Position numbers and translations under genes: made by a program. From assembly GCF_907163105.1 (NCBI RefSeq), contig NZ_OU015321.1, positions 2,247,001 through 2,311,000 of the forward strand: a stretch of 64,000 nt of DNA, in the 5' to 3' direction. Under the pieces are notes generated by a model, which searched no databases, was not told the origin of the DNA, and saw nothing but the letters and a program-made list of their open reading frames with translations. Numbering within the stretch: position 1 is the first letter of the stretch; every line of letters starts with the position of its first letter. This DNA comes from Cloacibacterium caeni (GTDB lineage: Bacteria; Bacteroidota; Bacteroidia; Flavobacteriales; Weeksellaceae). This document shows, one piece after another, positions 1 to 64,000 of the stretch.

Positions 1-525
1 AAAAGTTTTTACTTTGAAAAATTCTTCCTCTTTTTTCTCGATAAACTGTATATAACCATATCCAGTATCAGGACGAGTGGGTGTAATTCCTAGCGTAATA
101 AGATAGTCATGCTTGCTCGCTAAATCAAAGGCTAATTCTACTTTTTCTAAAAAAACTTTTTCTTTTATAATTAAATGATCTGCTGGTAAAACAATTACGT
201 TTGCATCTGGATCTCTATCTGCAATTTTATTAACCATGTAGATATTACACGCTGCTGTGTTTTTCATTACAGGTTCGCCTACAATATTTTCCAGAGGAAT
301 CTCTGGCAACTGATGATGAGACAATTCTACGTACTCTTGATTGGTGATTACGTATATATTCTCGGAAGGAACGATTTGCTTTATTCGGTCAAAAGTTTGC
401 TGAATCATGGTTCTTCCCGTTCCTAAAATATCTTGAAACTGCTTCGGAAATTTCTGAGTAGACATTGGCCAAAATCTGCTGCCAATTCCACCTGCCATGA
501 TTACGCAATATTTAGTTTTACTCAT
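1..525 (-). CDS. Mannose-1-phosphate guanylyltransferase, N-terminal part (runs off window)
   Basis: Makes GDP-mannose from mannose-1-phosphate and GTP for surface polysaccharide. Reading from the ATG at 525, 175 codons stay open to the window edge. The nucleotidyltransferase signature AGGIGSRFWPMS lies at residues 11-22, followed by GRTMIQQTFDR, the EPVMKNTAACN segment and LPADH, all typical of the ManC family. The full protein is usually about 350 residues, so roughly half is outside the window. Its start overlaps the 3' end of the SprT-like gene by 8 bp, which suggests one minus-strand transcript. Confidence 0.9.
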   Translation of the reverse strand, partial: MSKTKYCVIMAGGIGSRFWPMSTQKFPKQFQDILGTGRTMIQQTFDRIKQIVPSENIYVITNQEYVELSHHQLPEIPLENIVGEPVMKNTAACNIYMVNKIADRDPDANVIVLPADHLIIKEKVFLEKVELAFDLASKHDYLITLGITPTRPDTGYGYIQFIEKKEEEFFKVKTF

Positions 526-1120
526 CTTCAGACTTCAATTTTTTAACTTGAGCAAGATTTCTAAAATAATATTTCCTGCTGCTTTTAATATTTTTGCAAA
601 GATAACGCTTTTTTGTTGTTTCTTCTATTACGAAAATCTCCTTCTTGTACTCGAACAACTCTCCTTTTTTTAGATTTTCTATAAAAGTTTGTTCATCATC
701 TTCTTTTGGCACATGAAAATACTTCACTAAGTCTGGAGAAGCCATAAAATTGGCTTTCGGAGATTTTGAAAATTTCAGAATTATGGGACGTAAATCTTCT
801 GCATAAACGGTCAAACTTTCTAGTAACATTTCTCTAAAAGTCTGCTTCCATTCTGCACCATGAGGCGAAATTCTTCTGCCATATTTTTCAAAAGCAATCA
901 AATGCGCCAATTCATGCGTAAGTACAAAGAAAAACAATTGTGGCTCTAGTGTTCCATTGACGGTAATTTGGTGAGATTTATCGGGCAATTTTCGGTAATC
1001 TCCTAGTTTACTGTTTCTGTTTTTAGTAATTTTAAGATGACAAGGATAACTCCCAAACCAAATTTTGAGATAAGGAAGAGCATTCTCTGGCAAAAATTTT
1101 TCTAAAACGGAAACAGACAT
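518..1120 (-). CDS. SprT-like zinc metalloprotease domain protein
   Basis: A 200-residue cytoplasmic protein with HELAH at residues 69-73 in the context FVLTHELAHLIAFEKYG, followed by PHGAEWK, which is the SprT-like zinc-binding arrangement. Eukaryotic SprT relatives cleave DNA-protein crosslinks; the role of the short bacterial forms is not established. No signal peptide is visible. Ten bases upstream of the start is an array of 7-bp repeats (1130-1171) that occupies the leader region. The gene overlaps the next one downstream (guanylyltransferase) by 8 bp. Confidence 0.85.
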   Translation of the reverse strand: MSVSVLEKFLPENALPYLKIWFGSYPCHLKITKNRNSKLGDYRKLPDKSHQITVNGTLEPQLFFFVLTHELAHLIAFEKYGRRISPHGAEWKQTFREMLLESLTVYAEDLRPIILKFSKSPKANFMASPDLVKYFHVPKEDDEQTFIENLKKGELFEYKKEIFVIEETTKKRYLCKNIKSSRKYYFRNLAQVKKLKSEDE

Positions 1121-1129
1121 TTTAGTTAC

Positions 1130-1171
1130 GAGTTACGAGATTCGAGTTCTGAGTTCTGAGTTCTGAGTTAC
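1130..1171. repeat. Heptanucleotide tandem array, six degenerate copies
   Basis: Six consecutive 7-bp units: GAGTTAC, GAGATTC, three GAGTTCT and GAGTTAC. The array sits in the gap upstream of the SprT-like start codon (minus strand), about 10 bp away. Arrays with the same unit length but other sequences occur at 4086-4110 and 47382-47409, also next to start codons. Confidence 0.9.
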
Positions 1172-1235
1172 AGACTGCAAAAATACTAATTTTACAAACA
1201 TTCAAACCTCGTATCTCACAACACGTAAAACGGAA

Positions 1236-2549
1236 TTACAACGAAAGCGGAATTCCTGCATAGAAATTCAACAGTTTCGTGCTGAAAATAAAATTGTATT
1301 TCGCTTGAGAAACAGAACCTTGCGCATTGATGTAATTATTTCTTGCATTGTTCAAGTCATAAATGGTAGCTCTACCTGCTTCATAACTTTTCTCTGCAAA
1401 CTCTAATGCTAACTTGGTCGATTTTTCGGCTTCTAAAGCAGCTAAATAGTTTTCATAATTAGCATTGGCATCAAAATAAGCGCGCTGAACATTTTGCTGA
1501 ACTTCTACTTTTTGTTGTTCCAAAGTGTTTTTAGCAATGCTTTCAGAAATTTTAGCTTGTTCTACTTGTAATTTGGTAATCCCTTTGTTAAAGATGGGAA
1601 TGTTTGCAGAAACGCCTAATTGTTGACCAAAATTATCTCCATATTGTTTAAAAAAACCATCATTACTTCTACTTAAAGAATCAAAATAATTGGTTCCAAT
1701 TCCAGCAGAAGCAGAAACAGAAGGATAAAAAGCAGTTTTTGCAATTTCGGTTTGTTTTTGAGCAGAAAGAATTCTGGTTTCAGCAGCTTTTACTTGCGGT
1801 TGATTTTCGAAGGCTTTTTCTACAATATTATCAGTAGAATTAAGCGGTGCGTCTAATAAACTTGGCAAAGGAACTTCTTGCACATCAAAATTCTGATAAT
1901 CTTTTAGTTGCAACAACATCGCTAATGAAAAAAGTGAACGCTGAATGTCTATTTCAGAAGATTTTTGGCGTTGTTTTTCTCTTGCTAAACCTGCAGTTGC
2001 TTCTGCTTCTACCGTTTTTGGTGTGGTTCCTACTTCTGTGGTAATTTTAGCTCTGCTCAATACTTTTTCGGCATTTGCTACGGCTTCATCAGAGATTTTT
2101 TTTACTTCCTTATTCAGTAAAACTTGTAAATATTGTTGAGCAATTTGAAGTGAAATATCATTTTTCACTCGTTCTGCATCTAACAAACTTGCTTCTAAAT
2201 CATATTGAGATTTTTCAGCAGATTTCTGCAATCTTCCGTTATTGTACAATTGCATATTTGCACCAACCGAAGCACTGTTACTGAAATTATCATTTCTACC
2301 GATACTTCCTTGGAATCCTTGCGTAGTTCCAAAGCTCATATTATTGTTAAAACTACCCGAAACTGAAGGCAATTTATCTCTTTTAGAAATTTCAAGATTT
2401 TTAGCCTGAATATCTGCATTGTACTGATTACTAATAACTTGCAAATTATTTTTAACAGCATAATCTACACATTCTTGTAAACTCCATTTCTTCTGAGAAA
2501 ACCCTAAAGAAAATGCTGATAGCAATACGAGTGAAAATATTTTTTTCAT
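1236..2549 (-). CDS. TolC-family outer membrane efflux protein
   Basis: A 437-residue outer membrane factor, the outer duct of tripartite efflux or type I export systems. A signal peptide of about 19 residues ends at GFSQ. The N-terminal segment WSLQECVDYAVKNN is the family's opening motif, and two outer-membrane-efflux repeats with long coiled-coil stretches follow (residues about 100-220 and 310-430). The length is normal. No membrane fusion protein or pump gene is adjacent in the window, so the partner cannot be named. Confidence 0.92.
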   Translation of the reverse strand: MKKIFSLVLLSAFSLGFSQKKWSLQECVDYAVKNNLQVISNQYNADIQAKNLEISKRDKLPSVSGSFNNNMSFGTTQGFQGSIGRNDNFSNSASVGANMQLYNNGRLQKSAEKSQYDLEASLLDAERVKNDISLQIAQQYLQVLLNKEVKKISDEAVANAEKVLSRAKITTEVGTTPKTVEAEATAGLAREKQRQKSSEIDIQRSLFSLAMLLQLKDYQNFDVQEVPLPSLLDAPLNSTDNIVEKAFENQPQVKAAETRILSAQKQTEIAKTAFYPSVSASAGIGTNYFDSLSRSNDGFFKQYGDNFGQQLGVSANIPIFNKGITKLQVEQAKISESIAKNTLEQQKVEVQQNVQRAYFDANANYENYLAALEAEKSTKLALEFAEKSYEAGRATIYDLNNARNNYINAQGSVSQAKYNFIFSTKLLNFYAGIPLSL

Positions 2550-2595
2550 AGGATGAAAAGTTTCTTAATTAGACGGTGAATGGAGTTTTTTGTTA

Positions 2596-2620
2596 CAAAA
2601 AAAGAAGCATTTCTGCTTCT
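2596..2620 (-). terminator. Intrinsic terminator of the SpmA/SpmB-like gene
   Basis: Arms AGAAGCA (2603-2609) and TGCTTCT (2614-2620) form a stem with a 4-nt loop. On the minus strand the stem is followed by a run of T, just past the stop codon at 2646. Confidence 0.75.
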
Positions 2621-2645
2621 CTTGTTCATTTATTTAGAAAAAATA

Positions 2646-4046
2646 CTACCCAAAAAACAAATACGCCATTAAAATAGAAGTAACAATTCCCACTAAATCT
2701 GCCAACAACATCGCACCAACTGTATAACGCGTGTTCTTAATTCCTACCGCTCCAAAATACACTGCAATCACATAAAAAGTAGTATCTGAACTTCCTTGTA
2801 AAATCCCAGAAAGTCTCGCAGGAAAAGAATCTACGCCAAAAACATTCATTGTGTCTACCATCATTCCTCTTGCTCCTGAACCAGAAAGTGGTTTGATTAA
2901 AGCCGTTGGTAAACCGTCCACAAAGCGGGTATCAAGATTGGCAATTTGGGCAAACCATTTCATTCCGTCTATAATGACATCAAAAACACCAGAAGTTCTT
3001 AGTAATGAAATCGCAATCAGCATTCCTACCAAATACGGAATAATTTTCACACAAACATTAAATCCTTCTTTTGCGCCATCAATAAACGCATCGAAAACAT
3101 TTATTTTTTTGTAAACAGCTCCTGCGATAATTGCAAAGAAAATCAACAAAATCATTCCGTTGCTGATGAGTTTACTTACATCATCTAATTCTTCTTTGCT
3201 CAGTCTTACTAAAAACCAAACCAACAATGCAATGAGTGCCGAAATTCCACCTACGAAAGCCAAAAGTGTAGGCTGAAAAAGATTTATTTTTTGTTTGATG
3301 GAAACAATAATCATCGCGGCCATGGTTGCACAAAAAGTCGCAATTAATGTGGGCAAGAAAATATCAGTTGGCGTTGCAGAATTCATGGAAGCTCTAATCG
3401 CAATAATAGAAACCGGAATCAGCGTTAATCCACTTGCGTGAAGACACAGAAACATAATTTGTGCATTAGAAGCTCTGTCTTTATCAGGATTTAAGGTTTG
3501 TAAACTTTCCATGGCTTTTAAACCAAAAGGCGTCGCAGCATTATCCAATCCCAATAAATTCGCTGCAAAATTAAGCGTCATATGACCGAAAGAAGGATGA
3601 TTTTTAGGAATTTCGGGGAATAATTTCGAGAAAAATGGTTGAATCATTCTTGAAAGAAAATTGATACCACCTGCTTTTTCGGCGATGCTCATAAAACCCA
3701 TAAAAAGCGTCATAATTCCTATTAAACCAAGGGAAATTTCTACCGCAGTTTTACTGGTAGAGATTACACCATCCGCTTTTTGAACTCTATAAATAGCCAC
3801 TTGATTAGTAGAATCTTTTTTGTAATTAATTCTCGCAATTTCTGAGTCTGGATTTTCGGTTAAAGATTTCTGAATTTCCGCAGAAAGTTTTTGAACAGGA
3901 ACTTTAGCAATCTGAACCGTGTCTCCACTTTTTCCTACCACCAAATCATTATAAATTGCTTTGTAGTTATCGCTAAATAAATATTTAATACTTGCCACTA
4001 CAATGGCTACAATAATAAATGCGCTCCAAATTCTGCTTAAAACCAT
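2646..4046 (-). CDS. SpmA/SpmB-like nucleoside-recognition (gate domain) membrane protein
   Basis: A 466-residue inner membrane protein with about ten hydrophobic segments. It looks like a fusion of the SpmA and SpmB halves. The N-terminal half has the gate-type segment around LLGLDNAATPFGLKAMESLQ, and the C-terminal half has PLSGSGARGMMVDTMNVFG, a signature of the second half. A hydrophilic loop at residues about 40-85 is likely periplasmic. In Bacillus the two halves are separate spore-maturation genes; in non-sporulating Bacteroidetes the fused protein is common and its substrate is unknown. A 7-bp tandem array (4086-4110) lies 40 bp upstream. Confidence 0.85.
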   Translation of the reverse strand: MVLSRIWSAFIIVAIVVASIKYLFSDNYKAIYNDLVVGKSGDTVQIAKVPVQKLSAEIQKSLTENPDSEIARINYKKDSTNQVAIYRVQKADGVISTSKTAVEISLGLIGIMTLFMGFMSIAEKAGGINFLSRMIQPFFSKLFPEIPKNHPSFGHMTLNFAANLLGLDNAATPFGLKAMESLQTLNPDKDRASNAQIMFLCLHASGLTLIPVSIIAIRASMNSATPTDIFLPTLIATFCATMAAMIIVSIKQKINLFQPTLLAFVGGISALIALLVWFLVRLSKEELDDVSKLISNGMILLIFFAIIAGAVYKKINVFDAFIDGAKEGFNVCVKIIPYLVGMLIAISLLRTSGVFDVIIDGMKWFAQIANLDTRFVDGLPTALIKPLSGSGARGMMVDTMNVFGVDSFPARLSGILQGSSDTTFYVIAVYFGAVGIKNTRYTVGAMLLADLVGIVTSILMAYLFFG

Positions 4047-4085
4047 TTCCTTGAAAAATTTTGATAAAAGTAACTAATTTTGCTG

Positions 4086-4110
4086 GAAGTCAGAAGTCAG
4101 AAGTCAGAAG
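4086..4110. repeat. Heptanucleotide tandem array (GAAGTCA, 3.6 copies)
   Basis: Three perfect GAAGTCA units plus a partial fourth, 40 bp upstream of the minus-strand start at 4046. The rest of the 346-bp divergent gap 4047-4392 shows no ORF or RNA gene. It must hold the promoters for both flanking genes; TAATTTTA at 4238-4245 is a weak -7 candidate for the plus-strand gene. Confidence 0.85.
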
Positions 4111-4392
4111 TTTTTTAGAAAAAGTACAGAAATGTTTTCTACTTTTTTTAACCTCAAACATCCAGCTTCCATCACCTCACAATTCCCGACCTTTCAAAAA
4201 TCATGTTCCAAAGTTTACATTGTATTAAAATCTTTTGTAATTTTAGTATCCTAAATTTTTACATTCAAAGTGCCTTTTAAGACATTCTTGATTTTAAAAA
4301 TTTTCGCCTTATAAGGAATTGCAGAGTGCATTCCGTCTGAATTTTAGTAAATCAGATGTGATAGATGAAAATAATTTTAAAACTCAAAAGAT

Positions 4393-6519
4393 ATGAGCAC
4401 TAACACTAAAGACCTCCGTAACGTAGTTTTACTCGGGCATTCAGGAAGCGGTAAAACTACATTTATAGAAACCATGCTCTACGAAGGTGGAGCGATCAAA
4501 AGAAGAGGAACTGTAGAACAACACAACACCGTTTCCGACAATACCGACCTAGAACACGAACGCGAAAACACGATTTTCTCACATCAAATGTTCGTGAATT
4601 GGAAAAAAAATAAAATCAACGTTTTAGATACCCCTGGTTTTGACGATTTCGTAGGTGAAGTAATTGCCAACTTAAAAGTAGCAGATACTGCACTGATTAT
4701 GGTAAATGCTGCAGCTGGTGTAGAAGTAGGCACTGAATTGGTTTGGGAATATGTAGAAGATTACAAAACACCTTCTATTTTCGTGATTAATCAGATGGAT
4801 CACCAAAAAGCAGATTACGATGCTGCTTTAGAACAACTTAAAAATAGATTTGGAAGCAAAGTGATTCCTATTCAGTATCCACTGAACTCTGGTGAAAGTT
4901 TTAACCAAATTGTGGATGCCTTGAGAATGGTAATGTACGAGTTTCCTGCAACTGGTGGTAAACCAGAGAAAAAACCAATCCCAGAATCTGAAATGGTAAG
5001 AGCCAATGAAATGCACAATGCATTGGTAGAAATGGCAGCCGAAAACGAAGAAGGATTAATGGAAAAATATTTCGAAGAAGGTAATCTTTCTGAAGAAGAA
5101 TTGGCACAAGGTTTAATGATTGGTTTAGCAAAACACGATTTCTTCCCAGTATTTGTAGCTTCTGGTGCTAAAGATATGGGCTCTGGTAGAATTATGGGCT
5201 TTATAGATGATATCGCTCCATCTCCAGCTGACCGTTTTGGTAGCAAACTAGAAAATGGCGAAGTTTTGGCTTGTAATGCTGCAGACAAAGCCACTATTTT
5301 CATTTACAAAACTCAATCTGAACCGCAAGTTGGCGTAGTTTCTTATTTCAAAGTATTCTCTGGCGAAATAAAACCAGGTGATGAACTGATTAATGCCAAT
5401 AACGGTGAACTCGAAAGAATTTCTCAAATTTTCGTAGCAGAAGGAAAAGAGAGAACCGCCGTAGATAAATTAGTTGCGGGTGACCTAGGTGTTACCGTAA
5501 AACTTAAAAGCGGACATTCTAACAATACCCTCAATACAAAAGGTGTTGATAGAAAAATAGAACCTATGAAATTCCCAGAAAGCAGACTGAGAAAAGCTGT
5601 TTTCGTAGAAAATACAGCAGAAACAGAAAAACTTTTTGCTGCGCTTAATAAACTTAAAGAAGAAGATCCTACCCTAAAAGTAGAAATAGACCATGATACG
5701 CACGAAGCGATTTTAGGAGGACAAGGTCAGTTGCACCTAGACTTGGTAAAATACCGTCTCGAAAAAGATTTCGGAGTGAAAATGGAAATGAAAAATCCTA
5801 AAATTTCTTACCGCGAAACCATCACTGGAAAAGCAGAAGCAGATTACAGACATAAAAAACAATCTGGTGGCGCTGGACAATTTGGTGAAATTCACATGAG
5901 AGTAGAAAACTACTATGAAGGAATGCCAGAACCAGAAGGTGTAAATATTAGAAGCAAAGAATTCGAAGATTTACCTTGGGGCGGAAAATTTGCTTTCTAC
6001 TGGTGTATCGTAGGTGGAGCGATAGATTCTCGCTACATCGGTGCCATTAAAAAAGGAATTATGCAACAGTTGAAAGAAGGTCCATTAACTGGTTCACACT
6101 GCCAAAACATCAGAGTTTCTGTATATGACGGAAAAATGCACAGTGTAGACTCTAATGATATTTCTTTCCAATTGGCAGCTTCTGGTGCGTTTAAAGAAGC
6201 GTTCCATAATGCGCACCCTCAATTGCTAGAACCTATGTATCATGTAGAAATTCTAGCTCCAGACGAATGTACTGGTGATGTAATGGGAGATTTACAAACC
6301 AGACGTGCCATGATTTCTGGAATGGATAGCGAAGGTCATTATCAAAAAATTATGGCAGAAGTTCCATTGGCTGAAATGAACGATTATGGTTCTACATTGC
6401 GTTCATTAACAGGAGGTAGAGCAAAATTCTCTATGAAATTTAATGACTACCAATTGGTTCCTGCCAATGTACAACAAGACCTCGTGAAAAAACATGCTGC
6501 TGAAAAAGTAGAAGCATAG
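4393..6519 (+). CDS. EF-G-like translation factor paralogue (EF-G2 type), catalytic His replaced
   Basis: A 708-residue protein with all five EF-G domains. The P-loop GHSGSGKT is at residues 15-22. Switch II reads DTPGFDDF (79-86) where canonical EF-G has DTPGHVDF, so the catalytic His position is Phe83. The G4 motif is NQMD (133-136) instead of NKMD. Domain IV is well conserved: the loop SGGAGQFGE and the loop DGKMHSVDSND, with the tip histidine that contacts the decoding site. It is therefore a paralogue built for translocation with an altered GTPase centre. Bacteroides EF-G2, reported to work without GTP hydrolysis, is the closest described analogue. The gene is monocistronic with a terminator at 6542-6569. 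Confidence 0.88.
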   Translation: MSTNTKDLRNVVLLGHSGSGKTTFIETMLYEGGAIKRRGTVEQHNTVSDNTDLEHERENTIFSHQMFVNWKKNKINVLDTPGFDDFVGEVIANLKVADTALIMVNAAAGVEVGTELVWEYVEDYKTPSIFVINQMDHQKADYDAALEQLKNRFGSKVIPIQYPLNSGESFNQIVDALRMVMYEFPATGGKPEKKPIPESEMVRANEMHNALVEMAAENEEGLMEKYFEEGNLSEEELAQGLMIGLAKHDFFPVFVASGAKDMGSGRIMGFIDDIAPSPADRFGSKLENGEVLACNAADKATIFIYKTQSEPQVGVVSYFKVFSGEIKPGDELINANNGELERISQIFVAEGKERTAVDKLVAGDLGVTVKLKSGHSNNTLNTKGVDRKIEPMKFPESRLRKAVFVENTAETEKLFAALNKLKEEDPTLKVEIDHDTHEAILGGQGQLHLDLVKYRLEKDFGVKMEMKNPKISYRETITGKAEADYRHKKQSGGAGQFGEIHMRVENYYEGMPEPEGVNIRSKEFEDLPWGGKFAFYWCIVGGAIDSRYIGAIKKGIMQQLKEGPLTGSHCQNIRVSVYDGKMHSVDSNDISFQLAASGAFKEAFHNAHPQLLEPMYHVEILAPDECTGDVMGDLQTRRAMISGMDSEGHYQKIMAEVPLAEMNDYGSTLRSLTGGRAKFSMKFNDYQLVPANVQQDLVKKHAAEKVEA

Positions 6520-6541
6520 TTTTTCTAATATAATTTCGAAG

Positions 6542-6569
6542 AAAACCTCAGCGCAAGTTGGGGTTTTTT
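6542..6569 (+). terminator. Intrinsic terminator after the EF-G-like gene
   Basis: The stem AAAACCTCA / TGGGGTTTT contains one G-T pair, has an 8-nt loop and is followed by T residues. It lies 22 bp past the stop codon. Confidence 0.8.
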
Positions 6570-6654
6570 GTTGGGTGCATTTTCTTTTTTCTTGATAAAA
6601 ATTTCACCAAGTAAGTAGCACTCAAAAAGCAGTCTTTTAGGAGTCTTGCTCTAC

Positions 6655-6735
6655 GTTTGTTCGTGGTTTGCTCGTGTTTCCTTCGAATCAGCCTCGGAAA
6701 AGTACCATAAATTACGAACAAACCACGAGCAAACC
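6655..6735. repeat. Long imperfect inverted repeat made of 11-bp units
   Basis: The left arm is two 11-bp units, GTTTGTTCGTG (6655-6665) and GTTTGCTCGTG (6666-6676). The right arm (6714-6735) is the inverted counterpart, ACGAACAAACC then ACGAGCAAACC. The arms pair over about 21 bp with two mismatches around a 37-nt loop that has its own TTTCC/GGAAA stem. It lies in the 393-bp gene-free stretch 6520-6912 upstream of the ImmA/PIN pair. A minus-strand ORF across this stretch has no recognisable protein character. Confidence 0.85.
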
Positions 6736-6740
6736 TAAAA

Positions 6741-6779
6741 CTTGAATGGGACTTGAGTGGAATTTGAGCGGAATTTAAG
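6741..6779. repeat. 11-bp tandem array, about 3.5 copies
   Basis: Units CTTGAATGGGA, CTTGAGTGGAA, TTTGAGCGGAA and partial TTTAAG. The period equals that of the neighbouring inverted repeat, but the sequence is unrelated. It directly precedes the promoter region of the ImmA/IrrE gene. Confidence 0.85.
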
Positions 6780-6879
6780 TCAAAGAAAATAAGAGAGATA
6801 TTAAGGTTCTTAAAACTTTCGTATATTTGGAAATTATGAGTTATTTTATTGGTTTTTAGCTTCCAAGAAAAATAAGTTG

Positions 6880-6887
6880 TAATTTTG
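6880..6887 (+). promoter_or_regulatory. -7 promoter element of the ImmA/PIN operon
   Basis: TAATTTTG fits the Bacteroidetes TAnnTTTG consensus, 25 bp before the TTG start at 6913. No good -33 TTTG is present, so the assignment is tentative. Confidence 0.5.
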
Positions 6888-6912
6888 CACAAATAAATTT
6901 TTTAAGAAATTC

Positions 6913-8070
6913 TTGAAAGTAGAACAAAACATAAAAAGGCTTAAATATCTTCTATCATTATTTAGTATGACGATAGATGATCTTCTTATATTAATAAGTG
7001 ATGGTTTAAAAAATCCTATTTTAGAAGAAGAAATTCTTTCAGACAATATAAAATTAAGCCATTTAAAAAGAATTGATAAAGTTTTTAATAAAGGACTTCA
7101 CTTTTATTTAGACCCAAAGTCTCCCGAAGTTTCAAAAGACGCAAGTATTTTCTTTAGAAAATCAAAATTTGATGCAGATTTAAATATTGGTGCAAAAAAA
7201 ATTGTAAATCAATTTGAAGAATTTAAAATTTCTCTATCGGCTATTTCTAAATTAGCTGAGATAAATACTGATAGGATATTACCTATTTTTAAAACCACAG
7301 ATAATCCTCAAAAAGTTGCGTTGGAAATACGAGAAATTTTATATCCTGAATTTCAAGATAGCTTAAGAGACTTTTTAAAGTCATTAATTTCAAAGTTTGC
7401 AGAAAAAAATATTTTAGTTTTTGAATTTATTGAAACTTGGAATAAAAAAGAAAAAGCTAATATTGATGGATTTTTTCTAAATCCAAATGTAATTGTCTTA
7501 AAAAGACAGCAAAGCTCTTTTAGACGTGAGATATTTACTTTAGCTCATGAGTTAGGCCATTATCTCTTGAATATTGAAGAAGTTGATAATTTAGAATTAG
7601 CAGATTTAGCAAATCACAATTTATCAAAAATTGAAAAATGGTGTAATGATTTTGCTTTCTATTTTATTGCAGGTGAATATGGAAATGTAATTGATAGACT
7701 TGAAAAAGCAAATAGTTTAAATGATTACAATCATGAAATTGTAGAAGAAATTTCCAAAAAAACTCATTTAAGTCAAATTGCAATTTTTACAAGACTTTTA
7801 TTAAACAATCAAATATCGCCCAAAGATTACAAAAATGTAAAGGCTGATTTTGAAGAACAGTTCAGGTTAAAACAATTAGAAGAACAAAAACAAAAAGAAT
7901 TAGACAAACAAAATGGAATTCAAAGAGGTGGCGCTGTACCTAAACCAATTAATTCTCCTTTATTAATTTCAACTATTCAAACAGCCTTTTATGAAGGTGT
8001 AATAAATGAATTTGATGTTTGTAAAACATTAAATATAACTCCAGATAAATTAGATAAATATATTCAATGA
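6913..8070 (+). CDS. ImmA/IrrE-family metallopeptidase, putative antitoxin/regulator
   Basis: A 385-residue protein. The zinc peptidase motif HELGH is at residues 212-216 in FTLAHELGHYLLN, the ImmA/IrrE pattern. The N-terminal 60 residues are helical and could be a degenerate HTH. The C-terminal stretch (about 350-385) resembles the short helical domain that proteins paired with DUF4411 toxins often carry. The TTG start sits 25 bp after a -7 box; an in-frame ATG at 6967 is an alternative. The gene overlaps the PIN gene by 4 bp (ATGA), so they are translationally coupled. By family, the pair looks like a toxin-antitoxin-type module. Confidence 0.8.
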   Translation: MKVEQNIKRLKYLLSLFSMTIDDLLILISDGLKNPILEEEILSDNIKLSHLKRIDKVFNKGLHFYLDPKSPEVSKDASIFFRKSKFDADLNIGAKKIVNQFEEFKISLSAISKLAEINTDRILPIFKTTDNPQKVALEIREILYPEFQDSLRDFLKSLISKFAEKNILVFEFIETWNKKEKANIDGFFLNPNVIVLKRQQSSFRREIFTLAHELGHYLLNIEEVDNLELADLANHNLSKIEKWCNDFAFYFIAGEYGNVIDRLEKANSLNDYNHEIVEEISKKTHLSQIAIFTRLLLNNQISPKDYKNVKADFEEQFRLKQLEEQKQKELDKQNGIQRGGAVPKPINSPLLISTIQTAFYEGVINEFDVCKTLNITPDKLDKYIQ

Positions 8071-8639
8071 AAGTAATAATCGACACTAACTCACTTTTGT
8101 CGTTGGTTCGTTATTACTTACCGTTTGACAAAGAAAATTTACTATTCAATTTCATAAAAGAAAAAATTGAAATTGGCGAAATAATTATAATAGATAAGGT
8201 TTATGAACAATGTACATATAATGCAAAAGGTTTAATATTAAAACAATTAGCATTTTTGACAGATAAATCATTTTTAAAGAAATCAAAAACACCGTACAAA
8301 ACTGATTCTTTAATTGCTCCATCTCCAGCGAAATTTCTAAGAATGGTAGAAAATCAGTTCGTTGTTGGAGTACAACGAAAAAAAATTAATGATGTCGAAT
8401 TCGAAGTAAAGAAAAATCAACATCTTGAAGATGCTGACATAAAACTAATACTTCTATGTCTCAACTTAATTAAGAATGAAGAAAATGTTTATCTTGTAAC
8501 TGAAGAAACTACTGGAGGCAATGATAATAAATTATTTGTTAAAATTCCTCTTATGTGTCGTGAATTAAGTATCAAGTGTATTACATTACCCAAATTGATT
8601 AAGTTATATCTTGACGACTTTGAACTACATTTCAAATAA
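8067..8639 (+). CDS. PIN-like (DUF4411-type) putative ribonuclease toxin
   Basis: A 190-residue protein that opens with MKVIIDTNSLL, the first acidic motif of PIN-fold nucleases. A central HLEDADIKLILLCL supplies further acidic residues. The C-terminal segment has VTEE followed by NDNKL and a conserved tail (IPLMCRELSIKCITLPKLI) typical of PIN-like proteins next to ImmA/IrrE genes. PIN toxins usually cleave RNA; the target here is unknown. It is co-translated with the upstream gene through a 4-bp overlap and followed by a strong terminator. The islet is more AT-rich in wording than the flanking core genes, suggesting acquisition. Confidence 0.75.
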   Translation: MKVIIDTNSLLSLVRYYLPFDKENLLFNFIKEKIEIGEIIIIDKVYEQCTYNAKGLILKQLAFLTDKSFLKKSKTPYKTDSLIAPSPAKFLRMVENQFVVGVQRKKINDVEFEVKKNQHLEDADIKLILLCLNLIKNEENVYLVTEETTGGNDNKLFVKIPLMCRELSIKCITLPKLIKLYLDDFELHFK

Positions 8640-8641
8640 AT

Positions 8642-8670
8642 AAAACCTCAACCAAAAATTGAGGTTTTTT
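8642..8670 (+). terminator. Intrinsic terminator of the ImmA/PIN operon
   Basis: Perfect 10-bp stem AAAACCTCAA / TTGAGGTTTT with a 7-nt loop, ending in T6. Confidence 0.88.
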
Positions 8671-8720
8671 CATTTCAAAAAAATCCTTACTTTTACTTTT
8701 GTAAAAAACGAATAACCAAA

Positions 8721-10256
8721 ATGCTAGTAAAGATTTTCGGGAGCGCTATTCATGGCGTTTCGGCGCAAACCATCACTATAGAAGTTAATGTAGACACAGG
8801 CGGAGTAGGCTATCATCTTGTAGGCTTACCAGATAATGCCATTAAAGAAAGCAGCTATAGAATTAATGCCGCACTCAAAAATGTAGGCTACAAAATTCCA
8901 GGTAAGAAAATTACCATCAACATGGCTCCTGCAGATTTGCGCAAAGAAGGTTCTGCGTATGATTTAAGCATTGCCATTGGGATTTTGGCAGCTTCAGACT
9001 TAATAAAAGCCGAAAATTTAGAAAAATACATCATCATGGGCGAACTTTCCTTAGACGGAGGTTTGCAACCGATAAAAGGCGTTCTACCCATTGCGATAAA
9101 AGCCAGAGAAGAAGGTTTCAAAGGCATTATTTTACCAAAACAAAATGTAAGAGAAGCCGCAATTGTCAATAATCTGGAAGTGTACGGCATAGAAAACATT
9201 AAACAAGTTATTGATTTCTTTAACGAAGATATTCCACTAGAAAGAACAGAATTTGACACCCGAAAAGAATTTCAAGAAAAAATAGACCATTTTCCTTTTG
9301 ATTTTTCTGAAGTCAAAGGTCAAGAAACGGCAAAACGTGCGATGGAAGTTGCCGCAGCTGGTGGTCATAACATTATTCTCATCGGTCCTCCTGGAAGTGG
9401 AAAAACCATGCTCGCTAAACGCGTTCCAAGTATTTTGCCACCATTAACCATGAAAGAAGCGTTGGAAACTACCAAAATTCATTCTGTGGCAGGAAAAATG
9501 GGCGCCAATAATTCTTTGATGACAGTTAGGCCTTTTAGAAGTCCGCATCACACGATTTCTGACGTGGCTCTAGTTGGTGGCGGAAGTTATCCTCAACCTG
9601 GCGAAATTTCTTTGGCGCATAATGGCGTTTTGTTTCTGGATGAGATGCCAGAATTTAAAAGAACAGTTCTGGAAGTAATGCGTCAACCTTTGGAAGACCG
9701 AGAAGTGACGATTTCCAGAGCGAGATTTTCGGTGAATTATCCTGCAAGTTTTATGTTGGTGGCAAGTATGAATCCATCACCAAGTGGTTATTTCCCTGAT
9801 GATCCTAATAATACTTCGTCTCAATTTGAAATGCAACGCTACATGAATAAACTTTCTGGGCCTTTATTGGATAGAATTGATATTCACATTGAAGTTCAAA
9901 AAGTAGAATTCGAGCAACTTTCAGACAAAAGAAAAGGCGAAAGCAGTATTGCAATTAGAGAGCGTGTTTTGAAAGCCAGAGAAATGCAAAATGTGCGCTA
10001 CCAAGATTTAGACATCAGTTACAATGCTCAAATCGGGCCTAAAGAATTAGAAAAATACTGCGAACTGAATGAAGATTCTAAGAACCTCATCAAAAACGCA
10101 ATGGAAAAACTAAATCTTTCGGCGAGAGCTTATGACAGGATTTTGAAGGTTTCTAGAACCATTGCAGATTTAGAACAATCAGAACATATTCTTTCTCATC
10201 ATATTTCTGAAGCGATACAATACAGAAGTCTGGATAGAGAATTTTGGAATGCTTAA
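8721..10256 (+). CDS. YifB-family Mg-chelatase-like AAA+ ATPase (ComM-like)
   Basis: A 511-residue protein of normal family length. Its N-terminal Lon-protease-like ChlI domain (about 1-170) leads into an AAA+ core with P-loop GPPGSGKT at about 222-229 and the helix GGSYPQPGEISLAHNGVLF followed by LDEMPEF (Walker B). The C-terminal Mg-chelatase domain ends with the YRSLDRE segment. ComM in gamma-proteobacteria is a branch-migration helicase that aids natural transformation. DprA is encoded in the same window, so a DNA-uptake role is plausible but inferred. Promoter TACTTTTG at 8694-8701. Confidence 0.92.
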   Translation: MLVKIFGSAIHGVSAQTITIEVNVDTGGVGYHLVGLPDNAIKESSYRINAALKNVGYKIPGKKITINMAPADLRKEGSAYDLSIAIGILAASDLIKAENLEKYIIMGELSLDGGLQPIKGVLPIAIKAREEGFKGIILPKQNVREAAIVNNLEVYGIENIKQVIDFFNEDIPLERTEFDTRKEFQEKIDHFPFDFSEVKGQETAKRAMEVAAAGGHNIILIGPPGSGKTMLAKRVPSILPPLTMKEALETTKIHSVAGKMGANNSLMTVRPFRSPHHTISDVALVGGGSYPQPGEISLAHNGVLFLDEMPEFKRTVLEVMRQPLEDREVTISRARFSVNYPASFMLVASMNPSPSGYFPDDPNNTSSQFEMQRYMNKLSGPLLDRIDIHIEVQKVEFEQLSDKRKGESSIAIRERVLKAREMQNVRYQDLDISYNAQIGPKELEKYCELNEDSKNLIKNAMEKLNLSARAYDRILKVSRTIADLEQSEHILSHHISEAIQYRSLDREFWNA

Positions 10257-10276
10257 TTTTTTAAACTATATAATTT

Positions 10277-10735
10277 ATGGAAAACAATTTACATGTAGAG
10301 AACGGCGATAATTTAGTAATCGATTGGCGTTCGAAAGAATTTTTAAAAGAAACAGCAAAATGGACTAAGTTTTTAGCCATTTTAGGTTTTGTTGGAATCG
10401 GATTCATGGTTTTGGGTTCATTAGTAATGCTTTTTGCTCCGTCATCATTAATGTCTAATGGAGATTTTCCTTTTGGTGGAAAAATATTTATGATGCTTCT
10501 TTATTTGGCATTTGCTGTTTTATACTATTTCCCAATTTCTTACTTGTATCAATTTTCAGAAAATACTAAAAAAGCAATTGAAAACAATGACAATAACGCT
10601 ATTAGAGATGCATTTGAATTTTTAAAATCTCATTATAAATTTATGGGGATTTTAACTATCATTCTGCTTTCTTTTTATGCCATTATTATTTTCATTGGAC
10701 TTATTGGAGCGGGAGCTGCTGCAATGATGAATTGA
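10277..10735 (+). CDS. Small DUF5362-type membrane protein
   Basis: A 152-residue protein with a hydrophilic N-terminus (about 35 residues), then hydrophobic segments at about 36-58, 72-95 and 118-148. This is the layout of DUF5362 proteins, common in Flavobacteriia and without known function. It starts 20 bp after yifB and may be co-transcribed with it. Confidence 0.65.
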   Translation: MENNLHVENGDNLVIDWRSKEFLKETAKWTKFLAILGFVGIGFMVLGSLVMLFAPSSLMSNGDFPFGGKIFMMLLYLAFAVLYYFPISYLYQFSENTKKAIENNDNNAIRDAFEFLKSHYKFMGILTIILLSFYAIIIFIGLIGAGAAAMMN

Positions 10736-10801
10736 TAGCTTGCTAAAAGTTTTAAAACGCAAAGATTTAAAATAAAAGATTAACCTTTTTAAGAAAACAA
10801 A

Positions 10802-10843
10802 GCAAAATTCGCTAGCGAATTGATAAAGCAAATGCTTAAAATC
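10802..10843. repeat. Interspersed repeat, copy A
   Basis: Contains the palindrome ATTCGCTAGCGAAT followed by AAGCAAATGCTTAAAA. A second, clearly related copy lies at 51222-51269 (see findings). It sits in the convergent gap 10736-10919. Confidence 0.6.
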
Positions 10844-10862
10844 TCTATTATTGAGCGTAATA

Positions 10863-10900
10863 ATAAAAAATCCACCAATAATTTGGTGGATTATATTTTT
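10863..10900. terminator. Bidirectional terminator
   Basis: Perfect 10-bp stem AATCCACCAA / TTGGTGGATT with a 4-nt loop, A-rich on the left and T-rich on the right. It lies between a plus-strand gene and a minus-strand gene that converge. Confidence 0.82.
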
Positions 10901-10919
10901 CTAAATTATTTAAATTTCA

Positions 10920-12032
10920 TTATAAAAACGGCTTTACTACTTTTTTAACTTTTGGCTTGTCTTGGTTTTCTACGCCTAAATTATAAGAAAAACCTATACC
11001 TAAAGTTTGCTTAAACTGCATTCTCTTAATTTGATCATGATCGTACAATAAATCTGCACTTACATTAGCAGAAATCAATTTATTAACTCTAAAGTTCAAT
11101 TGACCGTTGTAAGAAAAATCCACTCGTTCTGTATGATATAAATAATTGGTAAAGAAGTTCAGTTGATTCACTAAATTAATGTCTTTATAAATTTTTTGTC
11201 TGTACAAAATATTCACCATGGCTCCTAACTCTTTTCTGAGACTTTGACCATCTTTTTCTAAACCGTAAAAACCTACTTTTTGCAAATGTTTATCGGCTAC
11301 GATGGTAAACTTACCATTAATCGGTCTAAAAATGACTTGGAAGTTTTCATTAGGATTATACGAAATACCAATACCCGTATTAATGTATGCTGGTGCTAAA
11401 AATTTAGAAATTCTGTCATCAAAATTCGGACTTGGCGTTTTCACATAATTATAACCCGGCGCAAACTGAGAAATAAACTGAAAACCTGAAGACAAGTAAT
11501 AATTCTTCCCTAAATCATAACCATAATTCGCCATGATATTGATGAAATCTTCTGTTTTTCTAGTGGTTTGTCCGCTTGCTGCTACAATTCCGTATCCTAA
11601 TTGGAAATTATTTTCTAAATAATGCTTTCGTTTTTTGAAACTCAAATTATAGTTGATTTTCCCTAAAATCCCAATGTTATTATTTCCCCCAGAATTCCAA
11701 TTGCTAAAACTTGCTTGGTTAAAAACCATATTGTTTTGACCATAGAAATACCAAACTTTTTCTTCTTTGGTCTTAATCAATTGAAACGGTGTAATAGGAA
11801 TCTCTGTGCCGAGTTCCGCAGTAATTTTATCGGTTTTTAGAATAATGGAATCCTTGTGCTTTACATCTATTTTTTGCAAATTAATTTCTGCCAAAGAATC
11901 TAAGTTAGGAATGTTTTTTTTCCAGTTTTCTGCGCTAATGGAATCTAGAATTCTTTTACTCTCAATTTGGGAGTAATACATATTTATAGATAGACAACCA
12001 AACACAAAAATTAACAACTTCTTCATTTTCAA
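10920..12032 (-). CDS. DUF3078 outer membrane protein
   Basis: A 370-residue protein with a signal peptide ending near MYYSQ. Most of the chain alternates hydrophobic and polar residues, as in an outer-membrane beta-barrel. Features include WYFYGQNNMVFNQASFSNWNSGGNNN and a C-terminal strand GIGFSYNLG. This matches the DUF3078 family of Bacteroidetes, whose function is not known. A -7 element (TATTTTTG, minus strand) lies at about 12058-12051. A bidirectional terminator follows the stop codon. Confidence 0.8.
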   Translation of the reverse strand: MKMKKLLIFVFGCLSINMYYSQIESKRILDSISAENWKKNIPNLDSLAEINLQKIDVKHKDSIILKTDKITAELGTEIPITPFQLIKTKEEKVWYFYGQNNMVFNQASFSNWNSGGNNNIGILGKINYNLSFKKRKHYLENNFQLGYGIVAASGQTTRKTEDFINIMANYGYDLGKNYYLSSGFQFISQFAPGYNYVKTPSPNFDDRISKFLAPAYINTGIGISYNPNENFQVIFRPINGKFTIVADKHLQKVGFYGLEKDGQSLRKELGAMVNILYRQKIYKDINLVNQLNFFTNYLYHTERVDFSYNGQLNFRVNKLISANVSADLLYDHDQIKRMQFKQTLGIGFSYNLGVENQDKPKVKKVVKPFL

Positions 12033-12191
12033 AATTTAAAAAACCAGTTCAAAAATACAATTTGTAAAACGAATGGAAGTCTTGAAAACGAAAAAATCTT
12101 ACTTTTTGTCTATAATTTTTAAAAAAATAGGGGATTTATAGTCAAATTTTCCATAAAATTGTCTTGGCATTTATTTAGTCACATTTTATTT

Positions 12192-12962
12192 ATGCTAAAA
12201 AACACCATCCACATCAAAGCGCTTTTAATTCCTCTCTTCATGCTTTTTGCCATGTGGTTAGGTTTCTTTTTACAACACATCGGTTTTGTAGAAAACTGCG
12301 AAGGTTCCCTCATTCCTCTAGTTCCTGAAGGATTAAAAGGCGTAATATTTTCTCCGCTTTTACACGGAAATTTAGAACATATCGCCAGTAATTCTGTGCC
12401 GATTGCAGCATTGCTGTTCTTGCTTTATCAGTTTTATCCTAAATTGGCTAATCATGTATTTTTTTACGGATGGATTGTTACGGGACTCGTAGTTTGGTTA
12501 CTGCCACCTATGAATTTTTTCGGACAAGAAGCTACTTATACCTGCATCATCGGAGCAAGTGGAATTGTATACATGCTTGCATTTTTCTTATTCTTCAGTG
12601 GAATTTTCAGAAAAGACAAAAAACTGCTTACCGTTTCTCTTTTAGTCGCCTTGTATTACGGAAGTTTAATCTGGGGAATTTTTCCAGAAGAATTATTCTA
12701 TCGATTAGACGAACCGAGCCGAATTTCTTGGCAAGCTCACCTTTCTGGAGCGGTAGTTGGCCTTTCTTTGGCGCTAATTTTTAGAAAAAAACATCAAGAA
12801 AAAAAGAAAAAATTCATTTGGGAGTTCCCGAATTATTACAGCGAAAAAGACGATAAACTTTGGCAAGAATACATCGAAGGTCATCCTGAACATTTTCTAG
12901 AAATGCCACAGAAAAAGAAAGAAGAAATCTGGGAACATTTAGACGAAATCAGAAAAAAGTAA
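12192..12962 (+). CDS. Rhomboid-family intramembrane serine protease
   Basis: About 256 residues from the ATG at 12192. An in-frame TTG at 12159 would add 11 residues, but the ATG begins a more natural N-terminus. About six membrane helices. The catalytic dyad is visible: Ser123 in IIGASGIVYM and His183 in WQAHLSGAVVG. LEHIASNS in the second region supplies the conserved H and N of the oxyanion region. The C-terminal tail (about 195-256) is very charged and cytoplasmic. Rhomboids cut membrane proteins within the bilayer; the substrate is unknown. dprA follows after 24 bp. Confidence 0.9.
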   Translation: MLKNTIHIKALLIPLFMLFAMWLGFFLQHIGFVENCEGSLIPLVPEGLKGVIFSPLLHGNLEHIASNSVPIAALLFLLYQFYPKLANHVFFYGWIVTGLVVWLLPPMNFFGQEATYTCIIGASGIVYMLAFFLFFSGIFRKDKKLLTVSLLVALYYGSLIWGIFPEELFYRLDEPSRISWQAHLSGAVVGLSLALIFRKKHQEKKKKFIWEFPNYYSEKDDKLWQEYIEGHPEHFLEMPQKKKEEIWEHLDEIRKK

Positions 12963-12975
12963 AGCGATTTTTTCT

Positions 12976-12983
12976 TATTTTTG
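12976..12983 (+). promoter_or_regulatory. -7 promoter element, 3 nt before the dprA ATG
   Basis: TATTTTTG, then AGA, then the ATG at 12987. If active it would yield a leaderless or nearly leaderless transcript. Confidence 0.55.
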
Positions 12984-12986
12984 AGA

Positions 12987-14090
12987 ATGTTACATGAAGA
13001 ACATCTATATTCCATAGCGTTACGCGCTACTCCGCTTATTGGCGATGTAAATTTTATGAGATTGGTAGAAATTACAGGTTCTGCCAAAGAAACTTGGCAT
13101 CTTTCTAAGAAATTGCTCAAAGAAATTCCGGGAATTGGCTCGAAAATTACGAAAGAAATCGGCAACGAAACTTATTTGAAATTCGCAGAAAAGGAAATTG
13201 ACTTCTGTGAAAAAAATAACATTAAAATTAATCTTCGCCATTTAAAAGAATTGCCAAAATTACTTTCTAATTGTGATGATGCTCCTGCAATTCTTTACCA
13301 AAAAGGAAGTTTAGACGAAAGTTTAACTCCCATTTCCATCGTAGGAACCAGAAACATGACGAGTTATGGCAAACATTTCATTGAAGAATTTTTAGAAATT
13401 TTAAAAAATAAAAAAGTCCTCATTGTAAGCGGATTAGCACTCGGAACAGATGGTTGCGCTCATACAGAAGCCTTGAAAAATCAACTGAAAACAGCAGGAG
13501 TTTTAGCTCATGGTTTGCATCTTATTTATCCTTCTCAGCATAAAAAATTAGCCGCAGAAATTCTAGAACAAGATGGCGCTTTACTCACCGAATTTAATTC
13601 TAATGATAAACCAGACCGCGAACATTTCCTGCAAAGAAACAGAATTGTAGCAGGATTTTCGCCTGTTACCATTGTGGTAGAAACCGCTTTTGGTGGCGGT
13701 TCTATGAGTACGGTAAGCTATGCCAATGATTACAACAGAGAAGTTTTTGCCTTGCCAGGAAAAATCAATGATAAGTACAGCCAAGGTTGTAATTTGCTCA
13801 TTGCACAGAACAAAGCCAGAATTTTACAAAATTTTGAAGAAATATTAGACGAATTGCAATTGGGCAAAGAAAAAGAAAAGATAGGAAGCCTTTTTGCTGC
13901 GAGAGAAATTAAACTGAGCAAAGAGTTGCAACCGATTTATGACACGATTGCTTCTCAATCTCAAATTTCGTTAGATGACTTGAGCGAAAAACTAGACATT
14001 CCTCCTTATAAATTATTGCCCATTTTGCTTGATTTTGAGTTAAAAGGATACATTAAAGCACTTTCCGGAAAGCAATATTCTATAATTTAA
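12987..14090 (+). CDS. dprA: DNA-processing protein DprA
   Basis: 367 residues from the ATG at 12987. A TTG six bases earlier lies inside the -7 element and is less likely. An N-terminal SAM/HhH-like region (EIPGIGSKITKE, about 45-56) precedes the Rossmann fold, which has ISIVGTRNMTSYG, VSGLALGTDGCAHTEAL and FLQRNRIVAGFSP, all family signatures. A C-terminal winged-helix domain (about 300-367, ISLDDLSEKLDIPPYKLLPILLDFELKG) completes it. DprA loads RecA on incoming single-stranded DNA during transformation. Confidence 0.95.
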   Translation: MLHEEHLYSIALRATPLIGDVNFMRLVEITGSAKETWHLSKKLLKEIPGIGSKITKEIGNETYLKFAEKEIDFCEKNNIKINLRHLKELPKLLSNCDDAPAILYQKGSLDESLTPISIVGTRNMTSYGKHFIEEFLEILKNKKVLIVSGLALGTDGCAHTEALKNQLKTAGVLAHGLHLIYPSQHKKLAAEILEQDGALLTEFNSNDKPDREHFLQRNRIVAGFSPVTIVVETAFGGGSMSTVSYANDYNREVFALPGKINDKYSQGCNLLIAQNKARILQNFEEILDELQLGKEKEKIGSLFAAREIKLSKELQPIYDTIASQSQISLDDLSEKLDIPPYKLLPILLDFELKGYIKALSGKQYSII

Positions 14091-14221
14091 AAATTCACAA
14101 TTTTTTAATATTTCATTATTTTTCACATAACATCATGTTTTCTTTAATAGAAACATTATAATTATGAATTTAATAAAATTTTTAACATAATTTATATAAT
14201 TTTCATTAAAGTCAAAATATT

Positions 14222-14253
14222 CCTTGTGAGAATAGAAAAAAAAATTAAATTTG
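14222..14253 (+). promoter_or_regulatory. Canonical Bacteroidetes promoter of gdhA
   Basis: CTTG (14223-14226) followed after exactly 19 bp by TAAATTTG (14246-14253), 22 bp before the ATG. It is the best match to TTTG-N19-TAnnTTTG in the window. The rest of the gap 14091-14221 is very AT-rich with no gene. Confidence 0.8.
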
Positions 14254-14275
14254 TCTTTAATAATTCATAACATCT

Positions 14276-15634
14276 ATGGAACAAAACACTATCGAACAAA
14301 AAATACAAGAGTTCGTTGCGAAAATTGAAGCAAAAAACCCAAATGAGCCAGAATTTTTACAAGCGGTAAAAGAAGTAGCGGTTACAGTTATTCCTTTTAT
14401 TGCTACCAAAGAAGAGTACAGAGGAATGAAGCTTCTAGAGAGAATGGCAGAACCTGAAAGAGTAATCATTTTCAGAGTTCCTTGGGTAGATGATAAAGGT
14501 GAAATTCAGGTAAATAGAGGTTTCAGAATTCAGATGAACTCTGCAATCGGACCATATAAAGGAGGAATCAGATTCCATCCTACAGTAAACTTATCAGTGC
14601 TTAAATTTTTAGCATTCGAACAAGTTTTCAAGAACTCATTAACTACTCTACCAATGGGTGGTGGAAAAGGAGGTTCTGACTTTGACCCAACAGGAAAATC
14701 AAACAACGAAATTATGCGTTTCTGCCAATCTTTCATGACGGAAATGTGTAAACATATCGGTCCAGAAACAGACGTTCCTGCAGGAGATATCGGAGTAGGT
14801 GCTAGAGAAATTGGTTACCTTTTCGGTCAATACAAGAGAATTAGAAATGAATTTACTGGAGTTCTTACTGGTAAAGGTTTAGCATACGGAGGTTCATTAA
14901 TTAGACCAGAAGCTACAGGTTATGGTGTAGTATATTTTGGTGAACAAATGCTAAAAACTAAAGGTGAAGATTTCAAAGATAAAATCGTAACCGTTTCAGG
15001 TTTCGGAAACGTAGCTTGGGGAGTTATCAAAAAAATAGAAGAATTAGGCGGAAAAGCAGTAACTATTTCTGGTCCTGATGGTTATGTTTATGATAAAGAC
15101 GGTATTACTGGCGAAAAAATAGATTTCTTATTAGAATTAAGAGCTTCTGGAAACAACAGAGCTGAAGATTATGTGAAGAAATTCCCAACTGCAGAATTCC
15201 ATGCTGGTAAGAGACCTTGGGAAGTAAAATGTGACGTAGCGATTCCTGCTGCTACACAAAACGAACTTCACCTAGAAGATGCTAAAAATTTAGTAGAAAA
15301 CGGTTGTAGATGTGTAGTAGAAGCGGCAAACATGCCTTCTACATTAGATGCTATCAACTATTTCTTAGATAATAAAGTGCTATTCAGCCCAGGAAAAGCT
15401 TCTAACGCTGGTGGTGTAGCAACTTCTGGTCTAGAAATGACGCAAAACTCAATCAGATTAAACTGGAGTTCTGAAGAAGTAGACGCTAGACTGAAAGAAA
15501 TTATGATTGGTATTCACAATGCTTGTAGAAAATACGGTAAAGAAGAAGATGGATACGTAAACTATGTAAAAGGTGCTAATATTGCAGGTTTCGTAAAAGT
15601 AGCTGAAGCAATGCTTGCACAAGGTGTAGTCTAA
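14276..15634 (+). CDS. gdhA: Glutamate dehydrogenase (hexameric, NADP-type)
   Basis: A 452-residue enzyme that interconverts 2-oxoglutarate plus ammonia and glutamate. Signatures: GPYKGGIRFHP, LTTLPMGGGKGGSDFDP with the catalytic lysine, PAGDIGVGAREIGYLFGQYKR, and the dinucleotide-binding loop SGFGNVAWG. NATURAL C-terminal ending GFVKVAEAMLAQG matches the class I small hexameric enzymes (about 450 residues). Cofactor preference is inferred from family type. Strong promoter and terminator indicate a monocistronic, probably well-expressed gene. Confidence 0.95.
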   Translation: MEQNTIEQKIQEFVAKIEAKNPNEPEFLQAVKEVAVTVIPFIATKEEYRGMKLLERMAEPERVIIFRVPWVDDKGEIQVNRGFRIQMNSAIGPYKGGIRFHPTVNLSVLKFLAFEQVFKNSLTTLPMGGGKGGSDFDPTGKSNNEIMRFCQSFMTEMCKHIGPETDVPAGDIGVGAREIGYLFGQYKRIRNEFTGVLTGKGLAYGGSLIRPEATGYGVVYFGEQMLKTKGEDFKDKIVTVSGFGNVAWGVIKKIEELGGKAVTISGPDGYVYDKDGITGEKIDFLLELRASGNNRAEDYVKKFPTAEFHAGKRPWEVKCDVAIPAATQNELHLEDAKNLVENGCRCVVEAANMPSTLDAINYFLDNKVLFSPGKASNAGGVATSGLEMTQNSIRLNWSSEEVDARLKEIMIGIHNACRKYGKEEDGYVNYVKGANIAGFVKVAEAMLAQGVV

Positions 15635-15677
15635 ATAATTGATGATTTTTTCAAAATAAAGACCCGTAAAACGGTAG

Positions 15678-15707
15678 AAAGTCTCGGATTTTATTCGAGA
15701 CTTTTTT
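15678..15707 (+). terminator. Intrinsic terminator of gdhA
   Basis: 9-bp stem AAAGTCTCG / CGAGACTTT followed by T. Its T-tract runs directly into the -7 element (TATATTTG, 15707-15714) of the next gene. Confidence 0.85.
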
Positions 15708-15714
15708 ATATTTG
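15707..15714 (+). promoter_or_regulatory. -7 promoter element, 4 nt before the ATG at 15719
   Basis: TATATTTG, spacer AATA, then ATG. Overlaps the T-tract of the gdhA terminator. Confidence 0.5.
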
Positions 15715-15718
15715 AATA

Positions 15719-16105
15719 ATGAAAGTATTCCTAATCAATTTATTTAAATATTCATATTACGAGGTTTATTTGCAATATAAATCAAATCCGTTTTGGGGAA
15801 TAATTACCAAATACAAAATATCAAGATATTATGGATCTGGTTTGTTTTTCTTTTTATTTCCTTTATTTCTTTCGGCTTTTATTTTAAAAATGAAGTTTAT
15901 AGGATTTTTCATTCTGATTTTTCCTTTCATTCTATTTTTATTTTATGAAGATAAATTAATTAATTTTGAGAATATTGAAACTGAAATAAATCAATTTTAT
16001 CTAAACAAAAGTCTACATAGAAAATGTAAAATAGTTCTTAATACGAGTTTAGTTATATCTTATTTAATTTTGACTCTTATATTTATTTTGAACCAACTTT
16101 ACTAA
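15719..16105 (+). CDS. Hypothetical membrane protein
   Basis: A 128-residue protein that I do not recognise. Three hydrophobic segments are visible: about 40-60, 62-82 and 103-126. The hydrophilic N-terminus is rich in Lys and Tyr. Its 3' end overlaps the 3' end of the convergent YkgJ-like gene by 23 bp. The short -7-to-start distance suggests a leaderless message. Confidence 0.5.
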   Translation: MKVFLINLFKYSYYEVYLQYKSNPFWGIITKYKISRYYGSGLFFFLFPLFLSAFILKMKFIGFFILIFPFILFLFYEDKLINFENIETEINQFYLNKSLHRKCKIVLNTSLVISYLILTLIFILNQLY

Positions 16106-16574
16106 TCATTTTTTCCACAAAAGTAAATGCAGCAGGACAAATCACCGTGTTTTTCAGCATGAGATTATTGATTTGATAAATCTTTTTTCTATCCGTATGA
16201 GGATATTCTCTGCACGCTTTTGGTCTTACTTCATAGATGGAACACGTGTTATCTTCATTCAGGAAAAAACAAGGTAAATTTTGCAGAACTTTGTCATTAT
16301 CTTCGTCTATTCTCAGAAATTTTGCTTCAAAATCTGCTGGTTTCATTCTCAAATGTTTCGAAATTCTCTCGATGTCTTTTTCGGTATACAATGGTCCTGT
16401 AGTTTTGCAACAATTGGCACAAGACAAACAATCTATTTCCTCGAAAACCTCATCATGTACTTCCTGCACTACATAATCCAAATTTTTCGGTGTTTTTTTC
16501 TTGAGATTTTCCAGAAATTTCTTGTGCTCTTTTTGCTTTTGTAAAGCTTGATTTTTATAAAATTCTAAATCCAT
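16083..16574 (-). CDS. YkgJ-family cysteine cluster protein
   Basis: A 163-residue protein with eight cysteines in the YkgJ/UPF0153 arrangement: CLSCANCC at about 55-62, then CFF, CSIYEVRPKAC and CPAAF. These are predicted to bind a metal or Fe-S cluster. The first 50 residues are a charged helix. The biochemical role of the family is not settled. A -7 element (TAATTTTG, minus) lies about 17 bp upstream of the start. Confidence 0.85.
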   Translation of the reverse strand: MDLEFYKNQALQKQKEHKKFLENLKKKTPKNLDYVVQEVHDEVFEEIDCLSCANCCKTTGPLYTEKDIERISKHLRMKPADFEAKFLRIDEDNDKVLQNLPCFFLNEDNTCSIYEVRPKACREYPHTDRKKIYQINNLMLKNTVICPAAFTFVEKMISKVGSK

Positions 16575-16642
16575 CTTATCATTAATGATGCAAAATTAAA
16601 ACTAATTGACTGAAATCATAAATTTTTGATGTTTTAAACCTC

Positions 16643-16650
16643 TATTTTTG
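16643..16650 (+). promoter_or_regulatory. -7 promoter element, 4 nt before the globin ATG
   Basis: TATTTTTG, spacer TAAA, ATG at 16655. Confidence 0.55.
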
Positions 16651-16654
16651 TAAA

Positions 16655-17041
16655 ATGAAAGACATTACCACCACTCAAGATATACAACTACTCGTTAATA
16701 CTTTTTACGAAAGCGTTCGAGAATCAGAAATCGGGTTTTTCTTTGAAGAAATCGCCCAAGTAAACTGGGAAAAACATTTGCCTAAAATGTACATTTTCTG
16801 GCAAGCATTGTTATTTGCCGATGTAAAATTTGACGGAAATCCAATGGGTGCTCATTTCCCGATCAATGAAAAAATGGCAATGGAAAAACACCATTTTGAC
16901 ACGTGGTTAAGTCTTTGGAAATCTACTGTAGACCAATTATTCTCTGGCGAAATTGCAGAATCTGCAAAATCTAAAGCTGAAAATATTGCCAGTTTAATGT
17001 CCTATAAAATGGAAATGGATACCAAACTGAGAAAACTATAA
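16655..17041 (+). CDS. Group III truncated hemoglobin
   Basis: A 128-residue cytoplasmic globin. The 2-on-2 globin pattern is visible in WEKHLPKMYIFWQALLF, NPMGAHFPI and MEKHHFDTWLSLW, which contains the proximal-histidine region, consistent with group III (trHbP). These proteins bind oxygen or NO; the physiological role in Flavobacteriia is unclear. The 3' end overlaps the 3' end of the convergent DUF6122 gene by 6 bp. Confidence 0.85.
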   Translation: MKDITTTQDIQLLVNTFYESVRESEIGFFFEEIAQVNWEKHLPKMYIFWQALLFADVKFDGNPMGAHFPINEKMAMEKHHFDTWLSLWKSTVDQLFSGEIAESAKSKAENIASLMSYKMEMDTKLRKL

Positions 17042-17374
17042 TTTCATTAACCATCTCCAGAAATAAAAATCCTCAAAATCTGTAAACATGTGAAATAGCA
17101 ATCCTATTGCTATGATTTTGTAATTTCCTCGTAGAAATAAAACGCCTAAAAAGTATAAAAAAATCATAGGATAAGTATGCAAAGGATGAAAACCAATGCT
17201 GCTTCTTCCCTCTTGGAAAATTGGCGTAGCTAAAAGATGATCCACATCTACCAACATGGTGGCTAACATAATGAAATAAGCCTTTTTCCAATTTTCTCTA
17301 AAGAAAACAAGCGCTATAAACACCGGAAATATCAAGTGTAAAAAATAATGCGTTATGATTTTTGCAATTTCCAA
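17036..17374 (-). CDS. DUF6122-type integral membrane protein
   Basis: A 112-residue protein with four hydrophobic segments and conserved polar motifs (ITHYFLHLIFP, DVDHLLATPIF, GFHPLHTYP, HMFTDFEDF). Histidines and aspartates near the membrane ends are reminiscent of metal-dependent hydrolase-like membrane proteins. Function unknown. It starts 3 bp after the original (readthrough) stop codon of the interrupted alkylation repair gene, so both were one operon. Confidence 0.7.
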   Translation of the reverse strand: MEIAKIITHYFLHLIFPVFIALVFFRENWKKAYFIMLATMLVDVDHLLATPIFQEGRSSIGFHPLHTYPMIFLYFLGVLFLRGNYKIIAIGLLFHMFTDFEDFYFWRWLMKL

Positions 17375-17377
17375 AGT

Positions 17378-18088
17378 TTAAATTCTTCCTTTTAAAAAGT
17401 CTTGTCGTAAATCTTCTTCTAGCTTTTCAATCGCATAACGAAGTGAAGTTCTGGGCATATTTTGGTAGTGAGTTCTCAAAAAATTCAATAATTTTTCTTC
17501 ATCTTTTTTGCCCATTTCTCTTAGAAGCTAACCGTTTGCTTTGTGCATCAAATCGTGAGGATGATTAAGATTATTCAGCGCCAATTCTATGGTTAAATCA
17601 TGACTTCCTTTCTTGATATGATACATGGTCGCCACAATTGCGATGCGTTTTTTCCACATGTTTTCAGAATTCGATAACTTTTTCAAGATTTCATCTTTCT
17701 GATTTTCAAAACAATATCTTCCTAATAATTTATAGCAAGACAAATCAACCAAATCCCAATTGTTGATATACTTTGTATTTTTTAGATAAAAATCAACGAG
17801 TGTTTTCTTCTCTTTTTCGTCTTTGGTTTTCTCAAATTTTGTTACCAAAATCAACAGCGCCACTAATCTCATTTCATGAAATTCTGATTTCAAAATTTCT
17901 TGAACATCATCTAAAGTGGCTTTTTGCCAATATTCCTTCACCAACTTTCTAGAATCTGGAACGACTACACCAATGAATTGGTCACCTTCTGCATATTGAC
18001 CTTTTCCCGTTTTAAAAAAATACGGCAAAAAATCTCTCTTTTCTGGTGTAGAAAGAAATTGTAAGGCTTCAAGGATTTGGTTGTACAT
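17378..18088 (-). pseudogene. AlkD-like DNA alkylation repair gene interrupted by an in-frame TAG
   Basis: The open frame from ATG 18088 ends at a TAG at 17530-17528 after HKANG. The same frame continues for another 49 codons (LLREMGKKDEEKLLNFLRT to the end at LKGRI) and stops at 17378. In the AlkD-like HEAT-repeat family this position is a Trp in HKxxGWxLRE, so a single TGG-to-TAG change explains it. All other family features are intact, including NNWDLVDLS and MWKKRIAIVAT. The intact product would be about 236 residues and would excise alkylated bases. The shortened protein lacks the last HEAT helices. It may be a recent nonsense mutation or a sequencing error. Confidence 0.85.
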
Positions 18089-18473
18089 TATTATCAATTT
18101 TATATTTATTATAAAAAATTAAAAGAATAATTGCAAAAAATAAATTAAAGCCATTTTCAATTAATTTCTCAGCAGAAATTGGGTGAATACCATAAAAAAC
18201 TAATTCTTTTATGTGATAAAGTAGAATATATAACGGCATTAAAATTCCAACGAAATAAATAAATATTTTAAAAATCTGATGATTATAATTTGTTTTTAAG
18301 AAGAACATTAAAAAAGTAGAAAAACTAATAAGAAGTTTTAGCCACTTTAAAACAAGAATTCCAGCAATTTCTGTTGGTTTAGAAACCAGCAGAAGCCCAT
18401 TTACAAAGTCTAGACTCACAATTGCAAGAAAAATGTAGAAAAAAATTCTACTTTTAAAAAATTCAGTTCTCAT
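18069..18473 (-). CDS. Hypothetical four-helix membrane protein
   Basis: A 134-residue protein with four predicted membrane helices (about 10-28, 42-60, 68-88 and 105-125) and short polar loops. I do not recognise a family. Its 3' end overlaps the start of the alkylation repair gene by 20 bp, so the two are likely co-transcribed. Confidence 0.55.
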   Translation of the reverse strand: MRTEFFKSRIFFYIFLAIVSLDFVNGLLLVSKPTEIAGILVLKWLKLLISFSTFLMFFLKTNYNHQIFKIFIYFVGILMPLYILLYHIKELVFYGIHPISAEKLIENGFNLFFAIILLIFYNKYKIDNNVQPNP

Positions 18474-18549
18474 AATTATTTAGATGCTTTGACTTCGTCG
18501 AATCTAAAGATTTCAGCATGACAAAGTGTGCAAAAATCTAATTTAAAAA

Positions 18550-18627
18550 TTTAAACACAGAGAAACAGAGCTTGTTTCACAGAGTTCACAGTATGCTCTG
18601 TGTTTTCGTTGTGCCTCTGTGTTTAAA
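18550..18627. repeat. CACAGAG-type interspersed palindromic repeat, copy 1
   Basis: Inverted arms TTTAAACACAGAG (18550-18562) and CTCTGTGTTTAAA (18615-18627), with further CACAGAG and CTCTGTG words between them. It overlaps the hflX stop codon (18623). A related copy is at 56337-56405. A separate short palindromic motif ending in CATGACAAAG lies at about 18486-18528. Confidence 0.75.
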
Positions 18628-19837
18628 CAACTTCCTCGTCATCAAAATATTCAAACAAGAAATCGTTATATGGAAATCTAGAAATATGAATTTTATGAAC
18701 CTCATCGTAAATCATTTTCTTCATTTCTGGAAAATTCTCTTTAGATAAGGCCGAAATGAAAACCGTAGGATATTTAGATTTTGCCATCCACGTTTTTTTC
18801 CATTCTTCCAGAGAAATGTTCTTTTTGGTAGCTGGAGTTAAATCATCTTCGTCTTTTTTCTCATAAGCAAAAGCATCTATTTTATTGAAAACCATAATCA
18901 TAGGTTTCTGATGCGCATTGATTTCCATGAGAATTTGGTTCACAGAATCAATGTGGTCTTCGAAACTTTCGTGAGAAATATCTACTACATGAATCAGCAA
19001 ATCAGCCTCGCGAACTTCGTCAAGCGTAGATTTGAAAGATTCTACCAACTGAGTCGGCAATTTTCTGATGAAACCAACCGTATCTGTCAATAAAAATGGT
19101 AAGTTTCCAATCACCACTTTACGAACGGTAGTATCTAGCGTTGCAAACAATTTATTTTCTGCAAAAACTTCAGATTTAGAAAGCGCATTCATCAAGGTAG
19201 ATTTTCCTACGTTCGTATATCCTACCAATGCAACTCTCACTACTTTTCCACGATTATTTCGTTGAGTCGCCATTTGTCTATCAATGGTTTTCAGCTTTTC
19301 TTTTAGAAGCGTAATTCTATCACGAATAATACGTCTATCAGTTTCAATTTCGGTTTCACCAGGTCCACGCATTCCGATTCCTCCTTTTTGACGTTCTAAG
19401 TGCGTCCACATTCTGGTTAATCTCGGAAGAAGGTATTGATATTGAGCGAGTTCTACTTGAGTTCTTGCGTAAGAAGTTTGAGCTCTTTGTGCAAAAATAT
19501 CGAGGATAAGATTGGTTCTATCGAGGATTTTCACTTCCATTTCTCTTTCTAAATTTTTCAATTGAGAAGGTGAAAGTTCGTCATCAAAAATAACGGTTCC
19601 TATTTCGTTTTCTTTTACAAAATTTTTGATTTCTTCTGCTTTTCCGCTTCCTACAAAGGTTCTAGAATCTGGTTGAGATAATTTTTGCGTAAAGCGTTTT
19701 TCTACAGTTGCACCTGCAGTATAGGCAAGAAATTCTAACTCATCGAGATATTCGGTAAGTTTTTCTTCGTCTTGATGCTGTGTAATTAAGCCTACTAAAA
19801 CGGCTTTTTCGTATTGATGTTCTTTTTTTTCGAGCAT
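18623..19837 (-). CDS. hflX: Ribosome-associated GTPase HflX
   Basis: A 404-residue GTPase. The N-terminal HflX domain (about 1-190) contains SRTFVGSGKAEEI and a coiled coil with GGIGMRGPGETEIETDRR. The G domain follows with G1 GYTNVGKST, G3 DTVGF and G4 NKID. HflX binds the 50S subunit and rescues stalled ribosomes under heat stress in other bacteria. A -7 element (TACCTTTG, minus) lies about 25 bp upstream. Its last codons lie inside an interspersed repeat. Confidence 0.95.
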   Translation of the reverse strand: MLEKKEHQYEKAVLVGLITQHQDEEKLTEYLDELEFLAYTAGATVEKRFTQKLSQPDSRTFVGSGKAEEIKNFVKENEIGTVIFDDELSPSQLKNLEREMEVKILDRTNLILDIFAQRAQTSYARTQVELAQYQYLLPRLTRMWTHLERQKGGIGMRGPGETEIETDRRIIRDRITLLKEKLKTIDRQMATQRNNRGKVVRVALVGYTNVGKSTLMNALSKSEVFAENKLFATLDTTVRKVVIGNLPFLLTDTVGFIRKLPTQLVESFKSTLDEVREADLLIHVVDISHESFEDHIDSVNQILMEINAHQKPMIMVFNKIDAFAYEKKDEDDLTPATKKNISLEEWKKTWMAKSKYPTVFISALSKENFPEMKKMIYDEVHKIHISRFPYNDFLFEYFDDEEVV

Positions 19838-19885
19838 AAGGTTTACTGACTACATTATTTTACAAAGGTAATATATATTCACCTA

Positions 19886-20152
19886 TCATAGAGATTTTGA
19901 GAATTTCCATTTTAAAATCAATAAAAAAACGGTGATGGCGATAGAAATACTGTTGGTCACCATCATAGAAATGCTGTCTTTTACCACACCATAATACAAC
20001 CAAAGCACACTGCTGATTATTCCTATAATACAAGTGAGCAAAGAGATTTCTTCGGCTGATTTTTCCTTGAAAATTTTAATAATTTGTGGGATAAAAAGCG
20101 CGGAGGAAATTCCACCAGCTATAAACCCAAAGACTTCTGGATTGATATTCAT
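19886..20152 (-). CDS. SemiSWEET-type sugar transporter (first of a tandem pair)
   Basis: An 88-residue protein with three membrane helices and the PQ-loop motif FIPQIIK near residue 22. This is the half-transporter fold that dimerises to move sugars. It is a close relative of the gene at 20223-20486 (same length, aligned MNxNPExxGxIAG start and LLxLKWKxS end), so the pair arose by tandem duplication. The substrate is unknown. Confidence 0.85.
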   Translation of the reverse strand: MNINPEVFGFIAGGISSALFIPQIIKIFKEKSAEEISLLTCIIGIISSVLWLYYGVVKDSISMMVTNSISIAITVFLLILKWKFSKSL

Positions 20153-20222
20153 GTTTTTCTTTCAAAGAAAATTCCTTTTCTCCAAAAGAACATTTCAAGG
20201 TTTAAAGAATCTTTTATAGAAT

Positions 20223-20486
20223 TTACTTTTCAGAATATTTCCACTTGAGTAAAAGCATGATAACTGCTGATATACAGACTACTACATTGGTAAGAATTAC
20301 AGAAGGAAGTTGTTTCCAAATCCCGTAAACTAACCAAATTAAAGTACTGATTACCACAATCATAAAAGACATTACAGAAATATCTTTTACCGATTTTGAT
20401 TTCCAAGTTTTAAAAATTTGCGGAACGAAGGTTATGCAAGACAATGTTCCTGCAATCAAGCCGAGAATTTCTGGGTTAAAATTCAT
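20223..20486 (-). CDS. SemiSWEET-type sugar transporter (second of a tandem pair)
   Basis: An 87-residue, three-helix PQ-loop protein with FVPQIFKTWKSKS in the first helix-loop. It is paralogous to the downstream neighbour 70 bp away. The two could form homodimers or a heterodimer. TGATGTG-like simple repeats (20487-20527) lie directly upstream of the start codon. Confidence 0.85.
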   Translation of the reverse strand: MNFNPEILGLIAGTLSCITFVPQIFKTWKSKSVKDISVMSFMIVVISTLIWLVYGIWKQLPSVILTNVVVCISAVIMLLLKWKYSEK

Positions 20487-20590
20487 TTGATAATGTGTTA
20501 ATATGATGATGAGTTGATATGATGATTTTTTTTAATTCAAATTTGCGAATTTTTTCAAAATCTTCTTCAAATCTACTCAATATCAAATTA

Positions 20591-21016
20591 TCAGTCCCAA
20601 TCTTCGGCAACAAATTTCATGGTTTGTCCATTTTTATTTTTCAAAGTCAAAAAATGTCCTTTTACTTGATATTTAGTTATCGTAGGTAATAATTTCCCGA
20701 AGTTTTCTTCTAATTTCACGTTTCCATCACAATACATCATGGTAGAACCAACTCCTGAGAAATTTATTCTGTGATTATTTTTCAATTTTACAGAGAAAAA
20801 AATACTGTTGCAGCCCATTTTTGCGCCACCTCCTTTATCGAGGTGAGTTAAGTCTAAATATGCTTTTTTCTGAATGAGTTCTTCCTTGGTAAATCCTTGA
20901 AATTCAACCAACATCCACTTTCTCTTCAGAGAAGAAACTTCTTTCTGTGGAGCAAAACTCATCATAAAAAATGAAATTGATAATAAGCTGATTATAAAAA
21001 AACGTGTTTTCATCAT
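20591..21016 (-). CDS. META-domain (HslJ-like) exported protein
   Basis: A 141-residue protein with a signal peptide of about 23 residues ending near MSFAPQ. The mature part matches the META domain: KWMLVEFQGFTKEE, MGCNSIFFSVK, GVGSTMMYCDG, TKYQVKGHFLTL. HslJ in E. coli is linked to novobiocin resistance; for this relative the role is unknown. No lipobox cysteine is present. Confidence 0.8.
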   Translation of the reverse strand: MMKTRFFIISLLSISFFMMSFAPQKEVSSLKRKWMLVEFQGFTKEELIQKKAYLDLTHLDKGGGAKMGCNSIFFSVKLKNNHRINFSGVGSTMMYCDGNVKLEENFGKLLPTITKYQVKGHFLTLKNKNGQTMKFVAEDWD

Positions 21017-21106
21017 AGGTAATTTGTAACAGACCAGTCAAATTATATACCAATTTTCAAAAATCGCTTTTAATTCATACATTTACCCATAAAATTTTTT
21101 AGATCA

Positions 21107-23239
21107 ATGAAAAGAATATTTTTACTATTCACATTTCTATTGAGCTTTGCACAAATGCGTGCAGACGAAGGAATGTGGCTGATGATGCTCGTAAAGAGAT
21201 TAAACGGAAAAGACTTACAAAAACAAGGTCTTAGATTAACTGCAGAAGAAATTTATTCTGTAAACAACTCTAGCCTAAAAGACGCCATCGTACAGTTTAA
21301 TGGTGGTTGTACTGCAGAAGTAGTTTCTAAAGAAGGTTTGCTTTTCACCAACCACCACTGTGGTTATGATGCTATTGCAGCACTTTCTACTCCAGAAAAA
21401 AATTATTTAAAAGATGGTTTCTTCGCCATGAACAACAAAGAAGAACTTCCTGCAAAAAATCTTTATGTGAGATTTTTAGTAAGAATGGATGATGTAACTG
21501 CTAGAATTAACGGGAAACTTAATCCTCAAATGTCTGCTGACGAAAGACGCGCCGTAATCGAAGCAGAATACAAAGCCATCCAAAAAGAAAATTCAGAAAA
21601 TGGTAAATATACTGTTGTAGTAAGAGATTTCTTCAGCGGAAATGAATTCTACTATTTCGTATATCAAGATTATAAAGACGTAAGATTAGTAGGAACTCCT
21701 ACAGAATCTATCGGTAAATTCGGTGGTGATACCGATAACTGGGAATGGCCAAGACACACTGGTGACTTCTCTGTTTTCAGAATTTATGGTGATGCTAACG
21801 GAAATCCTGCAGAATATTCATTAAACAATGTTCCATTAAAACCTAAATATCACCTTCCTGTTTCTATGAAAGGAGTAAAACCTGGTGATTTCACCATGAT
21901 TATGGGTTATCCTGGTAGAACTAACAGATATTTAACTTCTTATGGAATCAATCAATTGGTGACTAAAGATTATATCGGTTGGGTAGAAGCTTCTAAATCA
22001 GCAATGGATGTGATGAAGAAGTACATGGACAAAGACACTCAAATCAGATTAGATTACGCTTCTCAATACGCTTCTGTAGCAAACTACTGGAAAAATAGAG
22101 CTGGAACCATAGAATCTGTAAACAAAAACGGAACAGTTGCAGACAAACAAAAAGTAGAGGCTAAATTCCAAGAATGGGCAAACCTAGCTGAAAACAAAGC
22201 TACTTACGGAAATGTTCTTTCAGAAATCGAAGCATATTACAAATTAATTGCTGATAGAAATTTAGAAAGAAACTACGCTACTCAATTCCAAAGAAATGCT
22301 AAATATGCAGTTCTTCCTTACAGAATTGGCGCTGCTCTTAAATCTTATATCGAGCAAAACGAAGCTGGAAAAGCAGCTATGAAAGCAAGAGTTCTTGCTG
22401 GTGTAGAAGCTTCTTACGATGGTTTCCACCCAGTAGTAGAAAAAGATATGTTGCAAACTTTGCTTTCTCTTTATAAGAACAAAGTACCGTTTGATTATCA
22501 ACTTCCGGTGATGAAATATTCCAATCCAGCAGAATTAGCTAACCAAGCAGACGCTTCTATTTTCAGCACCAAAGAATCTCTACTTAAATTCATCGAAAAT
22601 CCTAGTTTAGCTGTTTTAGAAAATGATCCGCTTTACAAATTTTCAGGAATTATGGTAGCAGAAGCTATGATGTTTGGAGACAAATATGTAAAAGCTGATG
22701 ACCAATTTGCTAAAAACACTAGATTATATTTTGACGGTCTTAGAAAATCTATGCCAGAAAAAGAATTCTATCCAGATGCCAACTCTACTATGAGAGTAAC
22801 TTTTGGTAAAGTAGATAGATTACCAATCAGAACAGACAGACAATATTATGGCGTAAAAGATAACTTCTATACTGATATGAAAGGTATGGTGGCTAAATAC
22901 AAAAAAGGCGACGCAGAGTTTGATTTACCTCAAAGATTGTTAGATTTATACAAGAAAAAAGATTTCGGTCCATACAAAGACAAAAAAGGTTATATGCCTG
23001 TAAACTTCTTATCAGATAATGATATTACAGGTGGAAACTCTGGTTCTCCTATCTTAAACGGAAATGGTGAATTAATTGGTCTTGCTTTCGATGGTAACTC
23101 TGAAGCACTTTCAGGAGATATCGTTTTCGAAAAACAATGGCAAAAAACCATCAACCTAGATGTAAGATTCTTACTTTGGGTAATGGATAAATATCACGGA
23201 GCTGGTTATTTATTAAACGAAATGACTATCAGAAAATAA
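21107..23239 (+). CDS. S46 dipeptidyl-peptidase, DPP7-type
   Basis: A 710-residue periplasmic serine peptidase with a signal peptide of about 19 residues. The catalytic triad is visible: His in TNHHCGYDAI (83-84), Asp in DTDNWEWPRHTGDF, and Ser645 in TGGNSGSP. The residue that sets specificity in this family, equivalent to Gly673 of Porphyromonas DPP7 and Arg673 of DPP11, is Gly663 in LAFDGNSEALSGD. That predicts release of dipeptides with hydrophobic rather than acidic P1 residues. Length is normal for the family. A strong terminator follows. Confidence 0.92.
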   Translation: MKRIFLLFTFLLSFAQMRADEGMWLMMLVKRLNGKDLQKQGLRLTAEEIYSVNNSSLKDAIVQFNGGCTAEVVSKEGLLFTNHHCGYDAIAALSTPEKNYLKDGFFAMNNKEELPAKNLYVRFLVRMDDVTARINGKLNPQMSADERRAVIEAEYKAIQKENSENGKYTVVVRDFFSGNEFYYFVYQDYKDVRLVGTPTESIGKFGGDTDNWEWPRHTGDFSVFRIYGDANGNPAEYSLNNVPLKPKYHLPVSMKGVKPGDFTMIMGYPGRTNRYLTSYGINQLVTKDYIGWVEASKSAMDVMKKYMDKDTQIRLDYASQYASVANYWKNRAGTIESVNKNGTVADKQKVEAKFQEWANLAENKATYGNVLSEIEAYYKLIADRNLERNYATQFQRNAKYAVLPYRIGAALKSYIEQNEAGKAAMKARVLAGVEASYDGFHPVVEKDMLQTLLSLYKNKVPFDYQLPVMKYSNPAELANQADASIFSTKESLLKFIENPSLAVLENDPLYKFSGIMVAEAMMFGDKYVKADDQFAKNTRLYFDGLRKSMPEKEFYPDANSTMRVTFGKVDRLPIRTDRQYYGVKDNFYTDMKGMVAKYKKGDAEFDLPQRLLDLYKKKDFGPYKDKKGYMPVNFLSDNDITGGNSGSPILNGNGELIGLAFDGNSEALSGDIVFEKQWQKTINLDVRFLLWVMDKYHGAGYLLNEMTIRK

Positions 23240-23263
23240 GGCAACTTTGTAGCTTCTAAAATT

Positions 23264-23294
23264 AACCTCGGAGAAATTTCTTCGAGGTTTTTTA
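23264..23294 (+). terminator. Intrinsic terminator of the S46 peptidase gene
   Basis: Stem AACCTCG / CGAGGTT with an inner GAAATTTC palindrome, ending in T6. Confidence 0.82.
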
Positions 23295-23405
23295 TTACTT
23301 TTTACTCCGTTTAGTTTTTAAAAACCTTTTATAAAAACTCAAATTTTCTTATTTTTAGGAAATCATAATTTTTTAAACGTTTCTTTTTTCTCAAAATTCA
23401 CATAA

Positions 23406-23882
23406 ATGAAAACGGATTACATCACTTTTGAAGCAGAAATTAAGCAAAATGGCACTATGAATGCTGCCTTTGTAGACTTTCCTTTCTCTACAGAAGAATT
23501 ATTTGGCAAAAAAGGTCAGGTAAAAATCAAAGCTTTGCTTGACGAAAAAGTAGAATACAGAGGAAGCCTTGCCAAAATGAAAAGTGATGGTCATCTACTT
23601 GGATTAACTCAAGAGGTGAGAAAACAACTTGGGAAAACGTTTGGCGATAAGGTTACGGTGAAACTTTGGGAAGACCAAGAAGAAAGAATTGTAGAAATTC
23701 CTGATGATGTTTTAGAAGTTTTTGAAAAGAATAAAGAAGCTTTTGAAATGTATCAAAAAATGTCTTACACTCACCGGAAAGAATACATGAGATGGATAAC
23801 CGAAGCCAAAAAACCAGAAACCAGAGAAAACCGAAAGGTGAAATTGATAGAAATGATTTTGGCAGGTAAAAAAGGAATATAA
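23406..23882 (+). CDS. YdeI/OmdA-like protein with DUF1905 domain
   Basis: A 158-residue cytoplasmic protein. The N-terminal DUF1905 barrel (about 1-95) contains the conserved GHLLGLTQEVRKQLGKTFGD. The C-terminal OmdA/YdeI helix contains MSYTHRKEYMRWITEAKKPETRENR, the family signature. Function not established. It is followed after 17 bp by chaA and then a GNAT gene, so these three may form an operon. Confidence 0.85.
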   Translation: MKTDYITFEAEIKQNGTMNAAFVDFPFSTEELFGKKGQVKIKALLDEKVEYRGSLAKMKSDGHLLGLTQEVRKQLGKTFGDKVTVKLWEDQEERIVEIPDDVLEVFEKNKEAFEMYQKMSYTHRKEYMRWITEAKKPETRENRKVKLIEMILAGKKGI

Positions 23883-23899
23883 CTTAAATATAAACGCGT

Positions 23900-24967
23900 A
23901 TGAAATTAAAAAAACTTTTCCATTGGACAGTTATTGCTCCTATTCTAGCTTGGGTTATTTACTTTTTAACTCCCGATTCAGACAGTACAGTTATTTTAAT
24001 GCTTTGTGGCGTTTTTTTAATGTTAAGTGTATTTTCTGCAGTACACCATTCAGAAGTCATCGCACATAAAATTGGCGAACCTTTTGGAACTATTGTTTTG
24101 GCGATTTCCATTACAATTATAGAAGTAGCACTTATTATTTCGCTCATGACAGCAGGAGGAAAAGAAACCTCACATCTCGCCAGAGATACTGTTTTCGCAG
24201 CGGTAATGCTTATTTTAAACGGTGTTTTAGGTTTAAGTTTATTGGTAGGAAGTGTGAAATTTCACGAACAGTTTTTTGCCAGAACTTCTGCCAATTCCCT
24301 ACTCGTTTCTTTGATTGCAATTTTAGTGCTTACCCTTATTCTTCCCAATTTTACCACCAGCGCAAATGGCCCTGTTTATACACAACCTCAATTAATTTTT
24401 GTTTCTATAGCTTGTCTCACCATTTACAGCACTTTTTTATTGGTTCAAACGGTGAGACATAGAAATTATTTTTTACCCAATAACAAAGAAGAAGTAGTTT
24501 CTGTCCCTACTGCAAAAGAAAGTATTCTGAGTTTTATTACCTTATTGGTCTGTCTAGGAATTGTAGTATTAATGGCAAAAAAACTCTCTACACCTATAGA
24601 AACCATCATTAGAAATGCAGGATTGCCACAATCTTTGGTTGGAGTTATCATTGCAGCAGTGATTTTATTACCAGAAGGAATCGCTTCCATTAAAGCAGCC
24701 AGAAAAGATGATTTACAGACCAGCCTCAATCTTTCTTTAGGTTCCGCTTTGGCTTCTATTGGACTTACCATTCCCGCAGTTGCAGTAGTGTGCAGTATTT
24801 TTAATTTAGACCTTGTTTTAGGATTAGATTATAAATCGATGGTTTTGCTGGGATTGTCTATTTTTATCACCATGTTATCGCTAAGTCGAGGAAAAACCAA
24901 CATTCTTTACGGTGTAGTTTTACTCGTGAACTTAGCAGCTTATATTTTTACTGTAATTTATCCTTAA
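23900..24967 (+). CDS. chaA: Calcium/sodium:proton antiporter, ChaA-like
   Basis: A 355-residue inner membrane antiporter of the CaCA superfamily with about eleven helices. The two alpha-repeat motifs are visible: GEPFGTIVLAISITIIEVALI (about 60-80) and LLPEGIASIKAARKDDLQ with LGSALASIGLTIP (about 254-290). Each carries the central acidic residue needed for cation binding. It exports Ca2+ or Na+ in exchange for H+. Normal length. Confidence 0.9.
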   Translation: MKLKKLFHWTVIAPILAWVIYFLTPDSDSTVILMLCGVFLMLSVFSAVHHSEVIAHKIGEPFGTIVLAISITIIEVALIISLMTAGGKETSHLARDTVFAAVMLILNGVLGLSLLVGSVKFHEQFFARTSANSLLVSLIAILVLTLILPNFTTSANGPVYTQPQLIFVSIACLTIYSTFLLVQTVRHRNYFLPNNKEEVVSVPTAKESILSFITLLVCLGIVVLMAKKLSTPIETIIRNAGLPQSLVGVIIAAVILLPEGIASIKAARKDDLQTSLNLSLGSALASIGLTIPAVAVVCSIFNLDLVLGLDYKSMVLLGLSIFITMLSLSRGKTNILYGVVLLVNLAAYIFTVIYP

Positions 24968-24972
24968 TTGAT

Positions 24973-25485
24973 ATGAAAACCTACGAAACCGAAAGACTTT
25001 TACTCAAACCTACAGATTTAGAGGATGCCGATTTTATTCTTCAACTTTTAAATTCAGAAAGTTTCATCAAATATATTGGAGACAGAAACGTAAGAACCAT
25101 AGAAGAAGCCGAAAACTACATTCGCAATAGATGCTTTCCTCAGTTTGAAAGACTAGGTTACGGAAGTTTCACCGTAATTCTAAAGGAAGATTCCTCTAAA
25201 ATGGGAACTTGTGGAGTTTACGCAAGAGAAAACACAGATAATGCTCCTGATATTGGCTTTGCTTTTTTGCCAGAATTTGAAGGAAAAGGTTATGGCTATG
25301 AAAGCGCTAGTTTTCTAAAAAATTTGGTTAAAAATGATTTCAATATCACCAAATTGGGCGGAATTACGGTAGAATACAATCACGCATCTAGAAAATTATT
25401 AGAAAAATTGGGTTTAAAATTCCAAAAAAAATTCTTCATGGATGATGATCCAGAAGAATTATTGTATTTCGAAGCTGATTTATAA
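24973..25485 (+). CDS. GNAT-family N-acetyltransferase
   Basis: A 170-residue protein of the RimJ/RimL-like GNAT type. It starts with ETERLLLKPTDLEDADFI, has the acetyl-CoA loop region EFEGKGYGYESA (about 107-118) and a C-terminal NHASRKLLEKLGLKFQKK, all typical. The substrate (protein N-terminus or small amine) cannot be deduced. Five bases after chaA; its end faces the bcp gene with only 3 bp between stops and no visible terminator. Confidence 0.85.
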   Translation: MKTYETERLLLKPTDLEDADFILQLLNSESFIKYIGDRNVRTIEEAENYIRNRCFPQFERLGYGSFTVILKEDSSKMGTCGVYARENTDNAPDIGFAFLPEFEGKGYGYESASFLKNLVKNDFNITKLGGITVEYNHASRKLLEKLGLKFQKKFFMDDDPEELLYFEADL

Positions 25486-25488
25486 AGA

Positions 25489-25935
25489 TTACTTCAAAAT
25501 TTGAGCTGCGTGATTTTTGGTTTCTACTTTTTCGATGACTTCTGTGCAAACAGAATTTTCATCAAATAAAAAGGTAGTTCTCACGATTCCCATGAATTCT
25601 TTGCCCATGAATTTTTTGAGTTGCCACACCCCAAATTTTTCACAAACTTCATGGTTTTCATCAGCTAATAAATCATATTTAAACCCGAATTTATCATGAA
25701 ATTTCTTTTGATTTTTCACAGGATCTGCAGAAATTCCCAAAATCGTAAAGCCTTGTTTCGTTAAGTATTCTATATTTTCATTAAGGTTACAAGCTTCTGC
25801 TGTACAACCTGGCGTATTGGCTTTCGGGTAAAAGAAAACCACCAATTTTTTCCCTTTGAAATCTGAAGATTTAACCAGATTTCCGTCTTGATTATCCAAT
25901 TGAAACGTAGGAAGTGTATCACCTATTTTTAACAT
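25489..25935 (-). CDS. bcp: Thioredoxin-dependent peroxiredoxin (Bcp/PrxQ)
   Basis: A 148-residue peroxiredoxin. Peroxidatic Cys44 and resolving Cys49 lie in TPGCTAEACN, the five-residue spacing of PrxQ/Bcp enzymes. FYPKAN precedes it. It reduces hydrogen peroxide and organic hydroperoxides using thioredoxin. Length normal for the family. Confidence 0.93.
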   Translation of the reverse strand: MLKIGDTLPTFQLDNQDGNLVKSSDFKGKKLVVFFYPKANTPGCTAEACNLNENIEYLTKQGFTILGISADPVKNQKKFHDKFGFKYDLLADENHEVCEKFGVWQLKKFMGKEFMGIVRTTFLFDENSVCTEVIEKVETKNHAAQILK

Positions 25936-26083
25936 AATTGTAAAATTTTAGATTATAATTTAAAACACTCTAACTTGATTAAGAAATTGAGATAACTAAG
26001 TTTCAAATAAATTTGAAAGGTTACAATCAGCTTAATCTGCAAAATCAGCGAGAGTTTCTTATTTTTGCTCAAATTTACAGAAA

Positions 26084-26704
26084 ATGACCAAGAAAGAACG
26101 TGCAAAAATAGTAATGACTGAGTTAGAAAAAATCTATCCCGAAGTTCCTATTCCACTGAACCATAGAAATGCTTATGAACTATTGGTTGCCGTAGCTCTT
26201 TCTGCACAAACTACTGATAAAAAAGTAAACGAAGTAACTCCCAAATTGTTTTCTGTAGCTCCCAATCCAGAAAAAATGGCTTCATTAGAAGAGCGTGAAA
26301 TCAAGGAATTGATTAAAGAAATTGGCTTGTCTAATTCTAAAGCCAAAAATTTAAAAATCATGGCCAATCAACTTCTGGAAAGACATAACGGCGAAGTTCC
26401 TTCTAATTTTGAAGATTTAGAAAATTTAGCAGGAGTAGGTCATAAAACGGCAAGTGTAGTGATGAGTCAGGCTTTTGGTGTGCCTGCTTTTCCGGTAGAT
26501 ACTCACATTCATCGATTGATGAAACAATGGAAATTAACCGAAGGAAAAAACGTGGTTCAAACTGAAAACGACGCTAAAAAACTTTTCCCTAAAGAAACTT
26601 GGAATAAACTTCACCTTCAAATTATTTTCTACGGCAGAGAATATTCTCCAGCCAGAGGAAATCAGGAGAAAGATTACCTCACGAAAATGCTTTTTGAGAA
26701 ATAA
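26084..26704 (+). CDS. nth: Endonuclease III lacking the Fe-S cluster
   Basis: A 206-residue base-excision repair glycosylase/AP lyase. The HhH motif LENLAGVGHKTAS supplies catalytic Lys121, and Asp139 lies in FPVDTHIHR. ALSAQTTDKKVN matches the substrate-binding helix. E. coli Nth ends with a four-cysteine loop that binds a 4Fe-4S cluster; here the corresponding tail is FYGREYSPARGNQEKDY and the entire protein contains no cysteine. Catalytic residues are kept, so it should still be active. A DUF559 element follows immediately after the stop codon. Confidence 0.9.
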   Translation: MTKKERAKIVMTELEKIYPEVPIPLNHRNAYELLVAVALSAQTTDKKVNEVTPKLFSVAPNPEKMASLEEREIKELIKEIGLSNSKAKNLKIMANQLLERHNGEVPSNFEDLENLAGVGHKTASVVMSQAFGVPAFPVDTHIHRLMKQWKLTEGKNVVQTENDAKKLFPKETWNKLHLQIIFYGREYSPARGNQEKDYLTKMLFEK

Positions 26705-26714
26705 TCAGATTTTC

Positions 26715-26766
26715 GGGTTCCCCTCTTTTAGAGGGGTGTCAAAATCTTTGATTTTGACGGGGTGTT
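26715..26766. repeat. Left structured terminal repeat of the DUF559 element
   Basis: A 52-bp repeat with two nested perfect hairpins: CCCCTCT/AGAGGGG and GTCAAAATC/GATTTTGAC. It is the inverted counterpart of 27216-27266. The outer sequence is nearly identical, but the second stem has different bases in the two copies and still pairs perfectly. Confidence 0.9.
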
Positions 26767-26775
26767 AAGAGTTAT

Positions 26776-27194
26776 TTATAGTTTATATTGATTTATGATA
26801 AAATTTTCTAAATCCCGTAAAACGAGCATCATATTTTTCTTTACATCAAAATCTGAAACTCGGAAAAATTTAATTCCTAAACTTTCCAAATACTCTTGTC
26901 TATTCTTATCTTTTTCCTTTTTAAACTCATGATACCATCCATCTATTTCAATGGCTAATCCTAAACTTTTGATATAAAAATCAATAATATAATTATCTAC
27001 AACAATTTGTCTATCAAAATCCAAAGAATGAAATTTTTTAGATTTAACTTCATTCCAAAAAGAACTTCTGCTAAATTTCTAGATTTTCTTAATTTTCGAG
27101 CAAATTCTTTTAGTTTTGGATTATATGGAAGATCATGTATAAAATTTCTTTTTAATTCATGCTCTTTAAATTTTATGATTTTTAATGCTTCCAT
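26776..27194 (-). pseudogene. DUF559 (Vsr-like fold) protein, frameshifted
   Basis: The N-terminal part is read from ATG 27194 (residues such as LPYNPKLKEFARKLRK and NLAEVLF). The C-terminal part is in another frame (DFDRQIVVDNYIIDFYIK, LAIEIDGWYHE, LESLGIKFFRVSDFDVKKN). Together they reconstitute a complete DUF559 domain of about 139 residues. The frames would join if the A5 run at 27057-27061 (T5 on the coding strand) had one more base, giving VLFWNEVKSKKF. DUF559 proteins share the very-short-patch-repair endonuclease fold; IEIDG contains the expected acidic residues. It may be a true frameshift or a homopolymer sequencing error. Confidence 0.85.
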
Positions 27195-27215
27195 TTTTTT
27201 CTTAACTATCTTTTA

Positions 27216-27266
27216 AACACCCCGTCATTAACAAGTTAATGACACCCCTCTAAAAGAGGGGAACCC
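27216..27266. repeat. Right structured terminal repeat of the DUF559 element
   Basis: A 51-bp inverted copy of 26715-26766. Hairpins: GTCATTAAC/GTTAATGAC and CCCCTCT/AGAGGGG. The first stem has replaced bases compared with the left copy but remains perfectly paired. Confidence 0.9.
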
Positions 27267-27289
27267 TTCTAATAAAATTTAGAAATAAA

Positions 27290-29080
27290 TTACTGTTTCT
27301 TTGCCCAAAGTTCCATCTTTCTTTCTAAAACGGATAATGGAAGACATCCTTGGTTCAGAATTTCATCATGGAATTTAGCCAAACTGAATTTCTTACCTAG
27401 TTCTTTTTGATATTTGGCTCTTAATTCTAAAAATTTAAGCGAACCGATTTTGTAACCTAATGCTTGTCCCGGAATCGCCATATAACGCTCAATTGCGGCA
27501 GTTGCACCTTCTTCAGAATCAGAAATATTATTCAGATAATATTGAATCGCATTTTCTCTGGTCATTTTCCCAGTGTGAATTCCTGTATCTACCACCAATC
27601 GAACTGCACGCAACATTTGATCACTTAAATAACCCATTTTTTGATAAGGATCAGTATACAAACCAAACTCTGGCCCTAAAGTTTCGGTATAGTGCGCCCA
27701 ACCTTCTCCATAAGCTCCGAACCAACCAAATCTCATGAATTTAGGAATTTCCATATTTTCCTGTTGAAGCGAAACCTGATAATGATGTCCCGGAATAGCT
27801 TCGTGCAAGAATAAAGATTCGAAACCATTGGTTACATTATATTGAGTAGCATCTGGAATAGGTGTATAAAAAATTCCCGGTCTGCTTCCGTCTGCTGAAC
27901 CTGGTTTGTATTCTGCACTTGCACTTGCTTCTCTAAATTTTTCGGTTCTTCTGATTTCAAACGGTGTTTTAGGAAACTTAGTAAACATCGTTGGAAGTTT
28001 TGGCTCTATTTTCTTTAAAATCCCATTAAACGCAGCTATTACTTCTTCTGGCGTTTTATAAGGCATTGCTTTTTTGTCCGTTTTTAAACTTACCAAAAAT
28101 TGTTCGAGTGTTCCTTTGAAACCTAATTGAGTTTTTACTTTCTCCATTTCTACTCTTAACATGGCCACTTCTTTCAACCCAATCTTATTGATTTCATCGG
28201 GAGTAAGATTAGTGGTTGTCCAAGATTTTGCGAGATAAGTATAAATATTGCTTCCATTAGGAATAGCGTTAATTCCATCTGTATTTCTCGCTTTTGGCAA
28301 ATATTCTTTTTCTAGAAAATCACCCATTCTTTGGTAGGCAGGAATAATTTTCGTTTTGATGGCGTTTTGATAAAGTACGGTGTACTTTTGTTTATCCGCG
28401 GCAGAAAAATTGGCTGGAATTTTTTTGATTGGTCCGTAGAAAATATTTTTATCAAAATTTTCAGAAATAATTTCTTCACCTCTCATTTGAGGAATCATTT
28501 TCATCACCAGTTTTTTTGGAAGCATCACATTTTGTTTCATTCCATCTCTGAAATTCTTTTCGGCAGTATTCATCCAAACGGCAAAAGCATCTATTCTTTT
28601 CAAGAAATTATCATAATCTTTAGTCGTTTTAAACGGTTGATTTCCATCTCCGCTTCCTAACAATGGAAAATCTAATGGCAAACCTTCAAATTGGTTAAAA
28701 GGCATGAGTTCTGGATGATACGCATACTTTTCAATCTTATCTTTTAAGGTAAAATCTAAAACATCATAAACGGTTTTGTCTTTATCAGAAAGAGATTCAT
28801 AATCAAGAGTTTGCAACTTTTTTTGAGTTTCGGTATAGAAACCGATTTCTTTAGAAATAAAATCCTGACTGATAGCATTTGGCAATTGGTCATTATATCT
28901 ATTATCACCTTGCATAGTGGCTTCCAAAGGAAACATTTTCAGGTAACCTTCATAATATTTAGAAGCAATGCTGTCTATATTGGCTTCGGATTTGGGCAAA
29001 GCAATGTCTGTTTTTTTACAACTGATAACGAAAAGCATCATTGCAAATATTCCTAAAATAGGCGCTCTAAAAAATCTCAT
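27290..29080 (-). CDS. DUF885 lipoprotein, putative zinc-dependent peptidase
   Basis: A 596-residue protein with a lipoprotein signal (FVISC, Cys21), so it is anchored in a membrane facing the periplasm. The zinc-binding motif FLHEAIPGHHYQ and the downstream GEGWAHYTETLGPEFG, which supplies the third ligand, are clear. DUF885 proteins belong to a gluzincin-like clan of uncharacterised peptidases common in Bacteroidetes. Length is typical. The -7 element TATTTTTG (minus) lies about 17 bp upstream. Confidence 0.87.
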   Translation of the reverse strand: MRFFRAPILGIFAMMLFVISCKKTDIALPKSEANIDSIASKYYEGYLKMFPLEATMQGDNRYNDQLPNAISQDFISKEIGFYTETQKKLQTLDYESLSDKDKTVYDVLDFTLKDKIEKYAYHPELMPFNQFEGLPLDFPLLGSGDGNQPFKTTKDYDNFLKRIDAFAVWMNTAEKNFRDGMKQNVMLPKKLVMKMIPQMRGEEIISENFDKNIFYGPIKKIPANFSAADKQKYTVLYQNAIKTKIIPAYQRMGDFLEKEYLPKARNTDGINAIPNGSNIYTYLAKSWTTTNLTPDEINKIGLKEVAMLRVEMEKVKTQLGFKGTLEQFLVSLKTDKKAMPYKTPEEVIAAFNGILKKIEPKLPTMFTKFPKTPFEIRRTEKFREASASAEYKPGSADGSRPGIFYTPIPDATQYNVTNGFESLFLHEAIPGHHYQVSLQQENMEIPKFMRFGWFGAYGEGWAHYTETLGPEFGLYTDPYQKMGYLSDQMLRAVRLVVDTGIHTGKMTRENAIQYYLNNISDSEEGATAAIERYMAIPGQALGYKIGSLKFLELRAKYQKELGKKFSLAKFHDEILNQGCLPLSVLERKMELWAKKQ

Positions 29081-29230
29081 TTTTCTTAAATTTTAAACAA
29101 AAATATAAATTATCTGTAAATGTGGATTTTAAAATCATAAAAAAATAGTTTTAAAGCATCAAGAGTAATTTTTTTCATAATTTTTTGTAACAAAGTATAA
29201 AATCTCTTACTAATTAATAAAATTTAAAAA

Positions 29231-30118
29231 ATGAAATGGTATAAATCTTTAAGCTTTGCTTTATTGTTTTTAGTAACTCTTGCAAACGCACAATCTGCAA
29301 ACAGATTTTTTTATGAATTGACCTTTAAACCCAAAAAAGGAATAGACTCTTTACAAAAAACTGTTATGATTCTAGACGTAACCGATAAAAAATCACTTTA
29401 TAGAGATTATTTGACGGTTTCACAGGATTCTATTTTAAAAATTACAGTAGAAAAAATGCAAAAATCAGGAATTTTTCAAGATATGTCTAAAGTTATAAGG
29501 CAGCCTAAATTTTCTCACAAAATTTATAAAAGCTATCCCACAATGAAAGTTCAATATATTGATGCTGTTTTAAATGGAGGAAGACCATTGTATTTAAGCT
29601 ATTCAGAAGAGACAAAATTCAACTGGAAAATAGAAAATGAAAAGAAAAAAATAGGCGAATACGAAGCTCAAAAAGCTACCACAGAATTTGGTGGAAGAAA
29701 ATGGACGGCTTGGTTTACAGAATCTATTCCTTTCCCAGATGGTCCGTATAAATTCTCTGGTTTACCTGGATTAATAGTGAAAATAGAAGATGCTGAGAAA
29801 AATTATTCCTGGGAACTTAAAGGTAACAAAAAGATTGAAAACTATAATGAATTATCATATAGTGAACAATTAATGGCTCAATTTGGTGGCTCTTTGAAAA
29901 CTACTGACATTACTAGAGAAAAATTTGAAAAAACTCTTGCTGATTTCAAAAAAGATCCTTTTGCTAATATGAGAGATCAATTATCCCAAATTCCAGCAGA
30001 CGCTAAAATGCCTGGAACAGACAAATCTGTAAAAGACTTTATTGCAGAAAAAGAGAGAGAAACAAAAGAACTTTATGGTTCTATTGATAATTCTATTGAA
30101 ATTCTTGAGAAAAAATAA
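29231..30118 (+). CDS. GLPGLI-family exported protein
   Basis: A 295-residue protein with a 21-residue signal peptide ending at ANAQ. It carries the namesake motif FSGLPGLIVKIED at about 176-188 and the preceding AWFTESIPFPDGPYK, both hallmarks of the family. These Bacteroidetes proteins are of unknown function and are often next to TonB-dependent receptors. A terminator follows at 30149. Confidence 0.9.
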   Translation: MKWYKSLSFALLFLVTLANAQSANRFFYELTFKPKKGIDSLQKTVMILDVTDKKSLYRDYLTVSQDSILKITVEKMQKSGIFQDMSKVIRQPKFSHKIYKSYPTMKVQYIDAVLNGGRPLYLSYSEETKFNWKIENEKKKIGEYEAQKATTEFGGRKWTAWFTESIPFPDGPYKFSGLPGLIVKIEDAEKNYSWELKGNKKIENYNELSYSEQLMAQFGGSLKTTDITREKFEKTLADFKKDPFANMRDQLSQIPADAKMPGTDKSVKDFIAEKERETKELYGSIDNSIEILEKK

Positions 30119-30148
30119 AATTCCCTTCATATTAAACTTTTGTAACAG

Positions 30149-30178
30149 AAAACTCGAGGATCCGTCTTCGAGTTTTTT
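30149..30178 (+). terminator. Intrinsic terminator of the GLPGLI gene
   Basis: 9-bp stem AAAACTCGA / TCGAGTTTT with T6 at the end. It lies inside the 5' extension of the AraC reading frame, which argues against that extension being translated. Confidence 0.82.
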
Positions 30179-30226
30179 GCATTTAATAAGAGCAAGAATA
30201 GACCATTGTGCTGTGGTTTTTAGTTC

Positions 30227-30234
30227 TATATTTG
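30227..30234 (+). promoter_or_regulatory. -7 promoter element of the AraC-type regulator
   Basis: TATATTTG, with TTG 18 bp upstream (30206-30208). Supports a start at TTG 30249. Confidence 0.5.
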
Positions 30235-30248
30235 TAAAAAATAATCGT

Positions 30249-31154
30249 TTGACTTCACAAGAATATCTTGCGAGAATAAGAAAGGTTTTAGATTACATTG
30301 ACCAACATCTGGACGATGAACTTCCTCTGGAAAAACTCGCAGAAATGGGCTACTACTCACCTTTTCATTTTCATAGAATTTTCCGTGCAGTTACCCGTGA
30401 AACTTTGCTAGGTTACATCACCAGAAAACGCATGGAAAAAGCTGCCATGATGCTTTCCTTAAAAAAAGAAAAATCTTTAGAAGAGATTTTCTTGGAAATA
30501 GGATACAATAGCCATTCTACTTTTGGTAAAACTTTCAAAAAGCACTTTGGGATTTCTCCAGCTGCTTTTAGAAAAAATTCGCCAGAAAATTTTAAGAAAA
30601 TTCAAACCATTATCAGCAATATCGGACAAAAAGAAGTCGTTTTCGAGCAATATCTTTACCAACTAGAACAAATGAAATTTTTTATGGAAAATAAAGCCAA
30701 TATCCAAATAAAAGAAATGCCAGAAATGCAGATTGCATCAGTATTAAGCATTGGTGTACAAAATATAGGAAACGCTTACAACACCCTTATTTCTTGGGCA
30801 ATTTCTAAAAATATTTTCCCTAGAGAAAATGTGAAAATGATTACCGTTTATCACGATAGTTTCAAAGTTACTGCTCCCAATAAAGTGAGAATTCACGCAG
30901 GAATGTTGCTAGAAGAAGCCATCAAAAATGAAGGCGAAGTTTTCCTAGAAATTTTACCAAAAGGGAAATATATCGTTTCTCGACAAGAAATTACACTCCC
31001 CGAATTCGAAACTGCTTGGAACGCACTTTTCCTTTGGATGAACGAAAACGGACACCAGTTCAGAAAAGAATGTCCTTATGAAATTTACCATAATGATTAC
31101 CAAGAACACCCTGAGAAAAAGTGTTTGGTAGATTTCTGCATTCCTATTTTGTAA
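30249..31154 (+). CDS. AraC-family regulator with GyrI-like effector domain
   Basis: 301 residues from the TTG at 30249, which matches the usual family opening (TSQEYLARIRKVLDYIDQ) and follows the promoter and terminator just described. The frame is open back to 30042, but that part overlaps the GLPGLI gene. The N-terminal AraC domain has two HTH motifs (LEKLAEMGYYSPFHFHRIF and LEEIFLEIGYNSHSTFGKTF). The C-terminal half (about 150-301) is a GyrI-like ligand-binding domain, seen in multidrug-sensing regulators. Target genes unknown; it lacks the repeat pair that marks the three promoters downstream. Confidence 0.87.
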   Translation: MTSQEYLARIRKVLDYIDQHLDDELPLEKLAEMGYYSPFHFHRIFRAVTRETLLGYITRKRMEKAAMMLSLKKEKSLEEIFLEIGYNSHSTFGKTFKKHFGISPAAFRKNSPENFKKIQTIISNIGQKEVVFEQYLYQLEQMKFFMENKANIQIKEMPEMQIASVLSIGVQNIGNAYNTLISWAISKNIFPRENVKMITVYHDSFKVTAPNKVRIHAGMLLEEAIKNEGEVFLEILPKGKYIVSRQEITLPEFETAWNALFLWMNENGHQFRKECPYEIYHNDYQEHPEKKCLVDFCIPIL

Positions 31155-31160
31155 TTTTCT

Positions 31161-31231
31161 ACGATTCAGTTTCTATTTTTTACGATTCAGTAAAACTTAT
31201 TTCCTTTCAGAAATGAGCAGAGATACCTTTG
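31161..31231 (+). promoter_or_regulatory. LytTR-type direct repeat plus -7 element, site 1
   Basis: Two copies of ACGATTCAGT at 31161-31170 and 31182-31191 (starts 21 bp apart), then TACCTTTG at 31224-31231, 42 bp after the second start. It lies upstream of the TonB-dependent receptor gene. The same spacing recurs in sites 2 and 3. No -33 TTTG is present, which fits an activator-dependent promoter. Confidence 0.75.
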
Positions 31232-31250
31232 CTTCATCAAAAACAGAATT

Positions 31251-33467
31251 ATGAAAACTCGTATTTTTACATTACTCTTTACCTTTGCCTTTACCTTTAC
31301 CTTAATTGCTCAAATTACCATTTCTGGAAAAGTTTTAGGAAGAAATAACAAACCGCTGAAAGATGTTTCTGTGACGCTGAAAGATACTTATGATGGCGCA
31401 ACAACAGACGAAACAGGGAATTATAAATTTGAAACTTCTGAAAAAGGAAGCCAAACATTGATTTTCTCTCACCCTAAATTTATAGAAATTGAAAAATCTA
31501 TTCAAATTGAAGACAAAAACCTTATTCTAAATGCTGAACTAAAAGAATCGGTGAGCGAAATAGATGCAGTAGTCATTTCTGCGGGAAGCATAGAAGCCAG
31601 CGATAAAAAACGAGCCACTACTCTATTGACACCAATTGATGTCTACACAACAGCTGGAGCAAATGGTCAAATTTCATCGGCACTGGAAACCTTACCTGGA
31701 GTTCAAAAAGTAGGAGAATCAGAAGGTCTTTTCGTGAGAGGAGGAACCGGAACGGAAACCAAATTCTTCATGGACGGAAATTTGGTGAACAATTATTTCG
31801 GAAATTCTGTACCCGGAATTAAAGCGATGGATAGATTGAATACTTCACTTTTTAAAGGAAATGTATTTTCGAGTGGTGGTTATTCTGCAGTTTACGGACA
31901 AGCATTATCTGGAGTTTTAGCTTTGGAAAGTATCGATTTACCAGAGAGAAATGCTGCAGATTTTGGGATTTCTCCCATTTTTGCAAGCGGCGGAATTCAA
32001 CGAGTTAATCAAGAAAAAACACATTCTTACGGAATTTCTTTAGGCTATTCTAATCTAGAACTCATGCAGAAAATTCTGAAATTCAATACCGATTTCGAAA
32101 AAGCACCTAACAGTTTTGGTGGCAATGGTAATTTCAGAATTAAAACTTCAAGAGGCGGTTTTATCAAATATTACGGAAGTTATGATACCAGTTCGATGAA
32201 GCTTTCTTCTCCCAATTTAGACGACGAAACTTCTTCTGATAAAATCAATCAAAACGGGAAAAATACGTTTCACTCGCTTTCTTACCGAGAAAAATTTGGC
32301 AGATATACTTTGAATCTTGGAAGTTCATATACTTTTAACCAAAATATTCTTCATTTTTCTAATGTAGACCAAAACGGAAGTTCTCCATTCAATAATGACA
32401 TAGATTCTAAAGGCAATTATTTCAACGCCAAAGCATTGATTGAGAGAAAATTATTTAAAATTTCGGCAATAAGAGCAGGAATAGAACTGAATACAACTAA
32501 AGAAGAAACTTGGGTTTCCATCGCTCAAAAAAATTATGAATTTAGAGATGATATCACATCTCTTTTCGCAGAAACTGATTTGGGAATCAGCAATGATTTA
32601 TCTTTAAAAATAGGAGCAAGAGCAGAAAACTCTTCTTCTATCAACCACTGGAATTTTTCGCCAAGATTTGCCATGGCTTACAGAATTTCTAAAGAATGGA
32701 CGAGTTCATTGGCTTACGGAACTTTCTTCCAAAATCCTGAAAGTAGATTTTTCACCGAAAATTATCAACCCAATTATCAAAGAGCTGACCATTATATTTT
32801 TCAAGTTCAAAGAGCAGCAGATGGTAGAAGTTTGAGATTGGAAACGTATTACAAAAAATATCAAGATTTAATAAAAACCACAACAGATTTTTACAGACCT
32901 ATCGCCGTGAATAACAACGGAAGTGGCTATGCAAAAGGTGTAGAATTATTTTGGCGAGATAAAAAATCTTTGAAAAATATAGATTATTGGGTGTCTTATT
33001 CTTACCTAGATTCTAAAAGAGATTACCTGAATTACACCGAAAGTCTATTCCCCAATTTCGCGGCAAAACATACACTTTCTGTGGTGGCTAAAAAATTTGT
33101 AACCAATTGGAAAACAGGATTTAATATTTCTTACAATTACAATTCTGGAAGACCATATTACAATTTCGTGACCGAAAATGGCAATACTGTTCTCAAAAAT
33201 CAAGGCTTTGTAAAAGATTATCAAGCGGTGAATTTCAGTCTTAATTATTTACCGAATTTAGGCAAAAAAGATGCGAGAGCTTTCACCGTTTTGGTGCTTT
33301 CTATCAATAACGTTCTAGGAACTAAAAATGAATTTGGATACAATTTTTCGAGCAATGGATTAAAATCTAGAGCCATCGTTCCTCCTAACAATACTTTTGT
33401 TTTCATCGGTGCATTCATCAGTTTCGGGACTGACAGAACTCAAGAAGTCATTAATAATAACTTGTAG
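31251..33467 (+). CDS. TonB-dependent outer membrane receptor with carboxypeptidase-like domain
   Basis: A 738-residue receptor with a signal peptide ending near LIAQ. A carboxypeptidase D regulatory-like domain (about 22-95, ISGKVLGRNNKPLKDVSVTL) is followed by a plug (VGESEGLFVRGGTGTETKFFMDG) and a C-terminal barrel ending in VFIGAFISFG. No SusD-like partner is adjacent, so a glycan role is not indicated; the ligand is unknown. The promoter carries the LytTR-type repeat pair. Candidate target of the LytTR regulator at 36863. Confidence 0.92.
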   Translation: MKTRIFTLLFTFAFTFTLIAQITISGKVLGRNNKPLKDVSVTLKDTYDGATTDETGNYKFETSEKGSQTLIFSHPKFIEIEKSIQIEDKNLILNAELKESVSEIDAVVISAGSIEASDKKRATTLLTPIDVYTTAGANGQISSALETLPGVQKVGESEGLFVRGGTGTETKFFMDGNLVNNYFGNSVPGIKAMDRLNTSLFKGNVFSSGGYSAVYGQALSGVLALESIDLPERNAADFGISPIFASGGIQRVNQEKTHSYGISLGYSNLELMQKILKFNTDFEKAPNSFGGNGNFRIKTSRGGFIKYYGSYDTSSMKLSSPNLDDETSSDKINQNGKNTFHSLSYREKFGRYTLNLGSSYTFNQNILHFSNVDQNGSSPFNNDIDSKGNYFNAKALIERKLFKISAIRAGIELNTTKEETWVSIAQKNYEFRDDITSLFAETDLGISNDLSLKIGARAENSSSINHWNFSPRFAMAYRISKEWTSSLAYGTFFQNPESRFFTENYQPNYQRADHYIFQVQRAADGRSLRLETYYKKYQDLIKTTTDFYRPIAVNNNGSGYAKGVELFWRDKKSLKNIDYWVSYSYLDSKRDYLNYTESLFPNFAAKHTLSVVAKKFVTNWKTGFNISYNYNSGRPYYNFVTENGNTVLKNQGFVKDYQAVNFSLNYLPNLGKKDARAFTVLVLSINNVLGTKNEFGYNFSSNGLKSRAIVPPNNTFVFIGAFISFGTDRTQEVINNNL

Positions 33468-33493
33468 AATTAAGTCCAAAATTGACAATGAAA

Positions 33494-33564
33494 ACCATTC
33501 AGTCAAGAAAAACTACAGTTCGGTGAACTAAAATTTCAAGAAAATTTCTTTCAAAATATCTTTG
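33494..33564 (+). promoter_or_regulatory. LytTR-type direct repeat plus -7 element, site 2
   Basis: ACCATTCAGT at 33494-33503 and ACAGTTCGGT at 33515-33524 (21 bp apart), then TATCTTTG at 33557-33564, 42 bp after the second start. It lies upstream of the TPR-like gene. Confidence 0.75.
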
Positions 33565-33599
33565 AACCATAAAATTGAAACAACTAAAAAATATTACAT

Positions 33600-34256
33600 A
33601 TGAAAACTTTACAAAAAACAATTTTAGCACTTTCTTTCGCATTTACAACAAGTTACACTTTTGCCCAAACTGCTTACGAAAAAGCCATGATGCCGAAAGT
33701 TCAAACCATCGAAATGCCAAAATCTAATCCAGATGAAAACACTGCTCAAGCCAATGATTTTGCAAGAATTGGAGACAAAGAAAAAACACTTTGGCAACCG
33801 TATTATTATGCTGCTTTTTCTATTCTAAAAAAAGGAAGAACATTGATGCAACAAAACCAAATTGCACAACTAGACGAAGTCGCAAAAGAGGCTCAAAATT
33901 ACATTGACAAAGCAGAAGCGCTTTCTCCGAATAATGCAGAAATCTATATTTTGAAAAAAATGAATCACGGACTTAAAATGATGGTAAATCCTATGGAAAG
34001 ATGGCAAACTGAAGGCCAAGCTGCTCAAAATGCTCTTGCTGAAGCTAAAAAATTAGACCCAGAAAATCCTAGAATTACGATTATGGAAGCCGAAGATTTA
34101 TATTTCACTCCAGAACAATTCGGCGGAAGCAAAACGAAAGGAATTGAACTTTTTAAGAAAGCTTTAGAACAATTCAAAACTTACAAAATAAAATCTTCTC
34201 TTGACCCAAATTGGGGACAAGGTGAAGCGAATTATTTTATAGCTCAAACGAAATAG
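33600..34256 (+). CDS. Exported TPR-like protein
   Basis: A 218-residue protein with a signal peptide ending at YTFAQ (about 22-23 residues). The mature part is helical and has TPR-like stretches: AQNYIDKAEALSPNNAEIYILKKM (about 100-123) and ALAEAKKLDPENPRITIMEAEDLYF. It is likely periplasmic. No family with known function was recognised. It shares its promoter architecture with the receptor upstream and the 2TM operon downstream, so it probably works with them. Terminator at 34275. Confidence 0.7.
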   Translation: MKTLQKTILALSFAFTTSYTFAQTAYEKAMMPKVQTIEMPKSNPDENTAQANDFARIGDKEKTLWQPYYYAAFSILKKGRTLMQQNQIAQLDEVAKEAQNYIDKAEALSPNNAEIYILKKMNHGLKMMVNPMERWQTEGQAAQNALAEAKKLDPENPRITIMEAEDLYFTPEQFGGSKTKGIELFKKALEQFKTYKIKSSLDPNWGQGEANYFIAQTK

Positions 34257-34274
34257 TTTTTAAAAAACTTCTAT

Positions 34275-34303
34275 AAAACCACGAAAATTTCGTGGTTTTT
34301 TAT
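34275..34303 (+). terminator. Intrinsic terminator after the TPR-like gene
   Basis: Perfect inverted repeat AAAACCACGAAA / TTTCGTGGTTTT ending in T. Confidence 0.87.
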
Positions 34304-34345
34304 TTTCTATAGTTTTCTTTAACTAAAAAACTCAACATCCTTTTT

Positions 34346-34416
34346 ACAATTCAGTATACAAAAATGACGGTTCAGTCAAATAAAATTTGAAAGCGCCTCT
34401 TATAAAACTACCTTTA
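34346..34416 (+). promoter_or_regulatory. LytTR-type direct repeat plus promoter, site 3
   Basis: ACAATTCAGT at 34346-34355 and ACGGTTCAGT at 34367-34376 (21 bp apart), then TACCTTTA at 34409-34416, 42 bp after the second start. TTTG at 34386-34389 lies 19 bp before the -7 element. This promoter drives the operon that encodes the regulator, so it implies autoregulation. Confidence 0.75.
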
Positions 34417-34469
34417 CATCAAGAAATTTAACCCCATCACAAAATATTAATTTTTAAAATTCAAACACT

Positions 34470-34763
34470 ATGGAAACGTACAAAACAACACAAGAACAGA
34501 AACTAGAAAACGCTAGAAAGCACGTGAAAAGAATCAAGGGTTTTTACACGCATGCTTTGGTTTTCGTATTGGTAAACGTATTTATTATTTTCTCTAATGC
34601 GATTGTAGACGGAAAAGGTTTTAATGATATTGATAATTATTACACGGCTTTTTTCTGGGGTTTCGGCTTATTGGCTCATGGTTTATCGGTTTTTGGTGGT
34701 GAGCTGTTTTTAGGCAGAAACTGGGAAGAAAGAAAAATCCAAGAAATTTTAAACGAAAAATAA
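34470..34763 (+). CDS. 2TM-domain protein 1
   Basis: A 97-residue protein with the 2TM domain: an N-terminal basic motif ARKHVKRIKGFYTHAL, two hydrophobic helices (about 30-48 and 60-80) and a C-terminal NWEERKIQEILNEK. It is the first gene of an operon with a LytS kinase, two further 2TM proteins and a LytTR regulator. Both termini are predicted cytoplasmic. The function of 2TM domains is not known; their steady linkage to LytS/LytTR suggests a sensory or scaffolding role. Confidence 0.85.
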   Translation: METYKTTQEQKLENARKHVKRIKGFYTHALVFVLVNVFIIFSNAIVDGKGFNDIDNYYTAFFWGFGLLAHGLSVFGGELFLGRNWEERKIQEILNEK

Positions 34764-34786
34764 TTTTAAAATATTATTTTTAGAAA

Positions 34787-36130
34787 ATGAAACTCGAGGT
34801 AATCAAAAAAGCGGCTCTTAACCTACTCTACATCAATATTATTGTAAGTCTTTTTATCTTCTTAATTGATCCAGGAGAAAAAACATTCGAAAGATACTCT
34901 TTTACTTTCCTAATTTCTGGAATGTACACGTTTTTCATAGGTTTAGGAAACGGTTTTTTAAACGATTATCTAGATTCTAAATTCTCGTGGACAGATGAAA
35001 CGCGCAAAAGAACCATCGCTGCGATTGTAGGAACTTTGGTGATGAATATCGCACTGGTATATTTCTGTAATTACTTGAATTTCATAGTTATACAAGGCAA
35101 AAATCCAGAAAAATTTTTCAGTGGAGAGATGAACTTCATCAATTGGTTTTTCATCAATTTTGCGATTATGATATCGGCAATTGGTCACGCTCGAGGTTTT
35201 ATGGCGGCTTGGAAAAACTCTACCAAAAAAGAAGTAGTAGAACAAAAACTCATCGCCAAATCTGCCAATGCACAATTCGAAAGCTTAAAAAATCAATTAG
35301 ACCCGCATTTTTTATTCAATTCTCTGAATGTTTTAGACTCTTTAATTGAGGAAAATCCTGTTCAAGCGCAACGTTTTACCAATTCTATGTCGAAAATTTA
35401 TCGCTATGTTTTGGAACAAAAAGACAAGGAACTGGTTTCGGTGGAAGAAGAAATAGACTTTGCCAAAACCTATTGCGAACTGCTGAAAACCAGATTTGAA
35501 GATGCTGTAACCTTTGATTTCAACATTTCAGAGGAAGACAAAAAAGGTTTTGTAGTGCCACTTTCTCTGCAACTTTTGCTCGAAAATTCGATTAAACACA
35601 ATTTTGCCACTTCATCTAAACCATTGAATATCAAAATATTTACAGAAAAAGGAAACCTCATCATCGAAAATAATCTGCAAACCAGAGAATTGCCCAATAA
35701 ATCTACAGGCGTAGGTTTAGCAAACATTGTTTCGAGATATAATTTATTAACCGAAAGGAATGTCTTCGTAGAAAAATCTGAAGCTTTCTTCCGTGTGAAA
35801 CTCCCTATTTTAAAAGAAAAATTGAACCCTATGAATCCATATACTCCATCACAAGAACAATTGGCTTACGAAAAAGCCGCAAAACGCGTAGAAGAACTCA
35901 AAGGTTTCTACGGAAACTTAATTTCTTACTGCATTTTTATACCATTTTTAATTTTTATCAACTTCCAAACTTCGCCTAAATATCATTGGTTTTGGTGGCC
36001 AATGTTAGGTTGGGGAATCGGTGTAATTTCTCACGGAATTAAGACTTTCGGTATCGGAACAGATTGGGAAGAACGCCAAATCAAAAAATACATGGAAAAA
36101 GAAGAAGAAAACGCTAGAAAATGGAAATAA
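34787..36130 (+). CDS. LytS-type sensor histidine kinase fused to a 2TM domain
   Basis: 447 residues. About four N-terminal helices (10-150) form the membrane sensor. The His_kinase region has FESLKNQLDPHFLFNSLNVL, with the phospho-acceptor His near residue 176, and the ATPase region contains LQLLLENSIKHNF and STGVGLANIVSRY. An extra C-terminal domain (about 350-447) repeats the 2TM layout (AAKRVEELKGFY to DWEERQIKKYMEKE). The fusion physically ties the 2TM proteins to the kinase. The cognate regulator is the LytTR protein at 36863 in the same operon. Confidence 0.9.
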   Translation: MKLEVIKKAALNLLYINIIVSLFIFLIDPGEKTFERYSFTFLISGMYTFFIGLGNGFLNDYLDSKFSWTDETRKRTIAAIVGTLVMNIALVYFCNYLNFIVIQGKNPEKFFSGEMNFINWFFINFAIMISAIGHARGFMAAWKNSTKKEVVEQKLIAKSANAQFESLKNQLDPHFLFNSLNVLDSLIEENPVQAQRFTNSMSKIYRYVLEQKDKELVSVEEEIDFAKTYCELLKTRFEDAVTFDFNISEEDKKGFVVPLSLQLLLENSIKHNFATSSKPLNIKIFTEKGNLIIENNLQTRELPNKSTGVGLANIVSRYNLLTERNVFVEKSEAFFRVKLPILKEKLNPMNPYTPSQEQLAYEKAAKRVEELKGFYGNLISYCIFIPFLIFINFQTSPKYHWFWWPMLGWGIGVISHGIKTFGIGTDWEERQIKKYMEKEEENARKWK

Positions 36131-36132
36131 CT

Positions 36133-36429
36133 ATGGGAAATCAAGATAAATTCAACGAAATTGCTTACAAAAAGGCACAAAAAAGAGTAAAAGACATCAG
36201 AACGTATTATTACATGGTTTTGGGATATTTAGCAGTGGGTTATTTCATTGTTAGCCGAAATTATGACGGGAATCTTCTTAATATTTCTAGAAATTACAGC
36301 GTTTGGATTGTAATCTTGTGGGGAATTTTTCTTTTGGGTTACGGAATTTATTTATTCACGCCTTATTTCAGAAATTGGGAAGAAAGAAAAACCAAAGAAT
36401 TAATGGAGAAATACAAACAAAAAAATTAA
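36133..36429 (+). CDS. 2TM-domain protein 2
   Basis: About 98 residues from the ATG at 36133, 2 bp after the kinase stop; an alternative ATG at 36121 overlaps the kinase gene. It has AQKRVKDIRTYYYMVL, two helices and NWEERKTKELMEKYK. It is the most divergent of the four domains in the first helix. Translation is probably coupled to that of the kinase. Confidence 0.8.
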   Translation: MGNQDKFNEIAYKKAQKRVKDIRTYYYMVLGYLAVGYFIVSRNYDGNLLNISRNYSVWIVILWGIFLLGYGIYLFTPYFRNWEERKTKELMEKYKQKN

Positions 36430-36432
36430 AAA

Positions 36433-36744
36433 ATGGAACCTATAAACGATAAAAATATTCAATACGAAAGAGCCAGAAAAAGGGTTAAAGAAATCAAAGG
36501 TTTCTATATTCACGCTTTGGTTTATGTTTTGGTCAACTTGTTTTTAATTCTGTCTACATCCATAAAATATGATTCTTTTGAAACGTTTTTCCAGCAGAAT
36601 CAATTCTGGGGAATTGGACTTTGGGGAATTGGACTTTTTGCGCATGGTTTATCCGTTTTCTTGCCTAATTTTATCCTCGGAAAAAACTGGGAAGAAAAGA
36701 AAATTCGTGAATTGATGGAAAGAAATAGAAATTTGAAAATATGA
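36433..36744 (+). CDS. 2TM-domain protein 3
   Basis: A 103-residue protein with ARKRVKEIKGFYIHAL, two helices with a longer loop (SFETFFQQNQ), and NWEEKKIRELMERN. It is most like 2TM protein 1. It starts 3 bp after the previous gene and is part of the same operon. The 118-bp gap to the regulator contains an interspersed ATTCCG/GAATGAC repeat (about 36789-36826). Confidence 0.85.
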   Translation: MEPINDKNIQYERARKRVKEIKGFYIHALVYVLVNLFLILSTSIKYDSFETFFQQNQFWGIGLWGIGLFAHGLSVFLPNFILGKNWEEKKIRELMERNRNLKI

Positions 36745-36862
36745 AAAATGAGCTAATTTGGAGATGAAATTATTCTTAAAAATAGATTCTTCATTCCGTT
36801 TCACTTCACTCAGAATGACATTAGAAACCCTAAACTTTTACCTTGAACTTTGAATTGAAAAT

Positions 36863-37603
36863 ATGAAAGTAGTAATTATAGAAGACGAAAAACCAGCCGC
36901 TAGAAAACTCGAAAGATTAATAAGCAATTTTACTGATTTACAATTGGTTGCAACGCTCCATTCTGTGGAAGACGCTGTAGATTGGTTCAGTAAAAATGAA
37001 CATCCTAAACTGATATTTTCAGATATTGTTTTGGGCGATGGTTTGTCTTTTGATATTTTTGAAAAAGTTCCTACCAAAAGTTTCATTATTTACACCACCG
37101 CTTTTGATCAATACACGTTGAAAGCCTTCAAACTCAATTCCATAGATTATCTTCTCAAGCCAATTTCAGAAGAAGATTTAGCCAAAGCAATTGAAAAATT
37201 CAAAAGTTTTTTGCCTTCAGAAGAAACGCACAATGCTTTGGAAATGAAATCATTAATCAAAGAAGATCAACCGAAATTGTCTAGAATTTTGGTTAAAATT
37301 GGATATAATTTGAAGGTCATCAAAACTGAAGAAATTTGCTGTTTTTATTCTGAAAACAAAATTGTTTACGCACAGACTTTAGAACGCAGTTTCCCAACAG
37401 ATTTTACCTTAGATGAATTGGAAGAAGTTTTGGATGAAAAAACGTTTTTCCGTGTGAATAGACAGTTTATCATCAGTTCAGATTGTATCAAAAACATTCA
37501 TACTTCACCGAATTACAAAGTAGAATTGCAAGCGCAACCTGCCGAGGAAATTACGGTAAGTAGAGAACGTGTGAAAGATTTTAAAGATTGGCTGGTGAAA
37601 TAA
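36863..37603 (+). CDS. LytTR-family response regulator
   Basis: A 246-residue regulator. The receiver domain (1-120) has acidic residues EDE at 7-9, the phospho-acceptor Asp54 in LIFSDIVLGDG and the Lys in YLLKPI. The C-terminal LytTR domain (about 140-246) has GYNLKVIKTEEICCFYSENKIVYA and FFRVNRQFIIS. LytTR domains bind pairs of direct repeats on one face of DNA, two turns apart. Exactly such repeats occur at three promoters nearby, including that of its own operon. It is separated from 2TM protein 3 by 118 bp with no clear promoter. Confidence 0.93.
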   Translation: MKVVIIEDEKPAARKLERLISNFTDLQLVATLHSVEDAVDWFSKNEHPKLIFSDIVLGDGLSFDIFEKVPTKSFIIYTTAFDQYTLKAFKLNSIDYLLKPISEEDLAKAIEKFKSFLPSEETHNALEMKSLIKEDQPKLSRILVKIGYNLKVIKTEEICCFYSENKIVYAQTLERSFPTDFTLDELEEVLDEKTFFRVNRQFIISSDCIKNIHTSPNYKVELQAQPAEEITVSRERVKDFKDWLVK

Positions 37604-37622
37604 TGTTAATCATTTCAGTTTT

Positions 37623-37685
37623 GTCTTTCCGTAGGAATCTAAACATGAATATTAAATAGTTTAGTAGAGATTCCTACGGAATGAC
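37623..37685. repeat. Large palindromic repeat / bidirectional terminator
   Basis: Arms TTCCGTAGGAATCT (37627-37640) and AGATTCCTACGGAA (37668-37681) pair perfectly over 14 bp, flanked by GTCT and TGAC. It sits between converging genes (LytTR regulator and mnmA). Related ATTCCG...GAATGAC words at 36789-36826 suggest an interspersed family. Confidence 0.8.
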
Positions 37686-37703
37686 AAAGTTTATGTATTT
37701 AAT

Positions 37704-38891
37704 TTAAGAAATCACTCCGCTTCCTAATAATTCTTCGCCTACATACCAAGCTGCGAACTGTCCTTCTGCAATAGCAGATTGTGGATTTTCGAATTCTATG
37801 AAAAATCCTTCTTCAAACTGATAAAGCGTGGCTTTTTCTAGCGGTTGACGGTATCTAATTCTCGCCAAAACTTCCATAGATTCTCCGTTTTTAAGGCGTA
37901 AATCTTCACGAACCCAATGCAATTCTGAATTGTCAATTTTCAAAGCTTTTCTAAATAATCCTGGGAAATTTCTTCCTTCACCTACATACACTAAATTATT
38001 TTCCATATCTCTGGAAATGAGGAAACAAGATTCTTTATGACCGCCAATTCCGAGACCTTTACTTTGACCAATCGTGTAGAATTGTGCACCTTGATGTTTG
38101 CCAATTACTTTTCCGTCTGATTTTTTGTAATGGATTTTTGCAGACAAATATTCTAACTCTTCCAGTTTTGAAGAAAATTCAGGTTTTTCTTTATGATATT
38201 CAGCAAAATCACTGAAAATTTCTACAATTTCACCTTCTTTGGCTTTTAATTGTTGCTGAAGAAAAGTCGGCAAACTTACTTTCCCGATGAAACAAAGACC
38301 TTGAGAATCTTTTTTATCAGCAGTTGCCAGTTCCATTTCTCTGGCAATTTCTCTTACTTCTGGTTTGGTGAGTTCACCAATTGGGAAAAGTGCTTTAGAA
38401 AGCTGTTTTTGACTCAATTGACACAAGAAATAACTTTGATCTTTGTTGTTATCTTTCCCTGCCAAAAGTTGATATACTTCTTCCCCATTTTCATTGGTAA
38501 AAGAATCTAATCTTGCGTAATGTCCTGTTGCAACTTTATCTGCACCTAGTGAAAGTGCGGTTTCTAGAAAAACATCGAATTTTACTTCTCGGTTGCACAA
38601 AACATCAGGATTGGGAGTTCTACCCTTTTCGTATTCGGCAAACATATAATCTACAATGCGTTCTTTGTAGAGTTCGCTCATATCAATCACTTGGAACGGA
38701 ATTCCCAGTTTTTTAGCCACTAAAAGCGCATCATTACTGTCTTCAATCCAAGGACATTCATCTTCTAAAGTTACCGAAGCATCGTTCCAATTTCTCATAA
38801 AAAGTCCGATGACTTCGTGACCTTGTTTCTGCAACAAATATGCTGCAACGCTGGAGTCTACACCTCCTGATAAACCGACTACTATTTTCAT
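37704..38891 (-). CDS. mnmA: tRNA-specific 2-thiouridylase MnmA
   Basis: A 395-residue enzyme that thiolates U34 of the Lys, Glu and Gln tRNAs. The PP-loop [14 protein letters not shown] is at 5-18. The catalytic cysteine lies in [13 protein letters not shown] and the second in GLCFIGK. The C-terminal barrel carries the insertion common in Bacteroidetes (about 215-255). Length is within the family range. -7 element TAATTTTG (minus) about 40 bp upstream. Confidence 0.95.
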
Positions 38892-38970
38892 AATTGAGTT
38901 ACGCTTTCGTTAAGGGAAAGTTTTACGACTGCAAAATTACAAATTAAAAACTCATTTGAAATTTTTCTGC

Positions 38971-38978
38971 TAAATTTG
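38971..38978 (+). promoter_or_regulatory. -7 promoter element of the beta-barrel gene
   Basis: TAAATTTG, 21 bp before the ATG at 39000. The alternative upstream TTG start lies inside it and can be dismissed. Confidence 0.6.
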
Positions 38979-38999
38979 AATCATAGAAAATTTCTAAAA

Positions 39000-39524
39000 A
39001 TGAAAAAATTATCTCTATTCTTTCTGATGCTGATATCTTTTTCGGCATTTTCACAGGTGGAAACTCCTACGCAAAACTCTAAATGGACTTTTGGTGGTTA
39101 TGCTGGTTTAACTGGCGGTTTTGGCAGTAATAGCGGCATTGCAGTACATATTGCACCAAGAGTAGGCTATAAAATTTCTGAAAATTTAGAAACAGGTTTG
39201 ATGGGAAGCCTCAATTGGCAAAACTCGTCTTATTCTTACTCCACTTTGTTTGGAATTGGGCCGTTTGTGAATTATTATTTGGGCAGAAATTTCTATTTAG
39301 GTTCTCAGTTTCAGGAATATTTTATCAATCAAAAAATAAAATCTTCAGAAGAAAAATACAGTTCAAACGAAGCTGCACTTTATATTGGTGGCGGTTATAT
39401 GCAAAGAATGGGTAACAATTCTTATTTGCAGATTGGCGGAATGTATAACGTACTTTGGAAACAAAACAACAGTATTTTCAGCAGTGGTTTTGTGCCTAAT
39501 ATTGGGGTGGTTTTTGGGTTGTAA
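39000..39524 (+). CDS. Small outer membrane beta-barrel protein
   Basis: 174 residues from the ATG at 39000, which begins a proper signal peptide (MKKLSLFFLMLISFSAFSQ). The mature chain has alternating glycine- and aromatic-rich strands (FGGYAGLTGGFG, GIGPFVNYYLG, LYIGGGYMQRMG) and ends with GFVPNIGVVFGL, a barrel-type C-terminus. It resembles OmpA-like or porin-family 8-strand barrels; the function is unknown. Confidence 0.75.
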   Translation: MKKLSLFFLMLISFSAFSQVETPTQNSKWTFGGYAGLTGGFGSNSGIAVHIAPRVGYKISENLETGLMGSLNWQNSSYSYSTLFGIGPFVNYYLGRNFYLGSQFQEYFINQKIKSSEEKYSSNEAALYIGGGYMQRMGNNSYLQIGGMYNVLWKQNNSIFSSGFVPNIGVVFGL

Positions 39525-39526
39525 AA

Positions 39527-39988
39527 ATGAAAAGCTATTTATTATTTGGAATTTTAAATTCCATTTTTGGAATATTTATTGGAATAATTGTTTATTTACT
39601 ATCTATTGGAGATGGATACGAAATATTTATAGTCACTCTGCCAATTTCTAATTTTATCATATCTTTCTTTTTATGGAAAATAATAGTTAGAAAAGACAAT
39701 TTTAATATTTTTAAAATCATTATTGTCACTTTACTATCAGGTACTTTAAATCATTATTTTTGCTTTATTATTGATAGTATAATTGCAACATTAGGATTTT
39801 ATATTAATGGTAGCTTTGTAGATTCTTTAGGTGGAAGACCCGCAAATCCTTTTGAAATGTTGACAGGTGGACTATACTTATCTTTTTTTAGTCTTCTTTT
39901 ATTTGGCTGGTTAACTTTGTTAATGTCTATAATATCTGCAATATTTACATATCTTTTTTCTAAATTTTCTTCAAAAATTAAATCATAA
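39527..39988 (+). CDS. Hypothetical four-helix membrane protein
   Basis: A 153-residue protein starting 2 bp after the beta-barrel gene, so probably co-transcribed. Four hydrophobic segments (about 5-25, 32-50, 62-85 and 115-145). A polar loop DSLGGRPANPFEM separates the last two. No family recognised. Confidence 0.55.
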   Translation: MKSYLLFGILNSIFGIFIGIIVYLLSIGDGYEIFIVTLPISNFIISFFLWKIIVRKDNFNIFKIIIVTLLSGTLNHYFCFIIDSIIATLGFYINGSFVDSLGGRPANPFEMLTGGLYLSFFSLLLFGWLTLLMSIISAIFTYLFSKFSSKIKS

Positions 39989-40020
39989 AAAACCTCCGAA
40001 AATTCGGAGGTTTCTTTTTA
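39987..40020. terminator. Bidirectional terminator
   Basis: 11-bp stem AAACCTCCGAA / TTCGGAGGTTT between converging genes, with A-rich and T-rich flanks. Confidence 0.87.
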
Positions 40021-42534
40021 TGCTTTTTGTTTAGATTTCTTTTGGGTTTCTCCTTCCAAAGCATCTTTGGCTTCGTTTAGTTTTAGAACTACGGTTTCAC
40101 CTTCAGAGAATTGTTTGTTTACGAGCATTTCTGCCAATAAATCTTCAATATATTTTTGGATGGCACGTTTTAGAGGTCTTGCTCCAAAATCTTTGTCCCA
40201 ACCTTTCTCTGCAATGAAATCTCTAGCTTCGTCTGTTAATTCTACTTTGTAGTTTAGTTTTTCTAGACGTTTGTAGAGTTTATTTAATTCAAGGTCAATA
40301 ATTTTCTTAATGTCTTCTTTTTCAAGAGAATTGAAGATGATAATATCGTCTATTCTGTTTAAGAATTCTGGTGCAAAAGCTTTTTTCAGAGCGTTTTCTA
40401 TGGTTGCTCTCGCTCTAGCATCAGAAGAAGTTTTCTTCGCAGAAGTTCCGAATCCTACTCCATCACCGAAATCTTTTAAATCTCTGGTTCCGATGTTAGA
40501 AGTTAAGATGATAATCGTATTTCTGAAATCCACTTTTCTGCCTAAAGAATCGGTAACGTGACCTTCATCTAAAATTTGCAATAAAATATTGAAAACATCT
40601 GGGTGTGCTTTTTCTATTTCGTCTAATAAAACTACGGCATAAGGTTTTCTACGAACCGCTTCGGTTAATTGTCCGCCTTCTTCGTAACCAACATAACCTG
40701 GAGGCGCACCAACTAGTCTAGAAACCGCAAATTTCTCCATATACTCGCTCATATCAATTCTAATTAAAGCATCATCAGAATCAAATAATTCACGAGCCAT
40801 TACTTTTGCCAATTCGGTTTTACCAACACCTGTTGTCCCAAGGAAAATAAACGTACCAATCGGTCTGTTTGGATCTTTCAGTCCTGCTCTATTTCTTTGG
40901 ATGGCTTTCACCACTTTTTTCACAGCATCTTCTTGGCCAATGACTTTTCCGTTGAGTAAATTATCCATATTGGCTAATTTATCCATCTCGTTTTTGCCCA
41001 CTTTTGTTACAGGAACTCCAGACATCATAGAAACTACCTCAGCTACATTTTCTTCGGTTACCACTTCTTTTTTCTCCTTAACTTCTTTGTCCCATTTGTC
41101 TTGAGCCACAGCCAATTCTAGTTGCAAACGCTCTTCTTCATCTTTTAATTTTCTCGCTTCTAAATAATCTTGAGCTTTTACGGCTTTTTGTTTCAGTTCC
41201 TTGATTTCTTCAATTTGCTTTTCATGCTCAATGATATCAGTAGGAACTTTCATATTTTTGATATACACTCTAGAACCTGCTTCGTCCATCGCGTCAATCG
41301 CTTTGTCTGGAAGGAATCTATCGGTAATATATCTCGAAGTAAGGTTTACACACGCTGCAATTGCTTCGTCTGTATACGTTACATTATGGTGATCTTCGTA
41401 TTTGTCTTTAATTTGATTCAAAATCAAAATGGTTTCTTCCACAGAAGTTGGTTCTACCATTACTTTTTGGAAACGTCTTTCTAAAGCACCATCTTTTTCG
41501 ATGTACTGACGGTACTCGTCTAAAGTAGTCGCACCGATGCATTGAATTTCGCCTCTTGCTAAAGCAGGTTTAAACATATTAGAAGCATCAAGACTTCCTG
41601 TAGAACTTCCTGCTCCCACAATCGTATGCAATTCATCTATGAAAAGGATTACATCTCTGTTTTTCTCCAGCTCGGTCATAATCGCTTTCATTCTCTCTTC
41701 GAACTGACCTCTGTACTTAGTTCCAGCAACTAGACTTGCTAAATCCAACGTAATTACTCTTTTCCCGAAAAGAACTCTAGACACTTTTTTCTGCATGATT
41801 CTGAGTGCTAAACCTTCTGCAATGGCAGATTTACCAACTCCTGGTTCACCAATCAAAAGCGGATTGTTTTTCTTACGTCTTGACAGAATCTGAGAAACCC
41901 TTTCAATCTCTTTTTCTCTACCAATTACAGGGTCTAATTTTCCTTCAGAAGCTAGCGCAGTAAGGTCTCTACCAAAATTATCTAAAGTTGGCGTTTTGCT
42001 CTTTCCTGTTCCTAGATTTCCAGTAGGTTTTTTCATTTGACCGTATTCTTCACGCTCTTCATCATCATCATACGCAGAACTCTTTGGCAACTGACCAGAG
42101 TTTTTAAGCATAGATTGATATTCTTTAGCTACGCTATCATAATCAATTTCATAAGCACTTAAAATATTGGTCGTAGGATCTTCCATTTTATAGAGAATTC
42201 CTAACAAAAGATGAACGGTATTAATTTCTGAAGCTCTATATTGTCTGCATTCTAAATCTGCTCTTTTTACTGCATAATCTGCTAATTTGGTGAAAGAAAT
42301 ATTTTCCTTTTCTTCTGAAAAAGGATTGGTATTTACATTCATGTTTTCAATCTTTCTACGAATCTGAGTAAGATCTGCCTGAAGATTTTCTAAAATTTCT
42401 TTAGCAGAATTATCCGTCTGAATAATTCCCAGCAAGAAATGTTCAGTAGATAAAAATTCGCTATGCAAACGTTTTGCTTCGCTTTTACTGTGTTTGAAGA
42501 CTTTGGTTAAGCCTTCTGAAAATTTATTTTCCAT
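40018..42534 (-). CDS. clpC: ClpC-type AAA+ chaperone of the Clp protease
   Basis: 838 residues from the ATG at 42534 (an upstream in-frame TTG is less likely). It has a Clp N domain (FSEGLTKVFKHSKSEAKR at the start), AAA-1 with GEPGVGKSA, a UVR-like middle segment (QDYLEARKLKDEEERLQ) and AAA-2 with GTTGVGKTE. ClpC unfolds substrates for ClpP. Features of the HslU/ClpB type are absent. -7 element TAACTTTG (minus) about 55 bp upstream of the start. Confidence 0.95.
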   Translation of the reverse strand: MENKFSEGLTKVFKHSKSEAKRLHSEFLSTEHFLLGIIQTDNSAKEILENLQADLTQIRRKIENMNVNTNPFSEEKENISFTKLADYAVKRADLECRQYRASEINTVHLLLGILYKMEDPTTNILSAYEIDYDSVAKEYQSMLKNSGQLPKSSAYDDDEEREEYGQMKKPTGNLGTGKSKTPTLDNFGRDLTALASEGKLDPVIGREKEIERVSQILSRRKKNNPLLIGEPGVGKSAIAEGLALRIMQKKVSRVLFGKRVITLDLASLVAGTKYRGQFEERMKAIMTELEKNRDVILFIDELHTIVGAGSSTGSLDASNMFKPALARGEIQCIGATTLDEYRQYIEKDGALERRFQKVMVEPTSVEETILILNQIKDKYEDHHNVTYTDEAIAACVNLTSRYITDRFLPDKAIDAMDEAGSRVYIKNMKVPTDIIEHEKQIEEIKELKQKAVKAQDYLEARKLKDEEERLQLELAVAQDKWDKEVKEKKEVVTEENVAEVVSMMSGVPVTKVGKNEMDKLANMDNLLNGKVIGQEDAVKKVVKAIQRNRAGLKDPNRPIGTFIFLGTTGVGKTELAKVMARELFDSDDALIRIDMSEYMEKFAVSRLVGAPPGYVGYEEGGQLTEAVRRKPYAVVLLDEIEKAHPDVFNILLQILDEGHVTDSLGRKVDFRNTIIILTSNIGTRDLKDFGDGVGFGTSAKKTSSDARARATIENALKKAFAPEFLNRIDDIIIFNSLEKEDIKKIIDLELNKLYKRLEKLNYKVELTDEARDFIAEKGWDKDFGARPLKRAIQKYIEDLLAEMLVNKQFSEGETVVLKLNEAKDALEGETQKKSKQKA

Positions 42535-42694
42535 GATAATTTCTCTCAATAAAATTCTAATGAAGTCAATATGAATTGATTTCGTAAATCAAAGTTACAA
42601 ATACTTTACCAAACTCATATTATGACTTTATGACATTATTTTACAAAATTAATAGCAGGAAATTAGTAATTTTGTCGTCTTAAATTTTTTTGAA

Positions 42695-42913
42695 ATGGAC
42701 GCGAATTGGGCAAATTATGTAGGTTATGCTGCATCATTCTTTGTAGTACTGAGCTTTATGGTGAAAAACATTAAACAAATCAGAGTGATTAATCTTATCG
42801 GTTGTATCGCTTTTGTAATTTATGGTATTTTCAGCGGAATGTTGTGGCCCATCATTATTCCTAACGCAATACTTTGCGTTATACAACTTTATCATTTAAT
42901 AAAACACGATTAA
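42695..42913 (+). CDS. Small PQ-loop/YgjV-like membrane protein
   Basis: A 72-residue protein with three hydrophobic helices (about 7-24, 33-50 and 52-68), similar to one YgjV/SemiSWEET repeat: FFVVLSFMVKNIKQIRVINLIGCIAFVIYG. Role unknown. Promoter TAATTTTG at 42667-42674, about 20 bp upstream. It is followed after 12 bp by a glycosyltransferase gene. Confidence 0.65.
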   Translation: MDANWANYVGYAASFFVVLSFMVKNIKQIRVINLIGCIAFVIYGIFSGMLWPIIIPNAILCVIQLYHLIKHD

Positions 42914-42925
42914 AAGTTTTACATA

Positions 42926-44044
42926 ATGAAAATTTTGGTAAGCGTTTTCAATAATTTATACACCGATCAGCGTGTGGAAAAATTCTGCAAAACCTTGCAC
43001 GAAAATGCTTACCAAATAGAAGTAATAGGCAATAATTGGGGCGGAACTCCCGAAATGAAAAGGCCTTATCCATTTTCAAGAATTTCTTTACAGTCCAAAA
43101 AATTACGTTTCGCTTATTTAGAATTTCAGTGGAAATTATTCCTAGCATTGCTGAAAAAAGCCGACCGAAATACAATTCTTCACGCCAACGATTTAGATGC
43201 GCTTTTACCCAATTATTTGGTTTCAAAAATCAAAGGAATTCCTTTAGTTTGGGACAGTCACGAGATTTTCACCGAAATGCCAACCGTTACCAACCGTTGG
43301 GTTCAGCATGTTTGGAGACTTCTGGAAAATGCATTGATTAGAAAAATCAAATATTTTATCACGGCAAATGATTCTTATGCCAATTGGTTTGAGAGCACTT
43401 ACAAGATTAAGAGACCTATTGTCATTAGAAATTTTCCTCAAAAATTAGAATCACCGAAAAATTTCGTTGAAAATAATCCGAAAGTCATCCTTTACCAAGG
43501 AACCATCAATTATTCCAGAGGAATTGATAAGATGATTGAAGCCATGCAATTTATAGAAAATGCAGAGTTTCACATTGCAGGAAGAGGTCCTTTTTTAAAA
43601 GAATATCAACAACTTACGAGAAATTTACAGCTAGAAAATAAAGTAAAATTCTTAGGAAATCTTCATCCAGATGCTTTAAGAAAAATCACCGAAAAAGCAG
43701 ATGTAGGTTTAAGCATTGAAGAAAATAAAGGCTTAAGTTATTATTACTCACTTCCGAATAAAATCTCAGATTACATACAAGCCAGAGTTCCTGTAGTGGT
43801 TTCTAAATTTCCCGAAATGCAGAAAATTGTAGAAAATTATCACGTAGGCGAATTCATCACTTCACACGAACCAAAACATTTGGCAGAAAAAGTAAAAACG
43901 GTTTTAAATAAGGGGAGAAGTTCTTATCTTCCTCAACTGGAAATTGCTTCACAAGAACTTTGCTGGGAAAATGAAGCCCCGAAAATTCTGGAACTTTATG
44001 AAAGAGTAGCATCAGCACAAGCAATTCAAATTTACAAAAAGTAG
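42926..44044 (+). CDS. Glycosyltransferase (GT4-like, GT-B fold)
   Basis: A 372-residue GT-B enzyme. The C-terminal half carries the nucleotide-sugar pattern: VILYQGTINYSRGIDKMIEAM, FHIAGRGPFLKEY, then KADVGLSIEENKGLSYYYSLPNKISDYIQARVPVV with the family EX7E-like region. A short N-terminal hydrophobic patch implies membrane association. With the GT9 and KdsC genes downstream it probably acts in surface polysaccharide or LPS assembly. Donor and acceptor are unknown. Confidence 0.85.
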   Translation: MKILVSVFNNLYTDQRVEKFCKTLHENAYQIEVIGNNWGGTPEMKRPYPFSRISLQSKKLRFAYLEFQWKLFLALLKKADRNTILHANDLDALLPNYLVSKIKGIPLVWDSHEIFTEMPTVTNRWVQHVWRLLENALIRKIKYFITANDSYANWFESTYKIKRPIVIRNFPQKLESPKNFVENNPKVILYQGTINYSRGIDKMIEAMQFIENAEFHIAGRGPFLKEYQQLTRNLQLENKVKFLGNLHPDALRKITEKADVGLSIEENKGLSYYYSLPNKISDYIQARVPVVVSKFPEMQKIVENYHVGEFITSHEPKHLAEKVKTVLNKGRSSYLPQLEIASQELCWENEAPKILELYERVASAQAIQIYKK

Positions 44045-44127
44045 TTTATCATAATATTAAAATAGCATTTAATTGAATTATTAGAATGCTTATATTTGAA
44101 AGTTAGTAAAAATAATTACACCATAAT

Positions 44128-44961
44128 ATGTTGAAAATCAATTTAACCGCAATATTCATTCTATTTTCATCATTTGTTTTATCACAACAATCAATTTTTT
44201 GGAAAATCTCAAAAAAAGGTAACGAAGCTTACATATTAGGAACATATCATTATTTGGGAAAAGATTTTTTATTAAATAACAACATTATTTTAGAAAAACT
44301 TAAAAAATCTAAAATTGCATTATCTGAAAATATTGATTCGGCAAAAATTTCCATTAATAAGAGAAATGAAAATTTGCAATTAAAAAAAATGAATAAAAAT
44401 GAATTGCAAACGATTAAAAGAATAGTCCCTTCTTATATTGATTCAAACAAAATGACTTTAAGAGAATTAATTGTAACTATTGATGGGAAAATTACGCAAA
44501 AATTTTGTTTAACAGATAAAGAAAAAATTGATGAAACGAAAATGGATGATTTTATAAAAGAATATTGTCTAAAAAATAGAATAAAGTTAGAAGGTCTAGA
44601 ACCTACAGAAAAAACATTTGATTATCTAAACCACAATCTCTACTCAAATACTACTGAAGAAAAACTAATAGAAATAATAAAATCTAAAATAAAACTTCTT
44701 AATTCTGAAAATCAAAATATTAATTGTCTTATTTTAAATGAATATAGAACAAAAAAGCACATTTTTAACTTTGAAAGAGAAAGTCAAGAGAAGTTTATTA
44801 CCTTAAGAAATAAGGATTGGATTGTGAAAATAGATAATGCAATTCAAGAAAAAGAAAAAGCATTTATATTTGTAGGATTATACCATCTGGATTTTAAAGA
44901 GGGGTTATTAGAGTTATTAAAAAGTAGAGGCTACTCTGTAGAAGAAATAATTTTAAATTAG
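44128..44961 (+). CDS. TraB/GumN-family exported protein
   Basis: A 277-residue protein with a signal peptide ending near VLSQQ. It contains the two family landmarks: GTYHYLG near residue 37 (GxxH) and FVGLYHLDFKEGLLELLKSRGY near the C-terminus (GxxHL). Members are predicted proteases or hydrolases. It is clearly Lys/Asn-rich and more AT-biased than its neighbours. Confidence 0.8.
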   Translation: MLKINLTAIFILFSSFVLSQQSIFWKISKKGNEAYILGTYHYLGKDFLLNNNIILEKLKKSKIALSENIDSAKISINKRNENLQLKKMNKNELQTIKRIVPSYIDSNKMTLRELIVTIDGKITQKFCLTDKEKIDETKMDDFIKEYCLKNRIKLEGLEPTEKTFDYLNHNLYSNTTEEKLIEIIKSKIKLLNSENQNINCLILNEYRTKKHIFNFERESQEKFITLRNKDWIVKIDNAIQEKEKAFIFVGLYHLDFKEGLLELLKSRGYSVEEIILN

Positions 44962-45081
44962 AAGTTTCTATCTGTCAGTTAAAGTTTTAACATAAATATT
45001 TAATTTCCAAAAATAAAAACATCTACTATTTTTTTACAAAACTTCCAACATTTAACTTTCTACCTTCCCGCAAAAAAGATT

Positions 45082-45089
45082 TATCTTTG
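45082..45089 (+). promoter_or_regulatory. -7 promoter element, 4 nt before the sufE ATG
   Basis: TATCTTTG, spacer TACC, ATG at 45094. Confidence 0.55.
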
Positions 45090-45093
45090 TACC

Positions 45094-45513
45094 ATGACAA
45101 TTCAAGAAAAACAACAAGAAATTATAGAAGAATTCGAGTTTCTGGACGATTGGGAGCAGAAATACGAATACATTATAGACTTGGGAAAAGAACTGAAAGG
45201 TTTGCCTGAAGATAAAAAAACAGTCGAAAATCTGATTAAAGGTTGCCAGTCAAAAGTTTGGTTAGACGCCGAATTCAGAGACGGAAAACTCTTCTTCAAT
45301 GCAGATTCTGATGGAATTTTACCGAAAGGAATTGTTTCTCTTTTGGTGCGAATTTACAGCGGTCATTCTACCCAAGAAATTTTGGATTCTGATTTTGATT
45401 TTATCTCAAAAATCGGTTTGCAAGAATTTTTATCGCCTTCCAGAGCCAATGGTTTAATGGCAATGACCAAACAAATTAAGTTCTACGCGGTTGCATTTCA
45501 GTTAAAATCGTGA
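45094..45513 (+). CDS. sufE: SufE-family sulfur acceptor
   Basis: A 139-residue cytoplasmic protein that takes sulfur from the SufS desulfurase for Fe-S assembly. The active-site cysteine is in IKGCQSKVWL (about 47-56), and the helix DWEQKYEYIIDLGKEL is characteristic. Normal length. It overlaps the next gene through GTGA (4 bp). Confidence 0.93.
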   Translation: MTIQEKQQEIIEEFEFLDDWEQKYEYIIDLGKELKGLPEDKKTVENLIKGCQSKVWLDAEFRDGKLFFNADSDGILPKGIVSLLVRIYSGHSTQEILDSDFDFISKIGLQEFLSPSRANGLMAMTKQIKFYAVAFQLKS

Positions 45514-46463
45514 AAAAAATCTTAGCATATCGTTTTTCCGCTTTTGGAGATGTGGCGATGATTGTGCCTGTTCTAAAAGAATTTTTGGCACAAAATCCTG
45601 ACACAGAAATTATTTTCGTTTCCAGAAAAAACTTTGCCGATTTATTCGATGGAGTAGAGCGATTGACTTTTCGTGGCGTAAATCTAGATGATTACAAAGG
45701 TTTTTTCGGGTTAAGAAAATTGGCTTTAGAACTGAAAAAGGAATTTCAGCCAGATTTTGTAGCGGATTTGCACAATGTTTTGCGCACTAAAATTCTGAGT
45801 TTTTTCTTCAAAAAAACCGCAACACTTGACAAAGGAAGAACCGAAAAAAAATTACTTACGAGAAAGGAAAATAAGATTAAAAAACCACTGAAACCAACTA
45901 CAGAACGTTATGCAGATGTTTTCAGAAAATTAGGTTTTAAACTAAAACTTTCTCATCAATTATTCCCAAAATCTCAACAAAAATCTGGAATTGGATTTGC
46001 TCCTTTTGCTCAACATGCAGGAAAAATGCTTCCCATTGAAAAATCTTTAGAATTGGTAAAAACACTTTCTAAAAATTATCCAATTTATCTTTTTGGTGGC
46101 GGAAAAAAGGAAGTAGAAATTCTATCAAAATGGGAGCAAGAGATTGAAAATGTAACTTCTCTCGCTGGGAAACTTTCGCTTAAAGAAGAACTTCAGAAAA
46201 TTTCGGAATTAGAACTCATGATTTCTATGGATTCTGCCAATATGCATTTGGCAAGTTTGGTGGGAACTAGAGTGGTTTCGGTTTGGGGAGCTACCCATTA
46301 TTTCGCTGGATTTTTAGGATACGGACAGTCCGAAAAAGATATTGTAGAAATTACAGATTTAGCGTGCAGACCTTGTTCTGTTTTTGGCAACAAACCTTGT
46401 TTCAGAGGCGATTATGCTTGTCTTAATCAAATAGAAATTTCAGAAATCTTGAAGAAAATTTAG
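45510..46463 (+). CDS. Glycosyltransferase family 9 (heptosyltransferase-like)
   Basis: A 317-residue GT-B enzyme beginning at a GTG that overlaps the sufE stop. The N-terminal YRFSAFGDVAMIVPVLKEF and C-terminal MISMDSANMHLASLVGTRVVSVWGATH motifs are those of LPS heptosyltransferases. The lysine-rich middle and C-rich end (CRPCSVFGNKPCFRGDYACL) are common in Bacteroidetes members. It probably acts in the lipooligosaccharide core. Confidence 0.88.
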   Translation: MKKILAYRFSAFGDVAMIVPVLKEFLAQNPDTEIIFVSRKNFADLFDGVERLTFRGVNLDDYKGFFGLRKLALELKKEFQPDFVADLHNVLRTKILSFFFKKTATLDKGRTEKKLLTRKENKIKKPLKPTTERYADVFRKLGFKLKLSHQLFPKSQQKSGIGFAPFAQHAGKMLPIEKSLELVKTLSKNYPIYLFGGGKKEVEILSKWEQEIENVTSLAGKLSLKEELQKISELELMISMDSANMHLASLVGTRVVSVWGATHYFAGFLGYGQSEKDIVEITDLACRPCSVFGNKPCFRGDYACLNQIEISEILKKI

Positions 46464-46578
46464 ATTTAAGTTAATTCATAATTTTTTTTAAAACATCTAA
46501 GATGTTTTCTTAATGAACTTAATGCCTTAATAGAGACTTAATGTTTAAATTTTAATCTCAATAAATACTTGTATTTCT

Positions 46579-46586
46579 TATCTTTG
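46579..46586 (+). promoter_or_regulatory. -7 promoter element, 4 nt before the ATG at 46591
   Basis: TATCTTTG, spacer CTCT, ATG. Confidence 0.55.
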
Positions 46587-46590
46587 CTCT

Positions 46591-47340
46591 ATGCAAATTG
46601 TACTCATCGGTTCTGGAAATGTGGCATTTCACTTGACAAAAGCTTTTTCCGAAGCTCAAATTCCTATTTCTCAAATTTTTGGAAGAAATACCACCGAACT
46701 TCAGAAAATTTCGGAGCAATTTTCCATTCCTTTTTCTACGGAAACTCTTGTTGATGCTGATTTGTACATTATTTCTGTAAGTGATTCTTCGATTACTGAA
46801 GTCTCTTCTCTCATCAAAAACGAAAATGCTTTGGTAACGCATACTTCTGGTTCGGTTTCACGTGAAGCATTGAATGGAAATTACAGAAAATCAGTTTTTT
46901 ATCCGCTTCAAACGTTTTCAAAATCTAAAAATTTAGACTATTCTAAAATTCCCTTTTTCATAGATGCAGAAAATGAAAATGATGAAGAAATTTTGAAAAA
47001 TTTGGCTTCAAAGATTTCTAAAAATGTAATGCTTGCCAATGATGAAAAAAGAAAATACATTCATTTGACAGCGGTTTTTGCTTGTAATTTTGTGAATCAT
47101 TTGTACGCGAGAGCCAAGGAAATTTCTGACAGTCAAGGAATTCCGTTTGATTATTTCTTACCATTAATTGACGAAACTACCCAAAAAATTCATGAATTAG
47201 AACCAAAATTAGCACAAACTGGACCTGCTATTAGAAATGATGAAAAAGTGCTGAAACTTCATGAATCTTTATTAACCGATGAAGAAAAACTAAAAATCTA
47301 TAAAACCTTAAACGAATCGATAAAGAAAATGTATCATTGA
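46591..47340 (+). CDS. Rossmann-like/DUF2520 protein
   Basis: A 249-residue protein. The N-terminal NAD(P)-binding fold starts with IVLIGSGNVAFHLTKAF, and HTSGSVSREAL plus YPLQTFSKSK follow. The C-terminal DUF2520 helical domain (about 125-249) contains AVFACNFVNHLYARAKEI. It resembles ketopantoate or pyrroline-5-carboxylate reductases; the substrate is unknown. The kdsC gene follows. Confidence 0.88.
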   Translation: MQIVLIGSGNVAFHLTKAFSEAQIPISQIFGRNTTELQKISEQFSIPFSTETLVDADLYIISVSDSSITEVSSLIKNENALVTHTSGSVSREALNGNYRKSVFYPLQTFSKSKNLDYSKIPFFIDAENENDEEILKNLASKISKNVMLANDEKRKYIHLTAVFACNFVNHLYARAKEISDSQGIPFDYFLPLIDETTQKIHELEPKLAQTGPAIRNDEKVLKLHESLLTDEEKLKIYKTLNESIKKMYH

Positions 47341-47381
47341 TTTTAGATGTACGATTTTAGATTTACGAATAACTTTTTTCA

Positions 47382-47409
47382 AAATCTCAAATCTCAAATC
47401 TCAAATCTC
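47382..47409. repeat. Heptanucleotide tandem array (AAATCTC, 4 copies)
   Basis: Four perfect AAATCTC units, then AAATCGT, ending 14 bp upstream of the kdsC start. Confidence 0.88.
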
Positions 47410-47423
47410 AAATCGTAAATTTT

Positions 47424-47942
47424 ATGAGTCATTTAGAAAAATTAAAAAATATAAAAGCCTTTGTTTTTGATGTAGACGGCGTTTTCACAGACGGTAGCGT
47501 TTATCTATTACCAGAAGGAAATATGTGCAGAGTGATGAATGTTTTAGATGGTTTTGCAGTGGTAAAAGCATTGAAAAAAGACTATAAAATCTGCGTGATT
47601 ACAGGTGGAGATGATCCCATGGTTCGTCACAGAATTCATTATTTAGGCATCACAGATTATTATGCAAAAGTGCATCATAAATTAGAAAAATTCGAAGAGT
47701 TTAAAACCAAATATAATCTTCAAAACGAAGAAATTCTTACGATGGGAGATGATATTCCAGACATCAAAATGATGAAAATTTCTGGAATTTCAGCTTGTCC
47801 ACCCAATTCTGTGGCAGAAGTGAAAGAAATTTCGGACTATATTTCTCCTGTTTATGGTGGAAAAGGTGCTGTAAGAGACGTGATAGAACAGGTCATGAAA
47901 GTGCAAGGAACTTGGATTGACGATGATACGCAGTCGATATAA
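47424..47942 (+). CDS. kdsC: KdsC-like HAD phosphatase (Kdo-8-phosphate phosphatase)
   Basis: A 172-residue HAD type III enzyme that produces Kdo for LPS. Catalytic Asp in VFDVDGVFTDG (about 14-24), ITGGDDPMVRHR, and MGDDIPDIKMMKISGISACP with the Mg-binding aspartates. Length is typical. Kdo is needed for the LPS core; GT9 upstream fits that pathway. Confidence 0.9.
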   Translation: MSHLEKLKNIKAFVFDVDGVFTDGSVYLLPEGNMCRVMNVLDGFAVVKALKKDYKICVITGGDDPMVRHRIHYLGITDYYAKVHHKLEKFEEFKTKYNLQNEEILTMGDDIPDIKMMKISGISACPPNSVAEVKEISDYISPVYGGKGAVRDVIEQVMKVQGTWIDDDTQSI

Positions 47943-48020
47943 TTTGATGATGTGATAATTTGATGATGTGATAATTTGATGATGTGATAATTTGGTAATG
48001 TGATAATTTGGTAATGTGAT
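47941..48020. repeat. 16-bp tandem array, five copies
   Basis: Five units of 16 bp with no spacing: three AATTTGATGATGTGAT and two AATTTGGTAATGTGAT. It begins inside the kdsC stop codon and ends 42 bp before the maf start. Related words lie upstream of tsaB (52026-52062) and of a SemiSWEET gene (20487-20527). Confidence 0.92.
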
Positions 48021-48062
48021 AATTGATTAACTTTATAAATTCTCCTAAATCCTAAATCCTAA

Positions 48063-48623
48063 ATGAAAATATTACTCGGCTCTAATTCACCCAGAAGAAA
48101 AGAACTTTTACAAAGTTTAGGTTTTGATTTTGAGGTGGTTTCTATAAATTGTGACGAAGTTTTTCCAGAAAATTTATCCGTAGAAAATATTGCAGGATAC
48201 CTTTCTGAACTCAAAGCAGATGCTTATAGAAATTTAGAAAAAAATGAAATTTTGCTCACTTCTGATACCATTGTTACTTTTGAAGGAAAAGTTCTCGGAA
48301 AGCCTAAAAATAGGGAAGAAGCGGTAGAAATGCTTCAACATTTATCGGGGAAAACTCACCAAGTTTACACCGCTGTTTCATTTAAAAGTTCTGAAAAAAT
48401 TATCACTAAAACAGATGTTGCAGATGTAGAATTTTCAGAAATTACTGACCTAGAAATCAATTTTTACATCGAAAATTATCATCCTTTTGACAAAGCTGGA
48501 AGTTACGGAATTCAGGAATGGTTAGGCATGGCTAAAATCTCTAAAATCAATGGCAGTTTTTACACGATTATGGGATTGCCAACACATTTGGTTTACGAAA
48601 CTTTAAAAGATTTAGGTTTCTAA
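48063..48623 (+). CDS. maf: Maf-family nucleotide pyrophosphatase
   Basis: A 186-residue enzyme that hydrolyses non-canonical nucleoside triphosphates. It opens with LLGSNSPRRKELLQSLG and has SDTIVTFEGKVLGKP, HQVYTAVSF and DKAGSYGIQEW, the family motifs. The motifs fit the dTTP/UTP (YhdE-like) branch. Normal length. Confidence 0.92.
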   Translation: MKILLGSNSPRRKELLQSLGFDFEVVSINCDEVFPENLSVENIAGYLSELKADAYRNLEKNEILLTSDTIVTFEGKVLGKPKNREEAVEMLQHLSGKTHQVYTAVSFKSSEKIITKTDVADVEFSEITDLEINFYIENYHPFDKAGSYGIQEWLGMAKISKINGSFYTIMGLPTHLVYETLKDLGF

Positions 48624-48701
48624 AAAATTCCTTATTTTTACTGAATGTTTTTATGCCTCAATCACAATAAATTGTGGCAATTTCAGTTATTAAAACACTC
48701 C

Positions 48702-51170
48702 ATGAAAAAATATATACTTCTCGCTTTAGGTTCTGCATTTTTTTTGGCTTGTTCGCCAAGAAAAGATGGCTATTTGAACCGTAAATATCAAGGTTTCACC
48801 ACTTTTTACAATGTTTTGTTCAATGGAGAAGAAGCGCTCAATGCCGAATTGAAACAGCGAGATAAATCTTATAGAGATAATTTTCATGCGCCTTACATTA
48901 AATTACTCACTTACGAAGAGCAAATTTCTTCTGCTCAAATGGAAAATTTAGGCGTTTCTGATAACGAAGAAGGAGTAGCACCAGAAGATTTTTACAGAGA
49001 TGACACCGAAACTGGAGCTTCTGTTGCCAATACTGGAACCAGCACTTTAGAAATCGCAGAAATGAAGGCTCAAAAAGCCATTGATAAACATTCGATGATG
49101 TTTAAGGGCGAAGAAAAAAACAAAACTATTTTTGATGCTTATCTTGTATTAGCAAAAGCAAGATTGTTCCAAAATAAGCCTTTAGAAGCACTTGACGCAC
49201 TTAATACAGTTCAAAAAATTTATAAAAAAGACAAGAGACTTTCTTTAGCCAAAGTTTACGAAGCCTACACTTACGGAAAAATGAAGGATTATTATCGCGC
49301 AGATGAAACCTTCCGTGAACTGAAAGAAAATAAAAAACTCAAAAAATCTGAGAAAAAATTACTGAGTATTTTCTATTCGGAAATGCTTTTAAACGCTGGT
49401 AAAAAGGAAGAAGCTGTAGCAGAATTAGAAAGTGCGTATAAACTTAATAAAAACAAAAAATTAAGAAGCAGAATTGCTTTTCTTCGTGGACAAATCCTTG
49501 CCAATCTTGGCAAAAATGAAGAAGCGAGAGAAAGTTTTGTCACCGCTTATAAAAACGCCAGAAATTTTGAATTTGAAGTAAAATCTCAAGTAGAAATTGC
49601 CAAAACTTTCAACGGAAAAGACGATGATTACGAAGGCGCAAAAGAATATTTGGAAAAAATCAGTAAAAAAGGAACCTATGCTTCTAGAAAAAATGAATTC
49701 TATTATGCGCTAGGTTTAATGGCAAAAAAAGCGGGTAAAAATGAAGAAGCACAAGAATTTTTCCAGAAATCTATTAAAGAAAAAGTATCAGATCCTCAAG
49801 TTAGAGGTTTGGCTTACTATGAAATCGGGAAAAAGTTTTTCGAAGATAATGACTATTTAAGCGCTGGTGTTTATTACGATTCTGCTTACGTTGCAATGAA
49901 TTATGCCCCTGCAAAAGAAGAACTGAAATCGCTTACCGAAAACATAAAAGACATTTCTAAAAATTATTATCTCATCAAAAAGAACGACAGCATTCTGAAA
50001 CTGACTAAAATGTCTAATGATGAGCGAATTGCCTTTTTCAACAAACATATTGAAGGGATAAAAGCCAAAGAAGCTAAAGAAGAACTGGAACGTAAAAAAG
50101 CAGAAAAAGAAAGCAAAAACAGAGTAGAAACCGTAGATTTTGCCTTGCTAGGAAATACAGATAACAACAATTCTTTCTTGGATTTTAATGGAAGTAAAGG
50201 CTTCTATTTTGCTAATCAAGCCAATATTTCTAAAGGCGAAAAAGAATTTAAGCAAATCTGGGGAAATAGAGCACTTACCGACAATTGGCGAACTTCTACC
50301 AAAATGAATTCTATAGAAGATCTTAAAAATGAAGCACTCGGAATTACGGCTGCTCCAGATCCTAGAAGATATGAACCTGATTTCTACATTGAAAAAATTC
50401 CGACCAAAACAGAAGAAATTTTAGCACTCAAAAAAGACAGAGATACGGCAAGTCTTGGTCTGGGAAGAATGTACGAAAACTTCTTTTCTAATACTTCTTT
50501 AGCTACCAAAACATTGTACGATTTGGTAGATTCTAAGACTGATGAAGAAACCGAATTGCAAGCATTGTATCAGATTTTTTCTATGAATTATGAAAAAAAT
50601 CCTAGTGCTGCAGAACGTGCGAAACAATTGATCTTAGAGAAATATCCTTACACTTCTTATGCGGAATTTGTGAAAAACCCTAAGAAAGCAGATTTCACCA
50701 CTTCTGATTCTGAGGTAGAAAAAATCTATACACAAGCTTTTGCTCTTTACTCCGAAGAAAAATTTGATGATTCTAAAAAATTGATTGAAGAAACCTTACA
50801 GAAATATCCAAAAGATGTTTTGGTTCCTAAATTTACCTTGTTGAATGCCTTTAACACTGGAAAAACTGCAGGAAAAGAAATCATGATTCTTCAATTAGAA
50901 CAATTAATGCTGAATTATGCGAAAACTCCTGAAGGTATAAAAGCAAAGGAAATGCTTCAATATCTAAAAAGCGATATAAAAGTGGAACAGTTTGATGATA
51001 ATGGAAATCCTATCTCACCGAAAAATGAACCAGCAGTTGCGCCTCAGAATGTGAATTCTAGCTCTACAAATCCTGAAAGAATTCAGCAAAATAATTCTAA
51101 ACAAAGGAATTTGCAAGAAATGCAACAAGATGATCCGTTGCAACCAAAAGATTTAAAACCTAAAAAATAA
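48702..51170 (+). CDS. T9SS periplasmic lipoprotein SprE/PorW
   Basis: About 822 residues from the ATG at 48702, which begins a lipoprotein signal (MKKYILLALGSAFFLACSPRK, Cys at about 17). An earlier in-frame ATG at 48645 would bury the signal peptide. The mature N-terminus NRKYQGFTTFYNVLFNGEEAL is the SprE/PorW signature, followed by several TPR repeats (about 150-400 and 640-790) and a coiled, Lys/Glu-rich section. It is a component of the type IX secretion system, needed in Flavobacterium for gliding and secretion. No other T9SS gene is in the window. Confidence 0.88.
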   Translation: MKKYILLALGSAFFLACSPRKDGYLNRKYQGFTTFYNVLFNGEEALNAELKQRDKSYRDNFHAPYIKLLTYEEQISSAQMENLGVSDNEEGVAPEDFYRDDTETGASVANTGTSTLEIAEMKAQKAIDKHSMMFKGEEKNKTIFDAYLVLAKARLFQNKPLEALDALNTVQKIYKKDKRLSLAKVYEAYTYGKMKDYYRADETFRELKENKKLKKSEKKLLSIFYSEMLLNAGKKEEAVAELESAYKLNKNKKLRSRIAFLRGQILANLGKNEEARESFVTAYKNARNFEFEVKSQVEIAKTFNGKDDDYEGAKEYLEKISKKGTYASRKNEFYYALGLMAKKAGKNEEAQEFFQKSIKEKVSDPQVRGLAYYEIGKKFFEDNDYLSAGVYYDSAYVAMNYAPAKEELKSLTENIKDISKNYYLIKKNDSILKLTKMSNDERIAFFNKHIEGIKAKEAKEELERKKAEKESKNRVETVDFALLGNTDNNNSFLDFNGSKGFYFANQANISKGEKEFKQIWGNRALTDNWRTSTKMNSIEDLKNEALGITAAPDPRRYEPDFYIEKIPTKTEEILALKKDRDTASLGLGRMYENFFSNTSLATKTLYDLVDSKTDEETELQALYQIFSMNYEKNPSAAERAKQLILEKYPYTSYAEFVKNPKKADFTTSDSEVEKIYTQAFALYSEEKFDDSKKLIEETLQKYPKDVLVPKFTLLNAFNTGKTAGKEIMILQLEQLMLNYAKTPEGIKAKEMLQYLKSDIKVEQFDDNGNPISPKNEPAVAPQNVNSSSTNPERIQQNNSKQRNLQEMQQDDPLQPKDLKPKK

Positions 51171-51203
51171 GCAGTTTTCTCAACTCAAAGTTTAAATTTT
51201 CTA

Positions 51204-51290
51204 CACTCTTTAATAGAGTGAGCAAAGTTTTTTCGCTTTGGCGAATGAAAAAGCAGACGCTTAAAAGGCGAATTTATTCGCTTCTTTGCT
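51204..51290. repeat. Hairpin-rich interspersed repeat, copy B
   Basis: Three hairpins in 90 bp: CACTCT/AGAGTG, TTCGCTTTGGCGAA and GCGAATTTATTCGC, enclosed by AGCAAAG/CTTTGCT. The portion 51222-51269 is homologous to 10802-10843. It may double as terminator for the converging sprE/porW and tsaB genes. Confidence 0.6.
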
Positions 51291-51350
51291 ATCTTAATTT
51301 TATACCAATTTTTAAGAAATCTTTGCGTGATAAATAGGAAGGATTGAAGA

Positions 51351-52022
51351 TTATGATTTCTTCTTTACCCCGTGGAAATCTTTTAAATAAAACGGCTCGA
51401 AATACGCCACGTCTTCAAAATCTTGTCGGTTGAATTTCTCCACCGCTTTTTTGATGAGATATTTCGCAGATGGATACACATTTTCATTAAAATCTGCTCC
51501 CGAAATTTGTAAAATCTCTTGCGCTTTTTTGGCTCCATCTCCTATGAAAAGGATTTTTTTGCCTTCTAATTCTTTGAAAGATTGTTCATCTAAGATTTTT
51601 GCTTCCGTCTCCGTCAACATCTCCCCTGAATTTCCATCAAAAACAGCGCAATAAACCTCCATTCTTCTTGCATCGATTAATGGAATGATTACATCATAGT
51701 TTTGACCTAAAAACGGCTCTATCATCGTTTCCAGAGAATTTACAGCAATGAGAGGAACTTTCAAGCCATAACAAAACCCTTTTGCAGAAGCTGCGCCAAT
51801 TCTAAGTCCGGTGTAAGAACCTGGACCTTTTCCAAGGGAAACTGCTTCAATATCTTTCAGAGAAATTTCTGCGCCTTCTAAAGCCCATTCTACAAAAGTG
51901 TGTAGCGATTCTGACTGTTTATAGTTTTCTGAAACTTCTTCGCAAAGACATAATAATTCTTCGCCATCAGAAATAGCAACTGAACAGTTTTTAGACGAGG
52001 TTTCTATATGGAGGATTTTCAT
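51351..52022 (-). CDS. tsaB: TsaB, partner in tRNA t6A synthesis
   Basis: A 223-residue ASKHA-fold protein that activates TsaD for N6-threonylcarbamoyladenosine formation. Signatures: LHIETSSKNCSVAISDG at the start and LGKGPGSYTGLRIGAASAKGFCYGL. It is inactive on its own and forms a complex with TsaD/TsaE. TGATGTG-like repeats lie immediately upstream of its start codon. Confidence 0.93.
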   Translation of the reverse strand: MKILHIETSSKNCSVAISDGEELLCLCEEVSENYKQSESLHTFVEWALEGAEISLKDIEAVSLGKGPGSYTGLRIGAASAKGFCYGLKVPLIAVNSLETMIEPFLGQNYDVIIPLIDARRMEVYCAVFDGNSGEMLTETEAKILDEQSFKELEGKKILFIGDGAKKAQEILQISGADFNENVYPSAKYLIKKAVEKFNRQDFEDVAYFEPFYLKDFHGVKKKS

Positions 52023-52025
52023 TTT

Positions 52026-52062
52026 TGATGTGATAATTTGAAAATGTGATGATGTGATAATT
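52026..52062. repeat. TGATGTGATAATTT-type repeat, short
   Basis: About two copies related to the 16-bp unit at 47941, immediately upstream of the tsaB start codon. Confidence 0.65.
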
Positions 52063-52102
52063 TTTGCAAAGATTTTCTAAAATTTCATTTTTATGCTTTG
52101 TA

Positions 52103-52139
52103 ATATACTCTATAGTATATTCATTATATAATGAATATA
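52103..52139. repeat. Overlapping AT palindromes downstream of the ABC-3C operon
   Basis: ATATACT/AGTATAT (52103-52120) and a 24-bp perfect AT-rich palindrome centred at 52127/52128 lie just 3' of the last ABC-3C gene. They could be a terminator or a boundary of the inserted islet. Confidence 0.6.
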
Positions 52140-52144
52140 TACTT

Positions 52145-53896
52145 TTAAAAACTATTTAAAAATAATTTACCTTTATTATCTTTATCATTTAGTCTTAAGC
52201 AAATATCATTTTTTTCAATTATATTAGGCATTTCTTTTGGCAAATCAGAATCAATTAATGTAATAATATATTGTAAATCGTATTTTTCACAAAGTTCTTT
52301 TACGAGTTTAATATATCTAATTTTTATTCTATCATCAAGTCCTTCTAACACTCCATCGTGATATACAAATTTATAAAATGATTTATTTGAAAAATTAACT
52401 AGTAATGATAAATCAAAAGCAACACATAATAGTTTTTTGTAGGTTGTACCTTGAGATTCAGAAGTATTTAACAAATCTACTTTATTTTGATAATCAGCAT
52501 TAAACTCAATATTTCCTTGGTTATTTAATTTTAAGGAAATTAAAGCATTGGTATCTAAAATCTCTTTAATTATTGAGTTGAAAATTTTGTTAATATTTGA
52601 ATGTTTTCTTTCAGATAAAGCGTCTTTTAATGCTAAAACATAATTTGCTATTGATTCTTTTTTTTCTGCGATATCATTTTCTATGATTAAAGAGTTGTCA
52701 ATTGCTTGAATTTTATCATCAATTCTTTCAACTTCTACTTCTAATGAAACGGTTTTTCTCTGATATTCTTTAAACTTTTTATAACTATCTTTCTGAGTTA
52801 ATAATGATAATAATTCTCCTTTTTGATTTTCAATTTCTCGAATTTTTATGTTCAAATCTAAATATTCCTTTTTCAATTCAGTGAGAGTTTCCAAAAGATA
52901 TTTTTTACGCTCAATAGTTAATGATTTTTGAAAATTAATTAAATCATTATATTCTTTTTTTAATTGTTGCGGATAATATAAATTCACTTCTTCAAACAAA
53001 TCACTAATCGTTTTATTATCAATATCATCATTGATATCAGATAATGAAGATTCTATTTTATTAATTTCGAAGGAAATTCTATATCTATCAGTATTAAATG
53101 CTTGAAGTTGTACGTCTATTTCTTCAACAAGTTTTTTGTTTGTTAGAATATCTTCTTTAAAAAAATTGAATTTATCTATTAATGTTCTAACTTCAAAAAG
53201 TTCATTTTTTTTAATTTCCAAAAGACCTTCAAGTCTGTCCTTTTCAGAAGTATCAATTTGTGCCTCTAATTTCAGGGTTTTTACTTTTCCCTTTAAGAGG
53301 TCGATTTCTTCTTCTATTTCTAATTTCTCTAAGATCAATTTTCCATTAAATCCAAGCAAATCAAAAACAAAAGGCTTCCAATCTTTATGTTTGCCTTTAA
53401 ATTTATTTAACTTGAAGACATCTAAATAATCTTGTTGACTTCTTAAGAAATAAGTTATTGATTTTCTGTAATCCCAATTTGGTAAGATATTAAAGTTTAG
53501 AAACTCATTTAGTCTTGCCTTAGCTTTTTTTAATGTTAGTTCTTCGTCCCAATTAATATCTAATTCAAAATTATTTAGCTTTGAATCATTTAGCTTAAAT
53601 GATATTTTAGTTGGAGTATTTATAGAACGTTTTATTAGTAAATATTTTCCGCTATTTAACTTTAATTCACCGTAAAATTCCTGTCCAATAAAAATATCAT
53701 TACCTAATAATTTATCCGTGTTTTTGTCAAAACTTGATAAAAGTAAAAAATCAATAACTCTTATTAAAGATGTTTTTCCTAAATTATGGGTATCTTCTTT
53801 TTTATCACTTTCTATGAACGCAACAATAGCATTGAATCTTTCATTAAATTCAATATTTTTAAAGTTTTTATTAGAATAAATTTTACTAATCTTCAT
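52145..53896 (-). CDS. ABC-three-component system ATPase (DUF2326-type, SMC-like)
   Basis: A 583-residue ATPase. The N-terminal half-site has an unusual P-loop DTHNLGKTSLI at about 35-45. A long coiled coil (about 190-430) follows. The C-terminal half-site has an ABC-signature-like stretch TSESQGTTYKKLLCVAFDLS and a Walker-B-type YHDGVLEGLDDR with ITLIDSDLP, as in DUF2326. It overlaps the middle-component gene by 11 bp, so the two are translationally coupled. By family it is the motor or sensor of a predicted anti-invader system. Confidence 0.85.
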   Translation of the reverse strand: MKISKIYSNKNFKNIEFNERFNAIVAFIESDKKEDTHNLGKTSLIRVIDFLLLSSFDKNTDKLLGNDIFIGQEFYGELKLNSGKYLLIKRSINTPTKISFKLNDSKLNNFELDINWDEELTLKKAKARLNEFLNFNILPNWDYRKSITYFLRSQQDYLDVFKLNKFKGKHKDWKPFVFDLLGFNGKLILEKLEIEEEIDLLKGKVKTLKLEAQIDTSEKDRLEGLLEIKKNELFEVRTLIDKFNFFKEDILTNKKLVEEIDVQLQAFNTDRYRISFEINKIESSLSDINDDIDNKTISDLFEEVNLYYPQQLKKEYNDLINFQKSLTIERKKYLLETLTELKKEYLDLNIKIREIENQKGELLSLLTQKDSYKKFKEYQRKTVSLEVEVERIDDKIQAIDNSLIIENDIAEKKESIANYVLALKDALSERKHSNINKIFNSIIKEILDTNALISLKLNNQGNIEFNADYQNKVDLLNTSESQGTTYKKLLCVAFDLSLLVNFSNKSFYKFVYHDGVLEGLDDRIKIRYIKLVKELCEKYDLQYIITLIDSDLPKEMPNIIEKNDICLRLNDKDNKGKLFLNSF

Positions 53897-54137
53897 CGTT
53901 GTTGCTTAGTAGTTTTACAGCATCAATATTTTTTAAATATTGAATTTTACCTATTGCAAATAAGAAAGTTAGAGCAAAATCAAAATTGTTTTTTGACTTA
54001 ATTCCGATTTTATGAATTAACATTTCTTTTAAATCGTCATACTTAATTATGCCTTCTTTTGTTAAAAACGACAATATCTTTCCTGCAATATATATCACAG
54101 AAAATTTAATGTTAGTATGTTTAGTTGGCTTTAGCAT
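53886..54137 (-). CDS. ABC-three-component system middle component (MC6-like)
   Basis: An 83-residue protein with an N-terminal MLKPTKHTNIKFSVIYIAGKIL, the conserved opening of the small middle components (family 6 type), then a winged-helix-like part (LTKEGIIKYDDLKEML and FALTFLFAIGKI). Middle components are thought to bridge ATPase and effector. Three bases separate it from the upstream effector gene and 11 bp overlap the ATPase gene. Confidence 0.75.
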   Translation of the reverse strand: MLKPTKHTNIKFSVIYIAGKILSFLTKEGIIKYDDLKEMLIHKIGIKSKNNFDFALTFLFAIGKIQYLKNIDAVKLLSNNDED

Positions 54138-54140
54138 GGA

Positions 54141-55052
54141 TTATTCATTAATACCAATATCACAATTATAATACATATAATGAAGAAAAAGGCGAACCAA
54201 ATTTCGATTGTTACTTAATTCGGGATTATTATCAATTATGAACTTGTATAAATAATTAAAAATCATATCAAATTTATCAAAATCGTCTCGGTGTACAATA
54301 ATTTCTTCATTAATATCATCTATAGTATTTTCATATTTATTCAGATATTCCGAGTTGATAGGATCCATTAAAAATTCTCTGATTTGATCTAAATAAATGA
54401 GTTTCTTTTTTATGACATTGTTAAAATACTCTTTACTCAAATTATTTAATTGATTTTTCTTTTCAATATCTCTTTCTGGAATTTCTGGCAAATTACCTTT
54501 TTTCTTATCTATTTTACTAAAAGAATTAATTATTTCTTTTAAGTCATTTTCATCAAAACTAAGAGGCAATAAAAGTTTATTTAGATTTAAAGTTTTTGCA
54601 ATAGTTGGGTATTGTTTTAACCAAAGTTCAATTGTTTCTAAACCAATTACTCTATTCTCTATTTCTGTTTTCCCATCAAAAATATCTTCAATTTTAGGAT
54701 GCTGAACACCGCTTAGTTTTCTGTTGGTAAAAAGCAAATAAAAATCTATTTTATTTCTCTCTTTTAATTTTTGAATAGCAGGAATCACACTTGTCTTTAA
54801 AATTGTTTGAAAGTCGCTTTCTGAACAACTTGCATTGTTTCTTTGAGTGTGTTTTGCTTGAATAATAACTTTTCCACTCCATGGTTTTGATTTACTCGGA
54901 AATTTATTAGCTATCCCATTAAATTCAGCATCTCTTCCTCCGTCTTTTCCATCAGTAAAAACTACAGTTCCTGTTCCTAAAATCTCACTACATATTAGTG
55001 CTACAAGGTTTTCAAATTCTGTATATGTTAAATTTTCTAATGGATATATCAT
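54141..55052 (-). CDS. ABC-three-component effector with Mrr-like nuclease domain
   Basis: A 303-residue protein. The N-terminal 160 residues look like an Mrr-type PD-(D/E)XK nuclease: FENLVALICSEILGTG, then DGKDGGRDAEF with the catalytic Asp, then VIIQAKHT where QxK replaces ExK. This is followed by a helical domain (about 180-303) that is expected to be the system's C-terminal adaptor. It is the first gene of the operon. Target and activation signal are unknown. A -7 element TATCTTTG (minus, 55073-55066) lies 13 bp upstream of the start. Confidence 0.78.
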   Translation of the reverse strand: MIYPLENLTYTEFENLVALICSEILGTGTVVFTDGKDGGRDAEFNGIANKFPSKSKPWSGKVIIQAKHTQRNNASCSESDFQTILKTSVIPAIQKLKERNKIDFYLLFTNRKLSGVQHPKIEDIFDGKTEIENRVIGLETIELWLKQYPTIAKTLNLNKLLLPLSFDENDLKEIINSFSKIDKKKGNLPEIPERDIEKKNQLNNLSKEYFNNVIKKKLIYLDQIREFLMDPINSEYLNKYENTIDDINEEIIVHRDDFDKFDMIFNYLYKFIIDNNPELSNNRNLVRLFLHYMYYNCDIGINE

Positions 55053-55118
55053 ATTAATTTAATTACAAAGATATTAAATTAGGCTAAAAATATTAGTCTT
55101 GTAAATTTATAATAAAAT

Positions 55119-55868
55119 TTACTTCCTAAAAATTGTTCTCGGTTCTGCTTGTGCTTTTGGATAAATGCATAATTCTGCAATAGAAACTCTTTCTGGTGCA
55201 TTTACACAATACGAAATCGCATCTGCAATATCTTCTGCTTTTAGTGCTTCATAACCAGCATAAACAGTAGCAGCTCGTTGTTCATCTCCTTTGAATCTTA
55301 CTTTAGAAAAATCAGTTTCTACTGCTCCTGGTTGGATATTAGTCACTTTGATTCCAAATTCTGTAAGTTCTATTCTCATTCCTTCGGAAATAACGTCTAC
55401 AGCGCGTTTTGATGCGCAATATACCACACCATTTGCATACGTTTGTCTCGCAGCAACCGAAGAAATATTGATGATATGACCTGTATTTCTCGCTTTCATG
55501 ATTTTAATAATCGGTTGAGAAACATAGAGCAATCCTTTTACATTTCCGTCCATCATCGCATCCCAATCTGCAATATTTCCTTCGGAAATCGATTCTAATC
55601 CATGAGCGTTTCCTGCATTATTCACCAAAACATCTATGTTTTTCCATTCTTGTGGAAGTGAATGGATGGCATTTTCTACTTCTTCTTGGTTTCTTACATC
55701 AAAAACCAAACTGTACAATTCTGTTAAATTGCTTAATTCGATTTGTAATTGCTCTAAAACTTCTTTTCTACGACCACAAATGATCAATCTATGACCTTGT
55801 TTAGCAAAAGTTTCTGCGGTAGCTTTTCCAATTCCTGAAGTTGCACCGGTGATGAATATTGTTTTCAT
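55119..55868 (-). CDS. Short-chain dehydrogenase/reductase
   Basis: About 249 residues from the ATG at 55868 (an in-frame TTG 30 bp upstream is unlikely). Classical SDR: ITGATSGIGKATA cofactor loop, NNAGNA, catalytic Ser in ISSVAA, and YxxxK as YCASK. It resembles YdfG-like 3-hydroxy acid dehydrogenases, NADP-preferring by the Arg in the beta2 loop (CGRRKE). The substrate is unknown. Confidence 0.9.
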   Translation of the reverse strand: MKTIFITGATSGIGKATAETFAKQGHRLIICGRRKEVLEQLQIELSNLTELYSLVFDVRNQEEVENAIHSLPQEWKNIDVLVNNAGNAHGLESISEGNIADWDAMMDGNVKGLLYVSQPIIKIMKARNTGHIINISSVAARQTYANGVVYCASKRAVDVISEGMRIELTEFGIKVTNIQPGAVETDFSKVRFKGDEQRAATVYAGYEALKAEDIADAISYCVNAPERVSIAELCIYPKAQAEPRTIFRK

Positions 55869-55961
55869 TTTAATATTTTTTTCTCGCGGATTTAGCAAAT
55901 TATGCTGATTTTATAATTAATTTTTAAAAAATTTCTGCATAATCAGCACAGAATGCGAGAG

Positions 55962-56333
55962 TTAATTCGCATCAAATGCTTCAAAAGCGTCTTCTAAATG
56001 TGAAATTTTAAGTTTTCCTGATTCGTCTGGAAGGACAGAAATAATATCAAACCTTACTTCTTTGTCTATATTTAGAGATTTTAGGTATTCGTCTGTGGCA
56101 GAAACGATGGATTTAATTTTCTTTTTGGTCACCGCTTCATGAGGTTCCATAAAAATATCAGTTCCTCTCGCTTTTACTTCTATCACTACTATTTTCCCTT
56201 CAAATTCTGTAATGATATCTACTTCTGCTTTTTGAAAACGAAAGTTTTTGGCCAAGATTTTATAGTTTTTTTCGACTAAAAATTGCTCTGCCAATTCTTC
56301 TGCGAGTTTTCCAAAATCATTGTGTTCTGCCAT
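55962..56333 (-). CDS. YraN-family (UPF0102) endonuclease-like protein
   Basis: About 123 residues from the ATG at 56333. The GTG extension to 56375 would run into an interspersed repeat. The motif FRFQKAEVDIITEFEGKIVVIEVKARG has the E, D, ExK arrangement of the PD-(D/E)XK fold found in the family. Function not firmly established. The repeat at 56337-56405 separates it from the LD-carboxypeptidase gene. Confidence 0.88.
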   Translation of the reverse strand: MAEHNDFGKLAEELAEQFLVEKNYKILAKNFRFQKAEVDIITEFEGKIVVIEVKARGTDIFMEPHEAVTKKKIKSIVSATDEYLKSLNIDKEVRFDIISVLPDESGKLKISHLEDAFEAFDAN

Positions 56334-56336
56334 AAT

Positions 56337-56405
56337 ATTTAAACACAGAGAGCTCCGAGTTTTCACTGTGAACACTGTGAATTCTCTGTTTCACTGTGGT
56401 TTATA
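56337..56405. repeat. CACAGAG-type interspersed repeat, copy 2
   Basis: Starts with TTTAAACACAGAGAG and ends with CACTGTGGTTTATAAA, with CTGTGAA and TTCTCTGTT words between. It is clearly related to 18550-18627, and like it, sits between the 3' end of one minus-strand gene and the 5' end of the next. Confidence 0.7.
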
Positions 56406-57333
56406 AAATTTTTACTAATCCTTTTTCCTCAACTTCCATCTTTACCTTACTTCCTATAATTAATGGTCTATTGTCAAAAATATGTCCATTTGGAAAACCA
56501 AAAAGAGTAGGAAAGTTGTATTTTTTGATTCTTTCAGCAATGATTTCGTAAGCAAATTCATCGAATGATTCCTCGTAGTTTTTATTTTCTTTTTCGTCTC
56601 CCATATTGGTCATTCCACCGATTATTAAACCTTTAATTTTTCTGAAAACGCCTGCCAAATCTAGACTTATCAACATTCTGTCAAGCGCATAAAAATTCTC
56701 GCCAATGTCTTCTATGAAAAGAATTTTATCTTTAAAATCAAATGAATACGGAGTTCCTAAAAGTGCATAAATCAAAGCTAAATTTCCGCCAATGAGCTCT
56801 CCTTCTGCTTTTCCTTTTTTATTGAGTTGATGTTTTTCTACGGAATAATGGATTTTTTTTCCTTCTAAAATTTTGAAAATATCTTCATAGCTTCCTTCAG
56901 AAACCCCGAAACTCGCTGTTTTAACGGTTTGTCCGTGAATAGAAGCGAAATTATTTTTCAGTAAATAACTGTTAATGACTGTATTATCAGAATAACCAAT
57001 GTACCATTTCGGATTTTCTCTAAATTCTGAAAGTTTGAGATGTCTCAATAAATGCTGACAACCATAACCACCTCTTGAAGCCCAAATTGCTGAAATTTCT
57101 GGGTAATTGAAAGCCCAATTTAAATCCTGAATTCTTTCTTTTTCGGTTCCTGAATAGTTGTATCCGTTTTCAAATTTTCCAAGAGTATATTTTCCTAAAA
57201 TAGCTTCGTAGCCTTTTGATTTTATCAAACTGATGGTGCTCTGAAGTGATGCTTCTTCTACAAATCCTGCAGGAGAAATAATGGCTATTTGGTCACCTTT
57301 TTTTAAAGTTTTAGGAAAAATAATATTTTTCAT
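56401..57333 (-). CDS. LD-carboxypeptidase (MccF/LdcA-like, S66)
   Basis: A 310-residue serine peptidase that trims the tetrapeptide of muropeptides. Signatures: IAIISPAGFV near the start, WASRGGYGCQHLL, and YIGYSDNTVINSYL with the nucleophilic-Ser region; GGNLALIYALLGTP and EDIGENFYALDRM follow. No signal peptide, so cytoplasmic murein recycling. Starts with an ATGA overlap with the LysE gene. Confidence 0.9.
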   Translation of the reverse strand: MKNIIFPKTLKKGDQIAIISPAGFVEEASLQSTISLIKSKGYEAILGKYTLGKFENGYNYSGTEKERIQDLNWAFNYPEISAIWASRGGYGCQHLLRHLKLSEFRENPKWYIGYSDNTVINSYLLKNNFASIHGQTVKTASFGVSEGSYEDIFKILEGKKIHYSVEKHQLNKKGKAEGELIGGNLALIYALLGTPYSFDFKDKILFIEDIGENFYALDRMLISLDLAGVFRKIKGLIIGGMTNMGDEKENKNYEESFDEFAYEIIAERIKKYNFPTLFGFPNGHIFDNRPLIIGSKVKMEVEEKGLVKIL

Positions 57334-58016
57334 TTTGCTTTTTGATAGAGAATTTCTTTGCTTTCTGCTTCTTCTAAACGTTTATCAAACTGATTGAATT
57401 TTTTATAACTCTGCAGAAAGATGAAAAAACTAAAAATAATAAGAATAATTCCTACAGTTTTTCTGATTTTATTGGCTAAATTTTGGGTCAATTTATAGTG
57501 AAATTGCTTGGCTAATAGTATTTTGAGTAAATCTATTACAAGATAAGTCGCAATCACTAAACTAATATAAAGCATGAAATTCTGCAAATCTGGATATTCA
57601 TTTCTCACCGAAATTACGGTAACCAACCAAAATAAAATAACCCCTACATTCAAAATATTGAACAAGAAACCATTTACAAAGGTTTTGAAATAATTTTGAC
57701 TGATGATTTTTTTCTCATTAGCAACGTGCATTTGAGTTTTGGTAAGCATCATAAAAATTCCGTAAACCAAAATAATAAGCGCTGTAATTCTGTAAAATCC
57801 TGGATGTTTGTCTATAAGTTCTACCAAGTCTGCGCTGGCAAAATAAGCAGCTACAATACACAAAATATCTGCAGTAATCACGCCTAAATCTAATGCCAAT
57901 GCATGACGATGACCTCTACAAAAACTAGTCTCAATCAATAAAAAGAATATTGGTCCTATGAAAACAAGACTCAACATAAATCCTAATCCGATTGCCGAAA
58001 GTATAAGTTCAAGCAT
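57330..58016 (-). CDS. LysE-family amino acid exporter
   Basis: A 228-residue inner membrane protein with six hydrophobic helices. It has the N-terminal GLGFMLSLVFIGPIFFLLIETS and GHRHALALDLGVITADI that typify LysE/RhtB exporters. Substrate unknown. Overlaps the next gene by 4 bp. Its own -7 element TACCTTTG (minus, 58028-58021) stands just 4 nt before the ATG. Confidence 0.85.
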   Translation of the reverse strand: MLELILSAIGLGFMLSLVFIGPIFFLLIETSFCRGHRHALALDLGVITADILCIVAAYFASADLVELIDKHPGFYRITALIILVYGIFMMLTKTQMHVANEKKIISQNYFKTFVNGFLFNILNVGVILFWLVTVISVRNEYPDLQNFMLYISLVIATYLVIDLLKILLAKQFHYKLTQNLANKIRKTVGIILIIFSFFIFLQSYKKFNQFDKRLEEAESKEILYQKAK

Positions 58017-58020
58017 TTAA

Positions 58021-58028
58021 CAAAGGTA
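58021..58028 (-). promoter_or_regulatory. -7 promoter element, 4 nt before the LysE ATG
   Basis: On the minus strand TACCTTTG, spacer TTAA, then ATG at 58016. Confidence 0.55.
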
Positions 58029-58127
58029 AGAAATAAGTATTTAAAGATTAATATTTTTTAAAACTTTGCTTGTTGTTTGAACTAAAATCTTACAAATTTT
58101 AAAGTTAATTCTTTGCGATTTATAGTA

Positions 58128-60275
58128 TTAATCCACCACTTTAAAATCTAATTGTTTAGCTACCAAATTTGCTTTCACCACTTTAATTTTTATGGTGTCC
58201 CCTAATTGATAGGTTTTACCTGTTCTCATTCCTACGATAGAATGGCTTTTAGCTTCATGGAAATAAGAATCATCCATCAAATCACGCAATTTAATTAAAC
58301 CTTCTGCGCCGTTTTCTGGAATTTCTACCCAGAATCCGAAGTCTGCAGTTCCAGAAATCACCCCTTCGAAAACTTCTCCTACGTGTTTTTCCATGAATTT
58401 TACTTGCATAAATTTAATAGAATCTCTTTCTGCATCTGATGCGAGACGTTCCATATCACTGCAATGTTTGCAATATTCTTCGTATTCTGCAGCAAAAGGA
58501 GATTTTCCACCATCTAAATAGTGTTGTAACAAACGGTGAGCGATTAAATCTGGATATCTACGAATAGGAGAGGTAAAGTGCGAGTAATATTCGAATCCTA
58601 AACCGTAATGCCCAATAGGATTGGTAGAATAAACTGCTTTACTCATGCTTCGCATGGCAAGAGTTTCAATCATGTTTTCTTCACCTTTTCCTTTTACATC
58701 TCGCAATAAATTATTGAGAGATTCTGCTACTTTTTTAGAATTGGCAAGATTCATTTTGTACCCGAAAGTACTTACAAATTCTCGCAATGCTTCTAATTTT
58801 GTAGGATTAGGATCATCGTGAACTCTATACACAAAAGTATTTCCCGTAGTTTCTCCTTTTCTATTTAATGAAACAAATTCAGATACTTTTCTGTTCGCTA
58901 AAAGCATAAATTCTTCAATCAAATGATTAGAATCTTTGCTGATTTTAAAATAAACACCAATAGGTTCATTATTTTCGTCTAAATTGAATCTTACTTCACT
59001 TCTGTCAAACGTAATTGCTCCATTTTTAATTCTATTTTTTCTTAGAATTTTAGCGAGTTTATCTAATACCAGTATTTCTTCTGCCAATTCGCCTGTTTTC
59101 GTTTCAATTCGTTCTTGCGCTTCTTCATAGGTAAATCTTCTGTCTGAATGAATAACTGTTCTTCCAAACCATTGATTTTGAACTTCAGCTTTGTCATTCA
59201 ATTCAAAAACTGCAGAAAATGTGAATTTATCTTCATTGGGACGAAGCGAACAAACATCATTACTCAAAACCTCAGGAAGCATTGGAACTACTCTGTCTAC
59301 CAAATATACAGAAGTAGCTCTATTATAGGCTTCATCATCTAAAATAGTTCCCGGTCTTACGTAATGCGAAACGTCTGCAATGTGAACACCAATTTCCCAG
59401 TTTCCATTTTCTAATTTCTGTAAAGAAAGGGCGTCATCAAAATCTTTCGCATCTTTTGGGTCAATGGTAAAAGTGAGAATGTTACGCATATCTCTGCGTT
59501 TTTTCACTTCTGCAGCGGTAATTTTTCTATCAATTTTATCTGCTTCTGCTTCTACTTCTGGTGGAAATTCATAAGGTAAACCATATTCTGCTAGAATAGA
59601 GTGGATTTCAGTTTCATGTTCTCCAGGAAGTCCCAAAACTTGGATAATTTCGCCTTCTGGATTTTTAGAATTCGCATCCCAATTCAGCATTTTTACCACA
59701 ACTTTTTCGCCATCTTTAGCGCCGTTTATTTTATTTTTCGGGATAAAGAAGTCGTTGTTGATTTGTTTTTTGTCAATAACTACAAATCCAAAATCTTTAT
59801 GCGGAACAAACTGAAAAGTTCCTACAAAAGTATCATTTGCACGTTCTAGAACTTCTAAAACAGAACCTTCTAGTTTTTTACCTTTAAAATGATAGGTGAC
59901 GATAAGAACGGTGTCACCTTGCAACGCATCTTTTACATTTTTTTGATGAATAAAAACATCATCTTCTATTCCTTCTACTTTTACATAGGCATTTCCATTG
60001 GCTGCAAAATCGATAACTCCTGTTAACGTATCGGTAATTTGAAGGTTTACAATGTATTTATTTTTCTCCGTTTCCTTAATTTTATCTTCGGCTTTCAATT
60101 TATGAAGTGCCTGAATAACGAGTTCTCTTTGTCTAGGATTTTTATATTCTATTCCGTCTGCAATCTGTTTGTAATTGTATATTTTAGACGCTTTTTTATT
60201 CATAAAACGCAGAATGAGTTTCCCAATATCGCGAAGTTTCTGGTCTTGTTTTTGTGATTTATGTTGTTGTTTCAT
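58128..60275 (-). CDS. rnr: Ribonuclease R
   Basis: A 715-residue 3'-5' exoribonuclease. An N-terminal winged helix (about 10-75) and cold-shock domains (about 80-230) precede the RNB domain, with IDPKDAKDFDDALSL (catalytic aspartates) and the helix HFTSPIRRYPDLIAHRLL. A C-terminal S1 domain (about 630-715) ends with VVKANLVAKQLDFKVVD. It degrades structured RNA. Normal length. Confidence 0.95.
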   Translation of the reverse strand: MKQQHKSQKQDQKLRDIGKLILRFMNKKASKIYNYKQIADGIEYKNPRQRELVIQALHKLKAEDKIKETEKNKYIVNLQITDTLTGVIDFAANGNAYVKVEGIEDDVFIHQKNVKDALQGDTVLIVTYHFKGKKLEGSVLEVLERANDTFVGTFQFVPHKDFGFVVIDKKQINNDFFIPKNKINGAKDGEKVVVKMLNWDANSKNPEGEIIQVLGLPGEHETEIHSILAEYGLPYEFPPEVEAEADKIDRKITAAEVKKRRDMRNILTFTIDPKDAKDFDDALSLQKLENGNWEIGVHIADVSHYVRPGTILDDEAYNRATSVYLVDRVVPMLPEVLSNDVCSLRPNEDKFTFSAVFELNDKAEVQNQWFGRTVIHSDRRFTYEEAQERIETKTGELAEEILVLDKLAKILRKNRIKNGAITFDRSEVRFNLDENNEPIGVYFKISKDSNHLIEEFMLLANRKVSEFVSLNRKGETTGNTFVYRVHDDPNPTKLEALREFVSTFGYKMNLANSKKVAESLNNLLRDVKGKGEENMIETLAMRSMSKAVYSTNPIGHYGLGFEYYSHFTSPIRRYPDLIAHRLLQHYLDGGKSPFAAEYEEYCKHCSDMERLASDAERDSIKFMQVKFMEKHVGEVFEGVISGTADFGFWVEIPENGAEGLIKLRDLMDDSYFHEAKSHSIVGMRTGKTYQLGDTIKIKVVKANLVAKQLDFKVVD

Positions 60276-60312
60276 ATTTTGTTTTAGTGTTTTTTTAATT
60301 TTTATAAATTTA

Positions 60313-60341
60313 AATAAAAATCTCCAACTTTCGTCGGAGAT
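60313..60341 (-). terminator. Intrinsic terminator of rpiB
   Basis: On the minus strand a 9-bp stem ATCTCCGAC / GTTGGAGAT closed by a GAAA tetraloop, followed by T-rich sequence. Confidence 0.82.
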
Positions 60342-60345
60342 GGTT

Positions 60346-60777
60346 TTATTTACAAGTAATTTTATCTACTCTGTTTTGATGTCTTCCTCCTTCGAAATCG
60401 GTGGTGAGAAATTTCTCTATGATTTCTAGCGCCAATTCTTTGGCAATAAATCTGGCAGGCATTGCTATCATATTACAATTATTATGTTGTCGAGATAATT
60501 CTGCAATTTCTGGCATCCAAGCTAATGCACATCTTATTCCTTGGTGTTTATTGGCACTTAATTGTACGCCTTGTCCGCTTCCACAAAATAAAATTCCAAA
60601 TTCACAATCTCCGTTTTCTACAGCACTTGCAGCAGGATGTACAAAATCTGGATAATCTACAGAATCTAAACCATGGGTTCCAAAATCTACCAATTCATAT
60701 TTTCCTTCTAATTGTTTCTTTGCAAATTCCTTGTATTCATAGCCTGCGTGATCTGCGGCGATTGCTATTTTTTTCAT
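60346..60777 (-). CDS. rpiB: Ribose-5-phosphate isomerase B
   Basis: A 143-residue enzyme interconverting ribose-5-P and ribulose-5-P. IAIAADHAGYEYK is the N-terminal signature. The active-site cysteine (Cys65) is in LFCGSGQG; NANKH-type HQGIRCALAW follows. -7 element TAATTTTG (minus) about 20 bp upstream. Confidence 0.95.
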   Translation of the reverse strand: MKKIAIAADHAGYEYKEFAKKQLEGKYELVDFGTHGLDSVDYPDFVHPAASAVENGDCEFGILFCGSGQGVQLSANKHQGIRCALAWMPEIAELSRQHNNCNMIAMPARFIAKELALEIIEKFLTTDFEGGRHQNRVDKITCK

Positions 60778-61435
60778 TTTATTCTTATTATTTCTACAAA
60801 ATTAACACTTTAAATGTGAATTGTGGATTAAATTTAAAAATCGATTTTTTAAATAAGCTTTAAAATCAAGTGTTTAAGAAAATCTTGGCAAATTACTTTT
60901 AATTGTATCATCCTAATTTACAGTATTTTAAGAGAATGTTACACAATTATTAACAGAATGTTAATTACTATGTTTAAAACTTCTGCTAAATAAAATAAAA
61001 AGTTAAAGAATTTTTGTGTAATAGAAAAAATCTTGCAAGATTATAGATTTTGTTTATCTATTTTTTTGAGGTCAAATTCTTTAGTTTTTCCATAACAACT
61101 TTTTCAATATATGTATGAAATAATAGATATTCACAATTGTTAGTAAAGCATTTATTTATATGATTATGAGAATATTATAATATGGAAAACTTATGAATTG
61201 TACTACAACTCTTTCCGTAAAAAAATTAGAAAATAGTTTTCCCCATTATTCACAACTACAACAATAGTATTCATTTCTTTTTTTATTAAAAAGAAGAAAA
61301 TATGTTAGAAAATGTTTTTCGTCAGTTTGTGGAAATTTTTCTCAGGATTTTTCTTTTTGCCATTTTAGAAATCTTAAATTTGTAAAGCTTTAAAAAAAGC
61401 AGAATAATCTAAAAACTTTAAAAAGAAAAAAATTT
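60778..61435. other. 658-bp gene-free AT-rich region upstream of pgk
   Basis: No convincing coding ORF or RNA gene on either strand. It contains the DnaA-box-like TTATTCACA (61246-61254; an exact match to TTATNCACA), the near match ATATTCACA (about 61128-61136), TGTGGATTA (60823-60831) and TGTGGAAA (61328-61335). A -7 element TAAATTTG at 61375-61382 probably serves pgk. See findings for the origin question. Confidence 0.5.
61375..61382 (+). promoter_or_regulatory. -7 promoter element of pgk
   Basis: TAAATTTG, 53 bp before the ATG. TTTG lies only 15 bp upstream of it, so the -33 box is non-canonical. Confidence 0.55.
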
Positions 61436-62626
61436 ATGAAAACCATTAATGATATCAATTTCGCTGGAAAAAAAGCATTAATTAGAGTAGATTTCAATGT
61501 ACCTCAAGATGAAAATAAAAAAGTAACGGATAATACCAGAATAGTTGCTGCAAAACCTACGATTGATAAAATCTTAAATGATGGAGGTTCTGTAATTATC
61601 ATGACGCATCTTGGTAGACCAAAAGGTAAAGTAAATCCAGAGTTTTCTCTTTCTCAAATAGTAGATGAAGTTTCTAAAGTTCTAGGTAAAGAAATGAAAT
61701 TTGCTTCTGATTGTATTGGTGAAGTTGCGGAAAAAGCAGCTGCTGATCTTCAAGCAGGAGAAATTTTATTGTTAGAAAACCTTAGATTTTATAATGAAGA
61801 AGAAGCTGGAGATGAAGAATTTGCAGGAAAATTAGCAAAATTAGGTGATGTTTATGTAAATGATGCGTTTGGTACGGCTCACAGAGCACATGCTTCTACT
61901 GCTGTAATTGCTAAATTTTTCCCATCAACTAAATTTTTCGGTTTATTGATGGCTAAAGAATTAGAAGCGATAGATAAAGTATTAGGAAGTGGTGAAAAAC
62001 CAGTAACTGCTATTTTGGGTGGTTCTAAAGTTTCTACTAAAATTACCATTATCGAAAATATTTTACCAGCAGTTGATAATTTAATTATCGGAGGTGGAAT
62101 GTCTTTTACTTTTATTAAAGCTTTAGGCGGAAATATCGGAACTTCTTTATTAGAAGCTGATAAAATGGATTTGGCTTTAGAAATTTTAGAAAAAGCTAAA
62201 TTAAATAATGTAAAAGTTTTCTTACCTGTAGACGTAATTGCTGCAGATGAATTTAATAATGATGCACATAGAGAAGAGGTAGATATTTATCACATTCCAG
62301 AAAATATGATGGGAATGGATGCAGGTTCTAAAACTAGAGAAATCTTCCATGATGTGATTATGAATTCTAGAACTATCCTTTGGAACGGACCGATTGGAGT
62401 TTTTGAAATGGAGAATTTCTCAGCTGGAACTAAAGCTTTAGGAGACAGTATAGACGAAGCAACTCAATTAGGAGCTTTCTCTTTAGTTGGAGGAGGAGAT
62501 TCTGTAGCGTTTGTAAAACAAAACGGATATGCTGATAAAGTTTCGTATGTTTCAACAGGAGGAGGTGCTATGTTAGAATCTTTAGAAGGTTTAGAACTTC
62601 CAGGAGTTGCTGCGATTAATAATTAA
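61436..62626 (+). CDS. pgk: Phosphoglycerate kinase
   Basis: A 396-residue glycolytic enzyme. Signatures: RVDFNVPQD near residue 20, [20 protein letters not shown] and [13 protein letters not shown] in the nucleotide-binding part. Full length. The codons are unusually A/T-ending even for this window, consistent with its AT-rich surroundings. It is followed by a small TTG-started ORF 2 bp later. Confidence 0.97.
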
Positions 62627-62628
62627 TT

Positions 62629-62976
62629 TTGTTTGAATTAGATACAAAATCTAGATTAATAATAATAGGAATGATTTTCGTTCCTATTATTTTAATTCTA
62701 GTTATAAGTGAAATTACTGGTTTAACAGAAAGACAGTATAAAGAAGAAATTTTAAAAAATAATTATAAGGCAAAAATTGATTGTATTTTTATAGATAGAT
62801 ATAATCACTCAGAACCAACTATTCTTCTAGATAACAAAAAAACTATTTCTAATTATTTTATTTTTAAAAAAAATAGGATTAGAATTGGAGATAGTTTAAT
62901 TAAATCAAAAAATTCATTTTTTATTATCCATAAACGAAATGATTCAATTTTAAATAAAGTGAACATTTACAAATAA
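62629..62976 (+). CDS. Hypothetical small membrane protein
   Basis: A 115-residue ORF that starts with TTG two bases after the pgk stop. One hydrophobic segment at about 10-28 is followed by a basic extracytoplasmic domain with several Lys-Asn-rich stretches. No family recognised. Coupled to pgk by position and shares its terminator (62975-63009), which supports it being expressed. Confidence 0.5.
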   Translation: MFELDTKSRLIIIGMIFVPIILILVISEITGLTERQYKEEILKNNYKAKIDCIFIDRYNHSEPTILLDNKKTISNYFIFKKNRIRIGDSLIKSKNSFFIIHKRNDSILNKVNIYK

Positions 62977-63009
62977 AAAATCTTCAGAAATTTTTCTGAA
63001 GATTTTTTT
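62975..63009 (+). terminator. Intrinsic terminator of the pgk operon
   Basis: Long stem AAAATCTTCAGAAA / TTTCTGAAGATTTT followed by T. Confidence 0.88.
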
Positions 63010-63116
63010 GTTTTATAAAAGGGAAGATTTTTTAAAGTATAAAATTTCCAAAAACTTGAAATTTTAATCAAAATAGCTGAAAATTGACTTTCATAAATAG
63101 CTTAAAAATCGATTTT

Positions 63117-63935
63117 CTAGATTTTTTTGATAATATATACCAAACTTGAAAATTCGCCGTTTTTTAATGCTTTTATGTTAGAAATAGCTCCAAGAATTCC
63201 TCCAAAAATCCAAAAAAATGGTTTTTTCTTATATTTTTCACTCAAAATTGAAATATAATAAGAATCGAGTAGGAGAGGTTTTATTTTTTCTAATTTCCAA
63301 TTTTCGGTGTTGAAAAATTTTTCCATTCCTTTTTTTGAGAAATGAAAAATATGACGAGGTACATCATAAGCTGCCCAAAAATCTTTATAATATTTTGCAT
63401 CGAAAGAAGTACAGTTGGGAACCGCAATTATTAAATGACCGTTTGATTTTAATTTGTTATAAAATAATGAGAGTATCTCAGTCTGATTTTCGATATGTTC
63501 GAAAACATGCCAAAGTGTAATCACATCTAAACTACCGTTTTCAATTTCATTTAAGTTTTTTATAAACTTTGTTTTAGTAGTTTTTTGCTTGGCAAAATTT
63601 CTTGCAGCGTCACTCGGTTCATATCCGAAAGTTTGGACATCATTTTCTATATGTTTTAAAAATTCACCTGCACCGCAACCATAATCTAGAACTTTAGCAT
63701 TTTCGAAACTTACAGAAGAAAGAATATTTCTTTTATAATTTAAATTAAAAGATTGAGCAAATTTGTAAATTTTTTCTTTTAAAGAATTAGAATCTTGGTG
63801 ATGAGAAATGTAATCTTTACTCTCATAATACTTACCTAAATTTTCTGGAATAGGGTAAGTTTTAAAAATTCCTTCTATTTCGGTTTCTTTAATTTCGAAA
63901 ATTTCTTTGCTTAAAAAATGATCTTTTATTTTCAT
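63117..63935 (-). CDS. Class I SAM-dependent methyltransferase
   Basis: A 272-residue enzyme. Motif I VLDYGCGAGEFLKHI at about 86-100, then GSLDVITLWHVFEHI and a post-I region with LIIAVPNCTSF. The short N-terminal part has no zinc cysteines. Its last 40 residues are hydrophobic or basic, hinting at membrane contact. Substrate unknown. A parS site lies 47 bp upstream of its start. Confidence 0.87.
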   Translation of the reverse strand: MKIKDHFLSKEIFEIKETEIEGIFKTYPIPENLGKYYESKDYISHHQDSNSLKEKIYKFAQSFNLNYKRNILSSVSFENAKVLDYGCGAGEFLKHIENDVQTFGYEPSDAARNFAKQKTTKTKFIKNLNEIENGSLDVITLWHVFEHIENQTEILSLFYNKLKSNGHLIIAVPNCTSFDAKYYKDFWAAYDVPRHIFHFSKKGMEKFFNTENWKLEKIKPLLLDSYYISILSEKYKKKPFFWIFGGILGAISNIKALKNGEFSSLVYIIKKI

Positions 63936-63981
63936 ATTTAATTTGCTAAGTCCAATCTAAATTTATTACAAATTTCAAAAA

Positions 63982-63997
63982 TGTTTCACGTGAAACA
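63982..63997. promoter_or_regulatory. parS site (ParB binding)
   Basis: TGTTTCACGTGAAACA, identical to the consensus parS recognised by chromosomal ParB/Spo0J. It sits inside a 22-bp perfect palindrome that runs to the window edge. Confidence 0.9.
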
Positions 63998-64000
63998 TTT

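Follow-up and report, generated by a model that had tools for sequence, protein, structure and literature searches.

LytTR response regulators such as AgrA, ComE and YpdB/BtsR consist of a receiver and a LytTR domain, and their sites are pairs of direct repeats, set about 21 bp apart just before the -35/-33 element. The repeats are 9-11 nt long with spacers of 11-13 nt (PMC4847170), and a position just upstream of the -35/-33 element is standard for these regulators (PMC4847170, PMC6193735). Autoregulation is known for ComE and other LytTR regulators (PMC6066662, PMC6193735), and YpdAB of E. coli is a nutrient-responsive LytS/LytTR pair (PMC4847170). In the LytTR Regulatory Systems (HdrRM, BrsRM) and the 'LRS-like' operons of Bacteroides, the regulator is accompanied by small membrane proteins and the repeats precede its own promoter; in the Bacteroides operons the repeats, the spacer and the distance to the promoter are 11 bp each (PMC6193735). 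The third system of relevance is Hus, by which Porphyromonas gingivalis takes up haem and porphyrin (the haemophore HusA, PG_2227, and HusB); HusA homologues have been reported in a few Porphyromonas species, in a study of that genus (PMC12106395).

The window analysed here, a stretch of 64,000 nt of a Cloacibacterium genome, resembles all three. It carries a receiver-LytTR protein encoded with small membrane proteins, repeats before the promoter of the regulator's own operon, and a TonB receptor gene beside a gene for a HusA-fold protein that matches HusA by profile and fold and keeps its binding tyrosine. It differs from AgrA, ComE and YpdB in its Bacteroidota promoter type (TAnnTTTG), its 2TM-domain partners, and its targets, a TonB receptor and a HusA-like protein. 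It differs from HdrRM and BrsRM in having a soluble response regulator, a LytS kinase of its own and the regulator gene last in the operon; the HdrRM-type arrangement, a LytTR gene without a kinase and upstream of one transmembrane inhibitor, was not found at the window operon. The hus operon of P. gingivalis also encodes HusC and HusD (PMC10100897), and LytTR control has not been described for it.

No description of the regulon itself was found in the open-access literature, where nothing specific was seen on 2TM proteins with LytTR, on LytTR in Chryseobacterium or Riemerella, on LytTR regulons of Bacteroidetes, or on LytTR with hemin in P. gingivalis. The preliminary description knew of no account of this regulon, which holds for the regulon but not for its repeat geometry, which had already been described (PMC4847170, PMC6193735). 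What is new is the content of the regulon, the receptor and the HusA-like target; what was already known is the geometry of a LytTR site. LytTR regulons of Bacteroidota are almost undescribed in the literature searched, and this one has a motif defined to the base and, in the window genome, only one candidate regulator. It is conserved beyond Cloacibacterium in other families, and one of its targets has a haemophore fold that has so far been reported from Porphyromonas. The motif is ready for tracing the same regulon in further genomes, and the functions of the unnamed receptor, the unnamed HusA-like family and the 2TM-domain proteins become directly testable.

Promoter sites in the window

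The features of the locus are as follows.

31161..31231, + strand: site 1, promoter of the TonB receptor gene; repeats 31161-31170 and 31182-31191, -7 box TACCTTTG at 31224-31231, predicted start near 31236
31251..33467, + strand: TonB-dependent receptor with a CarboxypepD_reg-like domain (domain match), HusB-like by context
33494..33564, + strand: site 2, promoter of the HusA-like gene; repeats 33494-33503 and 33515-33524, -7 box TATCTTTG at 33557-33564, predicted start near 33569
33600..34256, + strand: HusA-like secreted protein with a TPR-like fold (AlphaFold model, Foldseek, profile search of the PDB)
34346..34416, + strand: site 3, promoter of the regulator operon; repeats 34346-34355 and 34367-34376, -7 box TACCTTTA at 34409-34416, predicted start near 34421
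34470..34763, + strand: 2TM-domain protein (PF13239)
34787..36130, + strand: LytS-type histidine kinase (PF06580) with a C-terminal 2TM domain (domain match; LDPHFLFN in 80/80 relatives)
36121..36429, + strand: 2TM-domain protein (domain match)
36433..36744, + strand: 2TM-domain protein (domain match)
36863..37603, + strand: response regulator with a LytTR domain, the sole LytTR protein of the genome

The pattern ACNRTTCRGT-N11-ACNRTTCRGT was present on the + strand at 31161-31191, 33494-33524 and 34346-34376 with 0 mismatches each, and at all three sites a TAnnTTTR box follows, its first base 42 bp from the start of the second repeat. The claim of identical geometry at three promoters (pair at 21 bp, box at 42 bp) was therefore exact, and its coordinates correct. 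The 71-bp span was also said to be set in unrelated flanking sequence, and sites 1 and 3 are indeed identical at only 60/135 positions (-40 to +95, elements counted in), so that the two did not arise by recent duplication of a single promoter. Within the window the three sites were the only pair matches at ≤3 mismatches, compared with 0.26 expected from shuffles. Genome-wide (2.72 Mb, one contig), exactly three pairs were recovered at ≤2 mismatches, all in the window, and one match to a reversed control pattern, while the 71-bp composite of pair and -7 box at ≤3 mismatches returned the same three sites and 0 for the control. Base composition predicts about 0.001 exact pairs and 2e-6 exact composites per genome. 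The genome-wide search, suggested earlier as a check, thus revealed no random placement of the motif, all three matches being at promoters.

In an alignment of 106 sites, two strict copies of ACNRTTCRG(T) are followed by a spacer rich in A/T and by TAnnTTTG. A TT is conserved 22-23 bp ahead of this -7 box, as a partial -33 element, and a CA 11-12 bp after the first base of the box. This conserved CA is likely to be the transcription start, which would place the repeats at about -75 to -45. The distance from the end of the 9-bp repeat to the -33 element is 10 bp, the commonest distance between repeat and element reported in LytTR operons (PMC6193735). With two repeats of 9-11 nt, a spacer of 11-13 nt and a position just upstream of the promoter, the sites have the form of LytTR-regulated promoters, and their geometry is textbook for LytTR proteins; the original interpretation of direct repeats two helical turns apart as a LytTR binding mode agrees with the sites described for other members (PMC4847170, PMC6193735). 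A full TTTG at -33 was seen in 0/73 receptor and HusA-like promoters as against 6/37 operon promoters, among them that of the window, where it lies 23 bp ahead of the -7 box of site 3. The difference would be accounted for if the targets depend on an activator and the regulator's own promoter is leakier.

The regulator operon is ordered 2TM - LytS-2TM - 2TM - 2TM - LytTR, with site 3 at its head and the LytTR gene last. A PF06580 kinase and a receiver-LytTR protein are encoded together, as in LytS/LytTR two-component systems; the receiver motif FSDI was present in 85/85 relatives examined, and no ligand domain was recognisable in the kinase. The LytTR protein had been singled out as the nearest such regulator to the sites, and is moreover the only LytTR-domain protein in the genome.

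Conservation in Weeksellaceae

Relatives of the regulator (E up to 1e-40) were found in 126/148 Weeksellaceae genomes. The exact pair occurred in 35/148, the regulator being present in 35/35 of these, and in 0/22 of the regulator-less genomes; the reversed pattern had 0 matches in all 148. The window and 120 loci together yielded 172 pairs (≤2 mismatches), 162 of them distinct. All but six of the distinct pairs (156/162) lie upstream of receptor, HusA-like or LytS/LytTR genes, 154/156 with a -7 box at 42/43 bp; the remaining six comprise two, with a box, that precede an alpha/beta hydrolase gene, and four without a box. Over the 162 distinct sites the offset of TAnnTTT(G/A) was 42 in 108 and 43 in 48, and was rarely found elsewhere.

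Upstream regions were also scored gene by gene (pair at ≤3 mismatches, spacing 21). A pair was present for 77/88 receptors, usually 87-92 bp from the gene start, 55/81 LytS operons, 28/77 HusA-like genes, 29/30 alpha/beta hydrolases, and 46/84 cases of the separate LytTR-gene promoter in Chryseobacterium. Other ORFs had one in 8/417 cases, none with a -7 box at 42/43, and these were treated as background; other repeat spacings were mostly near zero. Where a HusA-like gene has no box of its own, its transcription may often start at the receptor or the gene may share an operon, and in Weeksellaceae loci with only a HusA-like gene, LytS and LytTR (L255-L257) one box heads the operon. In three genomes (G103, G118, G169) the receptor is unlinked from the regulator, in G103 and G118 by tens of kb, and the site is still present. 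Comparison of orthologous promoters, also suggested in the preliminary description, thus found the motif conserved and not, as its refutation would have had it, missing upstream of orthologues.

Another Cloacibacterium, G002, has lost the receptor and HusA-like genes by deletion (L262, G002:C1:719500-727500). Its receptor promoter, with both repeats and the -7 box intact, now heads the regulator operon, fused close behind the box to the first 2TM gene's leader. By this fusion the operon keeps a LytTR box in spite of the loss of the other two sites. Directly upstream of the receptor in the window (29231-31154) are genes for a GLPGLI-family protein and an AraC/GyrI-type regulator, both of which G002 retains.

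In Chryseobacterium (L097-L164), a further box lies within the operon, before its last genes and about 770 bp ahead of LytTR itself, with the -7 box at 43 bp and a TTG at -33, and so gives the regulator gene a promoter of its own. A recurring pair with 2 mismatches and no -7 box lies downstream of LytTR in some Chryseobacterium (L103:9579, L150:11398, L154:11334).

The HusA-like protein and the proposed switch

The protein encoded by the HusA-like gene had no Pfam or NCBIfam match. Its AlphaFold model (pLDDT 92) has P. gingivalis HusA as best fold match (Foldseek E 1.6e-10, TM 0.75-0.80), and a profile of 28 orthologues searched against the PDB matched HusA alone (E 4.2e-39). It had been described as a TPR-like partner, and this was right as to the fold but not as to a generic TPR protein, since profile and model make it a HusA homologue, of distant relation, whose ligand binding may differ. 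Mutation has shown that Leu123, Val124, Trp130 and Tyr164 of HusA matter for haemin (PMC6173696). When these residues were mapped by HMM alignment, the porphyrin-contact residue Tyr164 corresponded to Tyr168, invariant in 28/28 orthologues, and Trp130 to Trp135, which is aromatic in all of them (W, F or Y; F or Y in most); Leu123 and Val124 corresponded to Met128 and Val129, the Leu being replaced by Met and the Val mostly kept. The receptor sequence had no match in the PDB, and its model is poor in the plug, so that its fold matches say only 'TonB transporter'; it is a putative HusB-like protein by context. The Riemerella haemophore RhuH was considered as a counterpart and dropped, as its fold differs from that of HusA (PMC11967795).

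Relatives have the promoter of the regulon at a fourth gene as well. This gene encodes a secreted alpha/beta hydrolase, was present in 34/148 Weeksellaceae genomes (L087:4218-5134, L208-L217, L220-L249) and was not found in the window genome at the threshold used. It was first noticed through the motif, and the 30 loci counted above came from a protein search.

The most probable reading, with a probability of about 0.8, is that uptake through a HusA/HusB-like outer-membrane system is governed here by a LytS/LytTR two-component switch that activates its own expression. The kinase, in the membrane, would sense a signal, possibly helped by the 2TM proteins, and phosphorylate the LytTR regulator, two molecules of which would bind head-to-tail on the ACNRTTCRGT repeats; these cover about -75 to -45 relative to the predicted start and, being two helical turns (21 bp) apart, lie on one face of the DNA. 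From there the regulator would bring RNA polymerase to promoters whose -7 box is good and whose -33 element, in the case of the receptor and HusA-like genes, is poor, a deficiency (0/73 TTTG) consistent with activator dependence. Receptor and HusA-like binding protein would be made in greater amounts, as would the products of the regulator operon, a positive feedback, and in relatives the regulon would also take in the secreted hydrolase. We infer binding, activation and phosphorylation dependence. The comparative evidence supports the proposal, made at the outset, of an autoregulated LytTR circuit over the receptor and its partner: the sites are unique in the genome and at promoters, they follow orthologues even when these are unlinked from the regulator, and they are mostly absent where there is no adjacent LytTR gene. 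A porphyrin- or haem-like substrate is the least certain step, with even odds.

That there is no regulon, and that the repeats arose by chance or are copies of one promoter moved by recombination, has next to no probability. All sites do lie within 3.3 kb, and G002 demonstrates that promoter exchange is possible in this cluster, but chance is excluded by the shuffle expectation, the uniqueness in the genome and the absence of composite matches in the control, and copying is opposed by the unrelated flanks and by the persistence of sites at unlinked orthologues across families despite flank divergence. Both chance and simple promoter duplication were ruled out by uniqueness and conservation. 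It is also very unlikely that the repeats are bound by another regulator, such as the AraC/GyrI-type protein (30042-31154) whose gene adjoins the receptor in the window and is retained in G002, because the boxes track the LytTR orthologue, both in Weeksellaceae and across Bacteroidia, loci exist with boxes at the regulator operon alone, and the repeat geometry is of the LytTR-site type.

An improbable but better founded alternative accepts the regulon and makes LytTR a repressor, or has another factor such as Fur mainly set the promoters, with LytTR modulating. Haem-uptake genes of Riemerella are under Fur control (PMC11967795), and hus expression in P. gingivalis depends on iron/haem supply (PMC10100897). 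Repression, however, fits poorly with target promoters that have a poor -33 element, and with boxes placed upstream of the -33 and -7 elements rather than over them, the known position for LytTR activators (PMC6193735). The most serious competitor, falling a little short of even odds, concerns the substrate: with the LytTR regulon real, what the HusA-like protein binds on the receptor's behalf might be something else, for example a peptide or a different cofactor. TPR-like folds are often peptide binders (PMC6173696), most orthologues have F or Y for Trp130, Leu123 is replaced by Met, and haem uptake has no obvious use for the co-regulated alpha/beta hydrolase. A porphyrin-like ligand is favoured, on the other hand, by HusA being the only sequence match in the PDB and by retention of the binding tyrosine and groove motif.

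Distribution across Bacteroidia

HusA-like proteins were found in 67/395 Bacteroidia genomes. Among 40 loci read (L268-L307), a receptor gene was adjacent in most, and LytS/LytTR genes were also adjacent in 15. A de novo search of the distant families for 21-bp repeats with a strict TAnnTTT box found nothing, and their sites were recovered by scoring the 8-bp core with a relaxed box, the first repeat often being ACARTTCATC. Relaxed boxes with the 42/43 geometry were present at 11/15 loci with an adjacent LytTR gene versus 3/25 others (Fisher p 1e-4, without phylogenetic correction). The three loci without an adjacent LytTR gene that show box-like pairs were scored on adjacency alone; a further locus, L287, has a distant LytTR and no boxes.

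It is quite possible, though somewhat short of even odds, that TonB receptor - HusA-like - LytS - (2TM) - LytTR forms a class-wide module of Bacteroidota, in which a two-component system, and not Fur, an ECF sigma/anti-sigma pair or a hybrid sensor, would sense a porphyrin-like compound or its shortage and turn on uptake.

The proteins closest to P. gingivalis HusA (35-40% identity) were mostly encoded at loci without LytTR or boxes. Pairs of TonB receptor and HusA-like genes are widespread in Bacteroidia, and apparently fall into two types, one linked to LytTR and provided with boxes, the other resembling that of P. gingivalis and lacking them.

Follow-up and report, generated by a model that had tools for sequence, protein, structure and literature searches.

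In the window, the 64,000-nucleotide stretch of DNA analysed here, a LytS/LytTR system whose kinase carries a C-terminal 2TM tail very probably switches on an adjoining porphyrin-type uptake pair. The genes of the pair, encoding a TonB-dependent receptor and a secreted HusA-family protein, are followed by an operon of 2TM and kinase genes and by a LytTR regulator gene, all on the forward strand. On balance we favour a reading in which this HusBA-like pair is governed by the tailed system and the free 2TM proteins serve as feedback modulators acting on the kinase tail.

The 2TM array, kinase and regulator

Four 2TM domains had been predicted, three in stand-alone proteins and one fused to the kinase, and the open reading frames were found where the original prediction placed them. 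A Pfam scan assigned PF13239 to all four (90.6, 103.4, 49.2 and 89.0 bits; cut-off 24.8). The stand-alone proteins are encoded at 34470–34763, 36121–36429 and 36433–36744, and the kinase tail (residues 362–437) at 35870–36097. Residue comparison at two helix positions placed the first and last stand-alone proteins in a His/His type and the tail in an Asn/His type; the protein at 36121 is the divergent copy (49 bits) and has Met/Tyr. A search of the whole genome (2.7 Mb) found exactly these four domains. Because the only copies of the genome all lie here, chance clustering is no concern.

The two motifs said to be kept by all copies were confirmed only in part. The proteins at 34470 (ARKHVKRIKGFY) and 36433 (ARKRVKEIKGFY) fit A(R/K)xxVKxIKxFY, whereas the kinase tail (AAKRVEELKGFY) and 36121 (AQKRVKDIRTYY) depart from it. 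Strictly, NWEERKxxExM is present in 36121 alone; the other three copies read NWEERKIQEIL, DWEERQIKKYM and NWEEKKIRELM. To our knowledge PF13239 has no assigned function, and a literature search found no paper naming PF13239 and none on any link between 2TM and a kinase.

The LytS-type kinase (34787–36130) was assigned by Pfam (PF06580 His_kinase, 86.1 bits), alignment, fold match and trees. Its H174, N267 and G310 (His, N box and G box) were invariant across 59 aligned rows, and its fold matched the GanS kinase core. The predicted model of the tailed kinase (pTM 0.44) was too uncertain between domains to read an interface. The tail is in frame with the kinase and the same full-length fusion was found in 46 of 395 genomes of the phylum; thus the fusion is not an assembly artefact. 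The response regulator (36863–37603; Pfam Response_reg and LytTR) has an intact receiver, and its phospho-acceptor D54 was kept in 121 of 122 regulators. By the His, N and G boxes, the receiver Asp and the LytTR domain, the pair fits the LytS/LytTR family; its phosphotransfer and DNA binding are predicted.

Operators, promoter boxes and the predicted regulon

New in the present analysis is a LytTR-type operator of two ACRRTTCRGT boxes with a 21-bp period (10-nt boxes, 11-nt spacer). Operator 1 (ACGATTCAGT-N11-ACGATTCAGT, 31161–31191) precedes the receptor gene, and 32 bp past it lies a TAnnTTTG promoter box of the −7 type (31224–31231). Operator 2 (ACCATTCAGT-N11-ACAGTTCGGT, 33494–33524) precedes the HusA-family gene and is followed at 32 bp by the promoter box TATCTTTG (33557–33564). 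Operator 3 (ACAATTCAGT-N11-ACGGTTCAGT, 34346–34376) stands before the 2TM-kinase operon, again with a −7 box 32 bp past it, TACCTTTA (34409–34416), which has one mismatch. The original prediction had covered a span that omits the receptor and HusA-family genes (31251–34256), which lie in the same predicted regulon.

The operator motif was built from the three sites of the window, and scores of at least 17/20 were kept for counting. Box pairs occurred 168 times at 21 bp in 179 loci, whereas no other spacing between 12 and 33 was seen more than 18 times; many loci are closely related, so that these counts are not independent. Across 148 genomes of the order, the exact operator gave 16 sites in 8 genomes, against 1 for the reversed control. 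Downstream of the 16 sites were genes for kinase-2TM (4), 2TM (3), receptor (4), HusA-family protein (1) and a secreted alpha/beta hydrolase (4). TAnnTTTG was located exactly 32 or 33 bp past the operator in 109 of 160 distinct sites, with about 0.1 expected per position. In one genus (g4) the receptor and hydrolase genes lie far from the kinase; thus the predicted regulon acts in trans. A looser search for operator plus promoter returned 56 loci, comprising 30 of known classes, 10 inside open reading frames and 16 other targets. One of those 10 is a hydrolase with an over-long open reading frame (L285).

Published LytTR sites are described in the available text as direct repeats of 9–11 nt, 11–13 nt apart, before target promoters (PMC4847170). 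In box length, spacing and position, the operator of the window type matches such published sites, including those of Bacteroides, as far as they are detailed there (PMC6193735, PMC4847170). The active regulator would bind the three repeats and turn on the receptor gene, the HusA-family gene, the operon of 2TM genes and kinase, and probably its own gene. Having an operator before their operon, the stand-alone 2TM proteins would thus be products of their own regulon.

BtsS/BtsR and YpdA/YpdB of E. coli share with the window a PF06580 kinase, a receiver-LytTR regulator, a direct-repeat operator just 5' of the promoter and the control of uptake proteins. The window adds the C-terminal 2TM tail, 2TM genes in the operon and TonB receptor and HusA-family targets. 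A further likeness is to LytTR Regulatory Systems (LRS), in which, by the accessible account, a LytTR protein and a membrane inhibitor are autoregulated via direct repeats just before the promoter (PMC6193735). An autoregulated LytTR operon, membrane proteins and phased direct repeats are common to both, and the layout of autoregulation is the same (PMC6193735). At the membrane, the 2TM proteins might therefore restrain the LytTR regulator by direct action, like the LRS inhibitors. We consider this highly improbable: the described LRS are kinase-free, whereas the window has a true two-component pair, with an intact phospho-acceptor in the receiver and intact catalytic residues in the kinase. 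In F. johnsoniae, five of five coevolved lines are reported to carry mutations in an adjacent LytTR/kinase pair (PMC10197871). By the locus numbers given in the available text, the two genes are neighbours with no space for intervening 2TM genes (PMC10197871).

The receptor and HusA-family pair

The receptor gene (31251–33467; CarboxypepD_reg N-terminus by Pfam) lies directly 5' of the HusA-family gene (33600–34256), which encodes a secreted helical protein of 218 aa resembling a porphyrin haemophore. The model of this protein (pLDDT 91.4) found HusA (6bqs) as its best fold match (Foldseek E 3.8e-10; Z 23.2, rmsd 3.3, 192 aligned residues; next match Z 15.6), and its profile matched PG_2227 (HusA) with an E value of 1.6e-41. 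The protein thus belongs to the HusA family by sequence and modelled fold, and porphyrin binding is predicted. The hydrophobic groove residues L123/V124/W130/Y164 of HusA correspond to M/V/W/F in the window, a partial match. Among 28 rows of the sister family (f2), position 130 is Gly in 26 and position 164 is Gly in all 28, so the ligand there may differ.

With HusA/HusB of Porphyromonas gingivalis the window shares the HusA fold and sequence family and the TonB-dependent receptor gene directly upstream. It differs in its partly changed groove residues and in the added LytTR operator and 2TM kinase; the receptor is likened to HusB by position only, and a sequence comparison with solved structures gave no match at E 0.001, which excludes nothing. 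HrrS/ChrS of Corynebacterium, described in the available text as haem-sensing, membrane-embedded kinases in haem homeostasis (PMC5812335), are a possible parallel only, any haem binding in the window being hypothetical. HaeSR of P. gingivalis was considered as the same system and rejected, as its kinase is compared to VicK, YycG and PhoR and LytTR is not mentioned in the available part of the source (PMC3764172).

A receptor gene was present at 30 of 32 further HusA-family loci. Elsewhere the pair adjoins tail-less kinases or HTH_34 proteins, and 2TM genes were absent from all 13 HusA-family loci whose kinase lacks a tail. The pair is older than its 2TM link. Since kinases of the same type stand beside it at these 13 loci without 2TM, 2TM is an add-on and not essential to this design.

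Three kinase-free loci suggest another role for the stand-alone proteins. At L121 the receptor and HusA-family genes flank a 2TM gene, and at L127 and L128 such a gene immediately precedes that of the receptor (gaps 27–37 bp); C38/HTH_34-type genes replace the kinase at all three. The L121 receptor (44% identity) and HusA-family protein (36%) are closer to those of the window than the f2 proteins are, and the 2TM genes of the array lie within the predicted regulon. The stand-alone proteins could thus work in the uptake system itself, as an inner-membrane helper of the pair, and leave the kinase unaffected; the tail would just bring the kinase to them. This we regard as rather unlikely, for all 30 receptor-bearing loci (of the 32 HusA-family loci fetched) were without 2TM in the fetched stretch, and the constant kinase tail in 46 genomes would be left unexplained.

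Distribution of 2TM and proposed mechanism

In the family of the window and its sister family (f1/f2), the tailed kinase was found in 46 of 49 sampled 2TM-bearing genomes. Free 2TM genes accompanied it in 46 of 46, at the same locus in 45 and on another contig in one (G304), and a LytTR gene lay alongside in 45. The 2TM-kinase cluster is old. Asn/His occupied the two helix positions in 42 of 46 kinase tails and His/His in 69 of 130 free copies. Free Asn/His copies cluster with the tails. A stand-alone, mostly His/His clade was represented in 46 of 47 array loci, which argues against the free copies being debris.

Outside f1/f2, 41 2TM loci were fetched and the 2TM gene was recovered in 37. Only two of these (L089, L126) had a LytS-type kinase no more than 4 kb away, and it formed an operon only at L089, where 2TM, a tail-less kinase and a LytTR gene stand unfused in a row behind an operator-like site. 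This phylum survey ruled out 2TM as a general marker of LytS/LytTR loci. In L086, 2TM is fused to dihydrofolate reductase (DHFR), with three more loci, similar in length and place, as candidates, and in L091 it is part of a 786-aa protein. The original prediction took the kinase fusion as strong evidence that the small proteins act in the same signalling complex. Within f1/f2 the co-occurrence of tail and free copies agrees with this, but outside f1/f2 most copies are unlinked to LytS/LytTR, the very outcome that the original prediction had named as refuting it; given these copies, the DHFR fusion and the kinase-free pairs, the fusion alone is not proof of one complex. Across the fetched loci of >1 kb (L034–L133), the ORF caller returned no 2TM in 6 of 99 (L084, L085, L092, L117, L131 and L133); L084 and L085 have a DHFR setting in common. 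Further 2TM matches lie outside the fetched set (G238, G007, G261, G369 and second copies of G190 and G158).

The two fusions and the mostly unlinked copies outside f1/f2 would also suit a hairpin that serves generally to anchor proteins in the membrane or to form dimers and has no specific partner; that one is found on the kinase would then be incidental. We judge this unlikely. Tails and free copies co-occur strictly, 46 of 47 loci keep a free lineage and the genes are predicted to be co-regulated, none of which would be expected of a simple anchor, and the N-terminal part of the kinase already lies in the membrane.

The closest-scoring tail-less kinases without such an operon (G355 and G002) come from genomes without array-type 2TM genes. 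IQ-TREE nested both inside the tailed kinases, as did a first tree for G002 with G355 left out, whereas FastTree put G355 outside. In an AU test that omitted six distant kinases and tailed rows of above 93% similarity, a single tailed clade was not rejected (p 0.208). Because of the FastTree placement and the AU result, a double loss of the tail together with the free genes is not claimed.

In the favoured feedback reading, the kinase would have acquired a 2TM hairpin and come to govern an outer-membrane uptake pair. The free hairpins would most likely pair in the membrane with the kinase tail, hairpin to hairpin, and thereby tune kinase output as a feedback device; the direction of this feedback and the contact between hairpins are inferred. 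MgrB-PhoQ, in which a small membrane protein inhibits a kinase, offers a parallel: the regulon would likewise produce such a protein to act on the kinase, although in the window the action is proposed and the kinase additionally bears the hairpin as a fused domain. We know of no homology between 2TM and MgrB.

The hairpin might instead be an intramembrane element responsive to porphyrin (haem). One His close to where helix 1 begins and another in helix 2 would form a full site in free copies, the Asn/His tail would provide a half-site, and ligand-dependent pairing of the two would report the porphyrin level to the kinase. We hold this to be very unlikely, and haem ligation by the His pair was rejected as the main reading: the two positions are also occupied by His/Asp, Ser/Gln or Asn/His, and DHFR-linked copies have His/His in 9 of 9. 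A plain polar contact between helices would also suit such variation.

Taken together, these findings place the 2TM family in a defined setting: the regulon has an operator and a promoter that can be predicted, 2TM comes in two kinds, a probable cargo class is indicated, and the tail-less relatives of the kinase offer natural controls for 2TM function. The locus predicts regulation of HusA-type uptake outside Porphyromonas, and one uptake pair appears under three regulatory designs: plain LytS/LytTR, 2TM-tailed LytS/LytTR, and HTH_34 with a membrane partner. Should the free hairpins indeed modulate kinase output, the small-protein feedback would involve a modulator that shares its origin with one of the kinase's own domains.

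The 2TM-kinase array and its distribution

The gene order at 34470-37603 was as originally predicted. Open reading frames and Pfam matches gave a stand-alone (free) 2TM protein (PF13239), a LytS-type kinase carrying a 2TM domain as C-terminal tail (34787-36130), two further free 2TM proteins and a LytTR response regulator (36863-37603). The two motifs quoted for these domains fitted only loosely. A whole-genome search revealed no PF13239 match in the 2.7-Mb genome other than these four domains. The kinase is 98% identical to its counterpart on a Cloacibacterium normanense contig. By eye, a long imperfect palindrome was seen at 37612-37692, between the regulator gene and the convergent gene 37704-38891, and a stretch near 36790-36830, within the operon, is partly similar to it.

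The 2TM domain was present in 92 of the 395 phylum genomes sampled, and 49 of these, counted from the phylum table, belong to the window's family (f1) or its sister family (f2). Neighbourhoods were fetched for most of the 92 genomes and genes were classed by profiles built in this analysis. The linkage of 2TM genes to the kinase, one test of the original prediction of a shared signalling complex, held within f1 and f2, where 46 of the 49 genomes encoded a tailed kinase, but not outside them. There, 2TM genes mostly stood alone, with a kinase at most 4 kb away in 2 of 37 loci in which the 2TM gene was recovered. Near the tailed kinase we found the regulator gene (45/46), the receptor (31/46) and the HusA-family gene (36/46); the sampled genomes are partly close relatives and such counts are not independent events. 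Searched over the 395 genomes, a tailed-kinase profile gave 565-710 bits for the 46 tailed kinases, with alignments running through the tail end. All other matches reached at most 366 bits and mostly aligned only to about position 345-380. The tail was C-terminal in 124/124 kinases from the phylum loci and 80 named loci, the latter being a biased set since the kinase served as query. Free 2TM domains numbered one in 6 tailed-kinase loci, two in 10, three in 19, four in 7 and five in 3. The one locus with none (G304) has its free copies and regulator on another contig. An ICMT/PEMT-type membrane methyltransferase gene was also observed among array 2TM genes, at L035:7615-8184 (Pfam-scanned) and at L036-L039, L041 and L042.

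Two kinds of 2TM domain

The domains were compared at profile positions 20 (start of helix 1) and 59 (helix 2). Free array copies carried His/His in 69/130 and Asn/His in 26/130, and kinase tails were Asn/His in 42/46, Ser/Gln in 3/46 and His/His in 1/46. A FastTree phylogeny of the domains grouped 57 free copies from 46 of 47 array loci together (clade support 0.846) and placed 44 of 46 tails in a clade with Asn/His free copies; with 89 alignment columns, the deep branches are weak. We read this as one free lineage that was probably kept in every array, with tail-type free copies having arisen beside it.

In f2, a 2TM domain also occurred beside, or fused to, dihydrofolate reductase. At L086:6407-7324, the 2TM domain (residues 20-105) is fused to DHFR_1 (145-303). 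Fused-looking genes were seen at L095, L097 and L099; of the four, only L086 was scanned with Pfam. Other f2 genomes have a separate 2TM gene immediately upstream of DHFR, in the vicinity of thymidylate synthase. In the 786-aa protein encoded at L091:6126-8486, the sole Pfam match is a 2TM domain at the N-terminus.

The operator and the predicted regulon

The same direct repeat, paired ACRRTTCRGT boxes with a 21-bp period, lies upstream of the receptor gene (31251), the HusA-family gene (33600) and the first 2TM gene (34470). The window contains no further pair with this 21-bp spacing, and elsewhere in the genome the exact form is absent. In 179 loci, 168 box pairs had the 21-bp spacing, and no other spacing from 12 to 33 accounted for more than 18. 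The -7 type promoter box TAnnTTTG followed exactly 32 or 33 bp downstream of 109 of 160 distinct sites. This geometry is nearly identical to that described for Bacteroides LytTR-type operons, where 11-bp repeats stand 11 bp apart and, after another 11 bp, are followed by a promoter whose end reads TATCTTTG (PMC6193735).

In 148 genomes of the order, the exact operator occurred 16 times, in 8 genomes, versus once in a reversed control. All 16 sites precede kinase-2TM, 2TM, receptor, HusA-family or secreted alpha/beta-hydrolase genes, and DUF2141 genes carry the operator in f2 loci. Because receptor and hydrolase genes distant from the kinase bear it too, the predicted regulon would be trans-acting rather than a local repeat. 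Broader searches that included the promoter box gave 56 loci: 30 of known classes, 10 inside open reading frames and 16 others. Operator-bearing secreted hydrolases far from the kinase locus were seen at L253, L254, L256 and L263, the L256 gene adjoining a phosphatidylserine decarboxylase gene. In five f2 genomes (L296, L297, L302, L312, L318), an operator-like site with a -7 box precedes a membrane-anchored protein of 340-350 aa, all of one family.

The receptor-HusA pair and a proposed role of free 2TM proteins

Pfam classes the receptor (31251-33467) as TonB-dependent, with CarboxypepD_reg at its start. Its neighbour (33600-34256) had no match in Pfam or NCBIfam. The predicted structure (pLDDT 91.4, pTM 0.85) had P. 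gingivalis HusA as best Foldseek match (E 3.8e-10; next 1.7e-3), with a structural alignment at Z 23.2 and rmsd 3.3 over 192 residues (next chain Z 15.6), and the family profile matched PG_2227 (E 1.6e-41). The ligands of HusA, haem and other porphyrins, sit in a hydrophobic groove, and the protein presumably passes them to the receptor HusB; joint change of L123, V124, W130 and Y164 left minimal binding (PMC6173696). The window protein has M, V, W and F at these positions. Since positions 130 and 164 are aromatic almost throughout the f1 relatives and mostly Gly in f2, porphyrin is a fair guess for the window ligand and a weaker one for f2.

HusA-family genes occurred in 107/395 phylum genomes. 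Around 32 further ones, the fetched stretch held the receptor in 30, a LytS-type kinase in 13 and a C38 gene with an HTH_34 winged-helix gene in 7; none held both designs, and none a 2TM gene. C38, a family of about 200 aa without Pfam match and mostly accompanied by the HTH_34 protein, forms a second regulator design at the pair (L332-L336, L339, L341, L127, L121). Of the 13 LytS-type kinases, all tail-less, eight align to the window kinase at 34-52%, ending at its residues 342-346, directly before the tail. Three tail-less lineages (L349, L350, L359) and L342 also carry an operator-like site, some 60 bp upstream of the receptor gene. Because such kinases and sites stand at the same pair without 2TM, the pair and the LytS/LytTR design are older, and the 2TM tail is a later addition in f1/f2. 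At L089, 2TM, tail-less kinase and regulator are three genes behind an operator-like site.

From the regulon layout, free 2TM proteins would be made when the regulator is active. The strongest rival reading is that they serve the receptor-HusA uptake pair itself; at the kinase-free loci L121, L127 and L128, a 2TM gene lies inside or adjoins that pair. Free 2TM proteins share homology with the tail domain of the kinase, are predicted to be made under the kinase's control and have been retained in each array, so they would most simply be partners of that tail. Our leading reading is thus that the free 2TM protein acts as a membrane modulator of the kinase, which may either damp or sustain the signal, comparable in logic, without homology, to MgrB and PhoQ as described in PMC10576120.
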